From contig JAJBBF010000053.1 in assembly GCA_020532215.1 (NCBI GenBank), positions 1 through 47,441 on the forward strand: 47,441 nt of DNA, in the 5' to 3' direction. This document shows, piece after piece, positions 1 to 47,441 of the stretch; the stretch's first letter is position 1; the number at the start of each line of letters is the position of its first letter. Position numbers and translations under genes: made by a program. Source of the stretch: Candidatus Cloacimonadota bacterium. Lineage in GTDB: Bacteria; Cloacimonadota; Cloacimonadia; Cloacimonadales; Cloacimonadaceae. The notes beneath the pieces were generated by a model, which made no database searches, had not been told where the DNA came from, and saw nothing but the letters and a program-made list of their open reading frames with translations.

Positions 1-361
1 AAGGGTCATCGTACTGATCCAGATAGTAGCCGCTCTGCAGGCTGCCCAGCACTATCGAGAGGGGAATGTGGTCGAACTGCTGCTGGTTGACGGTAACGCT
101 GAATCCGCCGCGGCTGAGGCTGAGGGGCTGCGCGGATTTGTTTTTGACCTGCAGATAGACGGTAAAGAAATTGGAGGCCACAGACCGGGCGTCACCGGAA
201 TAGGCCTGCGGGCGAACGAAGAGGGTGAGGCTGTCGGTATCGAGCACAGCCCAGCGTTCTTCCACCGTGTAATCCGGCGAAGGGACCGGGGTGAACGGCT
301 TGAGCAGGCAGCCTCCCAAACCCAGGACTGCCACAGCCAAGAGCCAGATCGATCTACGCAT
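1..361 (-). CDS. Putative lipoprotein, 3'-truncated by window edge (MRRSIWLLAVAVLGLGGCLLKPFTPVPSPDYTVEERWAVLDTDSLTLFVRP...)
   Basis: Reverse complement from 361 is open to the window edge; N-terminal hydrophobic stretch ending in lipobox LGGC. Not in the supplied ORF track because the stop lies outside the window. Confidence 0.8.
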   Translation of the reverse strand, partial: MRRSIWLLAVAVLGLGGCLLKPFTPVPSPDYTVEERWAVLDTDSLTLFVRPQAYSGDARSVASNFFTVYLQVKNKSAQPLSLSRGGFSVTVNQQQFDHIPLSIVLGSLQSGYYLDQYDDP

Positions 362-373
362 TGCCAAACCTCA

Positions 374-405
374 GATCCCCCTCTCCCAAGCGGGAAAGGG
401 GGATC
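374..405 (-). other. Intercistronic hairpin between gyrA and the lipoprotein gene
   Basis: 14-bp arms GATCCCCCTCTCCC / GGGAAAGGGGGATC with 4-nt loop; the single mismatch becomes a G-U pair in minus-strand RNA. No T-run follows. Confidence 0.7.
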
Positions 406-416
406 CAATCACCTTG

Positions 417-3011
417 TTATTCTGTATCTTCTTCGTTGTCGATTTCTGTATCATCTTCCGGTTCAGCATCGCCGGATCCGTCTTCGTCGTCCGGCAACAC
501 CGGCAGGGGGGCCGCGTTTTTGAGTTTTTCCACTTCCCGGGCCAGTTCCTCTTCATCGGGATCGGGCTGGATCAGGGTGATGTCGCGCACCTTGTCCTTG
601 TCGCGCAGATTGATGAGCCGGATACCCTGGGTATTGCGGCTGATCACCGAGATCTCGGTGATCTTCTGGCGGATGACCATTCCGGCCTGGGTGACGATCA
701 TCAGGTCTTCGCTGTCGTCCACTATCATCAGGGAGGCCAGATGCCCGTTGCGGTCGGTGGTTTTGAGGGTGATCACGCCCTTGCTGCCGCGCCTGGTGGT
801 GGTGTAGGCGGAGATCAGGGTGCGTTTGCCGTAGCCGTTTTCGCTGATGGCCAGGATGGTTTTGCCGCTGGGGCTGCCGTTTTCGATGATGTAATCCTGG
901 GAGATGATGCCCAGCGAGATCACGTAATCCTCATCCCGGAGCCGGATGCCGCGGACGCCCTTGGTGAAGCGGGCGGTCTGGCGGAAATCCTTTTCGCTGA
1001 AGCGGTTGCAATAACCGTTTTTGGTGGCCAGGATGATATCGTCGTTGCCTTCGGAAAGGCGGGCGTCGATCAGTTCATCCCCCGGCATCAGCTTGATGGC
1101 CAGGATGCCGCTGCTGCGCGGGCGGCTGAAGGCTGAAAGGGCGGTTTTCTTGATCGTTCCGTTCCGGGTGCACATCACAACGTTCTGTTCCGGGCTGAAA
1201 TTCTTCAGGGTAACGAAGGCTTTGATCTTTTCCTTTTCCTGGAACTGCACCAGATTCACCACAGCCTTGCCGCGGGCCGTGCGCCCCACTTCGGGGATCT
1301 CGTAAACCTTCAGCCAGTAGCACCTGCCGTGGTCGGTGAAGAGCAGGATGTACGAATGGGTGGAGGCCACAAAGATGTATTGAATGATGTCTTCTTCTTT
1401 GAGATTGGTGCCCGTGAGGCCGCGCCCGCCCCGGGCCTGCACCCTGTAAGTATCAACCGGGAGGCGCTTTACGTAGCCGTCGTGGGTGATGGTTACCACC
1501 ACCAGTTCGTCGGCCACCATGTCCTCGGGGCGGAGCGATCCGCTGTAGTTTTCCAGGATAGTGGTGCGGCGAGCGTCGCCGAATTTGTCGCGGATCTCCT
1601 GGGTTTCCTCTTTGATCAGCTTCATGCGCAGTTCTTTTTTCTCCACCAGTTCACGCAGCCGGGAGATCACTTTCAGCAGGGCCTGGTATTCTTCTTCGAT
1701 CTTCTCCCGCTCGAGTCCGGTGAGGCGCTGCAAACGCATGTCCAGAATGGCTTTGGCCTGGATCTCGGAGAGCCCGAATCTGGCCTGCAACTGCTCGCTG
1801 GCCTCCGGAGGGGTCTGCGACGCGCGGATGGTGGCGATCACCTCGTCCAGATTGTCCAGGGCGATCTTCAGGCCTTCCAAAATGTGCAGCCGGTCCTCGG
1901 CGTTCTTAAGCTCGAACAAGGTGCGGCGCAGGACCACGTTGTGCCGGAACTGGATGAAGTTGTTGAGCATGTCCTTCATGTTCACGACCTGCGGAACGCC
2001 GTCGATGAGGCAGAGGTTGATCACTCCGAAAGTGGTCTGCAATTGAGTGTATTTGTAGATGTGGTTGAGCACGGTGTTGCCGTCCGCGTTGCGTTTCACC
2101 TGGATCACGAGGCGCATGCCGTCGCGTCCGGATTCGTCGCGCACGTCGCTGATGCCTTCGATCCTTTTTTCCTTGACCAGATCGACGATCCTTTCGATCA
2201 GTGCGGTTTTGGTAACCTGATAAGGAATGGAGCGGATGATGATCGATTCCTGCTCGTTCTTGCCGACCTCGATCTCAGCCTGGCCGCGGATCAGGAGGCG
2301 TCCGCGCCCGGTCTCGAAGTAGTCCCTGACCCCATCCGAGCCCAACAGGAAACCGCCGGTGGGGAAATCCGGGCCCTTGATGTATTTGCGCAGGTCCAGG
2401 ATCTCGATGTCCGGATCGTCGATGAGGGCGATCATGGCATCGCAGACCTCGGCCAGATTGTGCGGAGGCATGTTTGTGGCCATACCCACCGCGATGCCGG
2501 AAGATCCGTTGATCAGCAGATTGGGGATGCGGGCGGGAAAGACGACCGGCTCTCTGCGGGTTTCGTCGTAATTGTTTCTAAAATCGACAGTATCCTTGTC
2601 CAGTTCCCCCAGCATTTCCATGGTGACTTTCTGCATCCGGGCTTCCGTGTAACGCATGGCCGCGGGCGGATCGCCGTCGATGGAGCCAAAGTTCCCCTGG
2701 CCGTCCACCAGCGGATAGCGCATGTTCCAGGGCTGGGCGAGGCGCACCAGGGTGGGGTAGACCACCTGTTCGCCGTGGGGATGGTAGTTTCCCGAGGTAT
2801 CGCCGGCGATCTTGGCGCATTTGCGGAAATGCCCGCCGGGCGAGAGATTGAGCTCGCTCATCGCGAAAATGATGCGCCGCTGCGAGGGTTTGAGCCCGTC
2901 GCGGATGTCCGGCAGCGCGCGGGATACGATCACGCTCATGGAATAATCCAGATAGGCCTGGCGGAGGTGGTCTTCTATCTGTATGTTCTGTATCTTGGTT
3001 CTATCGTCCAT
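417..3011 (-). CDS. gyrA: DNA gyrase subunit A
   Basis: 864 aa; active-site [10 protein letters not shown], GyrA-box-like QARGGRG, acidic C-terminal tail; directly downstream of gyrB. Confidence 0.97.
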
Positions 3012-3028
3012 TCTTCACTCCAAATTTC

Positions 3029-4930
<1,902 letters not shown>

Positions 4931-4954
4931 TTATCGTCTCCTAATAATTTTCAC

Positions 4955-4982
4955 AGTATAATAATCTAGCTTGGATTCTCAA
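4955..4982 (-). promoter_or_regulatory. Candidate sigma70-type promoter of gyrBA
   Basis: Minus strand TTGAGA-N16-TATACT, followed by AGGAGA upstream of the gyrB ATG. Confidence 0.5.
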
Positions 4983-5506
4983 GTTTCGCGCCGGATCGGC
5001 AAGCGAATCCATATCTGGCTGCCAGAAAATCAGATAAGGCATTTTTGTCAAGAACAATCGCCCAGTTTTTTAAGATTTTATCTTTATGTATGCCAATGAT
5101 TTAGAAAGACAATATCAGCCTGAGCGGAACCACCCCCACCGCGGCGGCGCCAAGCGTGGCCCGAAATGGCCCAAAAATGCCTGTATTTGGGCTCCCAAAC
5201 TGCCGGGCAGGCTGGATACATATTCCCGGAAATGAAGACCCTAGTAGTGTAGCGATTCAGAGAAAAGGCTCAAAAAAGCGGTAAATGGCGCTTGAAAAGA
5301 ATACCGGACCGGGAACTGATTCCGAGAGGGAGACTTATCCAGCCAGCCCCACAGGAAGATATATCCTTGCCTTGCATAGAGATAGATTCCGAACCCAGCC
5401 TTGGTATGCCCTAAAACCTTAGAACCCCACGCTATACAGCCAGGATCTACAGCTTCCATTCCGCGAGGGGGAATGAGTTTCAGGAGGCTGGCCTGATGAG
5501 CGTGAT

Positions 5507-7471
5507 CTACTTCTGCAGCATGATCTCCACGCGGCGGCTTTTGCTGAGCGCGGAAGGGACAGAAAGGGGATCCAGGGTTCTGCTGTTGCCGTAAGCTTTC
5601 CAGGAGATGCGTTTTTTGGGTATGCCTTTGTCGATAAGATAATCCGCGACAGACTTGGCGCGACGCTCGGAAAGCTGTTTGTTGAAATCGTCGGAACCCG
5701 TTTCCCAGGCATGGCCGGAGAGTTTAACCTTCAGATCTGGATTTGTGAGCAGGGTCATGACCACCAGATCAAGTTCAGATATTGCTTTGGGGTCAAGCTC
5801 CGCGCTTTCGGCGGCAAAGAGGATGTCCGCCAGGGAGAGTTGTGCCTTTTTCTCCAGCTTTTGCAGTTCAACGTCCAGCCTCAACTCGGATGAACCCTTC
5901 CCTGGGCTGAGTTCCTCTGAATGGACAAGGTAATCCTTTGCGTTGATCACCGCGATATAGAGAGGCGCCGAAGGCAGGGTACCCAGAAAGTTACCAAGCG
6001 AATTGGTGTTGAATATCTCCAGATTGCGCTGGCCTTCTGTCTCGCTTTGGATCTGCACTTCAGTGATCACCGGCTCCCCATATTGGTCTCGCACGGAACC
6101 TGCGATCCGGATCAGGCTTGGCGGAGTGAGTTCCGCGATCGGCTCAAACGCCTGAGGTTCGCGTCCCAGGGGTGCAGGAACGAAATCCGGCCCGGGGATA
6201 CCCTGTTTGATGGTTTCCAGGCTTTCGTCGATCCTGGCAAAGATGGATTCTTCGTCGGCTGGTTTCCGCGCAGGGGGAACATAGGTAACGATATCAACGC
6301 TGCGCACGGATCCGTCCTCTTCCTGCACCAGGTAACTGGCGGGCAGGGTGAGCGCGAAATTGAGCTGGTAGATCTTCTCGAATCCGCTCACCTGGCGGTC
6401 CGAACTCAAGTAGCCTTCGTTGCTGCCGCGAGCGTGGTAGAAATAGCGGTCGTTGCGGGTGGAATTGACCGGCAGCCCCAAGTTTTCGGGCAAAGACCAT
6501 TCCTGCCAATTGGTTCCCGCCCGGTAGGCTTTGAACAGGTCGTAACCACCAAAGCCGGGATGCCCGCGGGAAGAGAAATACAGGGTTCTGCCATCCCAAT
6601 CGAGGAAAGGCGTTTGTTCGTTTTCAGCGGTATTGATCATGGGTCCCAGGTTTTGGGGCTGGGTCCAGATGCCGCCGATCTTTTCGCTCACATAGATGTC
6701 CGTGCCGCCATAGCCGCCATCACGGGAGGAGGCGAAAAAGAGCAGGCGGTCTCGAAAGACCATGGGATGGGTTTCCACCTGCGAGGAGTTCAGCTGGGAG
6801 ATGTTCTGGGGTTGGAACCATTTATCGGTGCGGGGCACAAAATAGATGTCCCCGTCCCGCTTGTTGGCTTCGTAGTTGCCGAAGATCCAGGCGCCCTGCG
6901 GCTCTGCCGAGAAGCAGCCGAAGGCTTCATTTTTATCCGTGGAAAGCTCTTCCACCAGTTCCGGCTGGCCAAATCCCGAACGAAAGATCTCAGTCCGCCA
7001 GATGTTTTCCTTGTTTTTCCTGGCGGGGCGCAGAGAGGTGAAGTAGAGATACTTTTCCTCGGGATCCAGGACGGCGCCATAGTCGGAGTTGCGGCTGTTC
7101 ACATAATCCGGCAGGGGACGAAGGTTCACCCGGCTGAAGATCCTGGCCTGACGCTGAACGATGCGCAGATAATTGTCCACCTGGGTTTGATAGGCCGTAT
7201 CCTGGGAATCCTGGTATCTTTCAAACCACCGCATCGCGCTGGAAGTATCTGCCACCGCGATGTGCAAACGCCCCAACCAGTAATGGTATTCCGGGTTTCG
7301 GCCGTTCGCGGAGTCATCCGCTTTCAGAAATTCCCGGATGGCCCGGTCGTAATCACCACGCTGGTAATACTCCAGGCCTTCCTGGGCGTAGCGTGAACCG
7401 GGAGAACTGATCTGGCCTGAGGCCAAGACCGCCAGGCCAAGCAGAAGCATCAAGAACGCTGTTTTTTTCAT
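5507..7471 (-). CDS. OmpA-family protein with TPR, PD40 beta-propeller and CRD-like domain (PorE-like architecture)
   Basis: 654 aa; signal peptide, TPR (YYQRGDYDRAIREFLKADD), PD40-type repeats (LLFFASSRDGGYGGTDIYVSEK, LYFSSRGHPGFGGYDLFKA), CRD-like IRIAGSVRDQYGEPV, OmpA C-terminal LSERRAKSVADYLIDKGIPKKRI...SRRVEIML. Confidence 0.85.
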   Translation of the reverse strand: MKKTAFLMLLLGLAVLASGQISSPGSRYAQEGLEYYQRGDYDRAIREFLKADDSANGRNPEYHYWLGRLHIAVADTSSAMRWFERYQDSQDTAYQTQVDNYLRIVQRQARIFSRVNLRPLPDYVNSRNSDYGAVLDPEEKYLYFTSLRPARKNKENIWRTEIFRSGFGQPELVEELSTDKNEAFGCFSAEPQGAWIFGNYEANKRDGDIYFVPRTDKWFQPQNISQLNSSQVETHPMVFRDRLLFFASSRDGGYGGTDIYVSEKIGGIWTQPQNLGPMINTAENEQTPFLDWDGRTLYFSSRGHPGFGGYDLFKAYRAGTNWQEWSLPENLGLPVNSTRNDRYFYHARGSNEGYLSSDRQVSGFEKIYQLNFALTLPASYLVQEEDGSVRSVDIVTYVPPARKPADEESIFARIDESLETIKQGIPGPDFVPAPLGREPQAFEPIAELTPPSLIRIAGSVRDQYGEPVITEVQIQSETEGQRNLEIFNTNSLGNFLGTLPSAPLYIAVINAKDYLVHSEELSPGKGSSELRLDVELQKLEKKAQLSLADILFAAESAELDPKAISELDLVVMTLLTNPDLKVKLSGHAWETGSDDFNKQLSERRAKSVADYLIDKGIPKKRISWKAYGNSRTLDPLSVPSALSKSRRVEIMLQK

Positions 7472-7487
7472 CTCAACTCCCCCGGGG

Positions 7488-8450
7488 TCAGAATCTCAGG
7501 ATCAGGGACAGGATGTGATCGTTGCCAAAGACCTCGTGGTTATTGTAGCGAAAAACATAGTCCAGCTGGAAATTGCGGAGCCTGATCCCAGTGCCGGCGG
7601 AGAGGCGGCCCCGGTTGTAACCCAGGCGCAGGCCGGTTTGCAGGGTGGAAAGGGCTTCTTCCCAGGAACTCTGCTCACTCACTGATACCACCGACAGCTT
7701 GGAATCCGCCTCGGGATCGCTGCCGATCGAGGTCCAATACTCGGCTCCAAAACAGAAATAGGGGTCTTCCTCCTGTTCCAGCTTGGCGTCGGCGGCCAGG
7801 GTCAAACCCCTTAAAGGATAAGCGGCCAACCCGGCTGAGATTTGGTAGGGAACCGTGGTATCATCAAATTTTCCATAGAGGTCGCGGGCCATCGCTCCGA
7901 TCTCCAGATACTGGTTGATGTCAAACTTCGCCCCGAGGTCCACCCCGTATCCCGTCTGCGTTTCGCCATCCAGGGTACTGAGGTAGAACTTGGGGCTGAG
8001 GCCAAAGCTGAACTTGCCGATGTTGTGCGCGTAACTGAGAGTGAAGTTGTTCTCGCTCTCGGAGAAAGTACCGGTGGGATTCTCGTTTTCGTCGTAGCCA
8101 TCGATATCCAGGACATTGGCGTTCACCCAGGACAGGGCCAGCGCGCCAAAACCAAAGCGGTTGCCGAAGGAGGCGTAATTGTGGCTGCGGCCGTAGCCCA
8201 TGCTGGCGTTGAGCATGGTGCCCACCTCAAAGTCCTTCATCCGCACCAATCCGGCAGGATTCCAATAGCCCGAGACAACATCGCTGGTCACGGTCGAACC
8301 GGCTTCGCCCATGGCGATAACGCGGGCGCCAACCCCCATGCGGGCGTAAGCCAGTAGGGAATTGTTCATGCCCTGGCCCAGCAGGGGCGCAGCGGCAAAT
8401 ACAAGCATGGCCAGGGCCAGGAAGTACTTCAGGTATATTTTCGTTTTCAT
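7488..8450 (-). CDS. PorV/PorQ-family (UPF0164-like) outer membrane beta-barrel protein
   Basis: 320 aa; signal peptide, ARMGVGARVIAMGEAGSTVTSDVVSGYWNPAGL motif, C-terminal aromatic ILSLILRF. Confidence 0.85.
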   Translation of the reverse strand: MKTKIYLKYFLALAMLVFAAAPLLGQGMNNSLLAYARMGVGARVIAMGEAGSTVTSDVVSGYWNPAGLVRMKDFEVGTMLNASMGYGRSHNYASFGNRFGFGALALSWVNANVLDIDGYDENENPTGTFSESENNFTLSYAHNIGKFSFGLSPKFYLSTLDGETQTGYGVDLGAKFDINQYLEIGAMARDLYGKFDDTTVPYQISAGLAAYPLRGLTLAADAKLEQEEDPYFCFGAEYWTSIGSDPEADSKLSVVSVSEQSSWEEALSTLQTGLRLGYNRGRLSAGTGIRLRNFQLDYVFRYNNHEVFGNDHILSLILRF

Positions 8451-8460
8451 CTTTGCCTCC

Positions 8461-11400
8461 TTATTTGACCGCGATCTTGATCACGCGTTCGGACCTGTTC
8501 ACGCCGTCATTGGCAACCACGCGGGCAAAATAGGTACCCCGCCCGACTTTGGCGCCGGCGGTATTTTTCAGATCCCAGGGAATCCGTATCTGGTTTGAAT
8601 TCTGAGTCTCGCTGGGTATTGTCTGTACCTTTTTACCGGCAAAATCGTAGATCGTGACGGTCAGGGTCACATTGTTGTTTCTGTTCAGGATCACCACGAA
8701 CTCGGTTTGATCCGTGGCGGGATTCGGCCAGGCATAGGACGCGTCGCTGATATCCAGATCCCCGGACTGGTAATACTCGACTGTGGAGGCGCTGGCAGGG
8801 CTCTCGGCTCCGTCGTAAACAGCGGTAACGTAATACTCGTAGGATACGTCCATCTCAATGCTGTAGTCGTCGTAGTAGTAGTTTCCATCCACCTGGGTGT
8901 TCACCAGGGAGGTGTTGATCTGGGCATATTCCGCGTCAGCCAGTTTGCGGCGGTAAACGTTGAACCCATCCAGGCCTTTGGCCGCCCCGGGCAGGTTCCA
9001 GAGAACGCGGATGTAACCGGCATAGGTGAAGCCGCGCACATCCACCGGCGCGGAGAAGATGGTGTAAGTGGCGCTGGCGACGGGGCTGGGCGTCCAGTCA
9101 GGTTTGTAAGCCCGGGCTGAGATCACCATATCCTGGGCGAAATTCGGAACCACGATCGGTTCCGAGTAGAGCCCGGATTCAGGGGTGGGATCCGTGCCAT
9201 CAATGGTGTAGCGGATCTCGGCCCCTTCGGTGGGAGACGAGATCACCACGAAGACAGGAGCGCCGAAAGTGCCACCCGGAGGAGAGAACACCGGCGGCGA
9301 AACCGTTCCGGTGATCGTATAGACCGCTGCCTGGGTTTCTGAGGGGATCCAGCCTTCGGCAAAACCCTTCGCTTTGACAGTGGTGGTGGCATTCTGAGGC
9401 AGAGTGATCGGCGCTGTGTAAGCCGCAGAATATACTGTAGGCTCGCTTCCGTCCGTGGTATAGCGGACAGTGGCGTTCGCGGGCAGGACCGGAACGGCCA
9501 GAGTTACGTTTTGAGCGCTTTGGTATGTTCCGGGGGTTGGGCTGAACAGGTCTTCCTCCAGCTGAACCTGGCCGGTAACGCTGTAAACACCGGCCCAAGG
9601 CTGGCTGGGAATCCAGCCGTCCTTGAAGGCGCGGATCGTGATCGTGAAATCGATGGAATTCAATCCAATGCTGACAGGCGCAGCAAAGACAGGCGATGCT
9701 TCCGTGGGAGTGGAACCGTCCGTTGTATAGCGGATCGTGCCGCCCGTGGGATCCGTACCGCCAACCGAACTGACGCTGATCGGCTCAGTGTATACTCCCG
9801 GAGCCGGGCTCAGATAAGGCGGCAGCAGCTGCATCTGTCCGGTGAGGACATACTCGGCTGTGTAGGTTTGGCTGGGGGTCCAGCCAGTCCTGTAAGCTTT
9901 TACCTTCACGGTAACGTCCGCGGGAGCGAAAAGCTGGATCGGCTGCGTGTAAGCCGGATAGGACTCATTGGGCTCATTGCCATCCAGGCTGTAATGCAAG
10001 GTGGCGCCGGCAGGGGCTGTCTGGGTGTTCAGAACCACCGCGATGTCAGTTGTATAGGTTCCGGCCGCTGGAGTGAAAACCGGAGCCGGGATAGTAACTG
10101 TACCTGTGATGGTATAGTAGCCAACGTACACCGGGCTGGGAGTCCAGTTGGTGGCAAAAGCCCGGGCCCGAAGCTCGTAGCTGTTGTTCAGCTGCATGGG
10201 GATCGGAGAAGTGTAGAGAGGCGAATCCGCCAGGGGTTCACTGCCGTCCAGGGTGTAGCGGATCTGGGACCCGGCAGGAACAGTGGAGGCGTTGATGCTG
10301 ATGGATTGGGCGCCCGGATAGGTTCCGGGAGCGGGATCGAAGACCGGCGCCGCGATGCTGGCCTGCCCGGTGATGGTGTAGGTGGCGGTGTGGGTCGCGC
10401 TGGCGGTCCAATCCGTCTTGAAGGCCTTCACCTTGATGGTGGTGTTGCTGTTTAGGGGCAGGCTGATCGGAGTTGTGTACACAGATGATGCAGCCGTGGG
10501 CTCGCTGCCGTCGGTGGTATAGCGAATGGTGGCATCAGCCGGTATCGTTTCGGATACAGAGATGATCTGGCTGGTCTGGTAGATCCCTTCGGGTGGCGTG
10601 AACACCGGGGTCTGGAACACGATCTGCCCGGTGATCACGTAGGTCGCGGTCACGGTCGCGCTGGGCGTCCAGTTTGCCTTAAAGGCCTTCACGCTGATGG
10701 TGGTGCTGCTGTTCAAAGGCAGATTGATCGGCGCGGTGTAAGCCGGGGAATTCTCCGTGGGCACCGATCCGTCCAGGGTGTAGCGCAGCGTTGCCCCGGC
10801 CGGAGTGGTGCTGGTATTCAGAGTGATCGATTGCGCGGTCTGATAGGTACCCGCCGGCGGAGAAAACACCTGCGCCGGCAGCTGCACCTGGCCGGTGACG
10901 GTGTAGGTGGCAGAGTAAACTTGGCTGGGAGTCCAGCCGGCCAGGAAAGCCACGGCCTTGACCGTCAGCGTGGTGTTCAGCGGTATTATTACCGGAGTGC
11001 TATAGATCGGCGAAGTAGCTGTAGGATCGCTGCCGTCGGTGGTATAGCGGACCGTTCCCCCCGCCGGGCTGGTGGAGGTGTTGATCACCACGGACTGGGC
11101 GGTTTGATAGGTCCCGGAGGCCGGAGTGAAGACAGGTTCAACGATGCTGAGCGCACCCGTGATGTTGTAGGTGGCGCTGTAGGTCTGGCTGGGCAGCCAG
11201 TTGGTGAGATAGGCTTTCACCTTGATCGTGGTCAGGGAGCCCAAAGCCAGCTGGATCGCGGTGCTGTAAACCGGAGAAGTTGCTGTCGGCTCGCTACCGT
11301 CCAGGGTGTAGCGCAGGGTAGCGCCAGCCGGGGTGGTGAGCGTGTTCAGGGTCACCACCTGCGCGGTCTGGTAGGTTCCCGCGGGCGGGGTGAAGACAGG

Positions 11401-14400
11401 CTCGGCGATCGTCACCTGGCCGGTAACGGTATAAACCCCGGTGTGGATCTCGCTCGGCTGCCAGTTGGCGGCGTAGGCGCGCACCCGGATGGTGATGCTC
11501 TGGCCGTTGCTCACCTGGATCGGAGTGCTGTAAACGGGCGAGCTTTGGTTCGGGTCGCTGCCGTCCAGGGTGTAGCGCAGGGTGGCGCCGGCCGGGATCG
11601 TGGTGGTGTTGATCGCCACGGACTGCGGCGAGGTATAGAGCCCCGGGCTGGGGTTGAAGACAGGCAGGGTGATGGTCACGGCGCCGGTGGTGGTATAGTT
11701 TCCGGTCTGGATCTCGCTGGGCGCCCAGTTGGGTTTGAAAGCCCTGACTTTAAGGGTCAGCGAGGTTTCCAAGGGCAGATCGATCGGGGCGCTGTACTGC
11801 GGCGATAGCTCGGTGGGATCGGTGCCGTCGATGGTATAACGCACAACCGCGTCGGCCGGCGTGGTGCCGTTTACCGTGATCTGCTGGGCCGTGGTGTAAA
11901 CTCCGGGAGCGGGTGAGAAAACCGGGGTCTGGAACGCGACCTGGCCGGTGATCAGATAGGTGGCGGAAACGGTTGCGCTGGGCAGCCAGTTGTCCCTGAA
12001 GCCTTTCACCTTAATGGTGGTGGTGCTGTTCAATCCCAGCTGGATCGGGGCCGTGTAGGCTGGCGAGAACTGGCTGGGCTCGCTGCCGTCCAGGGTGTAG
12101 CGCAGGGTCGCTTCCGTTGGCAAGAGAGGAGGATTCAGGGTTATTGACTGAGCGGTTTGGTAGGTGCCGGCGGCAGGATCGAACAGCACGTCCGGCAGAG
12201 TGACCTGGCCGGTCATCACATAGGTGGCGCTATAGAGCGGGCTGGCGATCCAGTTTTCCCGGAAAGCCCTCGCTTTCAGGGTTATGGTGGCGTTCAAAGG
12301 CAGATCTATCGGTCCGGTATAGACCTCAGAAGTGGTCTGGGGATCGCTGCCGTCGGTGGTATAGCGGATGGTCGCGTCGGCCGGGATGGGATCGTTGATG
12401 CTCACCGTCTGGGCTGTGGTATAAACTCCGGCGGCCAGGCTGAAAATGGGAGGTGTGATGATCACCTGCCCGGTAACGATATAGGTTTCGTGGGTGGTGG
12501 TGCTGGGTTGCCAGCCCGGCTTGAAGCCTTTGGCGTTGATGGTCATCGTGCTGTTCAGCGGCACCACAATGGCAGTTGTGTAGAGGGTGGAATCCTCGTC
12601 CGGCTCGCTGCTGTCGGTGGTGTAGCGGATCGTGGCTCCGGGCGTGGAGGTGGTAAGCACCACAGGCGTGGCCTGGGTGTAGATTCCGCCCACCGGAGAG
12701 AAACTTACATCGGCCACGGTTCCGGTCACCGTATAGCTTGCGGAGACCACCGGGCTCGGGTTCCAGCCATCCCGGTAAGCCATGGCCTGGATGAACAGGT
12801 TGCTGTCGGACGGGATGTTAATCGGAGCCATGTACAGCGTTCCGTTAGTGGGTGATGGCACCGTTCCGTCTGTGGTATAGTGGATCAGGGCGTTCTCGGT
12901 GGTTGTGGATATCTCCACCTGGATCGGTTGATAGTAGGTTCCCGAAGGATATGAGAACATCGGCGCGGCGACCTCCGGCACGATGATGTCGATCAGGTAG
13001 CTGGCGTTGGAGATCAGCGAGGTGTTCATACCGGTTTTATAGGCGATTGCCTTGATCGTGGTGGTCTCGGAGATGTTCACCGGGCCGCTGTAGATCGTTC
13101 CCACCGTTTCGGAAGGTTCGGTGCCGTCAATGGTGTAGCGGATGGTGGCCTCGGGGGTTTGGGTGCTGATGGTCACCTGGATCGCTTCGTTGTAGATACC
13201 GGCCGGGGGATCGAAGACAGGGGTCTGGACCGTCTCAATCGGGATCACGATCACATACTGCACCGTGGCGATCAGGGAGGGATCATAGCCGTCCTTGAAC
13301 CCGCGCGCTTTGATGGTTACATTGCTATCCACCACAAAACCGCCCGCATAAACTGTGCCGTTCTCCAGAGAGGGTTCGCTGCCGTCTGTGGTGAAAACCA
13401 GTGTGGCATCAGGAGTGGTGGTGCTCATGGTAACGGTTTGCGCGGCATTATAGACTCCGCTGGGCGGCAGGATCACCGGCGTGGCCACATCCGGAAGCGG
13501 GATGTTGATATCGAAGTCCGCGCTGGCTATCGCCGAGGGATACCAGTTTTCCTTGGACGCGATGGCCTTCAGCAGCAGATCCTGATCCACCAGGACGGGA
13601 TCCAGGGGATCAAAGGCCGGGCTGGTGCCGGGGATGGGATCGCTGCCATCCAGGGTATAGCTGATCAGGGCTCCGGGTGTAACAGTGCTCAGATTCACAT
13701 ATTGGTTTTCCGTAAAGGTGCCGCCATTGGGAACGATGCTCACCGGGCTCACGTAGAAGTTGTACACAGCGGCGCTGATGTTCGAGGGTTCCCAGTTGGC
13801 GCGGTAAGCCCTGGCTTTGAGGGTGGTGTTCTGATTTATCTGGACAGGCGTGGAATAGATGGTCCCGTTCAGTTCGCTGGGGTCGCTGCCGTCCGTGGTG
13901 TAATAGATTGTGGAACCGGCCGGCAAGGTGGTGATGGCAACGCTGAAGGGGCTCAGGTAATCCCCGCCGGGGACGGAAAAGAGCGGATCGGAGACCGGCC
14001 CGTTGATCACATAGCTTTGGGATATTACGTTGGAGCTGATCCAATTGCCGCGGTAGGCGATGGCCTTCACCGTTGCCGTGGTAGTCAATTGGAAGGGAGC
14101 CAGATACAGGTCTCCGTATTGCGGTGTGGGCTGGCTTCCGTCCAGGGTGTAGCGGATGCTGGCGCCGGCTGTGCCAACGCTCATCGTGATGGTCTGGGCG
14201 GAGGCGTAGCTTCCGCCGGCTGGACTGATGGCGGGATTGCTGACCACGAAGAAGTATTCCGCGGTGGCAACCGCCGAATCCAGCCAATTGTCCAGATAGG
14301 CGTAGGCTTTCACGGTCGTGTTGCCTTCCAGCGCGAATGGCGCGGTATAGGTGATGCCGTTATCCAGCGAGGGCTCGCTGCCGTCCAGGGTATAGCGGAT

Positions 14401-17400
14401 GGTGGCGGCAGCCGGGATCACGCTGATGCTGATTGTCTGAAGCGTGTTGTAATATCCGGCCGTGGGACTGATGATGGGAAGCGCCACTGGTCCGTTGATC
14501 ACATAGGAAGCAGTGGATACGGAGGAGTCGTTCCAGCCGTCCAGCCAGGCAAAGGCCTTGACAATGGTATTGGCCGAGATCTCGATCGGGCTGTTGTAAA
14601 CGCTACCGTTATCCTGGGTGGGGGTGCTGCCGTCCAGCGTGTAAACGATGGTGGCCGCGGCAGGGGTGGCGGAAAGCGCGACCATCTGCGCTTCAGCGTA
14701 TTGCCCGGAAGGCGGGTCGAAAACTGGGGCGCTCACGGTTCCGGTGATATAATACTGCGCGTCGGTGACCCCACTGGCGTTCCAGCCTGTTTTATAGGCT
14801 TTGGCGCGCAGCAGCGTATCCGCGGCAATGTTCACCGGAGTGCCGGCCACATAAATGGTTCCGTTGGTCTGGCTGGGTTCGGAGCTGTCGCTGGTATAAT
14901 AGATGGTGGCATCGGGCGGATTCACCGAGATGTAAACATCCACCGGGGAGGTATAGGTTCCGGGTCCCGGGGTGAAAACGGGGTTGGCGATGTTGCCGAT
15001 GATGGTATAGATGGCGCCGTGGATCTCCGAGGGGCGCCAGTCCGTGCGGTAGGCTCTGGCCTTGAGGGTGGCGCTGCTGTTGATCAGGATCGGTCCGTCG
15101 TAGGTGGATCCGTATTCCAGGCTGGGATCCTGGCCGTCCAGGGTGTATCTGATCACCGCGTCCGCGGTGGCGGAGCTGATGCTGACCGTCACGGATACAT
15201 CGTGCGTGCCGCCGTCGGGGTCAAATGCGGGCAGGCCAACCGTTCCGGTAACCTGATAACTGCGCTCGGCCACGTCGCTGTTGATCCAGCCGGCCTGAAC
15301 GGCGATGGCTTTGATGGTATAGCTGGTTTCCAAACCGATGGGGATCCCGGCCACAGGGTCGTAAAGGGTGGAGGCTTCCGTGGGTTCAGAGCCATCCGTG
15401 GTATAATGGATGGAAGCTTCAGGGGCGCTGGTCAGGCTGAGCCGCACCACGATCGGGTCAAAGTAGAGCCCTGCCGCAAGGTCAAATTCTGGCGCGGGCA
15501 GGATGCCGATGCTGTAGATCCCTTCGGTGATGGAACTGGGATCCCAGTTTTCCTTGAAAGCGCGGGCTTTCACCTGATGCAGGCCGTTGGCCAGGGAAAC
15601 CGGGCCCTCGTAAAGGAATGACGCGCGCGTGAGCGGAGAAGGTTCGCTGCCGTCCAGGCTGTAATAGATCGCCGCGTTAGCGGTGCCGGTGCTCATCGCC
15701 AGCTGGATCGGGGCGGAAAAACTGCCGGGCAGGGGGTCGAAAACCGGGGCTTCGACCGTGCCGGTGATCGTGAACAGGCCCTCGTGGATGTCGCTGGGAT
15801 AGAGGCCGGGATACTGGGCCAGGGCTTTGACCGTGGTGGTCTCGCTGACCGGGATGGGCGAGGTGTAAAGCAAGCCTGTGGCGGCGTCCGGGTCGCTGCC
15901 GTCCAGGGTGTAATAGATCGAGGCTCCGGCGGGAAGGGTGGAAGCGCTGATGCTCACCGAGACCGGCGTGGTGCTGTATCCGGGCGCGGGGTCGAAAACC
16001 GTGCCGTTGGCATAGGGCAGAAAAACCGTTTTGGTGCGGACATCGTAGTAGTAGCTGAAGGTTTCGCTGGCCTGCCAGTCGCTGAGGTAGGCCTTGAAAG
16101 TGATCCAGGTGGGGTTGGTAAGCTGGATCTGCTGTCCGCTGTTGTAGACCTGCGCGTTGGGGTTGTCCGGGCCGGGCAGGCTGTTATCCAAAGTGTAGTA
16201 AACTGTGGCGCTGGCAGGAGCTACCATCAGTCCTGTGATTTCCACAGCCAGAGACTCGCCCTGGTCGATGAGGTAAAACTCACCATCCGGAAGCGGCGGC
16301 GGGGTCATGCTGTGGGAAACTATCTGCACGGTTCCCGTAACCTGGTAGGTTTGGGATACGATCGCGCTGTCCAGCCAGCCTTCCCGCGCGGCCAGGGCTT
16401 TGATCATCAGCGTGGTTTCCGCCGCAACCGTGATCGGCAGAACGTATTCCTCGGTTCCGGGGGAGCCGGGAACCGGATCGCCGCCGTCCAGCGTGTAATA
16501 GATCGTGGCCGCCGGGTCGGAAGAGTTGAGGGTAACCTCAAGCGGCGCGTAATACAAGCCTCCCAGAGGGTTGAAAACAGGATCGGCAACCGTTCCAGTG
16601 ATCCGGTAGGACTGGCTGGTGACCTGCGAGGGCGGGAAATCCGGATAGGTGAAGAAAGCCTGGATGGTCACGTTGTTTTCCACATCCCCAAGCGCGTCCA
16701 CAGCGATCGGGGCTGAATACACCGGCGAAGTTTCCGTGGGCGGGGTACCGTCCGTGGTATAGTGGATCACAGCTCCTTCAAAACCGGCCGGGGGAGCCAG
16801 CGTGACGCTGATCCCGCTGGTGTAGGTGCCGCCCGCGGGATCGAACAACGGTCCGGAGGGGCTTACATTAACCGTCCAGATGATGCTGTCCGTAGCCTCA
16901 GCATCCGAGACTTCGCAGCTTAGGGTCTGGGTGCCGGGAATGCTGAACTGCAGCTCCAGGCTGGCGGTGGTGGAAACCACCTCGGAGAAGGGAACCCCGT
17001 CCTGGCTGCCGCTGTGCGTCCAGGTGTAGCTAAGATCGTCGTTTTCCACGTCTTCGGCGGTGACCGCGAAACTTAGCGTGTCCCCCTGGTCGATGTTCTG
17101 CGTTAGCTCTTCCGGCTGCCAGTCCACTATCTCCGGGGGATCGTTGATGTTCAATACATTGATATAAATGGTCTGAGAGCTATAGGCGTTGGACAGCCTG
17201 TCCACAGCCGTCAGTTCGTAGCTGGCGATGCCGTTGTAATCCTGCTGGGGCGCGAAAGTCACCAGGGAACCGGTTCCGGCAGGTTCCTGGCTCACGTCGA
17301 TGGGGTATTCGGCAAAAAGCACGTTGAGGTCGAAGTTCGTGGGGTCGGCCGAGTCGATGCAGCTGATGTAGTCCTGAAAATCTATCTGCAGGGCTGTTTC

Positions 17401-17937
17401 TTCGTTGGTGAAGAAATTGTTGCCATCCGGCAAACCGCTCCAGACAGGCGGATCGGGTACCGGGGTCACATTCAGGCGGATATTGCCGATCACAAAATCA
17501 CCGCTGATCGGTTCAGTGGCTACCAGAAAGAGGATCTCCCCTCCATTCCAGTTCGCGTTGATGGGCTCAAACTGCAATTTCAGGGGGTTGCCCGGATCCG
17601 GTTGGGTTACGGTGAAATGAACCGGATCAAAGTAAAAAGACAGGGTCAAGGCCACATTTTCCGGATTATCTATGTGCCGGGTGAAATCCTTGATCCAGGC
17701 CGTGTCTTCCAGAAACAGCCCGGTTTCGGGATCGGCAATATCTGTCGAGTCCGGAAGGTTGTAAGGCGAAGCTACGAAGTTAAAGGAAAAATCCCTCGTC
17801 TGGGCGTTGCTGGTGGCGATCAGTTCCAGGATCTCCGCGGGGATCTCCGCATCGGAACCGGTGGCCAAAACTCCGGATTGCGCGAAGAGAGCGCAAGCGC
17901 TCAGCATCACGATCACAACAAGAAAAAATCTATTCAT
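8461..17937 (-). CDS. Giant secreted surface protein with tandem CHB_HEX_C/Fn3-associated-type repeats, FN3-like domain and FlgD-like T9SS-type C-terminal sorting domain
   Basis: 3158 aa; signal peptide MNRFFLVVIVMLSACALFAQ; ~30 repeats of consensus VFxPxxGTYxxxxxVxxxxxxxxAxIRYTLDGSEPxxxxxxYxxPIxxxxxxTIKAxAxxxxWxPSxxxxAxYxITGxV; C-terminus SYAWPNPATDQTEF...GRGTYFARVVANDGVNRSERVIKIAVK. Confidence 0.9.
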   Translation of the reverse strand: MNRFFLVVIVMLSACALFAQSGVLATGSDAEIPAEILELIATSNAQTRDFSFNFVASPYNLPDSTDIADPETGLFLEDTAWIKDFTRHIDNPENVALTLSFYFDPVHFTVTQPDPGNPLKLQFEPINANWNGGEILFLVATEPISGDFVIGNIRLNVTPVPDPPVWSGLPDGNNFFTNEETALQIDFQDYISCIDSADPTNFDLNVLFAEYPIDVSQEPAGTGSLVTFAPQQDYNGIASYELTAVDRLSNAYSSQTIYINVLNINDPPEIVDWQPEELTQNIDQGDTLSFAVTAEDVENDDLSYTWTHSGSQDGVPFSEVVSTTASLELQFSIPGTQTLSCEVSDAEATDSIIWTVNVSPSGPLFDPAGGTYTSGISVTLAPPAGFEGAVIHYTTDGTPPTETSPVYSAPIAVDALGDVENNVTIQAFFTYPDFPPSQVTSQSYRITGTVADPVFNPLGGLYYAPLEVTLNSSDPAATIYYTLDGGDPVPGSPGTEEYVLPITVAAETTLMIKALAAREGWLDSAIVSQTYQVTGTVQIVSHSMTPPPLPDGEFYLIDQGESLAVEITGLMVAPASATVYYTLDNSLPGPDNPNAQVYNSGQQIQLTNPTWITFKAYLSDWQASETFSYYYDVRTKTVFLPYANGTVFDPAPGYSTTPVSVSISASTLPAGASIYYTLDGSDPDAATGLLYTSPIPVSETTTVKALAQYPGLYPSDIHEGLFTITGTVEAPVFDPLPGSFSAPIQLAMSTGTANAAIYYSLDGSEPSPLTRASFLYEGPVSLANGLHQVKARAFKENWDPSSITEGIYSIGILPAPEFDLAAGLYFDPIVVRLSLTSAPEASIHYTTDGSEPTEASTLYDPVAGIPIGLETSYTIKAIAVQAGWINSDVAERSYQVTGTVGLPAFDPDGGTHDVSVTVSISSATADAVIRYTLDGQDPSLEYGSTYDGPILINSSATLKARAYRTDWRPSEIHGAIYTIIGNIANPVFTPGPGTYTSPVDVYISVNPPDATIYYTSDSSEPSQTNGTIYVAGTPVNIAADTLLRAKAYKTGWNASGVTDAQYYITGTVSAPVFDPPSGQYAEAQMVALSATPAAATIVYTLDGSTPTQDNGSVYNSPIEISANTIVKAFAWLDGWNDSSVSTASYVINGPVALPIISPTAGYYNTLQTISISVIPAAATIRYTLDGSEPSLDNGITYTAPFALEGNTTVKAYAYLDNWLDSAVATAEYFFVVSNPAISPAGGSYASAQTITMSVGTAGASIRYTLDGSQPTPQYGDLYLAPFQLTTTATVKAIAYRGNWISSNVISQSYVINGPVSDPLFSVPGGDYLSPFSVAITTLPAGSTIYYTTDGSDPSELNGTIYSTPVQINQNTTLKARAYRANWEPSNISAAVYNFYVSPVSIVPNGGTFTENQYVNLSTVTPGALISYTLDGSDPIPGTSPAFDPLDPVLVDQDLLLKAIASKENWYPSAIASADFDINIPLPDVATPVILPPSGVYNAAQTVTMSTTTPDATLVFTTDGSEPSLENGTVYAGGFVVDSNVTIKARGFKDGYDPSLIATVQYVIVIPIETVQTPVFDPPAGIYNEAIQVTISTQTPEATIRYTIDGTEPSETVGTIYSGPVNISETTTIKAIAYKTGMNTSLISNASYLIDIIVPEVAAPMFSYPSGTYYQPIQVEISTTTENALIHYTTDGTVPSPTNGTLYMAPINIPSDSNLFIQAMAYRDGWNPSPVVSASYTVTGTVADVSFSPVGGIYTQATPVVLTTSTPGATIRYTTDSSEPDEDSTLYTTAIVVPLNSTMTINAKGFKPGWQPSTTTHETYIVTGQVIITPPIFSLAAGVYTTAQTVSINDPIPADATIRYTTDGSDPQTTSEVYTGPIDLPLNATITLKARAFRENWIASPLYSATYVMTGQVTLPDVLFDPAAGTYQTAQSITLNPPLLPTEATLRYTLDGSEPSQFSPAYTAPIQLGLNSTTTIKVKGFRDNWLPSATVSATYLITGQVAFQTPVFSPAPGVYTTAQQITVNGTTPADAVVRYTIDGTDPTELSPQYSAPIDLPLETSLTLKVRAFKPNWAPSEIQTGNYTTTGAVTITLPVFNPSPGLYTSPQSVAINTTTIPAGATLRYTLDGSDPNQSSPVYSTPIQVSNGQSITIRVRAYAANWQPSEIHTGVYTVTGQVTIAEPVFTPPAGTYQTAQVVTLNTLTTPAGATLRYTLDGSEPTATSPVYSTAIQLALGSLTTIKVKAYLTNWLPSQTYSATYNITGALSIVEPVFTPASGTYQTAQSVVINTSTSPAGGTVRYTTDGSDPTATSPIYSTPVIIPLNTTLTVKAVAFLAGWTPSQVYSATYTVTGQVQLPAQVFSPPAGTYQTAQSITLNTSTTPAGATLRYTLDGSVPTENSPAYTAPINLPLNSSTTISVKAFKANWTPSATVTATYVITGQIVFQTPVFTPPEGIYQTSQIISVSETIPADATIRYTTDGSEPTAASSVYTTPISLPLNSNTTIKVKAFKTDWTASATHTATYTITGQASIAAPVFDPAPGTYPGAQSISINASTVPAGSQIRYTLDGSEPLADSPLYTSPIPMQLNNSYELRARAFATNWTPSPVYVGYYTITGTVTIPAPVFTPAAGTYTTDIAVVLNTQTAPAGATLHYSLDGNEPNESYPAYTQPIQLFAPADVTVKVKAYRTGWTPSQTYTAEYVLTGQMQLLPPYLSPAPGVYTEPISVSSVGGTDPTGGTIRYTTDGSTPTEASPVFAAPVSIGLNSIDFTITIRAFKDGWIPSQPWAGVYSVTGQVQLEEDLFSPTPGTYQSAQNVTLAVPVLPANATVRYTTDGSEPTVYSAAYTAPITLPQNATTTVKAKGFAEGWIPSETQAAVYTITGTVSPPVFSPPGGTFGAPVFVVISSPTEGAEIRYTIDGTDPTPESGLYSEPIVVPNFAQDMVISARAYKPDWTPSPVASATYTIFSAPVDVRGFTYAGYIRVLWNLPGAAKGLDGFNVYRRKLADAEYAQINTSLVNTQVDGNYYYDDYSIEMDVSYEYYVTAVYDGAESPASASTVEYYQSGDLDISDASYAWPNPATDQTEFVVILNRNNNVTLTVTIYDFAGKKVQTIPSETQNSNQIRIPWDLKNTAGAKVGRGTYFARVVANDGVNRSERVIKIAVK
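9046..16848 (-). repeat. Tandem ~260-bp coding repeat array (about 30 units, mean 86.7 aa)
   Basis: Repeat units delimited by hand in the translation; 2601 aa cover 30 recognisable YTLDGS/YTTDGS units. Confidence 0.9.
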
Positions 17938-18341
17938 GCTCTATCTCCTTCCAAGACTGCGCGTTGCAGCGAATAAAGATCTATTCGCCCCATCCCTCCA
18001 GGCGCAAGGGCCGGGACCGGCAGGGCTGAAAAACATACTGTTCAAAAGCTTACTATTACTCATAATGTCAAGTTATCGCCCCTTTTGATGCTGTCAATGA
18101 ATATTTTGCCCTCCGCGCCGCCTGTTGTAGAAATAATTCCAGCCTTTCCGGGCCCGTTGGGCGGCCTCAACCGAGTCCGTGATCCGAAAACAAGCCCCAA
18201 TCCCTCATTGCAACAGCCTTTATCCGGTTTCAGCAGGCTTTCTAATCCAAGCCCACGGCCCTCAAGCCCTATCCCGGAAATCCGCAGATTTCTGATCTGC
18301 CTGAAGCCGTTTTTTTAAGATTTCCCCCGTTGGCTCTTGGG

Positions 18342-18412
18342 ATCATTACGGGATCAATACGGGATCAATACGGATTTCATCCGTATTGATCCCGTATTGA
18401 TCCCGTAATGAT
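18342..18412. repeat. Perfect 33-bp inverted repeat, 5-nt loop, built of ACGGGATCAAT tandem units
   Basis: atcattacgggatcaatacgggatcaatacgga-tttca-tccgtattgatcccgtattgatcccgtaatgat; all 33 positions pair. Confidence 0.97.
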
Positions 18413-18473
18413 ACTGGGAGGGAGCTGTGACGATTTTGATTGACATGCCGGCCCTTTTGGTTCTGTTGGCGTG

Positions 18474-19622
18474 ATGAAAACATTTGAATACCAAGACAAG
18501 GGTGGCTACTTTGCCATCGTCGCCGGCAGTTTGGAGCGCCACGCGGCGGCGGAATTGGGCGAAATTGGGGCCACGGTGCGCCGGGAAGTTCCGCGGGGCG
18601 TGTATTTCAGCTGCGACCAGGAAACCCTCTACCGCGTGCTCTACAGCTCCAGGCTCATCCAGAGGGTGCTGGCGCCGCTGGCAACTTTCGCCTGCCCGGA
18701 TGAACAGGCTTTGTACAGCCAGGCCCGGGCTTTGATAGATTGGACCTCGCTGTTCCCGGTGGACACCAGTTTCGGGATCAGGGCCAACGTAAGCTCAGAC
18801 AGGATCAGGCATTCGCTTTACGCGGGACAGCGGCTCAAAGACGCCATCTGCGACAGCTTTCGCGCTAAAACCGGGCGGCGTCCGGATTTCAGCACCAAGC
18901 AAGCGCCGGTGAATTTCAATCTGCGCGTCCAATCCGGACGGGCAACGATCTCTTTGGACCTGACAGGCGTGAGCATGCACAAACGCGGCTACCGCAAAAG
19001 CGCGGGAGCGGCGCCGTTGCAGGAAACCCTGGCCGCGGCGCTGATCCGGCTTTCCGGCTGGGACGGCGGCAGGAAGCTGCTGGATCCGATGTGCGGCAGC
19101 GGAACCATCCTGGCCGAGGCTTTGATGCATTACTGCAGGATCCCGGCCGGCTATCTGAGGCCGGACAGCGGCCTCCAATTCCTGCCGGACCACAAACCGG
19201 AGCTGCTCGCGCGGGTGAAAGCGGCGGCGGATGCCGCTATCCGAGCCTTGCCGGAAGGTTTGATCGAAGGTTCGGACCTAAGCGCGGTTAACGTTCAAAC
19301 CACCCGGGATAACCTTTCGCTGCTGCCCGGCGGAGAAGAGGTGAAGCTCGAAACATCCAGGTTTCAAGAACTGGGGCTGGAAAGAGGGCGCTGCGTGGTA
19401 ACCAACCCGCCCTACGGAGTGAGGCTGGAAAACAGCCGCGGGGCGGAGCTGCTCTACAATGAACTGGGGGATTTTTTGAAGCAAAAATGCCCGGACAGCG
19501 AATCCTACATCCTCTGCGGCGATAAAAACCTGGTGCCGCAACTGCGGCTAAGGGCCCACTGGAAAAAGAACCTGAAGAACGCGGACCTGGATGTGGTGCT
19601 GGCCAAGATAGTGGTCCGCTAA
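18474..19622 (+). CDS. THUMP-domain class I SAM-dependent rRNA (guanine-N2)-methyltransferase, RlmL-like
   Basis: DPMCGSGTILAEA and VTNPPYGVRL motifs; N-terminal THUMP-like region. Confidence 0.88.
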   Translation: MKTFEYQDKGGYFAIVAGSLERHAAAELGEIGATVRREVPRGVYFSCDQETLYRVLYSSRLIQRVLAPLATFACPDEQALYSQARALIDWTSLFPVDTSFGIRANVSSDRIRHSLYAGQRLKDAICDSFRAKTGRRPDFSTKQAPVNFNLRVQSGRATISLDLTGVSMHKRGYRKSAGAAPLQETLAAALIRLSGWDGGRKLLDPMCGSGTILAEALMHYCRIPAGYLRPDSGLQFLPDHKPELLARVKAAADAAIRALPEGLIEGSDLSAVNVQTTRDNLSLLPGGEEVKLETSRFQELGLERGRCVVTNPPYGVRLENSRGAELLYNELGDFLKQKCPDSESYILCGDKNLVPQLRLRAHWKKNLKNADLDVVLAKIVVR

Positions 19623-19626
19623 GCGC

Positions 19627-20412
19627 TCAGATATTCAGCAGGGGGGTGTGCCGATACTGGTCCGCGACCAGCAGCTGGATGTCGCTGCGGATGGTCTGCA
19701 GGTAATCCCGCATGGTTTTGAGGGCGAGGCCGGGATCGTTGTTGATCTCGCTCAGGTGGGCCAGAACGAGGTTTTGGAGGCCATGGTGCATCACCTGGCT
19801 CACCACCCCCACGGCCTGAAGGTTGGAAAGATGGCCGTTGATGCTTTTGATGCGCTGTTTCAGCACCCAATCGTAGGGCCCCTCCATCAGCATGCGTTCG
19901 TCGTGGTTGCTCTCCAGGATCAGGGTGGTGCAGTGTTTCAGCTTGTTCACGGCCAGCGCGGTGGGAAAGCCCAGATCGGTGGCGACCCCCAGCTTGCGTT
20001 CCTCGTCGCCCTGGCGCATGAAAGTGAAGTTGCAGCTGTCCGCCGCGTCGTGGGAAGAGGAAAAGGGGTGGATCACCAGATCGTTTATCCGGAAAGTGCT
20101 CCCGGTCTCGAAATGGGTGATCCCCGCCGGCAGTTTGCCCAGGCGGTGGGCGCACTGGGCCAAAGTGCCGGCGTTGATGAAAAGGGGAATCTTAAGTTTC
20201 CGGGCCAGCGCACCCACTCCGCGGGTGTGGTCCGAATGCTCGTGGCTTACTATCACGGCCCGCAGGTCGCCGGGCCAGAGGCCCAGATCTTCGAGGGCGG
20301 CGAAAATCGTTCTGGCCGCCACGCCGGAATCCAGCAGCACAGCCGCCTCGCCGGTGCGCACCAGCACGGCGTTGCCCTTGGATCCGCTCACCAGCACCGA
20401 GGTTTGGAACAT
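19627..20412 (-). CDS. MBL-fold metallohydrolase, YycJ/WalJ-like
   Basis: VSGSKGNAVLV, SHEHSDHTRG motif, 261 aa. Confidence 0.88.
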   Translation of the reverse strand: MFQTSVLVSGSKGNAVLVRTGEAAVLLDSGVAARTIFAALEDLGLWPGDLRAVIVSHEHSDHTRGVGALARKLKIPLFINAGTLAQCAHRLGKLPAGITHFETGSTFRINDLVIHPFSSSHDAADSCNFTFMRQGDEERKLGVATDLGFPTALAVNKLKHCTTLILESNHDERMLMEGPYDWVLKQRIKSINGHLSNLQAVGVVSQVMHHGLQNLVLAHLSEINNDPGLALKTMRDYLQTIRSDIQLLVADQYRHTPLLNI

Positions 20413-20415
20413 CGA

Positions 20416-21366
20416 TCAGATTTTGGTGAGATGGTAATAGCGGTTGTTCAGCTTGTCGTATTCGGTCCAGACGGCATTTTCGGGCGCCGCCTCCAGAAGC
20501 TGGGCCACGCCGACGCTCTGGGCGTCCAGATTGTCGCAGAGATGCAGGACCAGAGCTTCCAAGGTTTGGGGCAGGCGCACGGAGGCTTTTTCGTATTCGC
20601 CGTGATGCGCCAGGATCAGGTGGCGCAGATTGAGCAAAACATCGTCCGGAAAACCGGTGATCAGCCTGGCCTGTTCGCAGATGAACTGGTCGCTGAGGCT
20701 GAGATGGCCGATCAGGCGTCCCACTTCGGTGAAATCGATCACTGGTTTGGAGCTGTATTCGAAGACCTTGCCAAAATCGTGCAGCAGCGCTCCCGAGAGA
20801 AGCAGATCGCGGTTCACGGGATAGAGCTCGGAAACGAAATCGCAGAGAGTGGCCACGGTAACGGTGTGCTCGATGAGGCCGTGCATGTAGTTGTGGTGCC
20901 AGCCTTTGGCCGCCGGGGCGTCCAGAAAACGGGCGAAGGTTTCCTTGTCGTCGAAAATGGCGCGCAGCAGCTTGTTCAGCCAAACGTTCTCCACCTTGTC
21001 CACAAAGGCGAAGAATTTCTCCGCCAGAGCGTCCGGGTCTTTCTTGCTGCGGGCAACGAAATCCTCGATGTTGTACTCGGAATGATCGGCGAAACGGATC
21101 TGGGAAACGTTGAGCTGGATCTGGTCCTTGTAATTGTTCACCAGGGCTTTGACCTTCACCACGTCGCCCGTGGAGAAGGTTTCGCTGGTGGTTTTGGCGG
21201 CTTTCCAGATATAGGCGGCCAGGGTTCCGCTGCGGTCCTGCAGCCTCAGGCGCAGATACTGGTCGTTCTTGCCGTCGCGCAGTTCTTTTTCGGCCACCAG
21301 ATAGAAGCCGATGACCTCTTTGCCCACCAGGTCCTTGAAATCGGAGATGTCAATGTGTTCAAGCAT
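20416..21366 (-). CDS. YhaM-like 3'-5' exoribonuclease (OB-fold plus HD domain)
   Basis: N-terminal OB-fold (LRLRLQDRSGTLAAYIWK), HD motif LLLSGALLHDFGKV, ILAHHGEYEKASVRLPQTLEALVLHLCDNLD. Confidence 0.85.
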   Translation of the reverse strand: MLEHIDISDFKDLVGKEVIGFYLVAEKELRDGKNDQYLRLRLQDRSGTLAAYIWKAAKTTSETFSTGDVVKVKALVNNYKDQIQLNVSQIRFADHSEYNIEDFVARSKKDPDALAEKFFAFVDKVENVWLNKLLRAIFDDKETFARFLDAPAAKGWHHNYMHGLIEHTVTVATLCDFVSELYPVNRDLLLSGALLHDFGKVFEYSSKPVIDFTEVGRLIGHLSLSDQFICEQARLITGFPDDVLLNLRHLILAHHGEYEKASVRLPQTLEALVLHLCDNLDAQSVGVAQLLEAAPENAVWTEYDKLNNRYYHLTKI

Positions 21367-21372
21367 GTCAAT

Positions 21373-23283
21373 TCACTTTATGATGTTTATTTTTTTGTTG
21401 AGGATGGTGGTTTTCCCTTGGGGAAGGGGGTGTTCGACGCGCAGCAGATAGATCCCAGAAGCGGGAAACTGGCTCGCGGACAGGTTCAGCTCATCGCCGG
21501 CGCCGGCAATTTCGATTATCTTCTGGCCGCGGAGGTTGTAGATCCGCACCGTTCCCAGCTTTCGCCCCCCGGCCAGGCTGATCCGCAGGCTGCCGTTTCC
21601 CCTCAGGGGGTTGGGGCCCAGCCTGAGCTCGGGAACCGGACAGACCTCATCCTGGGAAGCGACCACATCGGTGAAATCGCTGTAGGCGGAATAAAGGATC
21701 CTGCCGCCCCCGGCCAGCTGCAGCCAATAATAGAGGCGGTAACCCTGGGCAAGTTCCGCCAGCGAAAGATTGCTGAGCGAAACGTTGAAACTCACGCTTA
21801 GTTCCTCGCCGGCGCCCAGAGGCCCGCTCAAAGGCTCCCCGTGTGCGATCCAGCGGTCTATCACATAGCGTTCGGCGCCATCGAAAAAGACCTTTCTGAA
21901 GATCCCCACGTTAAGGCAGCTGGAGCTTACGAGGTTATACTCGTTGGCGGTGGCCCAGAGCAGGGTGTTGGTGTTGGAAAAGGTGATCTCCGCGGAGATC
22001 AGGTCGTTCTGGGGAATGTGCTCCAGGCGGCAGTTCGAGCCTGAAACAAAGGTTTTAAGTGCCTGGGCGTCCTGGCAATGCTGCTGATATTGGCCGGTGT
22101 AAGAAGCGGAAAAGCCGTTCAGGCGCAGATCCCCGTTGACCACGGTGCGGGGCAGGGTGTTGAAATTGTACCAATTGAATCTGATCTGGGCGGGCACGTT
22201 AGCCAGGGAATCGCTGAGAATGGGAAAATAGTTCAGGATGTGGACAGCGGGAAAATCAAAGGGATCCTGGGTGGCGGTTATCTGCACCGAATTGCCGGCG
22301 CGGAGGAAGTTTTCCGCCAGCCAGACCGGGTATTCATCGGCCAGGCTGAAGCGGTTGATGGTGATGCGGTTGTTGGCCAGAGGTTCCGCCGGCAATGAAG
22401 GCGCGATCAGGGTATCCAGCACCGCCCTCAGTTTCAGCTGCAGGGGCTGATCCGGCAGGCTGAACTGGTGGCCGGCAAAACCGGGGCTCTGGGCGTTGAA
22501 AACATATTCCGAGCGCGGCGGGATCGGCTCCGGCACCCAAACGGTGTCCTGCAGGACAAAGGCGCTTTCCGGCGAAGTGACAGTGATCATTACATTCGCG
22601 TCATAGACGGTGAGATCGGAATGATTGTAGATGGCGAAAGTGGGCCCCACCTGCTGCCGGGGCTGCAGGCTGCCCTCAAGCTCGAACTCCGTTAGCTGCA
22701 GATCGGGTCCGCTGAGCACAAAATCACCGGCCAGGCCGAAGAGCAGTTCGGAATTGAAACCGGCCTCGGCGAGGCTCTGGAAATAGGGGTTGACGTCGTT
22801 GGTATTCCAGTAATAGCTGCGTGAACCCCCGCCCGCGGAGGCAGCCACGAAGCGGTTGGCGAAATTCGTGTTATAAGTGACCACCAGCCAGAGGGAATCG
22901 CCTTGGACGGGGTTCGAAAACGGGATCTCCAGTTGATTAGAGGTCACCTCCGCCTGGGCCGACGCCAGGCTGGTTCCGGGGCCGCCATAGAAATCCGTGA
23001 ACAGCTCCACCCGCACGGAATCCCCTGTTTGCGGCAGCCAGAGCAAAGCCTTGCTGACCAGGAATTCACTGGCCAGGGATTGCGGATAGACCTCGGCGAA
23101 ATTGAAGCGCACCGCCCAGATGTTGGAGCCGTAGAAATGAAAGTCGTCGGTGCCGCTGTGGTAGGAGAAGTTGTATTCCCGGCTGTCCTGAGGCCAGACC
23201 CGGCTGCCGCTGCCCGGCCGGCTTTCCAGGGCCAAGGCCAGGCTAAAGGATAGGCAGAGAAGCGCCAGCAGGGCGTATTTCAC
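21373..23283 (-). CDS. Secreted protein with type A T9SS-like C-terminal sorting domain
   Basis: Signal peptide; C-terminus LRLGPNPLRGNGSLRISL...VRIYNLRGQKIIEI...SGIYLLRVEHP...KKINIIK. Confidence 0.8.
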   Translation of the reverse strand: MKYALLALLCLSFSLALALESRPGSGSRVWPQDSREYNFSYHSGTDDFHFYGSNIWAVRFNFAEVYPQSLASEFLVSKALLWLPQTGDSVRVELFTDFYGGPGTSLASAQAEVTSNQLEIPFSNPVQGDSLWLVVTYNTNFANRFVAASAGGGSRSYYWNTNDVNPYFQSLAEAGFNSELLFGLAGDFVLSGPDLQLTEFELEGSLQPRQQVGPTFAIYNHSDLTVYDANVMITVTSPESAFVLQDTVWVPEPIPPRSEYVFNAQSPGFAGHQFSLPDQPLQLKLRAVLDTLIAPSLPAEPLANNRITINRFSLADEYPVWLAENFLRAGNSVQITATQDPFDFPAVHILNYFPILSDSLANVPAQIRFNWYNFNTLPRTVVNGDLRLNGFSASYTGQYQQHCQDAQALKTFVSGSNCRLEHIPQNDLISAEITFSNTNTLLWATANEYNLVSSSCLNVGIFRKVFFDGAERYVIDRWIAHGEPLSGPLGAGEELSVSFNVSLSNLSLAELAQGYRLYYWLQLAGGGRILYSAYSDFTDVVASQDEVCPVPELRLGPNPLRGNGSLRISLAGGRKLGTVRIYNLRGQKIIEIAGAGDELNLSASQFPASGIYLLRVEHPLPQGKTTILNKKINIIK

Positions 23284-24182
23284 CGCAACCCCGCCCCGAT
23301 CAGCTTTCGGGCCCGGCCCAGATCCGACTGCATGGCCTCGCGCAAGGCGTTGATTCCGGCAAACATCTTTTCCTCCCTGAAATACTCAAGCAGTTCCACC
23401 CGCAGGGACTTTCCGTAGATCCTCTGGTCGAAATCCAGGATATGGGTCTCGACCTTGGTGATTCCGTTGTGTTTCAAAGTTGGGCTGGAGCCGATATTTG
23501 TCAATCCAAAAAAGCTGCCGTCCCCCAAACGCACCCTGCTCAGATAGACGCCGGACCGGGGCAGCAGCTGCCGGGACTCCTCCAAACGCAGATTGGCTGT
23601 GGGAAAGCCCAGGTCCCGGCCCAGGCCGCTGCCGCTTTCCACCTCTCCATACAAGGTGTAGGGTGCGCCCAAAAGGCTGTTCGCTTCCGCCAGCTCGCCC
23701 AGGCTGAGCAGATCCCGGATCAGGGTGCTGCTCACCACCCGGTTGCCGTGCTGGAGCGGTTCCACAAAATGCAGCTCATAACCGTAGCGTTCCTGCTGCT
23801 CCTGCAAAAAGGCGTAGTTGCCCCGCCGCTGGTGGCCGAATTGGGAATCATAACCCAAAACGATGGCCGCGGGAGAAAGGGGATTTACGATCTGGTCGCG
23901 CAGAAAATCCTCGGCGGAGGTGGCGGCCAGGTCTTCATCAAAATGGAGCAGCAGCACGTCGTCGATCCCCAGCTCCCTGATCAACCTGGCCTTTTGTGCC
24001 GGCGGCAACAGCAGCAGCGGATGCAGGCGGCGCTCGAGCACCTGGGAGGGATGGTTGTCGTAAGTTATCACCACAGACCTGAGCCCCAGGCTGCGGGCCA
24101 GAGAGCGGAGTTCGTCCAGCAGCTTGCGGTGCCCCAAATGCAGGCCATCAAAGTTTCCGATGCTAAGAACGCTGTTTTTCAT
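23280..24182 (-). CDS. ribF: Bifunctional riboflavin kinase/FAD synthetase
   Basis: SIGNFDGLHLGHRKLL; kinase domain LGFPTANLRL. Confidence 0.93.
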   Translation of the reverse strand: MKNSVLSIGNFDGLHLGHRKLLDELRSLARSLGLRSVVITYDNHPSQVLERRLHPLLLLPPAQKARLIRELGIDDVLLLHFDEDLAATSAEDFLRDQIVNPLSPAAIVLGYDSQFGHQRRGNYAFLQEQQERYGYELHFVEPLQHGNRVVSSTLIRDLLSLGELAEANSLLGAPYTLYGEVESGSGLGRDLGFPTANLRLEESRQLLPRSGVYLSRVRLGDGSFFGLTNIGSSPTLKHNGITKVETHILDFDQRIYGKSLRVELLEYFREEKMFAGINALREAMQSDLGRARKLIGAGLR

Positions 24183-24186
24183 AGCC

Positions 24187-25050
24187 TTAGTTAAGGTTGA
24201 TCACCGGGTACATGATGTCGTCTTTGCGCCGGGCGACCCCGAGAACAGCTTCAGCTTCGTCCAGAAGCAGGATCCGGAGATTGTCCTGGCCAGGAGCGGA
24301 AACACTTTGGCCATTTCTCAACTGCTCCAGTTCCGCGGTCGAGGGAGTGAGAAACTCAAAGCCCGGCATTAGTTTCCGGGTGGGATAAAAGGCAGCGCGG
24401 AAGTTTTCCGCGTTCAAAGCTTCCAGCGAGCGGGCCTCCCCCACTCCGGTGCCGCCGATGGCTTCCCGGCGCAAGGCCACGGTGTGCCCCGCGCAGTTCA
24501 GGCATTGGGCGATGTATTCACTCAGACTGCGGATGTAGGTGCCTTTGGAAACCCGGCAGCGATAGCTAAGATCAGGCGGAGCGAAATCCAGAACGCTGAA
24601 TTCGCTGATCCTGACAGGCCTGGGATCCAGTTCCAGAGCTTCTCCCCGGCGGGCGTAGGCATAGGCGGGGCGGCCATTGACCTTCAGGGCTGAATGCCGC
24701 GGAGGACGCAATTCCAGCAGTTGGCTGACCTGAGCTCGAAGAAACTCAGGATCCACCTCTGCAGGGATGTTGGCGCTGGTATGGATCACCTCCCCCTCGG
24801 TATCGCCGGTGCTGGTTTGGATGCCCAAACGAAGGGTGGCGGAGTAGGTTTTGTCTTCAGCCTCCAGATATTTGCAGAGCCGGGTGCTGGAGCCCAGGGC
24901 GCAGATCAGCAGGCCGGTGGCGAAGGGATCGAGGGTTCCGGTGTGCCCGATCTTCCTGATGCCGGTGATCCTGCGGAGTTGGCGGACCACATCGAAGGAA
25001 CTGCAGCCCGCAGGTTTGTCGACCAGCAGGAATCCGCTTGGTTCAGGCAT
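24187..25050 (-). CDS. truB: tRNA pseudouridine(55) synthase
   Basis: GFLLVDKPAGCSSFDVV, GHTGTLDPFATGLL; start re-assigned to MPEPSGF (ORF track start at 25182 overlaps nrnA). Confidence 0.93.
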   Translation of the reverse strand: MPEPSGFLLVDKPAGCSSFDVVRQLRRITGIRKIGHTGTLDPFATGLLICALGSSTRLCKYLEAEDKTYSATLRLGIQTSTGDTEGEVIHTSANIPAEVDPEFLRAQVSQLLELRPPRHSALKVNGRPAYAYARRGEALELDPRPVRISEFSVLDFAPPDLSYRCRVSKGTYIRSLSEYIAQCLNCAGHTVALRREAIGGTGVGEARSLEALNAENFRAAFYPTRKLMPGFEFLTPSTAELEQLRNGQSVSAPGQDNLRILLLDEAEAVLGVARRKDDIMYPVINLN

Positions 25051-26065
25051 GGGTTGGTTGCTGTTCCAGGGCGCGGCCCAATTTGTCCAGGAGTTCGGCT
25101 TTAAGGCTGGGCAGATCGCCGTGCAAATTAGCTCCGGACGCGCTTCTGTGGCCTCCGCCGGAGTAGGTTGCGGCCACAGCATTCACGTCTATGAAGGGCG
25201 AGCGCAGGCTCAGCTTGTATTCCCCGGGTTTATCCTCACGCAGGTAGGCCACGACGTCTATATCCTTTACGCCCTGCACCCAACGGGTGATATTCATGAT
25301 GGAGTCCGCCGTGAGCTGGTTCCGCCGCTGCATCTCCAGAGTGGAGTGCATAAAGAGGATACGATCGTTGTTGTGCAGCTCGATGGTGGAGAGAACCTCG
25401 CCGATATAGCGCATTTCCATGGCCGCGTGGTTGAGGAAATACTGCTTGTACAACCGGGCCGGGGAAATGCCCAGATCGGTAAGCTCAGCCGCGATGCGGA
25501 AGACCTCGGAGTTGGTGTTCGAGTTGATAAAGTTGTTGGAGTCGTTGATAATGGTAACGTAGATGCAGCTGGCCACCGCGATCCTGATCTGATCCGGCAG
25601 AGCCGCTATCTCCTGGCTCAGGGCCCGGTAGATGATGGCGCCGGCTGAGACCGCCGCAGTATCCACGAAACTGAAATCGGTTTTGATGATGCCGTTTTCC
25701 GGCACATGATGGTCGATCAAGATGATCTGGCCGGAGTTCAGGACCACTTCCCGGCGGGCGTTGATCCGGCTGTAGCTGTTGCAGTCCAGCACGATCAGCA
25801 GGTCGTAGCGCAGGCCAGGCGCGAAGGTCCGCACCACCGCGTCTTCCAGCAAAAAGGAGAAGCGGTCCAGGTCGCTGCCGGGATCGGTAACGATATCGCT
25901 CTGCAAGCCCCAGGCGCGGAGGAGCAGCTGCAGGGCCAGGCTGGCGGCAAAGCCATCCCCGTCCGGTTCGACGTGGGACATGATCCCCACTGATCTTCCC
26001 GGCCGCAGGTTGGCCAGAAGTATGTTTCGTAATTCCTGAGTGTCTTTCATAGTGTTTTTTCCCAC
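25043..26065 (-). CDS. nrnA: DHH/DHHA1 phosphoesterase (NrnA-like)
   Basis: SHVEPDGDGFAAS, VLDCNS, IDHH, GGGHRSASGA. Confidence 0.88.
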   Translation of the reverse strand: MGKNTMKDTQELRNILLANLRPGRSVGIMSHVEPDGDGFAASLALQLLLRAWGLQSDIVTDPGSDLDRFSFLLEDAVVRTFAPGLRYDLLIVLDCNSYSRINARREVVLNSGQIILIDHHVPENGIIKTDFSFVDTAAVSAGAIIYRALSQEIAALPDQIRIAVASCIYVTIINDSNNFINSNTNSEVFRIAAELTDLGISPARLYKQYFLNHAAMEMRYIGEVLSTIELHNNDRILFMHSTLEMQRRNQLTADSIMNITRWVQGVKDIDVVAYLREDKPGEYKLSLRSPFIDVNAVAATYSGGGHRSASGANLHGDLPSLKAELLDKLGRALEQQPTHA

Positions 26066-26149
26066 ATTGAACGCTTCCAGTTGACATGGGGCCTGTATTT
26101 GGCGCCCCGATCCCTGCCGTGCCGGGTTCAGGACCGGGGACCGGCGTGG

Positions 26150-26629
26150 CTATTTGTCTTCTTCGTCTTCAAGGTAGCCGTTGTAGATCTCTTCATCCTC
26201 GTCGATGTCATAGACCTCATCATCGTCCAGATAATCGTCCAGGTTGATGTCCGGATCGTAGTCCTCGTCATCATTGTCATCGTCATATCTGTCTTTGAGG
26301 CTGGCCAGCAGTATGTCAACTTTCTCGGCTCGGTCTTCGGTCTCGTCGTAGAAGAAGGTCAGTTCGGGGATGGTTCTCATGATATGTGCTCCTGCGATTT
26401 GTTTTTTCAAGAAACCCGATGTCTTGACCAGGTGTTCCCTGATGCTGTCATGAGTGGCGGGATTGTTGTAATGCGAAAAATAGAGTTTGGCGTATCTCAG
26501 GTCTTTGGAGATCACCACGTCAGTGATCGTCACCCAATCCAGCGCGGGATCGCGCAGTTTCTGGGTGATGGCGATGTTGAAGAGTTTTTTCAGCTCTTCC
26601 TGCAGGCGGGGTATGCGGTGCGATTTCAT
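26150..26629 (-). CDS. rbfA: Ribosome-binding factor A with long acidic C-terminal extension
   Basis: [30 protein letters not shown]...VVISKDLRYAKLYFSHY...IPELTFFYDET; start re-assigned to 26629, 1-nt overlap with infB stop. Confidence 0.92.
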   Translation of the reverse strand: MKSHRIPRLQEELKKLFNIAITQKLRDPALDWVTITDVVISKDLRYAKLYFSHYNNPATHDSIREHLVKTSGFLKKQIAGAHIMRTIPELTFFYDETEDRAEKVDILLASLKDRYDDDNDDEDYDPDINLDDYLDDDEVYDIDEDEEIYNGYLEDEEDK

Positions 26630-29238
26630 CAGAGTTGCTTGGCCACCTCTTCCAGCACGTAGCACTCCAGCACGTCCCCTTCCTTGATGTCGGAGAAATT
26701 GGCCAGTGAGAGCCCACATTCGGAGCCGGCCCGCACCTCATTCACGTCGTCCGCGTAATGCTTCAGCGAGGAAAGGTCGTCTTCCGTAACCAACACGTCG
26801 TTGCGGTACAGGCGCACCTTGCAGCCGCGTTTGATCACGCCACGGTCCACCTGGCAGCCGGCGATGGTGCCCACCTTGCGGATCTTGAATACCTGGCGGA
26901 TGGTGGCGGAACCGATCACCTGTTCCTCGATGTCGGGCCTGAGCATGCCCTGCAGGGATTGGCGGATGTCGTCGATGGCGTCGTAGATCACCTGATAAAG
27001 CTTGATCTCCACTCCCTCATCCTCGGCCAGTTTGCGCGCCTGCTGGCTGGCCCGCACGTGGAAACCGATGATCACGGCGTTCGAGGCTGAAGCCAGGCTG
27101 ACATCGGCTTCGGTGATACCGCCCACGCTTTTGTGGATGATGCTCACCTGCACCTCATCGCTGGTGATCTTGCCGAAAGAATCCGCCAAAGCTTCCGCGG
27201 AGCCGTCGGTATCGGTTTTGATGATCACATTGAGCTCGCTGATGGCCTCTTCCTTGATGCGGGCAAAGATGTTTTGCAGAGAGGATTTATTCTGGAATTT
27301 CTCGCGCTCCAGGCGGATTTGGTTGCGCTCGGAGCTGATGTTGCGGGCGGTTTTCTCGCTATCCACCTGATTCAGGACATCGCCGGCCTTGGGAGTGTCG
27401 TTCAGGCCGTAGATCATACCCACATCCGAAGGTTCGAGGACCGGCACTTCCTGTCCGCGTTCGTTTTCGATCTTGCGGATGCGGCCATGGGTGGCACCGC
27501 AAACGATGATATCGCCTTTGCTGAGGCTGCCTTCCTGAACCAGGATCGTGGCGACGGAACCCATGCGCGTATCCTTGGCTGATTCGATCACCACTGCCAG
27601 CCCGGGCACTTCGCGGCGGGCCTTCAGTTCCATCATTTCGGCGGTGAGCAGGATCAGTTCGATCAGGTTCAGGATCCCTTCGCCGCTGACTACTGAGGTC
27701 GCGCACCAAGGCACATCCCCGCCGTATTGGTCCAGTAGCACCCCGTAGTCCAAAAGCTGCGCTATCACCCGGTCCACATTGGCGTCCGGCAGGTCGATCT
27801 TGTTGATGGCGATGATCAGGTTCACTCCGGCTGCCTTGGCGTGGTCGATCGCCTCTTTGGTCTGAGGTTTGATCCCTTCATTGGCCGCCACCACGATCAC
27901 GGCGATATCCGTAACGTTGGCGCCCCTGGCCCGCATGGCCGTGAAAGCTTCATGGCCGGGCGTATCCAGGAAGGTGATCCGGTTTTTGTTAACTTCGATC
28001 TGATAAGCGCCGATATGCTGGGTGATGCCGCCGGATTCACCCGCCACGATGTTCGTGTTGCGGATGTAATCCAGGATCGAGGTCTTGCCATGGTCCACAT
28101 GGCCCATGATCGTGACCACCGGCGCCCGGGGTTCTTCCTCGACGTCGCTGTACTGTTCTTTTTCGCGGTCCAGTATCTCGGTGCCGAATTCCTCTTCAAA
28201 GCGGAAATCAACCTTGAACTCGTCGCAGATCATTTCCAGGGAATCGCGGTCCAGCCGCTGGTTGATGGTAACCAGTTGGCCCATGGCAAAGAATTTGGAG
28301 ATGATCTCCGCCGCAGAAACGTTCAGGATCTTCGCCAGTTCGCTCACAGAGGTGAATTCGCGGATCACGGCAAGTCCGTCGCCGCTGTCCTCAATTTGCT
28401 GGGCTTCACGGTGGTATTTCTTCTTCTTGCCGGTCTTTTGCAAAACTTTCTTGATGTTGCGGGAGATCTCGGCTTCATCGGCTTCGACCAGCGGGATGTC
28501 TTTCTTTTTGGCCCGCTTGGCTGTTCCTATGATCGCCTTCTTGTGGCGGCTCTTCTCTCCCAGTTCGTCGTGGGTCGCTTTGGATTTGCCGAATTTCTTA
28601 CCCTCGGGTTCCTTCACCGGGATAACCGGCGGCACCGGCTCGGCTGGTCCCGCTTTGCGGCGCGGTTCTTCGGCGCGTTTCCGGGTTTCAGGCTTGGTCC
28701 GGGTGCCTGTTTTCTCGCCTTGGCGCTCCAGGTAAGACTTGGGTTTGGCCGTCTTGCCGCCCTTTGGCTGGACCGGGGTGGCCTGGGTATAGGGCACTAT
28801 CACCCGGTGTTTGGGAGCTTCTTTTTTGGGGGGAACGTATTTCTCCGGCTTGGCTTCGGCGGCTTCCTCCGGCACAGGTTCAGGCTCTGGTTCCGTGGCT
28901 GGTTCAGCTTTCTTGCGGCCTTTTTTTTCTTTGGCCGGCTTGGCTTTGGCCGGCTCTGGCTGCGGCTCTTCCGCCTCGGGGATCGCCTCGGGTTCCGCCG
29001 GTTCGGCCTTCGCGGTCTTGGCGGCCTGGCGCATCTCCGCAAAGCGTTTGCGGTCTTTTTCCGCCTTCTTCTCCGCGTCCATCTGCTCGTTGTATTTTCT
29101 GCGGATCAGATCCGCTACATCTTCTTCGATCAGGCTCATGTGGCTTTTCACGATCACGTTCAGATCCGTAAGGTGCTTTTTCAGCGCCATGGTGCTGATC
29201 TTCAATTCCTTGGCCAGTTCATGTACTCGTATTTGCAC
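26629..29238 (-). CDS. infB: Translation initiation factor IF-2 (GTG start)
   Basis: IF2_[17 protein letters not shown] motifs [29 protein letters not shown]6-GTG ribosome-binding site at 29238. Confidence 0.96.
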
Positions 29239-29587
29239 TTTGTTCCTCCACTTTGGCGATGCCGGCGCTATACTCCAGCATCCGGGTGGCAAATTGTTTG
29301 TCGGTTATCCCGAAAATGCCCGTCAAGGGCAGGCCCAGCGCGGCACTGAGCTCTTCCTGGGTGCCCAGGCGCAGCGTGGCAACCTTGTCCCCGCGTTCCC
29401 GGAGGGCCGCCTCGATCCTGGCTGCCGTGCGCTCCGCGGTATCGGAGGCGATGATGACCAGCCGCAGGCCACGGGAATGCAGTTCCCGCAGGCAGGCATC
29501 CGCCCCGGCGGTCAGTTTCCCGGCTTTGCGGGCAAACTGCATCAGGTTCACGATCTTGCGGGTTAGCTCGGCCTTGCTTTCCATCAT
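29219..29587 (-). CDS. L7Ae/YlxQ-family ribosomal-like protein
   Basis: KIVNLMQFARKAGKLTAGADACLRELHSRGLRLVIIASDTAERT; position between ylxR and infB; start re-assigned near the ylxR stop (29584 or 29587). Confidence 0.85.
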   Translation of the reverse strand: MMESKAELTRKIVNLMQFARKAGKLTAGADACLRELHSRGLRLVIIASDTAERTAARIEAALRERGDKVATLRLGTQEELSAALGLPLTGIFGITDKQFATRMLEYSAGIAKVEEQSANTST

Positions 29588-29853
29588 TTTTGCCCCGCCT
29601 GGCTGAAGCTGGCTGCGCCGCGCAGCCCGAATTTGCGTTTCATGTATTTCAGCTTCCATTTGTCCAGCCCCACAAGGCATTCCGGATCGGGGCAGACGTA
29701 GTTTCTGCGCCGCTGGATCCGGCGCCTGGGATCGAAAACCAGCCCCTGGGGCAGAACAAAGAAGCTGAGAAGTTCCCCGGCTTCCTTTCTGGCCCGGCAT
29801 ACCACACAGGTTCGCTGTGGCACATGCTCCGCGTGGCTGTTCTTGTTTGGCAT
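29584..29853 (-). CDS. ylxR: YlxR-family RNA-binding protein (DUF448)
   Basis: PQRTCVVCRARKEAGELLSFF; position between nusA and L7Ae gene. Confidence 0.88.
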   Translation of the reverse strand: MPNKNSHAEHVPQRTCVVCRARKEAGELLSFFVLPQGLVFDPRRRIQRRRNYVCPDPECLVGLDKWKLKYMKRKFGLRGAASFSQAGQK

Positions 29854-31088
29854 CAGAAATATTTGGCGGCTTCCTTGAGCCGTTCGGCGGTTTTTTGCCC
29901 CACACCTTCCAGGTTGCAGAGTTCCTCCACGGAGGCCGCGTAAATGTCCTGGACCGAGGTGTAGCCGGATTGGCGCAGGATATCCGCGATCTTCGCAGTA
30001 ACGCCGTCCAGATCGGTGATGTGGCTAACAGTGCGGCGTTCCTTGGCCATTTTTTCCTCGAACTCCTCCATGGTGAAGATATCGATCTTCATCCCGGTGA
30101 GTTTGGCAGCCAGTTTCACGTTCTTGCCGCCTTTGCCGATGGCCACCACCTTGTCCTGCTCTGCCACGATCACGTTGGCGGAGCGGTTGCGTTCGATGAT
30201 CACGCGCTGCACATTTTCCACGCCCAGGGCGCGTTCGATCATCTTTTCGGGATCCTCGTCGTGGACCACGATGTCGATCTGCTCGCCGCGCAGTTCCTTG
30301 CGGATGCTGTCGATGCGGGCTCCGCGGGGGCCGATGCAAGTGGCGATGGGATCCAGCTTGGGATCGGTGCTCAGCAGTTCCACCTTAGTGCGGATCCCTG
30401 GCTCGCGCACGATCTTCATGATCTTGATCGTGCCGTCATAAACTTCAGGGATCTCCGCCTCAAAGAGCTTCTTCACAAATTCCGGGTTCGTGCGCGAGAG
30501 GATGATGGTCACGTTGGACTGGTGGGTGCGGATGTTGGTCACATAGGCCTTGATGTTGTCGCCCACCCGGAAATATTCGTTTTCGATCTGCTCATCCGCG
30601 GGCAGAAGGGCGTCCGTGTAGCTGATATCGATGCGGTAGCCGCCGGTGTCGTCGATGGTCTTGATCTTGCCGCTGACGATGGTGTTTTTCTGTTTGTTGA
30701 AGTCGCTTTGGATCTTATCTTCCTCCAGCTGGCGGATCTTGTCCTGGATCGCCTTCTGGGCGGTTTTTATCAGTTTGGGCTCAAATTCGTGCAGGGCCAT
30801 GGTTTTGGGAAGGTACTGCCCCAACTCGACTCCGCTGCCGTGCAGTTGCCGGGCCTCTTCCAGCGAGATCTCGCCCAGCCGGGTCTCGGTTTCCACCACT
30901 TCGCAGAGGTAGCGGGCCTTGATCGTGCTGGTGGCTTCCTCGATGAAGATCTCCAGCTCGTTCTCGGGCTCCAGTTTCTTGCTCAGGGTGGCTTCGATCG
31001 CTTCCACGATCATTTCCTGGATCAATTCCTTGTCCAGCTGTTTGATGGCGGCAAGCTTCACCACCGCGTCCAAAATGTTCGTGCTCAT
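29853..31088 (-). CDS. nusA: Transcription termination/antitermination factor NusA
   Basis: S1/KH domains (DPIATCIGPRGARIDSIRKEL, VAIGKGGKNVKLAAKLTG) and C-terminal HhH. Confidence 0.96.
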   Translation of the reverse strand: MSTNILDAVVKLAAIKQLDKELIQEMIVEAIEATLSKKLEPENELEIFIEEATSTIKARYLCEVVETETRLGEISLEEARQLHGSGVELGQYLPKTMALHEFEPKLIKTAQKAIQDKIRQLEEDKIQSDFNKQKNTIVSGKIKTIDDTGGYRIDISYTDALLPADEQIENEYFRVGDNIKAYVTNIRTHQSNVTIILSRTNPEFVKKLFEAEIPEVYDGTIKIMKIVREPGIRTKVELLSTDPKLDPIATCIGPRGARIDSIRKELRGEQIDIVVHDEDPEKMIERALGVENVQRVIIERNRSANVIVAEQDKVVAIGKGGKNVKLAAKLTGMKIDIFTMEEFEEKMAKERRTVSHITDLDGVTAKIADILRQSGYTSVQDIYAASVEELCNLEGVGQKTAERLKEAAKYF

Positions 31089-31561
31089 TCCTTTTCTTCC
31101 CCTTTTGGAGTGGCGAGATAGACCGTTTTGGCCCTCGAAATGGATTTGAGGGCGATCTCCACCCTCTCGCCCCGGTCGTCCAGGATCACAGAGTCCTGAT
31201 CAACTTCGATCAGGGTGCCCAGCGTGGAGTGTTTCTGCTCTTGGTCCGTCCATTGCACCGCCACCTTTTCGTTGATCGCGCTCACCCAATGGCTCTTCAG
31301 TTTCAGGGGACGCTCCAGGCCGGGTGAGGACACTTCCAGGAAATAGCGGTCAGGGATCAGGTCAAATTCCTCCAGCTCCGCGCCCAGGGCACGGCTGAAT
31401 CTGGCGCATTCATCCAGGGTCACCCCACCGATCTTGGTGAGATAAACCGTGATGATACGACCCTTGCCGGACATCTTTTCATCGATGTCGTAAAGCGCCA
31501 GATGCTGCTCCTGGCAGATCCGGCGGGCGATATCCTCGACTTGGGGACGGTAATACTCCAT
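31085..31561 (-). CDS. rimP: Ribosome maturation factor RimP
   Basis: GGVTLDECARFSRALGAELE, YFLEVSSPGLERPL; AAGGA upstream of ATG at 31561. Confidence 0.93.
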   Translation of the reverse strand: MEYYRPQVEDIARRICQEQHLALYDIDEKMSGKGRIITVYLTKIGGVTLDECARFSRALGAELEEFDLIPDRYFLEVSSPGLERPLKLKSHWVSAINEKVAVQWTDQEQKHSTLGTLIEVDQDSVILDDRGERVEIALKSISRAKTVYLATPKGEEKE

Positions 31562-31590
31562 CTTGCTTCCTTTAAACACTCGTTTTGTGT

Positions 31591-31620
31591 CAAAAAAAAT
31601 AGCTAACTCCTGTAGCTATT
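31591..31620 (-). terminator. Candidate intrinsic terminator/attenuator in the rimP-operon leader
   Basis: Minus strand AATAGCTA-CAGGAGT-TAGCTATT followed by a T-run. Confidence 0.5.
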
Positions 31621-31956
31621 AGTCCTTACAAAGGCAATTCTATGGTCGGGACAAGCGGCCTTTGCACCGCTTTCCAAACTAATAGTCATTTTCTGAGCGG
31701 CTGTAATGCTGTCAAGCGGAATTTTTCCCTGCCTCTCACCCCCTTACCCGATACCAGGAAAGGCGGCTGGCCGGGAACTGATTGTAGCACCGGGATCAAG
31801 TCCGGGATGCCTGTCTGCCGCCTTTGTGGTGCCTTCCCTCCCCTCAACAATGCACGCCTCGCCCACGCGGTATTGAAGTCCCGCCGATCTCCGGATTCGG
31901 ACATGGCTTGGACGTTGCCTGGACATGGGCGGGGGATCGAGGGGCAGGAGGGTGTG

Positions 31957-32160
31957 AGCCCGGAGGGCGTAACAACTTAGCCCAGGGTGTAGCGCAGCGG
32001 AACCCTGGGTTTTGGCGTACCAATGTGCAAACGAGCCCCGAGGGGCGGCACAAATCTCTGCCAGGTTTGGAGTGTCGCCCCTGTGGGGCTGATCTGCCTC
32101 ATTTGTCCCGTTGACCCGGGGTTGCCACCCCGGGCTAATATGGGTCGCCCCTGCAGGGCT
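31957..32160. repeat. REP-like palindrome cluster: two inverted copies of a three-hairpin module
   Basis: Six palindromes: GCCC-gga-GGGC; CCCAGGGT..ACCCTGGG; GCCCC-ga-GGGGC; GCCCC-tgt-GGGGC; CCCGGGGT-tgcc-ACCCCGGG; CCCTGCAGGG. Confidence 0.85.
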
Positions 32161-32200
32161 TTCAGGGGTGGGGTAGGTATGGACTCACAACAAGGAAAGT

Positions 32201-32512
32201 AGGGAGAAAGTAGGGAGATTGGCCTGAAACCCTTTGTGCATATACGTTACAAGCCTATGGATTCACAAAATTCTCTTACTCCACGCCCCGCCGGCACCAG
32301 CATGCCAAATGCATATATAGCATTGCTATCTTATAGTTATTATATATAGTTATATGATTTATATAGATAATACTTTTATATTTTATAATATCTATTATTA
32401 GCATGATCCCCTGGTAAATCCGGGGGGAGAGGAGTAAGAGATTTTTGTGAATCCATAGGCTTGTAACGTATATGCACAAAGGGTTTCAGGCCAATCTCCC
32501 TACTTTCTCCCT
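32201..32512. repeat. 312-bp MITE-like element: 82-bp inverted repeats (81/82 identical) flanking a 148-bp AT-rich core
   Basis: 32201-32282 vs reverse complement of 32431-32512 differ at one base; core rich in TATA/ATAT. Confidence 0.9.
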
Positions 32513-32739
32513 GCAGCCGTTCGTGTGAATTCATAGAGCAAGAGAGAGGGGGATTGACCCTTCCTCTTGTACATGTGCTATTTTCCCAGTATCGCGTGAT
32601 CTCTTCGTGTACCTGATACGCTTTTTGCGTGTATCGGTTTGTTAGTTTCAGGGCTTTGACGCTGATCGCCTCTCTCTCCAGCAGCAAGCAAATGCATTCC
32701 AGATAGTCCCATTTCCTCAGGAGGGATGAGTTAAGAAGG

Positions 32740-33489
32740 CTAAGGTGAAGCGCTTTGGCGGCCGGTGATCTCGCGGATCACCCAACTGGCGGCGTACATA
32801 CCCATGATGGCGGGCAGATAGCTGATTGAGCCTACAGTTTTGCGCTGCCGGCCCCGCTGGAGGATGATCTCATCCGGGGTATCCAGATCCTCTTCCGGGC
32901 TCAGGGGCGGCTCGGAGGACCAGACACAAGGGAAATCGGCCTTTATGCCTCTGCGGCCCAAAAACTTACGCACCCGGCGGGCGAGGGGGCAGTCATGGCT
33001 TTTTCGGATGGAGGAAAGATGGATCCGGGTGGGATCGAGCCGGTTACCAGCGCCCATCACAGAGACAAACTTCAGGTCGGACTGAAGGGCGTATTCCAGG
33101 AGGCCGATCTTGGGGCCGAGGCTGTCGATGGCGTCGATGAAACAGCTGGATCCGGCCAGCAGTTCCGCCCGGTTGGAAGAGTCGATAAATTCCTGATGGC
33201 AAACAACTTCCGTCTCCGGATCGATGGCCAGGATCCGCTGCCGGGCCAGTTCCACCTTGGCCTGGCCGATGGTTTCGCGCAGAGCGAGAAGCTGGCGGTT
33301 GAGGTTGGTCTCCCCCACCACGTCGAAATCGATGAGGGTGAAATGCCCGATCCCGGCCCGGGCAAGCGCTTCCACGGCGTAGGATCCCACTCCGCCCAGT
33401 CCAACAACGCAAACCCTGGCTTCCTTCAGCTTGCGCAGGGCGTCTTCGCCCAGCAGCAACGCGCTGCGGTTGAGCGCGGGATCAGTCAT
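32740..33489 (-). CDS. tcdA: tRNA threonylcarbamoyladenosine dehydratase (ThiF/E1-like)
   Basis: VCVVGLGGVGSYAVEALARAGIGHFTLIDFDVVGETNLNRQ; FIDAIDSLGPKIGLLEYA. Confidence 0.9.
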   Translation of the reverse strand: MTDPALNRSALLLGEDALRKLKEARVCVVGLGGVGSYAVEALARAGIGHFTLIDFDVVGETNLNRQLLALRETIGQAKVELARQRILAIDPETEVVCHQEFIDSSNRAELLAGSSCFIDAIDSLGPKIGLLEYALQSDLKFVSVMGAGNRLDPTRIHLSSIRKSHDCPLARRVRKFLGRRGIKADFPCVWSSEPPLSPEEDLDTPDEIILQRGRQRKTVGSISYLPAIMGMYAASWVIREITGRQSASP

Positions 33490-34243
33490 CCAGGTGCTCC
33501 GTGAGGGCCGCTACAGCCCGATCCTGGGCTGCCGTAAACTCCGCTTTGGTGATTTTGGCCAGTTCACAGGCGCGCTTCACCACCTCCAGCAGCCTCAGCA
33601 AGGGGTTGGACTCCCCTGGTTGCAAGTAATACCGGGTGATGTCGGTTTCCGCGAGGTAACGTCCGTGGGCTACCATTTCCCGCAGCAGGGCTTGTTTGTC
33701 CGGCTTGAGGATCCTTTCGCTGAGGGTGAACCAGCTGTCCAGCCTGGACAGAAGCCTGAATCCCTCGACACTGCCGGCATAGCCGTGCACCAGAAGGCGC
33801 AGGGGAAAGCCTTTCAAGATCTCGTAAGCGCGCTGTTGGTGGCCCACGATATGCAGAACCACCGGCAAATTGTGCTCAGCGGCAAGCTCCAGCTGTGGGA
33901 TGAAGATCGCTTCCTGGCGGGGCAGCGGCGGTCCGTGGCGATCCAGGCCGATCTCCCCCACCGCCCAGATCCTTGGCTCCGCGCAGAGAGAGGCAATATC
34001 CTCGAGGTTGAGGTCGCAGTCGTCGTAATTGGGATGGATCCCGGCGCTGAAGCGGATCTCCGGGCGGCGCTGTTTAAGATAAAACTTTGCTTCAGCGCGG
34101 GTGAGGGCTGAGGATAGCCAGCGGTTGATGCCATGCCGGCCGGCTTCCGCTAAAAGCGGTTCCAGCGGAAGCAGGGAACTGAGATTGGCCAGGTGGCAGT
34201 GCCCGTCGGTCAGATTGTAAGCTGCGTCCATAGCTTTGATCAC
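33482..34243 (-). CDS. TatD-family metal-dependent hydrolase
   Basis: DGHCHL, SAGIHPNY, WAVGEIGLDR, ETDI. Confidence 0.88.
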   Translation of the reverse strand: MIKAMDAAYNLTDGHCHLANLSSLLPLEPLLAEAGRHGINRWLSSALTRAEAKFYLKQRRPEIRFSAGIHPNYDDCDLNLEDIASLCAEPRIWAVGEIGLDRHGPPLPRQEAIFIPQLELAAEHNLPVVLHIVGHQQRAYEILKGFPLRLLVHGYAGSVEGFRLLSRLDSWFTLSERILKPDKQALLREMVAHGRYLAETDITRYYLQPGESNPLLRLLEVVKRACELAKITKAEFTAAQDRAVAALTEHLDD

Positions 34244-36165
34244 TCCTGATATTGGGCGGCGTAAAGCTTCTGGTAGCGGGGGCAGCTCTGCAAAAGTTCT
34301 TCATGGCTGCCCTGGCCTACGATCTTGCCTTGTTCAAGCACAACTATGCTATCAGCTTTCAGCACGGTGGAGAGGCGGTGGGCGATCATGATCACGGTGC
34401 GGTTTTGGGTGGCGTCGTCGATGGCCTGCTGCACCAGCTGTTCACTTTCGGTATCCAGCGCGCTGGTGGCTTCGTCGAAGATCAGGATGGGCGGATCGCC
34501 AACGATGGCGCGGGCGATGCAGAGCCGCTGTTTCTGCCCGCCGGAGAGGTTGGCGCCTTTGGTTTGGAGCACTTCGTCGTACTGCCGGGGAAATTCCAGA
34601 ATAAACCCCTCTGCGTGGGCAATCCTGGCGGCAGTGCGGATCCTGGCGTCATCCACCTCTTCCAGAGAGCCATAGGCTATATTTTCCCGGATGGAGCGGG
34701 TGAAAAGCACGCTGTCCTGGGTAACCACGCCGAAGAGGCGGCGCAGGTCGGAAAGCCTGATCCGGCGGATGTCGACACCGTCGATAGTGATGGCGCCGGA
34801 GCTAACGTCGTACATACGGTTAAAGAGGTTGGCCAGGGTTGTCTTGCCTCCGCCGCTGGCGCCAACGATGGCGATCTTTTCACCCTTGCCAACCTTGAGG
34901 TTCACTTCCCGCAGGACGGGTCGGTCTTCGCGGTACCAGAAGCTGACCTGTCCGAACTCGATTTGGGATGTGAAATCCTCCTTGGCAATGGCATCCGGAG
35001 CATCTTTCACCGCTATTTCGCGGTTCAGTACAAAAAAGACGCGGTTGAGAGAAACCAGGGCTTTTTTGATGTCGGAATAGATCTGGGTAAGGTTTTTCAT
35101 CGGGTGGAGCAGGGAAAAGATGGCAAAGAGGAAGGCGGTAAAATCGCCTAGGGAGAAGCCCGAGGCCGGAGCCAGGATCATCCTCCCGCCCAGGATGATA
35201 ACGATCACGCCGGTGAAGACGGTGTTGAGCTCGGAAAGCGGAACGCTGAGCGCGAGGTAATACTGGGCCCGCTTCCAGAATTTCACATAGGAGGAGTTGA
35301 TCCGGCTGAAATCGCGGTGTTCGCTGTCTTCGCGGCGGAAGGCCTTCACGATCTTCATGCTGTTCAAGGCTTCCTCCACGGCGGAAAACATGGTGGAAAG
35401 ATGGACCTGGATGCGCTGGGAATTTTTCTTGACCTGCTTGCCCAGCCAACCCACAAAGAGGGTAAAGAACGGCACCACCACAAGGCCATAGATGAAAAGG
35501 CGGGGGCTGAGCAGCAGGGCCACGCGCATGAATACGAGGATGGTAAGGATATCCAGGATCCCTTCCAGCAGGGATTTGATGAAGCTTTCGCTCACGATCT
35601 CCGCATCATTGACCATCCGGACCATCGCATCGCCGATGCGGCTTTGGTTGAAGAACTCCAGCGACTGGCCCATATAACGGGAGAACATCAGCTCCCGCAG
35701 GTCACGGATGGTGTTTCCGCGAAGCTTCACAAAGAGAACCTTCTGCAGATAGAAAAAGATGTTCTTCAGCAGGATCACCGCCACCACAAAGAGGCATAGG
35801 GTGTAGAGCAGAACCAGGGGATCGGTGGCCAGCATGATCTTTTGCAGCTCTTCCCAAAGCGGGGCGAGGCCGCTTAAGCCACGCAGCGAGAAGAGGCCTC
35901 CGGCATTATGCCAGAATGAACTCCAGGCCACGCCCAAAGCGCCGAGGAAACCGCCCAGATCCGTAATTAGTATCTCTTTGCCGCCGGGCCGGAAGACAAA
36001 ATCGAAAAGCGGGATCACCAGGGTGATGCTTACACCGCTGAAGAGGGCGTAGAGCACGGTCGCCAGCAGTCCGCTGACCAGCAGCGGCCAGTAGCGGAAC
36101 ATGAGGGCGTAGATCTGGCGCAGGTCTTTCCAGGCGCCGCGGTTGCTCTTGATATCGCTGTCCAT
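34240..36165 (-). CDS. ABC transporter, fused permease/ATPase (MsbA-like exporter)
   Basis: Walker A GASGGGKTT, signature LSGGQKQRL, Walker B ILIFDEATSALD; N-terminal TM domain. ORF track starts at TTG 36171; first ATG at 36165. Confidence 0.9.
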   Translation of the reverse strand: MDSDIKSNRGAWKDLRQIYALMFRYWPLLVSGLLATVLYALFSGVSITLVIPLFDFVFRPGGKEILITDLGGFLGALGVAWSSFWHNAGGLFSLRGLSGLAPLWEELQKIMLATDPLVLLYTLCLFVVAVILLKNIFFYLQKVLFVKLRGNTIRDLRELMFSRYMGQSLEFFNQSRIGDAMVRMVNDAEIVSESFIKSLLEGILDILTILVFMRVALLLSPRLFIYGLVVVPFFTLFVGWLGKQVKKNSQRIQVHLSTMFSAVEEALNSMKIVKAFRREDSEHRDFSRINSSYVKFWKRAQYYLALSVPLSELNTVFTGVIVIILGGRMILAPASGFSLGDFTAFLFAIFSLLHPMKNLTQIYSDIKKALVSLNRVFFVLNREIAVKDAPDAIAKEDFTSQIEFGQVSFWYREDRPVLREVNLKVGKGEKIAIVGASGGGKTTLANLFNRMYDVSSGAITIDGVDIRRIRLSDLRRLFGVVTQDSVLFTRSIRENIAYGSLEEVDDARIRTAARIAHAEGFILEFPRQYDEVLQTKGANLSGGQKQRLCIARAIVGDPPILIFDEATSALDTESEQLVQQAIDDATQNRTVIMIAHRLSTVLKADSIVVLEQGKIVGQGSHEELLQSCPRYQKLYAAQYQE

Positions 36166-36176
36166 TTTCAAGCCAT

Positions 36177-36200
36177 AAAAAAAAGCCAGCCAAAGCTGGC
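36177..36200 (-). terminator. Rho-independent terminator downstream of tRNA-Arg
   Basis: Minus strand GCCAGC-TTTG-GCTGGC-TTTTTTTT. Confidence 0.9.
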
Positions 36201-36211
36201 AAGTAAAAAGA

Positions 36212-36288
36212 TGGCACGCCCTAAGGGAGTCGAACCCCTAACCTTCTGATCCGTAGTCAGATGCTCTATCCAATTGAGCTAAGGGCAC
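36212..36288 (-). tRNA. tRNA-Arg (anticodon ACG), CCA encoded
   Basis: GTGCCCTTAGCTCAATTGGATAGAGCATCTGACTACGGATCAGAAGGTTAGGGGTTCGACTCCCTTAGGGCGTGCCA; anticodon loop CTACGGA. Confidence 0.97.
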
Positions 36289-36419
36289 ACGTTCATTCCA
36301 AAAAACAGCAAGCCGGGATTCTGTCAAGAACTATATCCCCGCTAAGCGGCCAAAATTCTCCTTGACTTTCTGCAGCCGGATACGCAGTATGAAAAAAAAG
36401 ACACATGAAGGAGGCCAAG

Positions 36420-37097
36420 ATGATACTGAGATTTTTGGGACATTCCGCTTTTTCCCTACTCAGCGGATCCGGGCACAGGGTGCTGATCGACCCCTATCTG
36501 GACGGCAACCCGCAGGCACCGGTTAGGGCCGACCAGTTGACCGCGGATTTCATCATCCTCAGCCACGCCCATGGCGACCATCTGGGCGACACCATCGGGA
36601 TCGCGAAGCGTTGTGGAGCGCTGGTAATCTGCGTGGCCGAACTGGCCGGATACCTGGCTGCCAAGGGGCTGAAAACCCACGCCATGCAGATCGGTGGAGC
36701 TCACGATTTTCCCTTTGGCCGCGTGAAGTTCACGTCCGCCTGGCACGGCAGCCAGACCCCGGACGGGCATTACGCCGGCCTCGCGGCCGGAATCCTGATC
36801 TGGATGGATGGCGTCTGCGTCTATCACGCCGGAGACACCGGGCTGTTCTACGGCATGAAACTGATCGGGGAAATGAACCGGATCGACCTGTTCATCGTGC
36901 CGATCGGCGACAACTACACAATGGGCAGCGATGACGCACTGAAAGCGGTGGAATTAGTGAACCCGAGGGTGGTGATTCCGATGCATTACAATACCTGGCC
37001 GGTGATCGCCGCCGATCCGGAGGCCTTCGCCGCGCAAGTGCGGTCCATGGGCAAAGAATGCCTGGTGCTCCAACCTGGGGAGGAGATCCGGGCCTGA
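36420..37097 (+). CDS. UPF0173-family MBL-fold metal-dependent hydrolase
   Basis: LGHSAFSL, LSHAHGDHLGD, YHAGDTGLF, VIPMHYNTWP; GGAGG upstream of ATG at 36420. Confidence 0.9.
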   Translation: MILRFLGHSAFSLLSGSGHRVLIDPYLDGNPQAPVRADQLTADFIILSHAHGDHLGDTIGIAKRCGALVICVAELAGYLAAKGLKTHAMQIGGAHDFPFGRVKFTSAWHGSQTPDGHYAGLAAGILIWMDGVCVYHAGDTGLFYGMKLIGEMNRIDLFIVPIGDNYTMGSDDALKAVELVNPRVVIPMHYNTWPVIAADPEAFAAQVRSMGKECLVLQPGEEIRA

Positions 37098-37124
37098 GGG
37101 GCAGGCTGTCCAACAGCCTGTGGC

Positions 37125-37628
37125 TTATTTCTTAAAGGCTTTCATCGCCGCGGCGTAATTCGGTTCGTGGGTGATGTCATCCACCAGCTCGGTGTAGGCC
37201 ACCTTGCCTTCGGTGTCGATAATGATCACCGCCCGGGCCAGTAAACCGGCCATGGGCCCGTCGATTATCTCCAGTCCGTATGCCTTGCCGAAATCCCGGT
37301 TGCGCAATTCGGATAAGGTGACCACTGTATCTATACCCTCGGCGCCGCAGAATCTGCCCAGCGCGAAGGGCAGATCGCGCGATACGCAGAGGATGGAGGC
37401 ATTTTTTACCTTGGCTGCCTTGGCATTGAAGGTGCGCACGCTCATGGCGCAGACCGCTGTGTCCACGCTGGGAAAGATGTTCAGCAGTATCTTCCTGCCG
37501 CTGTAATCCGCCAGGCTGTGGTCGGAAAGGTCATTGGCGGTAAGAACGAAATCCCTGGCCCGGCTTCCCAGGCGGGGCAAGCGTCCGGATGTGTTCACGG
37601 GATTGCCTTTAAGTTTGGTTTTAGCCAT
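37125..37628 (-). CDS. tpx: Thiol peroxidase (Tpx-type peroxiredoxin)
   Basis: FPSVDTAVCAMSVRTFN (peroxidatic Cys) and FALGRFCGAEG (resolving Cys); start re-assigned to MAKTKLKGNPV. Confidence 0.92.
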   Translation of the reverse strand: MAKTKLKGNPVNTSGRLPRLGSRARDFVLTANDLSDHSLADYSGRKILLNIFPSVDTAVCAMSVRTFNAKAAKVKNASILCVSRDLPFALGRFCGAEGIDTVVTLSELRNRDFGKAYGLEIIDGPMAGLLARAVIIIDTEGKVAYTELVDDITHEPNYAAAMKAFKK

Positions 37629-37708
37629 TATGGTTTCCTGATGAGTTTTCTTTGGATATTGTAACCGAGCGCAGAACCGGGGCAAATCCCTTCTCCCGCC
37701 GTGGATAC

Positions 37709-37751
37709 AAAAACCCGGTTTCCCCGCCCGCTGGGGGCAGGAAAGCCGGGT
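37709..37751 (-). terminator. Likely rho-independent terminator after the 93-aa gene
   Basis: Minus strand ACCCGGcTTTCC...GGAAACCGGGTTTTTG. Confidence 0.7.
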
Positions 37752-37772
37752 AGCATTGACTTGAGGATGATA

Positions 37773-38054
37773 TCAGAGGAAAAAGAGCTTCACGAAGATC
37801 GCGATCAGCAGGGCGGAATTGATCACCGCCCAAACCACGAACTGGGTCTTGAAAGCTCTGATCTCCTCACGGTTGATCAGGGCTTTCTTTTCCACTTTGA
37901 CGATCAGGTTTTCGATGGTCGCCAGTTTTTCTTCCGATTCGTTGAATTTCTTGATGTTGTTGTTGTGAGAAAAGTCCCGCTTGAAGTGCCTAAAAATCTC
38001 CATGGCCACGGGGAAAAAAGCGGGTAACAGCTTTCTGATGGTCAATCCGGCCAT
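37773..38054 (-). CDS. Small protein, coiled-coil-like plus C-terminal TM helix, unknown function
   Basis: 93 aa, FVVWAVINSALLIAIFVKLFFL C-terminal hydrophobic helix; 14 bp downstream of the PorV-like gene. Confidence 0.75.
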   Translation of the reverse strand: MAGLTIRKLLPAFFPVAMEIFRHFKRDFSHNNNIKKFNESEEKLATIENLIVKVEKKALINREEIRAFKTQFVVWAVINSALLIAIFVKLFFL

Positions 38055-38068
38055 GTGTAGTCTCCTTG

Positions 38069-38911
38069 TTAGAATTTGTAGCCAAGATTCCCGTAGAGGG
38101 TACCCGGCAGGACCGCGTGAGTGGAATAAGAGAGGTCAAGCTCGATGCCTCTTACGTTCAGGCCGATGCCGGCGTTCCAGGTGGCGGGGTTGGAATGGAC
38201 GCCGAAACGCACCGCCAGCGGTTCAAAGAGGCGAACTTCCACGCCGCCCATGAATTCGGTTTCCTTGGCGAAGTCTTTTTTCACTTCGATGCTGGTGATC
38301 ACGTTTTCATAGGGGATGTAGGAAACTCCCAGGGCCAGTTTGCTGGGCAGGGTATGCTGGTTGGTGTCGCCCATCACGGCCTGGTTGAGGTTGCTTACGC
38401 TGAAACCCAGCTTGGTGCGGCCATGCAGGAAGGCGGTGGCGCCGAAATCGATCCCGATGGCGTCGTCAGTCTCTTCCTCGATGAATTGCAGGCGGTGGTA
38501 GTTCACGCTGTAGCCAACGCTGATCTGGGAATGGATGTCCTTCTGCAGATTGAAGGCGTGGCCAGCGGTCCAGATCTGTTCGCTCATCAGGTTTTCGTCT
38601 TCGAAAGCCACGTCGAACAGCCGGGCGCCAAAGGCCAGGGTGCCAAGCTTTTTGGGCAGTTGGAAACCCAGCGCGGCGGTTTTATACTCGGAGAAGGGCT
38701 TGCCGTAGAGCTGGCTGAAGCCGACCTGAACTTCCAATTCCAGGTTCGTGAGCCCGGCGGGGTTGAAATAGAGGGAGTTCACGTCATCCGCCACGCCGGT
38801 GTAGGCTCCGCCCATGCCGCGGGCCCGGGCCGAGGGGATGTAATCGTCGAACACAGCCAGCAGCAGGGCCGTCTGGATCAGGATGAGGGTGATGAATAAG
38901 ATCTTTTTCAT
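38069..38911 (-). CDS. PorV/UPF0164-like outer membrane protein
   Basis: 280 aa; signal peptide, ARARGMGGAYTGVADDVNSLYFNPAGLTNLE, C-terminal GNLGYKF. Confidence 0.85.
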   Translation of the reverse strand: MKKILFITLILIQTALLLAVFDDYIPSARARGMGGAYTGVADDVNSLYFNPAGLTNLELEVQVGFSQLYGKPFSEYKTAALGFQLPKKLGTLAFGARLFDVAFEDENLMSEQIWTAGHAFNLQKDIHSQISVGYSVNYHRLQFIEEETDDAIGIDFGATAFLHGRTKLGFSVSNLNQAVMGDTNQHTLPSKLALGVSYIPYENVITSIEVKKDFAKETEFMGGVEVRLFEPLAVRFGVHSNPATWNAGIGLNVRGIELDLSYSTHAVLPGTLYGNLGYKF

Positions 38912-38927
38912 GTTTTTCTCCCTGCGC

Positions 38928-40361
38928 TTACTTAAGGATGGATTTGATGACCACCGGCTGCACCGTGACTTCCTTGAGGCCGGTGCTGCGCTCTATCACT
39001 TCCAGATGGCAGTAATAAAGGCCGATGGGCAGGCGGTTCATCATGTAATCCCGGCCGTCCCACTGGAAACTTTCGATGCCGAGGGCGTTGCTGATATTGC
39101 GGTTCACGGGAGTTGCCACCAGGCGTCCCTGGGCGTCGTAGATGCGCACGATCGCCTTTACGTTGATCCCCGCAGCCGAGGTCTTGCAGCCATATTCGAT
39201 GGTGATTTTCTCGTTCAGCTCCGGGTTGAAGATGTTGCGGGCGTTATTGGGATTGGTGATGTTCAGCCAGGCGATGCTGCTGCGGATGGGGACCAGCAGC
39301 TTGCCGTTGTTCAGGGATTGGATGGCGGTGGCGTCGTAGGAAAAGGAAACCAGCTCGATCACCGATTCTCCATAGCTGGTGGGGGTAACGTTCAGTTTAA
39401 AAAGCACCTGGTCGTCGCTTGTGGAAGTGATCGGCTCTTGGGATTGGTAAACCACATAGAGCGAATCACCGGCCACCGATAGCGTGTATTGCGGATCGAA
39501 AGCTGTCATGGTTTCGGTGATATCCAGGCTGTTGAACTGCACCTTGTCCGGATCGAGGCGGATATAGGCGCTGTAGGAAGCCACGCCCCATTCAGGTTTG
39601 AGGCGCGAGGTGAGGATGTTCACCTCCACCGGGGTGTCGATCTCGGCGTTGGTAGTCTGCACGCGCACCGTGGCGTTGGAGACATCGTCGATCTGGACCA
39701 GGTCTGTCATTTCGCGGGGATTTACTCCGAAATAGCTGAAGGAATAATCCACCACACCCTGGATGCGGGCCCAGTTTTGACCCACGCTCATCTGCGGCCA
39801 GGAAAAGCCGCTGCGGGGAAAACACTGGTCATCGATCTGGCAGGCGCCGCTGCCGTCGGTCACATAAAACTCGCCATAGTTATTGGGAGTGGCGGTGATG
39901 GTGAGGTTTTCCACCTTCACGAAAACGCTTTCCCACTGCTCGGCATCCGGCCCGGTGAGGCTGCCTGTGGTGATCTGGGTCGCCGGAGGCAGAGGATTGC
40001 CCTGGCTTAACACCTGGAAACCGGTGGTCGGAGACATTTCGGTGAATTCGTAGTACTCGGTGATGGTGCCCGTTACTTGAACAAGGTCGCCGCGCTGGGG
40101 CGCGTATTGGTTCGTAAAGATCAAAAGCCCGCTCCAGGGGCCGCCTTCGGGATCCGAGATCACGAAACCCTTGTTCGTTGTGCTGGTGCCGGTGTAAAAC
40201 ACTTCGGCCACCACGATGCCTTCCACCGTTACCACGCTGCCAGAATAAGGCGAAGCGCCGCTGGCCGCGGTGGTGTACTGGACGTCATAGCAGCTCAGCG
40301 GGTCTGCCACCAGCAGGCCGGAAACTGCCAGTGCCAGGACGCAAAGTAAAATGTATTTCAT
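38928..40361 (-). CDS. Secreted protein: OB-fold-like domains, cohesin-like domain, FlgD-like T9SS-type CTD
   Basis: Signal peptide; VVTVEGIVVAEVFYTG...GDLVQVTGTITEY OB-like; AYIRLDPDKVQFNSL cohesin-like; FNPELNEKITIEYGCK...VRIYDAQGRLV...IGLYYCHLEV...VVIKSILK. Confidence 0.75.
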   Translation of the reverse strand: MKYILLCVLALAVSGLLVADPLSCYDVQYTTAASGASPYSGSVVTVEGIVVAEVFYTGTSTTNKGFVISDPEGGPWSGLLIFTNQYAPQRGDLVQVTGTITEYYEFTEMSPTTGFQVLSQGNPLPPATQITTGSLTGPDAEQWESVFVKVENLTITATPNNYGEFYVTDGSGACQIDDQCFPRSGFSWPQMSVGQNWARIQGVVDYSFSYFGVNPREMTDLVQIDDVSNATVRVQTTNAEIDTPVEVNILTSRLKPEWGVASYSAYIRLDPDKVQFNSLDITETMTAFDPQYTLSVAGDSLYVVYQSQEPITSTSDDQVLFKLNVTPTSYGESVIELVSFSYDATAIQSLNNGKLLVPIRSSIAWLNITNPNNARNIFNPELNEKITIEYGCKTSAAGINVKAIVRIYDAQGRLVATPVNRNISNALGIESFQWDGRDYMMNRLPIGLYYCHLEVIERSTGLKEVTVQPVVIKSILK

Positions 40362-40919
40362 CTATTGCTCCTTGTCTGATAAATTTATCTCTGGGTTGGG
40401 AAGAGGCTTCGGAGCTTTCTTCCCGCTTAAAAAGATCATATCCACGATAAGCAGGCACATGGCTATGAAGATGGCGCTGTCCGCGATGTTGAACACGGGG
40501 AAGCGCTCCATGCCCCGGATCAGATCGGGGATGTCAAAACTGATAAAATCCGTAACCGCGCCCAGGATCGGCCTGTCGATGAGGTTGTTGCCGATGGCAC
40601 CGCCCAGCACCAAACCGAAGGCCACCACCTGGATCTTGTGGGTGGCGCGGCTCAGCAGCCAGAGGATGAAAATCACCGCCAGCACCGACGTGCCGATGAA
40701 AAAAGCCTTGTTCCAAAGCGGATTGGGCAAAGACAAGCTGAAAGCGGCCCCGGTGTTCTCCAAATGGCCGATCTGCAAAAAATCGCCCCACAGTTTTTCT
40801 CCGACCTTGATCCAGCTGCCCCTGGGAATGCTGCTCCGCACCACAAGTTTACTCACCTGGTCCGCGATGATGACGGCGGCCATGATGATGAAGGCTGGAT
40901 ATCTTTTGGGTCTTTCCAT
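40362..40919 (-). CDS. lspA: Lipoprotein signal peptidase II
   Basis: IIADQVSKLVV, ENTGAAFSL, GGAIGNNLIDR, FNIADSAI. Confidence 0.93.
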   Translation of the reverse strand: MERPKRYPAFIIMAAVIIADQVSKLVVRSSIPRGSWIKVGEKLWGDFLQIGHLENTGAAFSLSLPNPLWNKAFFIGTSVLAVIFILWLLSRATHKIQVVAFGLVLGGAIGNNLIDRPILGAVTDFISFDIPDLIRGMERFPVFNIADSAIFIAMCLLIVDMIFLSGKKAPKPLPNPEINLSDKEQ

Positions 40920-40922
40920 GCT

Positions 40923-41324
40923 CTATTTTTTCTGCCGGCGCTTCTTGTCTTCCATCTTGGCCATGCAATCGATGCAATACTTGGCGTAAGGGATGATCTC
41001 CAGCCGCGTTTCCTTGATATTATCCCCGCACATTTCGCAGACCCCGTAATTGCCTTCGTAGATCTTGCGCAAGGCTTCGTTGAGCAGGCGGATCTTATCA
41101 CGCTCCTGTTCCATCAGCATCACGGTCTGTTCCATGCGGTTCGTGTCCGAACCCTGGTCCGCCTGATGGTAGGCGTAGGAAGAGAGGTCGCCGCTGCTTT
41201 CGCGGGCTCCTATACTCTGGTCTTTGTTTATGTCCTCGACGTAGGCAACGCTTTCCTTAAGCTCCTTCTGGATTAGTTCTTCGAACTTCTTAAGTTTCTT
41301 TTCTGTCAATGGTTTAGCCGCCAT
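40923..41324 (-). CDS. DksA/TraR-family C4 zinc-finger protein
   Basis: YGVCEMCGDNIKETRLEIIPYAKYCIDC. Confidence 0.9.
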   Translation of the reverse strand: MAAKPLTEKKLKKFEELIQKELKESVAYVEDINKDQSIGARESSGDLSSYAYHQADQGSDTNRMEQTVMLMEQERDKIRLLNEALRKIYEGNYGVCEMCGDNIKETRLEIIPYAKYCIDCMAKMEDKKRRQKK

Positions 41325-41363
41325 CGGTCACTCCTGTGCTTCTAACATTTAATACGATTTTTC

Positions 41364-41392
41364 CGTTTATCTGATCGAGCCACTTATGTCAA
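41364..41392 (-). promoter_or_regulatory. Candidate promoter of the dksA-like gene
   Basis: Minus strand TTGACA-N17-TAAACG. Confidence 0.35.
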
Positions 41393-41410
41393 TAAAAATA
41401 TCCATGGCCC

Positions 41411-42226
41411 TTAGTTGAGGCCACTTACGAAAGCGGTGATGATTGTGATCAGCTGGGCGGAGGCTTTGTCCGCGTTGGCGCGGATCTCCTCCTGGGAATG
41501 GACCTCGTTGTGGAACAGGTTGCTGTAGTTGGTCACCACGGAAAAGGCCAGGACCCCCATCCCGGCGTGCCGGGCGGCGATCACTTCCGGAACGGTGGAC
41601 ATGCCCACCAGATCGGCTCCCAGGCTGGCAAAGGCCGCACATTCCGCCCGGGTCTCCAAACTGGGGCCGGTAACGGCAACATAGACGCCCTTGTTCAATG
41701 GTATGCCCTCGTGCCGGGCGATCTGCGCGCAGGTTTCAGCGTAGCGCGGATCGTAAGGCTCGTTCAGGCTGGGAAAGCGTTCACCCAGTTCGCCGTCGTT
41801 TTCGCCGATCAGCGGATTGGTTCCCATGAAATTGATGTGGTCGGCCAGCATCACGATCGAGCCGGGGGCCAGTTCTTCGCGCAGGCTGCCGGAGGCGTTG
41901 GTTACGATCAGGGTTTGGACCCCCAGGCTGGCCAGCACCCGGGTGGGGAAAACCACCGCGGACATCGGATGGCCTTCGTAATAGTGGAAACGCCCTTGCA
42001 GGTAGAGCACTTTGGTGCCTCCCAGTTCGCCCAGGATCAGGTTTCCCTTGTGGGAGGGAGCGGTGCTGCTGGCAAAGCCGGGGATCTCGCCATAGGGGAT
42101 CTGGAATAGGATCCGGCCCCGCTCGGCAATGCCGTTCAGTCCCGTGCCCAGGATCAGGGCCACCTTCGGAACCTCGGGCAGGCGCTGCTTCAGCCAGTCC
42201 GCCGTTTGCTTGCAGGCGCCGTTCAT
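41411..42226 (-). CDS. Purine-nucleoside phosphorylase
   Basis: VALILGTGLNGIAE, HKGNLILGELGG, GRFHYYEGHPMSAV, VGMSTVPEVIAARHAGMGVLAFSVVTN. Confidence 0.92.
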   Translation of the reverse strand: MNGACKQTADWLKQRLPEVPKVALILGTGLNGIAERGRILFQIPYGEIPGFASSTAPSHKGNLILGELGGTKVLYLQGRFHYYEGHPMSAVVFPTRVLASLGVQTLIVTNASGSLREELAPGSIVMLADHINFMGTNPLIGENDGELGERFPSLNEPYDPRYAETCAQIARHEGIPLNKGVYVAVTGPSLETRAECAAFASLGADLVGMSTVPEVIAARHAGMGVLAFSVVTNYSNLFHNEVHSQEEIRANADKASAQLITIITAFVSGLN

Positions 42227-42804
42227 GAGAGCTGGTTGTCTTCCACCGGAGCTTTGGCGTTGGGGTTGATCTCTTCCTTGATCTGCTTGAAATCCGAATC
42301 CAGCAGATGCTCCGGGGGACGGTTCAGCAGAGGGTCTTTTTCGATGCGGTCCTGAAAGGTGTTCAATTCGCTTCTGAACTGCATCAGAAACTGGCGTTTT
42401 TCCTCTTTGAGCTGGATATATTGCTGTTCCAGCACGCCCAGATACTGCTTGGCTTCCTGGATCGCGCGCTTGGCCTTGAGCTCGGCTTCGTGGATGATGT
42501 TTTCCGCTTCCTTGCGGGCGTTGGAGATGATATCCGCCTTGGTCTTTTCGGCAAATACCAGAGTGCGGCTGATCAGCTCTTCCCGCCGTTTCAGCTCTTC
42601 CACCGCCGATCCGGCCTGAACCGCTTCCTGCCTAACCTCCACCTGCATCTGCTCGCGCCGGCGCAATTCCTTTTCCTGCCGCGCCTGGTACTCTTCCAGT
42701 TCCAGGGCCAGGTCTTCCAGGTACTGCTTCACTTCCTTTTTGCTGTAGCCGAACATGGAGCCCGAAAACTCCTGATGGCGTATGTCTGTGGGAAACAGTG
42801 ACAC
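42223..42804 (-). CDS. DivIVA-domain protein (GTG start)
   Basis: SLFPTDIRHQEFSGSMFGYSKKEVKQYLEDLA; coiled coil; GGAGGA upstream of GTG at 42804. Confidence 0.88.
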   Translation of the reverse strand: MSLFPTDIRHQEFSGSMFGYSKKEVKQYLEDLALELEEYQARQEKELRRREQMQVEVRQEAVQAGSAVEELKRREELISRTLVFAEKTKADIISNARKEAENIIHEAELKAKRAIQEAKQYLGVLEQQYIQLKEEKRQFLMQFRSELNTFQDRIEKDPLLNRPPEHLLDSDFKQIKEEINPNAKAPVEDNQLS

Positions 42805-42820
42805 AATTCCTCCCAATTGT

Positions 42821-43078
42821 TTAGCTTATTCTTCTTAACAGAGTGATTACTATCTGGATCAGAATGATCGCCACCACGGGCGAAAGATCCACACCCATAT
42901 TTGGCATGATCCTGCGGATGGGGCCCAGAACCGGCTCCGTGATCCGCACCAGCCACAGATAGATCCGGTTGCGGAAATCCCGCACGAACCAGCTCATCAA
43001 AGCGCGGATTATGATCAGCACCACATACAGGTCCAGCAGGGCGATGATCAGTTCCACGAATCTGCCGCTCACGTTCAT
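42821..43078 (-). CDS. YggT/YlmG-family membrane protein
   Basis: RALMSWFV...RITEPVLGPIRRIMPNMGVDLSPVVAIILI; start re-assigned to MNVSGRFV, 4-bp overlap with tdk. Confidence 0.88.
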   Translation of the reverse strand: MNVSGRFVELIIALLDLYVVLIIIRALMSWFVRDFRNRIYLWLVRITEPVLGPIRRIMPNMGVDLSPVVAIILIQIVITLLRRIS

Positions 43079-43635
43079 TCCAGCACCTCGTGGCAATTGC
43101 GGCAGCGGGCTTCGTAAGCCTCCGTGCTGCCCACCAGGATCTGTACGTCTTGGTGCACGGTGCGCTGGGTGCGGTTGGCCGGATTGCCGCATTTTACGCA
43201 GATGGCCAGGTTTTTGGTTACATACTCCGCCACCGCCATCAGCTGCGGCATGCTGCCGAAGGGTTTGCCGGTGTAATCCTGGTCCAGTCCGGCCACGATC
43301 ACCCGATAGCCCTTGTCCGCCAGATCGTTGCAGACATCCACTATCGAGGCGTCGAAAAACTGCGCTTCATCGATGGCCACGATCTTCACTCCGTCTTTCA
43401 GATAGCCATAGATCTCGCCGGGCGCGGAGATCGGCACGGAAGGCGCTTGCATCTGGGAATGGGAGACAATGTTGTTGGCGTCGTAACGGTCATCGAGGGC
43501 GGGTTTGAAAACCAAAAGCGGTTGCCGCGCGTATTCGGCCCTGCGGATGCGGCGGATCAGTTCCTCTGTTTTGCCGCTGAACATGCTGCCGCAGATCACT
43601 TCGATCCAGCCGGTCTTCTGATTTATGATGTTCAC
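43075..43635 (-). CDS. tdk: Thymidine kinase (GTG start)
   Basis: GSMFSGKTEELIRRIRRAEYA, AIDEAQFFD, zinc-binding CVKCG...CRNCH. Confidence 0.95.
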   Translation of the reverse strand: MNIINQKTGWIEVICGSMFSGKTEELIRRIRRAEYARQPLLVFKPALDDRYDANNIVSHSQMQAPSVPISAPGEIYGYLKDGVKIVAIDEAQFFDASIVDVCNDLADKGYRVIVAGLDQDYTGKPFGSMPQLMAVAEYVTKNLAICVKCGNPANRTQRTVHQDVQILVGSTEAYEARCRNCHEVLE

Positions 43636-43713
43636 GGATACTCCTAAAAAATAAAATTCCAGAAAGGGTCAATCTTGCCAGCGCCCCGATTTTGTCAATC
43701 GATAAAGTGCCGC

Positions 43714-44451
43714 TTACCGCCGGTAAAGGTGATGCGCGATGATCCCCGCTGCCACGGCCACATTCAGGGATTCCATCTCCTCCCCCATCTCGATCCGCAA
43801 GGTCTTGGCAGCCAATGCCTTGATCTCGTTTGAGATACCCCGCGCTTCGGAACCCAGCACTATCACCGTGGGCCGGCCCTCCTCAGGGCTGTATGAGCGC
43901 AAAGGCTCGCCGGAGGCGGCTTCGGTGAGGATCAGCTCCGCCTTCAGATCCTTCAGCTGAGCTGCGCCCAGAATCTGGAATGGGACTCTGAAAACGCTGC
44001 CCAGGGAAGCCCGGATCACCTTGGGCGAAGATACTTCCACGCAGTCCGCGGACAGCAGCAGGCAGTCCAGATCAAAGGACGCGGCGATCCTGAAGATGGT
44101 GCCCAGGTTGCCCGGATCGCTGATCCCGTCCAGGTAAAATGCCTGCCTGAACTGCACTGGCCGCTCCCGCGGCAGCTCAAACAACGCAGCCGATCCTTGA
44201 GGATGATCGCTGCCGCAGATCTTGCCCAGTTCCCAATCCCGGAGTTGGAAAGCGGGAACACTGGCCCAGAGAGGGGAGCTGCCTTCAGTGAGATACTGCT
44301 CCAGGGGCTCGATGCCCCAATCCCGCAACTGACGCAGGCTGCGCAGACCCTCCACCACCACCTTGCCCTCGCTCAGCCGCCATTTTTTCTGCTGCAGTTT
44401 GCCCAGTTCCCGCCTTCTGTTTTGGCTGAGTTCCCTGGTTTTTTGCTCCAC
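43714..44451 (-). CDS. SpoU/TrmH-family 2'-O RNA methyltransferase (RlmB-like)
   Basis: LDGISDPGNLGTIFRIAASF, VIVLGSEARGIS, IEMGEEMESLNVAVAAGIIAHHL. Confidence 0.92.
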   Translation of the reverse strand: MEQKTRELSQNRRRELGKLQQKKWRLSEGKVVVEGLRSLRQLRDWGIEPLEQYLTEGSSPLWASVPAFQLRDWELGKICGSDHPQGSAALFELPRERPVQFRQAFYLDGISDPGNLGTIFRIAASFDLDCLLLSADCVEVSSPKVIRASLGSVFRVPFQILGAAQLKDLKAELILTEAASGEPLRSYSPEEGRPTVIVLGSEARGISNEIKALAAKTLRIEMGEEMESLNVAVAAGIIAHHLYRR

Positions 44452-44474
44452 TTTTCCAATCTCCTGAATTTCAG

Positions 44475-44592
44475 TTATCTACGCACTTATCCACAAAATC
44501 CGTGGATTATCCACATTTTGCAATCCACTGTCCCGCAATGCTATATCCGGTTGTTGCTTACTTTCCACAAAGTTATCCACAGTTTATCCACA
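44475..44592 (+). promoter_or_regulatory. DnaA-box cluster (candidate oriC, datA-like titration site or DnaA-regulated region)
   Basis: Exact TTATCCACA at 44487-44495, 44507-44515, 44573-44581, 44584-44592; degenerate boxes at 44475, 44501(-) and 44561. Confidence 0.85.
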
Positions 44593-44613
44593 AAGTTCGC
44601 AAGACCGCTTTGA

Positions 44614-46323
44614 CTATAGAATTGCGAGTTTCAGGCGGCATGATCGTTTACCAACATTTAGGCTGAGGATAAAGATTCCGCGGCCCAGTTTGCGGAACTC
44701 CGGCTCGGCCGAGAGCAGCCAAATCCCCTCGCCGGGTTCGGCTTGGACGAAACTTTTACTCAAAACCTTCTGTCCCCGCGAGTTGTAAAGCTTCAGCTCC
44801 ACCGTTCCGGTGCTCCCCTCCGGCAGATACCACTTCGCGGAGGCCAGCGCTCTGCTGCTCACAGGATTCGGCGCCACCAGCAATTCCAATCCCGGCTCCG
44901 CGTAATCATAAGCCACATAGAGAGAATCGGAAATGGCGCCCCAGGGATTGACAGCCTCGATCTCCAGCCAGCCGGGGCCGCTGACGGGAACCCAGGCATA
45001 GAAAGTACTCTGGCCGAACTCCGGTTTTATAAAGATGGCTTCGCCGCCCTCCACCCAGGGGCGGGGTTTCACAATGTACCACAGCGAATCGGGATAGACC
45101 GGCTGTCTCAGTTCCAGCCTCAGGTTCGACAGCACCATACCCTGGCTCACCAGCTCCGGCGCGGGCGGCTGACCATGCGGGCCGTAAACCCGGTGCAGGA
45201 TCTGGAACCAGCGGTATTGCGCGAATTCCAGCTGGGCGTAGCGGTTCCACCAAACGTCGTAGTACTGCTGGTTGGCAGGAAACCACAGCGCCGCGGAACC
45301 CACCTCATGCGCGATGTTCAGGCTGCCGGAAGACACCACGCAGGTCTCCCATTTATCCTTCAGCGGACCCAAACCAGGCTCCCAGGTTTCACCCCAGGCC
45401 TCATCCATCCTGGAAAGCAATTCGCCAACATCGATGTCGTTGTAGCCGGTTCCCATTTCCCAACATTCGCTTCGGACCGGCAGCATGCCCATCGGCCAGT
45501 AACAGGATTTGCCGAGGAAAAAGTCCCGGAAAGCGCTGAAAAAGCTATTCAGTGAAGAGGTCCGTACTGCCGAGCAGGTGATGGGGAGGCTCAGATTGCC
45601 CGGATTCTGGCTTCCGCCGGCTTCATAGGATTCCAGATACGTTTGGCTGATCTGGCCCGCCACAGCTTCCGGATCATCGCTGCTGAACAGCGGGATCATG
45701 TCCTGATAGGGAAATCCGGCCACCGGTACCAATTCCTCCGAACCAACCACCAGATCTGCCGCGTCGACCACTTCGGCCAGCACTTCCAGGCTCTGCATGC
45801 TGCAGGCGTCAAAAACCAATATGTCCAGAGGCGGAATTCCGGTCAGGGCTTCCTGCAATTCGCCTTCGGAAACGCTGATCAGCGATTGCGAGCCCTCGTC
45901 CGGGCAGATCCATTTTGTTTCGCCATCCTTGAACCAATTGTCTCCATGGCCCCAGATCACCAGCATTTTCCGCTGGGAGGGATAGCGCTGAAAGCCCCAA
46001 TTGATAAAGTCTTTCAATGTTTGGGGATCGCCGCTGTCGATCGGGCCAAGATCCTCCAGCAACGGCGAAGAAATGTATGGAAGCGCGTCGGGGCGGATCT
46101 TGCGGCGCTGGCCGCCGGGATGTTCCGAATCCACCGGCATGTCCGATTGCACGATCAGGTCGAGGTTCGTGGGCTGGGGCACGGACTCCATGGCGTTGAT
46201 GTCCTGCGCGGCGTTTTGCCAGAGGTTGTTGTCCGCGGCCATATAGACCAGCACGGTCCAGTCCGCGGCGCCCAGGGGAAACAGTAAAGCGGATCCCAGG
46301 ATCGCAAGCAGTATCCGTTTCAC
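44614..46323 (-). CDS. Secreted clostripain-family (C11) cysteine protease with T9SS-type CTD (GTG start)
   Basis: WTVLVYMAADNNLW, MLVIWGHGDNW (His), DILVFDACSMQSLEVL (Cys); CTD APNPVSSRALAS...LKLYNSRGQKV...LGRGIFILSLNV...LKLAIL; signal peptide MKRILLAILGSALLFPLGAA from GTG 46323. Confidence 0.85.
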   Translation of the reverse strand: MKRILLAILGSALLFPLGAADWTVLVYMAADNNLWQNAAQDINAMESVPQPTNLDLIVQSDMPVDSEHPGGQRRKIRPDALPYISSPLLEDLGPIDSGDPQTLKDFINWGFQRYPSQRKMLVIWGHGDNWFKDGETKWICPDEGSQSLISVSEGELQEALTGIPPLDILVFDACSMQSLEVLAEVVDAADLVVGSEELVPVAGFPYQDMIPLFSSDDPEAVAGQISQTYLESYEAGGSQNPGNLSLPITCSAVRTSSLNSFFSAFRDFFLGKSCYWPMGMLPVRSECWEMGTGYNDIDVGELLSRMDEAWGETWEPGLGPLKDKWETCVVSSGSLNIAHEVGSAALWFPANQQYYDVWWNRYAQLEFAQYRWFQILHRVYGPHGQPPAPELVSQGMVLSNLRLELRQPVYPDSLWYIVKPRPWVEGGEAIFIKPEFGQSTFYAWVPVSGPGWLEIEAVNPWGAISDSLYVAYDYAEPGLELLVAPNPVSSRALASAKWYLPEGSTGTVELKLYNSRGQKVLSKSFVQAEPGEGIWLLSAEPEFRKLGRGIFILSLNVGKRSCRLKLAIL

Positions 46324-46346
46324 CGTTTCACCCCTCGCCGTTACGC

Positions 46347-47426
46347 TCAATAGTTGTATTCCCGGGCTTCCTCAAGACCGTTCAGAACCCGCAGACCGCC
46401 CTGGCAGAGTGCCTCCATCTCGCGTTCGCCGGGATAGAGCTTGATCGGGGCGATGAATTCCACCCGGGAGCTGATCTGCTGAACGATGTAGTCGTTATAG
46501 ACCAGGCCGCCGCTGAGGAAGATGGCGTCCACTTTGCCTTTCAGAACCGCCGCGCTGGCTCCCACCTCTTTGGCCACCTGATAGCACATGGCGTCGGTGA
46601 TCAGCTTCGCTTTGGCGTCGCCGGCGTCGATCCGCTTATTCACTTCGATGCCGCTATCCGTACCCAGATAGGCCATGAAACCGGCGGCCTTGGTGAGGTA
46701 TTTCACCAGTTCCGGATGCGTGTATTTACCGCTGTAAGCCAGCTCCAGCAGGTCTCCGATGGGCAGGGCGCCCGCCCGCTGCGGCGAAAAAGGACCCATA
46801 CCCAGCAGGGCGTTGTTTACGTCCACGACCCTGCCCTTGCTTATTGCAGCCACGGAAATTCCGCCGCCCATGTGCACCCCGATCAAGTTCGCCTCATCCA
46901 GTTTCCTGTCCAGTTCCGCGGCCAGCAAACGCGCTATGTAGCGGATGTTCAGGGCGTGCAGCAGGGATTTGCGCTCGATCTCCGGGATCCCGGAAATGCG
47001 GGCCAGTTCGCCAAACTCGTCCACCACCACCGGGTCCACGATGAAACCGGGAATACCCAGATCCCGGGCGATGGCGTCGGCGATGAAGGCGCCCAGCGCG
47101 GAAGCGTGGGTGCGGCCCCAGAGCGTGGGGTCGCGCAGGTCTTTTTTCATCGCCTCGTTGATCCGGAAAGTGCCGCCGGGAACGGGTTTGATCAGCCCGC
47201 CGCGGCCCACCACCGCCACCAGGGACCGCGGATCCACGTTGTGCTCCTGCATCGCCTCCAGCACCAGCTTCTGGCGAAACTCATACTGGTCGATGATGTT
47301 GGGATAGGGTTCAAGCTCCGCCGGATCGTGGCGCAGGGTCTTCTCAAACACCGGCTTGTCACCGTCGTGAACGGCGATCTTGGTGGATGTGGAACCGGGA
47401 TTGATGGCAAGAATAAGCTGGGACAT
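46347..47426 (-). CDS. buk: Butyrate kinase
   Basis: ILAINPGSTSTKIAV, GVHMGGGISVAAISKGRVVDVNNALLGMGPFSPQRAG, IFLSGGLVYN; AGGAGG upstream. Confidence 0.94.
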   Translation of the reverse strand: MSQLILAINPGSTSTKIAVHDGDKPVFEKTLRHDPAELEPYPNIIDQYEFRQKLVLEAMQEHNVDPRSLVAVVGRGGLIKPVPGGTFRINEAMKKDLRDPTLWGRTHASALGAFIADAIARDLGIPGFIVDPVVVDEFGELARISGIPEIERKSLLHALNIRYIARLLAAELDRKLDEANLIGVHMGGGISVAAISKGRVVDVNNALLGMGPFSPQRAGALPIGDLLELAYSGKYTHPELVKYLTKAAGFMAYLGTDSGIEVNKRIDAGDAKAKLITDAMCYQVAKEVGASAAVLKGKVDAIFLSGGLVYNDYIVQQISSRVEFIAPIKLYPGEREMEALCQGGLRVLNGLEEAREYNY

Positions 47427-47441
47427 TTATCCTCCTGTCCT

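Follow-up and report, generated by a model that had tools for sequence, protein, structure and literature searches.

What is the giant protein encoded on the minus strand of the window (the whole 47,441-nucleotide stretch of Candidatus Cloacimonadota DNA analysed here), and how might a chain of repeats of this size be held at the cell surface? With a probability of roughly 0.7, we read it as a static, wall-tethered fibrillar surface protein, resembling the products of the Flavobacterium type B/SprF/PorE operons but combining a PorV-type barrel with a type A signal. The type IX secretion system (T9SS) sorting domain and the barrel and PorE-like partner genes, missed in the earlier note on this DNA, tell more of the nature of the protein than its repeats do. 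All genomes compared, including the source genome (G000), are metagenome-assembled, with one genome per species.

Architecture of the giant protein

The gene is laid out as follows, in the coordinates of the window:

8461..17937, minus strand: whole gene, giant T9SS surface protein of 3,158 aa (open reading frame; relatives have orthologues of 1,533-4,329 aa in this place)
17878..17937, minus strand: predicted signal peptide, about aa 1-20 (MNRFFLVVIVMLSACALFAQ) (sequence inspection; helix at the N-terminus of the predicted model)
16855..17877, minus strand: N-terminal region, aa 21-361, a low-confidence stretch followed by cadherin-like (Cadherin_4/5, Big_9) and PKD-like domains (orthologue alignment, predicted model)
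9043..16854, minus strand: array of 30 CHB_HEX_C_1 units, aa 362-2965 (Pfam, YTxDGS anchor, unit profile)
12457..16854, minus strand: units 1-17, mutually diverged, with one-to-one orthologues in unchanged order throughout the genus (reciprocal best matches)
9304..12456, minus strand: units 18-29, closer to each other in sequence, each of 84-89 aa (87-89 in most), the sole segment with copy-number change between species, in five-unit steps (unit comparison)
9043..9303, minus strand: unit 30, a diverged terminal unit, orthologous in relatives (comparison with relatives)
8740..9042, minus strand: Fn3-like linker, about aa 2966-3066 (sequence inspection)
8461..8739, minus strand: T9SS type A sorting domain (CTD), aa 3067-3158, belonging to a subtype with a single copy in each genome (TIGR04183; cassette CTD profile)

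The earlier note had placed about 30 tandem CHB_HEX_C-like units at 9046-16848. Both the YTxDGS anchor and a unit profile count exactly 30, at 9043-16854, with a spacing of 81-100 aa. They belong to CHB_HEX_C_1/Fn3_assoc and not to another fold family: in a Pfam search of the 3,158-aa protein the curated cut-offs were exceeded repeatedly, CHB_HEX_C_1 (PF13290) reaching 1,367 bits and Fn3_assoc (PF13287) 1,146 bits over 29 stretches each, and the unit profile found a beta-hexosaminidase of solved structure (6q63, E 7e-7). As the earlier note had claimed, there is no catalytic domain in the protein by Pfam. Four other ORFs of the source genome carry CHB_HEX_C_1, with one or two copies each, and a literature search on CHB_HEX_C_1 arrays, confined to one library of papers, returned nothing relevant.

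Structure prediction of adjacent repeats, a check that had been proposed, was run on units 19-24 and gave an all-beta model with a pLDDT of 90, in which the orientation of bead to bead is uncertain (pTM 0.45). The best PDB fold matches to this model were segments of GhpA (E 2.7e-13), the Aureispira grappling hook protein, and such hooks are built from a protein that the T9SS secretes (PMC11205867). A role for the fibre in capture or predation, on the model of that hook, is nevertheless highly improbable: TM-scores are just 0.3-0.4 at 11-15% identity, many unrelated Ig chains are nearly as good in the fold search, and there is no sign of a hook or oligomer. Homology to GhpA was not found by sequence, the unit profile matching no GhpA chain.

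At the other end of the protein, the N-terminus gives only cadherin/Big_9/PKD-type matches; a known ligand-binding or adhesive domain was not found anywhere in the giant protein. The predicted model of the N-terminal region (pLDDT 70, from three sequences) is too poor for a fold search. A contig scan with a single N-terminal sequence produced no match, and one with the N-terminal alignment matched two relatives, both Cloacimonadota. Having a stalk of repeated folded domains together with a surface anchor, the protein has the build of a fibrillar adhesin. Of the "stalk or adhesin" proposed earlier, the stalk stands, as part of a secreted protein with stalk anatomy; adhesion we infer, since a ligand-binding domain was not recognised.

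The late block is more alike but old

Units 18-29 share a mean amino acid identity of 0.49, compared with 0.384 +/- 0.020 for random sets of 12 units (p = 5e-5). The units are thus not equally diverged, and the block near the C-terminus is the more alike, as had been suggested. The motifs said to mark it are present, although more loosely than described: a TGQ linker follows units 17-19, 21, 23-25, 27 and 28, and GTYQTAQ occurs only in units 19, 22, 23 and 24. The proposed division into two subfamilies holds to the extent that late units are more alike, but a clean subfamily does not emerge from the 30-unit tree, in which the late units need 2 label changes and a single clade is neither rejected nor shown (AU test, p 0.24).

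Greater likeness does not mean youth. At four-fold degenerate sites, units of the late block agree at a rate of 0.47 and those of the early block at 0.45, close to what codon usage by itself would predict (0.32-0.59, depending on the codon box). The closest pair of units in the source genome is only 70% identical in DNA. The late block is more alike yet old in the source species, with synonymous sites saturated. The recent expansion proposed for this block is thereby rejected in the source species, and holds in a relative, G001, which carries a younger five-unit duplication whose copies match at 0.985 of amino acids and 0.83 of four-fold sites.

Copy number changes in steps of five units

Copy number had been expected to vary, and it differs between species. 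Within the genus the counts are 25, 30, 30, 35 and 35, and the change falls only in the C-terminal block and by exactly five units; units 1-17 remain reciprocal best matches in fixed order (G002, G003, G001, G007 and G004). Across cassette-bearing relatives (see below) the number of CHB_HEX units ranges from 15 to 42. Such variation, with the G001 duplication, invites comparison with periscope-type proteins, in which unit number would shift fast between strains. Periscope proteins, however, need highly similar DNA repeats (PMC8201768), which are lacking in the source genome, where the best pair reaches 70% and synonymous sites are saturated, and which occur only in the one G001 block. Moreover, units 1-17 keep a fixed one-to-one correspondence throughout the genus and two species share the same count of 30 units. 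We therefore regard a periscope-type protein as quite unlikely.

The duplications in relatives are not assembly artefacts, because the G001 copies are 98.5% alike in protein and only 83% at four-fold sites, and the duplicated copies in G003 and G030 are older than those of G001. The G030 duplication, also of five units, lies in another genus. A five-unit period is nonetheless ruled out as a property of all members: the signal is absent in G018, G067, G072 and G016, with lengths such as 39, 40, 36 and 32. In the source genome alone the signal is no more than suggestive (p 0.0045 for separation 5; 0.058 across all separations), and in G002 it is not significant.

We propose that the stalk drifts in length as blocks of five units are gained or lost, since an old duplication of five units would have set the register for later unequal exchange. 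The step might instead be structural, five beads making one turn or binding period of the fibre so that only whole periods are tolerated. All changes within the genus being five units, the recurrence in G030 and the existence of super-repeats of domains in titin (PMC10665226) agree with this. We nevertheless consider a structural step unlikely: recombination register accounts for the step without structure, four relatives lack the signal, and the orientation between beads is uncertain in the model.

A type A sorting domain followed by its own barrel and a PorE-like gene

Two further genes of the window accompany the giant gene:

7488..8450, minus strand: PorV/PorQ-family outer-membrane barrel, 320 aa, starting 10 bases after the giant gene (NF033709, alignment)
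5507..7471, minus strand: PorE-like periplasmic anchor, 654 aa, with TPR, PD40 propeller and OmpA peptidoglycan-binding domain (Pfam; NF052230)

The CTD scores 44.4 bits with TIGR04183 (cut-off 23), which makes it type A. TIGR04131, the type B model, gave no match to it at E up to 10; in G037 and G077 that model reached 15 and 19.9 bits, below its cut-off of 35. Type A CTDs are normally served by a common PorV and cleaved by PorU. Against a profile of cassette CTDs, the window CTD scores 161 bits and the next best CTD of the source genome 49.8. The cassette CTD comes out on top of 45-91 CTDs in every genome tested, and is best too in G021 (97 vs 54 bits) and G077 (80 vs 58 bits), though neither is in the profile.

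The barrel matches NF033709 over its full length at 86 bits, where the family cut-off is 90 and orthologous barrels score 82.3, 89.2, 90.3 and 100.9. It is neither the PorV nor the PorQ equivalog, with 31.2 bits for NF033710 (cut-off 250) and 62 bits for NF033711 (cut-off 220). A PorP/SprF identity (PF11751) was rejected at 16.7 bits (E 0.005), under the cut-off of 22.3. A family score just below the PorV/PorQ cut-off in the source species, beside a weak sub-threshold PorP/SprF match, speaks against a tether model.

PorE has a four-domain layout (PMC9143113). The PorE-like protein carries TPR_16, PD40 and OmpA in the PorE order by Pfam, and scores 208.8 bits with NF052230, below the equivalog level of 600.

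As for the secretion machinery, SprA of the translocon (TIGR04189) lies on another contig of the source genome (G000:C62), over cut-off and with its neighbours in the frame, and is present in 24 of 24 good relatives. The sortase PorU is over cut-off in 12 of 13 genomes. The source genome has it in two contig-end pieces, and several PorV-family genes besides the cassette barrel occur there. The common PorV and PorU could also handle the type A CTD of the giant protein, a further point against a tether.

The cassette recurs with exchanged stalks

Giant protein, PorV/PorQ-family barrel and PorE-like protein form a cassette of three co-oriented genes, giant first. The barrel and PorE-like genes lay directly downstream of the giant gene at 8 of 8 loci first read, and the cassette recurs in four Candidatus Cloacimonadota families (f1, f2, f5 and f9). 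In front of the same barrel the stalk is replaced, being a CHB_HEX array of 15-42 units, a Big_13/Big_3-type giant or a cadherin giant, the non-CHB_HEX Ig-like stalks measuring about 4,500-6,500 aa. The stalk thus appears to be an interchangeable module on a constant anchor. Fusions of the barrel to three OmpA domains occur in three genomes (G054, G093 and G095); they link the barrel with wall binding and support a putative tether to peptidoglycan. Since relatives with a T9SS, G011 (99% complete) among them, lack the cassette, it is not a core part of the T9SS.

These observations bear on whether the giant protein is simply ordinary type A cargo, collected by PorV, cleaved by PorU at its CTD and then LPS-attached or released, with the barrel and PorE-like genes a spare T9SS module nearby by chance. 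The profiles indeed assign the CTD to type A rather than type B, and PorU is encoded in the genome along with several further genes of the PorV family. Yet the order giant-barrel-anchor is kept in four families despite total replacement of the stalk, the CTD of the cassette belongs to a subtype of its own that occurs in single copy, and species without the cassette retain SprA. We find ordinary cargo rather unlikely.

Proposed role and comparison with known systems

In the wall-tethered reading that we prefer, the cell would carry a static surface fibre with the giant protein as its outer part. This protein would pass the outer membrane via SprA, and its own barrel, the product of the next gene, would collect its CTD and keep hold of it in place of the general PorV. 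On the periplasmic side, the PorE-like protein would use its TPR/propeller part to bind this barrel and its OmpA domain to grip peptidoglycan, so that a fibre roughly 100 nm long (30 beads of an estimated 4 nm or so each) would be tied to the cell wall. The CHB_HEX beads may form a stiff stalk that holds the cadherin/PKD-like N-terminus away from the cell, where it would probably make contact with other cells or with particles. For the wider claim of a wall-tethered giant-fibre system in Cloacimonadota, with a dedicated PorV-type barrel for a type A signal, a wall tie through a PorE-like protein or fused OmpA domains, a swappable fibre and five-bead super-repeats in one lineage, we see the odds as even.

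In the current view of the T9SS, a single PorV shuttle serves all type A signals, whereas type B signals have SprF-like shuttles of their own, some of which PorE ties to the wall (PMC12618676). If our reading is true, a type A-type signal with its own PorV-type barrel and PorE-like anchor breaks the one-PorV rule, and the tether evolved with either barrel family. It would also provide a concrete, testable surface system for a phylum from anaerobic digesters and lakes that is still uncultured. The array offers a clear example from nature of super-repeat evolution in a bacterial stalk, comparable to that of titin, on a scale at which each event can be read.

The closest counterparts are the F. 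johnsoniae operons encoding a type B substrate, an SprF-like shuttle and a PorE homologue (Fjoh_3952-3951-3950), and the P. gingivalis PG1035-PorP-PorE complex (PMC12618676, PMC9143113). In both, as here, a surface protein gene is followed by its own outer-membrane barrel gene and then a PorE-like gene, and a static tether to peptidoglycan is proposed. The cassette differs in its CTD, type A by profile, in its barrel, of the PorV/PorQ and not the PorP/SprF family, and in its Cloacimonadota host, where stalks are exchanged on a constant anchor. With the PorV shuttle and its type A cargos it shares barrel family and CTD type, whereas the cassette barrel scores far under the PorV and PorQ equivalogs and its gene accompanies that of a single giant cargo. 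Periscope proteins (SasG, Rib, Sgo_0707; PMC8201768) likewise project an N-terminal part on a variable number of folded beads, but the array described here has low unit identity, is mostly frozen, changes by five units and belongs to a T9SS in a Gram-negative-type envelope. Chitobiase and beta-hexosaminidase type enzymes have the same CHB_HEX_C_1/Fn3_assoc domain family, of which the giant protein has 30 copies and no enzyme. Finally, Aureispira GhpA, the best fold match, is also a large chain of Ig-like beads; GhpA is T9SS-secreted and the giant protein carries a predicted T9SS signal, although the two show no sequence relation by profile search.

A 30-unit array in one giant protein

The repeats lie in a single open reading frame:

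8461-17937, minus strand, giant T9SS surface protein of 3,158 aa

Pfam assigned 29 stretches each of CHB_HEX_C_1 (1,367 bits) and Fn3_assoc (1,146 bits) to this protein, and no enzyme domain. A core anchor and a profile derived from the units agreed on exactly 30 units (residues 362-2965), which bears out the earlier note's description, made from sequence alone, of about 30 tandem CHB_HEX_C-like units in a 3158-aa protein lacking a catalytic domain. A 30-unit repeat is far beyond chance. Elsewhere in the genome (G000, a metagenome-assembled genome of 1.95 Mb in 178 contigs, 80% complete), four ORFs carry a CHB_HEX domain, in one or two copies each.

Units 19-24, modelled together, were predicted to form six all-beta beads (mean pLDDT 90.4, pTM 0.45), and their closest fold matches in the PDB came from parts of the Aureispira grappling hook GhpA. 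Because other Ig chains matched nearly equally well and no homology to GhpA was found by sequence, we take this predicted likeness to mean no more than a common bead architecture. Cadherin/PKD-like domains lie in the N-terminus, whose structure model is weak.

The units are not equally alike. Within the G000 array, mean amino acid identity was 49% among late units (18-29), compared with 36% among early units (1-17) and 36% between early and late; random 12-unit sets averaged 38%, and none of 20,000 attained the late-block value. Four-fold degenerate sites matched at 0.47 in late and 0.45 in early units, where codon usage alone gives 0.32-0.59 depending on the codon box. Units 19 and 24, the closest pair, have a DNA identity of 70%. 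Late units are thus younger than early ones, or more strongly homogenised, but at such near-chance values they are not recent. Of the late-block expansion proposed earlier, the greater likeness of the late units is confirmed, but a recent event is not supported. A tree of the 30 units resolved no clean subfamily, and a single late clade was neither shown nor rejected (p 0.24).

Two further features were noted in the window:

18342-18412, intergenic, perfect 34-base inverted repeat with a 3-base loop, made of 11-base direct repeats (GGGATCAATAC)
32115-32160, plus strand, Acido-Lenti-1 sRNA match (49.1 bits; Rfam gathering score 37)

The inverted repeat is flanked by the giant gene and a divergent THUMP/RlmL-like methyltransferase gene; a perfect hairpin of this kind was not found in the corresponding regions of the related genomes G002 and G003.

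Within the genus, arrays differ between species in steps of five units

With the N-terminal 361 residues as query, full-length orthologues were found in most genera of the family. The comparison covers one genome per species, all of them metagenome assemblies in which perfectly identical blocks may be collapsed. In G001, G002, G003, G004 and G007, units 1-17 have their reciprocal best matches in conserved order. G002 equals G000 in both unit number (30) and length (3,158 aa), while G003 and G001 have 35 units and G007 has 25, in an array that is complete in a gene cut after it. Among G000, G001, G002, G003 and G007, differences always amount to five units and always fall within the late block: units 20-24 are present in additional copies in G003 and G001, and units 18-22 are missing from G007, whose smaller number may reflect loss or the ancestral state. 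Complete arrays across the family have 15, 16, 25, 27, 30, 30, 32, 35, 35, 36, 39, 40 and 41-42 units. At G028:C154:1-13000 (locus L036) the orthologous array is interrupted, with six units in an 896-aa N-terminal ORF and 16 in another frame after it; either the gene is broken or the assembly is in error at this point.

The G001 copies pair inside the species (20/25, 21/26, 22/27, 23/28, 19/24), whereas those of G003 pair inside the G000/G002/G003 group, so the two gains arose independently, or else as a single event followed by homogenisation. The G001 copies are 98.5% alike in protein and 83% at four-fold sites, those of G003 84% and 54%; this divergence at four-fold sites rules out an assembly artefact. 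Both sets are kept by purifying selection. A five-unit duplication is also seen in another genus (G030, units 21-23 against 26-28, 74%).

Permutation tests at a separation of five gave p 0.0005 in both G001 and G003, p 0.002 in G030 (0.0095 over all separations) and a weak signal in G000 (p 0.0045; 0.058 over all separations); no signal was detected in G002, G007, G016, G018, G067 or G072. The register is most simply explained by a single old duplication of five units, which would have left units five apart most alike, so that later unequal exchange would have followed the same step. A five-bead structural period, in the fashion of the super-repeats of titin (PMC10665226), is possible.

The giant gene belongs to an accessory cassette

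The final 92 residues of the giant protein match the T9SS type A sorting model (44.4 bits, cut-off 23) and not the type B model. The T9SS translocon SprA was found in G000 and in 24 of 24 good relatives; PorU is also present, divided in G000 between two contig ends. Directly downstream of the giant gene on the same strand, after gaps of 10 and 16 bases, lie a barrel gene of the PorV/PorQ family (NF033709, 86 bits against a cut-off of 90, with orthologues scoring as high as 100.9) and a gene for a TPR-PD40-OmpA protein with the PorE layout. This order was kept in all eight loci first read. In ten of ten genomes, two of them outside the profile, the cassette sorting domain ranked top of its kind, the remaining 44-90 standing well apart.

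Another type A cargo gene and a second cargo-barrel pair also lie in the window:

21373-23283, minus strand, 636-aa type A cargo (TIGR04183, 28.8 bits), no further domain recognised
38069-38911, minus strand, PorV/PorQ-family barrel (76 bits), downstream of the secreted-protein gene listed below
38928-40361, minus strand, secreted protein, C-terminus FlgD-like, partial match to the ExeM/NucH type

Cargo-barrel neighbours of the latter kind also occur on contigs G000:C16 and G003:C15, and PorV-family barrels beside single cargos may be common in the phylum.

When the phylum was searched with the cassette barrel, strong matches came from families f1, f2, f5, f9, f10 and f12, nearly always a single one in each genome. 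In the loci read (f1, f2, f5 and f9) the arrangement is the same, and the giant protein is one of three kinds. Family f1 has CHB_HEX arrays of 15-42 units. Giants with Big_13/Big_3-like domains and no CHB_HEX units occur in G021, G026, G031, G063 and G070 (in f1), G037 (5,634 aa), G077, G091 and G097, with frames reaching 6,463 codons in G021:C1 and 6,581 in G077:C474; inside f1 these two kinds are mutually exclusive. G054, G093 and G095 have cadherin/Big_9 giants (about 2,560 aa); in these genomes the barrel gene itself carries three fused OmpA domains, and it is not followed by a PorE-like gene of its own. Since the cassette is absent from T9SS-bearing relatives such as G011, it is accessory.

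Comparison with known anchoring systems

Sequence features, gene order, fusion and conservation are shown directly for the cassette. On these grounds, the giant protein would be exported by SprA, its sorting domain held by the adjacent barrel, the barrel tied to peptidoglycan through the PorE-like protein, and the N-terminus projected outward by the beads.

In F. johnsoniae and P. gingivalis, a type B substrate, a PorP/SprF-like barrel and PorE form a set; five F. johnsoniae operons combine a PorE homologue with a type B substrate and the shuttle for it, and a role in anchoring static adhesins has been proposed for them (PMC12618676, PMC9143113). By analogy, the cassette probably works like this set, but it differs in sorting-domain type and barrel family and is therefore not a member. 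As type A domains are reported to be all served by PorV (PMC12618676), a dedicated PorV-type barrel for a type A domain, if true, would be new.

Follow-up and report, generated by a model that had tools for sequence, protein, structure and literature searches.

A conserved DnaA-box module away from the replication origin in Cloacimonadota, probably a DnaA-control locus

Four exact copies of the DnaA box TTATCCACA, all on the plus strand and confined to about 106 bp (positions 44487–44592), occur in a 47,441-nt stretch of DNA from a Candidatus Cloacimonadota bacterium (hereafter the window, which is contig C2 of an assembly of 178 contigs, 80% complete), raising the question of whether they mark a replication origin or another kind of site at which DnaA acts. 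An earlier note on this DNA had reported the boxes at 44487, 44507, 44573 and 44584 in one orientation, with start-to-start spacings of 20, 66 and 11 bp, in a 162-bp intergenic gap, and all of this was verified in the sequence. The gap spans 44452–44613 and separates two minus-strand genes. Box 1 occupies 44487–44495, box 2 44507–44515, and boxes 3 and 4 (44573–44581 and 44584–44592) form a tandem pair with a gap of 2 bp. The degenerate boxes mentioned in the same note are also present, as TAATCCACG on the minus strand at 44501–44509 and as CTTTCCACA on the plus strand at 44561–44569, with two mismatches each. The fifth TTATNCACA of the window lies inside the gyrB ORF (4791–4799) and there are no others in the window; the chance expectation across its whole length is 0.42, and 60 first-order Markov simulations never placed more than one TTATNCACA in any 106-bp stretch. 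The four-box cluster is far beyond chance. The genome to which the window belongs contains 37 exact boxes in 1.95 Mb, and the window module is the only cluster of at least three. The other close box pairs in this genome are 51 bp apart and are part of a repeat, 110 bp or more in length and with two TTATCCACA copies, found at no fewer than seven contig ends (C5, C35, C37, C47, C49, C72 and C103; loci L007, L015, L017, L021, L024 and L029); the repeat is probably the terminus of a mobile element at which the assembly broke.

The module lies directly 3′ of a gene for a clostripain-family (C11) peptidase (44614–46350, minus strand; Pfam PF03415, E = 4.2e-40), upstream of which is an acetate/butyrate-kinase-type gene. 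On its far side is a gene for a SpoU/TrmH-type RNA methyltransferase (43714–44451, minus strand; PF00588, E = 4.2e-31), followed by a thymidine kinase gene. Conservation of the boxes in relatives, a check suggested in the earlier note, was assessed with a profile, R1, built from 28 module copies from both orders, the window copy included (44487–44592, plus strand, E = 2.0e-16). R1 matched 103 of 125 Cloacimonadota genomes, some of the matched copies being the profile's own training copies, whose matches are expected. The best match lay within about 500 bp of the 3′ end of a C11 peptidase gene in 73 of the 103 (hand count). Genomes nearly always had just one strong match, and weaker ones were mostly at dnaA; in the window's own genome, the module was the sole match at E ≤ 0.001.

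The neighbourhood of the module changes between families. Within the window's own family, the only one in which the methylase is a neighbour, the boxes precede that gene at near-constant spacing. Boxes were absent beside the methylase gene in the order's other families, where the tandem pair was found directly 3′ of the C11 peptidase gene, the next gene being hisS or nadC. In f13, the second order of the class, the pair begins 6–8 bp past the peptidase stop, box 1 follows about 85 bp further, and the far-side gene is convergent in 8 of the 9 copies read. The far-side gene is thus the SpoU methylase, hisS, nadC or another, according to family. In the g5 genomes and some members of the window's own genus, the peptidase gene was not found and the module was retained; several f9 genomes had no recognisable boxes after the peptidase gene. 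The constancy of the module's position while neighbouring genes change indicates that it is the module that is conserved, and not the promoter of a gene. Its place and spacing are shared by the two orders of the class that were sampled, and the peptidase gene is probably a positional landmark and not a functional part. A literature search combining Cloacimonas or Cloacimonadota with replication origin or DnaA returned nothing relevant; the locus is apparently both deeply conserved and undescribed in this phylum. In three of the g5 genomes that have lost the peptidase gene (G016, G024 and G029), an ORF of about 100–118 amino acids lies between module and methylase (e.g. L153, 1264–1620).

The internal layout of the module was measured in 62 distinct copies, obtained by a search that demanded the tandem pair and a distance of 82–90 bp to box 1. 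The distance from box 1 to box 3 was 83–89 bp, being 85–87 bp in 51 copies and most commonly 86 bp; the spacing of box 3 and box 4 was 11 bp in all copies, by construction of the search. All 28 aligned modules, drawn from both orders, have TTAT and CAC in box 1, and boxes 3 and 4 recur in relatives. Box 2 is kept only in the closest relatives, and the degenerate box at 44561–44569 is partly conserved in the family alignment. The inverted box at 44501–44509 is the counterpart of an inverted box lying 14–15 bp from box 1 that is exact in several family relatives; it is absent in f13. The richest copy seen (G019:C1:8030–8157) has six exact boxes in one orientation, and the f1 copies contain a further conserved stretch, roughly TATAGAATTGTAAGCTTT, 18–40 bp past box 4 toward the peptidase gene.

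Conservation between the boxes is concentrated mainly in YAANNNNYTG-N5-CARNNNNTTR, a symmetric motif with halves that fit the IHF half consensus WATCAANNNNTTR (as in PMC4585315). In the window it lies at 44521–44545 (consensus YAANNNNYTGNNNNNCARNNNNTTR), with one mismatch in the 12 fixed positions, and would be a candidate site for a DNA-bending protein. Its offset was fixed in 56 of the 62 copies. Mean mismatches were 2.61, versus 4.21 (s.d. 0.10) in shuffled gaps, although the motif was derived from the same alignment and the copies are related, so that the shuffles overstate significance; three altered control patterns gave means of 4.1–4.3. These statistics support an IHF-like site, without amounting to proof. 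The window contains eight such sites with at most one mismatch, which makes the motif weak alone, and an exact pattern combining the full consensus with the tandem pair was found in four genomes only, indicating that the motif is a tendency and not a strict sequence. Genes of the HU/IHF family are present, three of them in the window's own genome.

A replication origin, as the earlier note had proposed, would be in keeping with a DnaA-box cluster in an AT-richer gap (41% GC, versus 58% in the window) and with the module's resemblance to the one upstream of dnaA. This was assessed in G021, the sole complete relative usable for locating the origin, which is of the same family and consists of one contig of 2,246,820 bp; the module-bearing contigs of G010, G016, G001 and the window were too short for their skew to bear on the question. 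Its skew was analyzed at fourfold sites over about half of the chromosome, with gene strand separated and overdispersion assumed. The best fit placed the origin at 25–75 kb, near dnaA (1 kb), and the terminus near 1.05–1.15 Mb (z = 7.7). Origins at 0 kb and 2,225 kb were 5.3 and 3.9 log units worse, respectively, whereas an origin at 450 kb, the position of the module, was worse by 28 units of log-likelihood and was rejected. The G021 module is at 447.17–447.28 kb, about 447 kb from dnaA or 0.20 of the chromosome, and dnaA has box modules on both sides. In most relatives, dnaA is flanked by two related modules of its own, and a simple composition test of the gap in the window showed no pronounced AT-rich unwinding stretch, the lowest 40-mer having 32.5% GC. 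The module is not oriC, and a chromosomal or additional origin at this locus is very unlikely. The distance of about 40 kb to gyrBA, taken in the earlier note as a hint of an origin, proved uninformative; its caveat that the genes on both sides are on the minus strand is true and carries little weight, as both loci have genes of either strand around them in the genomes analysed.

The dnaA gene was not found in the window's own assembly, probably because this is 80% complete, given that all 12 genus mates have the gene. In the family, the exact tandem pair was found, where placeable, only upstream of dnaA, between dnaA and dnaN, and at the module, and a reversed control pattern had zero matches. 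In several relatives the dnaA-upstream module is likewise made of a box, an IHF-like motif and a tandem pair, with 112–116 bp from box to pair and the motif 38–39 bp after the box; others fit poorly. By their parts, the two modules can be regarded as akin in architecture. Through its sharing of parts with the relatives' dnaA-upstream module, the module also recalls the oriC1 half of the bipartite origins of Helicobacter and other Epsilonproteobacteria (PMC5043019), from which it differs in lying far from dnaA and in having 83–89 rather than 112–116 bp from box to pair. One reading of this kinship sees the module as a copy of the origin's dnaA-upstream half that has become detached and has been fixed at a single chromosomal site since the class ancestor; it would loop to the dnaA-linked modules to form a three-part DnaA complex over hundreds of kb that sets initiation. 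We consider this a long shot. In G003, of the same genus, two dnaA-like C-terminal domains were observed (G003:C24:7985 and G003:C7:29892), the C24 copy having no exact box within its 1.5-kb flanks.

The module is probably a non-coding DnaA-control locus of the datA/DARS type, situated away from oriC. A datA-like complex is the best inference from its anatomy, in which boxes in tandem, 2 bp apart, are combined with a remote box at fixed spacing and an IHF-like centre. DnaA would bind box 1, together with a partner box, and the tandem pair of boxes 3 and 4, whose 2-bp gap would suit head-to-tail assembly of ATP-DnaA. An HU/IHF-family protein that bends DNA may occupy the symmetric site, the bend joining the box 1 side and the tandem-pair side at a fixed distance. 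Such a complex would alter how much active DnaA is available and thereby help to set when the dnaA-linked origin fires. Most likely it would trap or inactivate ATP-DnaA once the locus has been replicated, as at datA; recharging of ADP-DnaA, as at DARS, is less likely. The module would also be compatible with DARS-like action or with titration alone.

In E. coli, minimal datA consists of one IHF site and four DnaA boxes and promotes ATP-DnaA hydrolysis (PMC10950094), and the spacing of box, IHF site and box matters (PMC4585315). The present module is similarly non-coding and away from oriC; it has about four boxes at constrained spacing and, between them, a putative IHF-like site (PMC10950094, PMC4585315). 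It differs in having exact boxes in tandem, separated by 2 bp, in its IHF-like motif, symmetric where that of datA is one-sided, and, as measured in G021, in its distance from the origin, which is about double. Its neighbours, C11 peptidase and SpoU methylase in place of the tRNA-Gly operon (glyV-X-Y) and queG, are also different, which is why it is not filed as datA itself. The datA-like or titration site proposed in the earlier note is supported in kind, given a non-coding place that is conserved and far from oriC and the boxes with an IHF-like site, but not as regards the datA neighbourhood. DARS sites recharge DnaA, and box gaps of 2–3 bp favour head-to-tail ATP-DnaA assembly (PMC8682772). 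DARS1 and DARS2 are, like the module, non-coding DnaA-box loci away from oriC; DARS action consists in stimulating the release of ADP from DnaA, and the boxes of a DARS core stand in opposing orientation. Chromosomal place matters for datA and DARS loci, and the relative distance of the G021 module from the origin, about 0.20, is nearer to that of DARS2 (0.21) than to that of datA (0.10) (PMC5010248). By contrast, the module has no conserved inverted pair outside the family, the inverted box being lacking in f13. As far as anatomy tells, it would be datA- or DARS-like and a member of neither by position. The DnaA-box clusters (DBCs) of Bacillus subtilis likewise lie outside the origin, where they limit initiation (PMC5010248); the module differs from them as a single element of fixed architecture, separated from the G021 origin by about 0.2 of the chromosome. 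There are several DBCs in B. subtilis, and they are near oriC.

Passive titration, whereby the cluster would only soak up DnaA with no effect on its bound nucleotide, is rather unlikely. High-affinity exact boxes would suffice for it, and B. subtilis provides examples of DnaA titration by box clusters (PMC5010248), but a sponge needs neither a fixed 83–89-bp spacing, nor an 11-bp pair, nor a central motif kept across orders, and three or four boxes per module provide little capacity. A DnaA-controlled promoter serving the SpoU methylase and thymidine kinase genes, in line with the DnaA-regulated promoter of the earlier note, seemed at first convincing across the family, where most genomes have the boxes about 30–190 bp ahead of the methylase start; thymidine kinase follows the methylase in the window. 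It was dropped on finding the module also beside the peptidase gene with other neighbours, and is now judged improbable: hisS, nadC or others take the far side in other families, a convergent far-side gene makes a promoter impossible in most f13 copies, and the small ORF separates module from methylase in three g5 genomes. Promoter activity could still be an added role in the window's own family.

The constant place just past the peptidase stop, 6–8 bp in f13, would suit a role at the 3′ end of that gene as a transcription terminator or as a roadblock formed by DnaA, and DnaA can hinder transcription at E. coli datA and asnC (PMC10950094). However, the module stays where the peptidase gene was not found, in g5 and in some members of the genus, and a terminator needs neither a box 85 bp away nor a central motif, which leaves this explanation very improbable.

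Few bacteria are known to have DnaA-control loci outside oriC, namely E. coli and its relatives and Bacillus; Streptomyces is a further example. In the present case, a locus has been kept in place across an experimentally little-studied phylum, so that evolution reveals the boxes, the spacing and the central site that matter. If the module acts on DnaA, as the favoured reading as a DnaA-control locus implies, remote control sites would be older and more widespread than thought. Elsewhere in the window, at 8461–17937 on the minus strand, there is an ORF of 3158 amino acids with many similar repeats of about 80–90 residues, which looks secreted.
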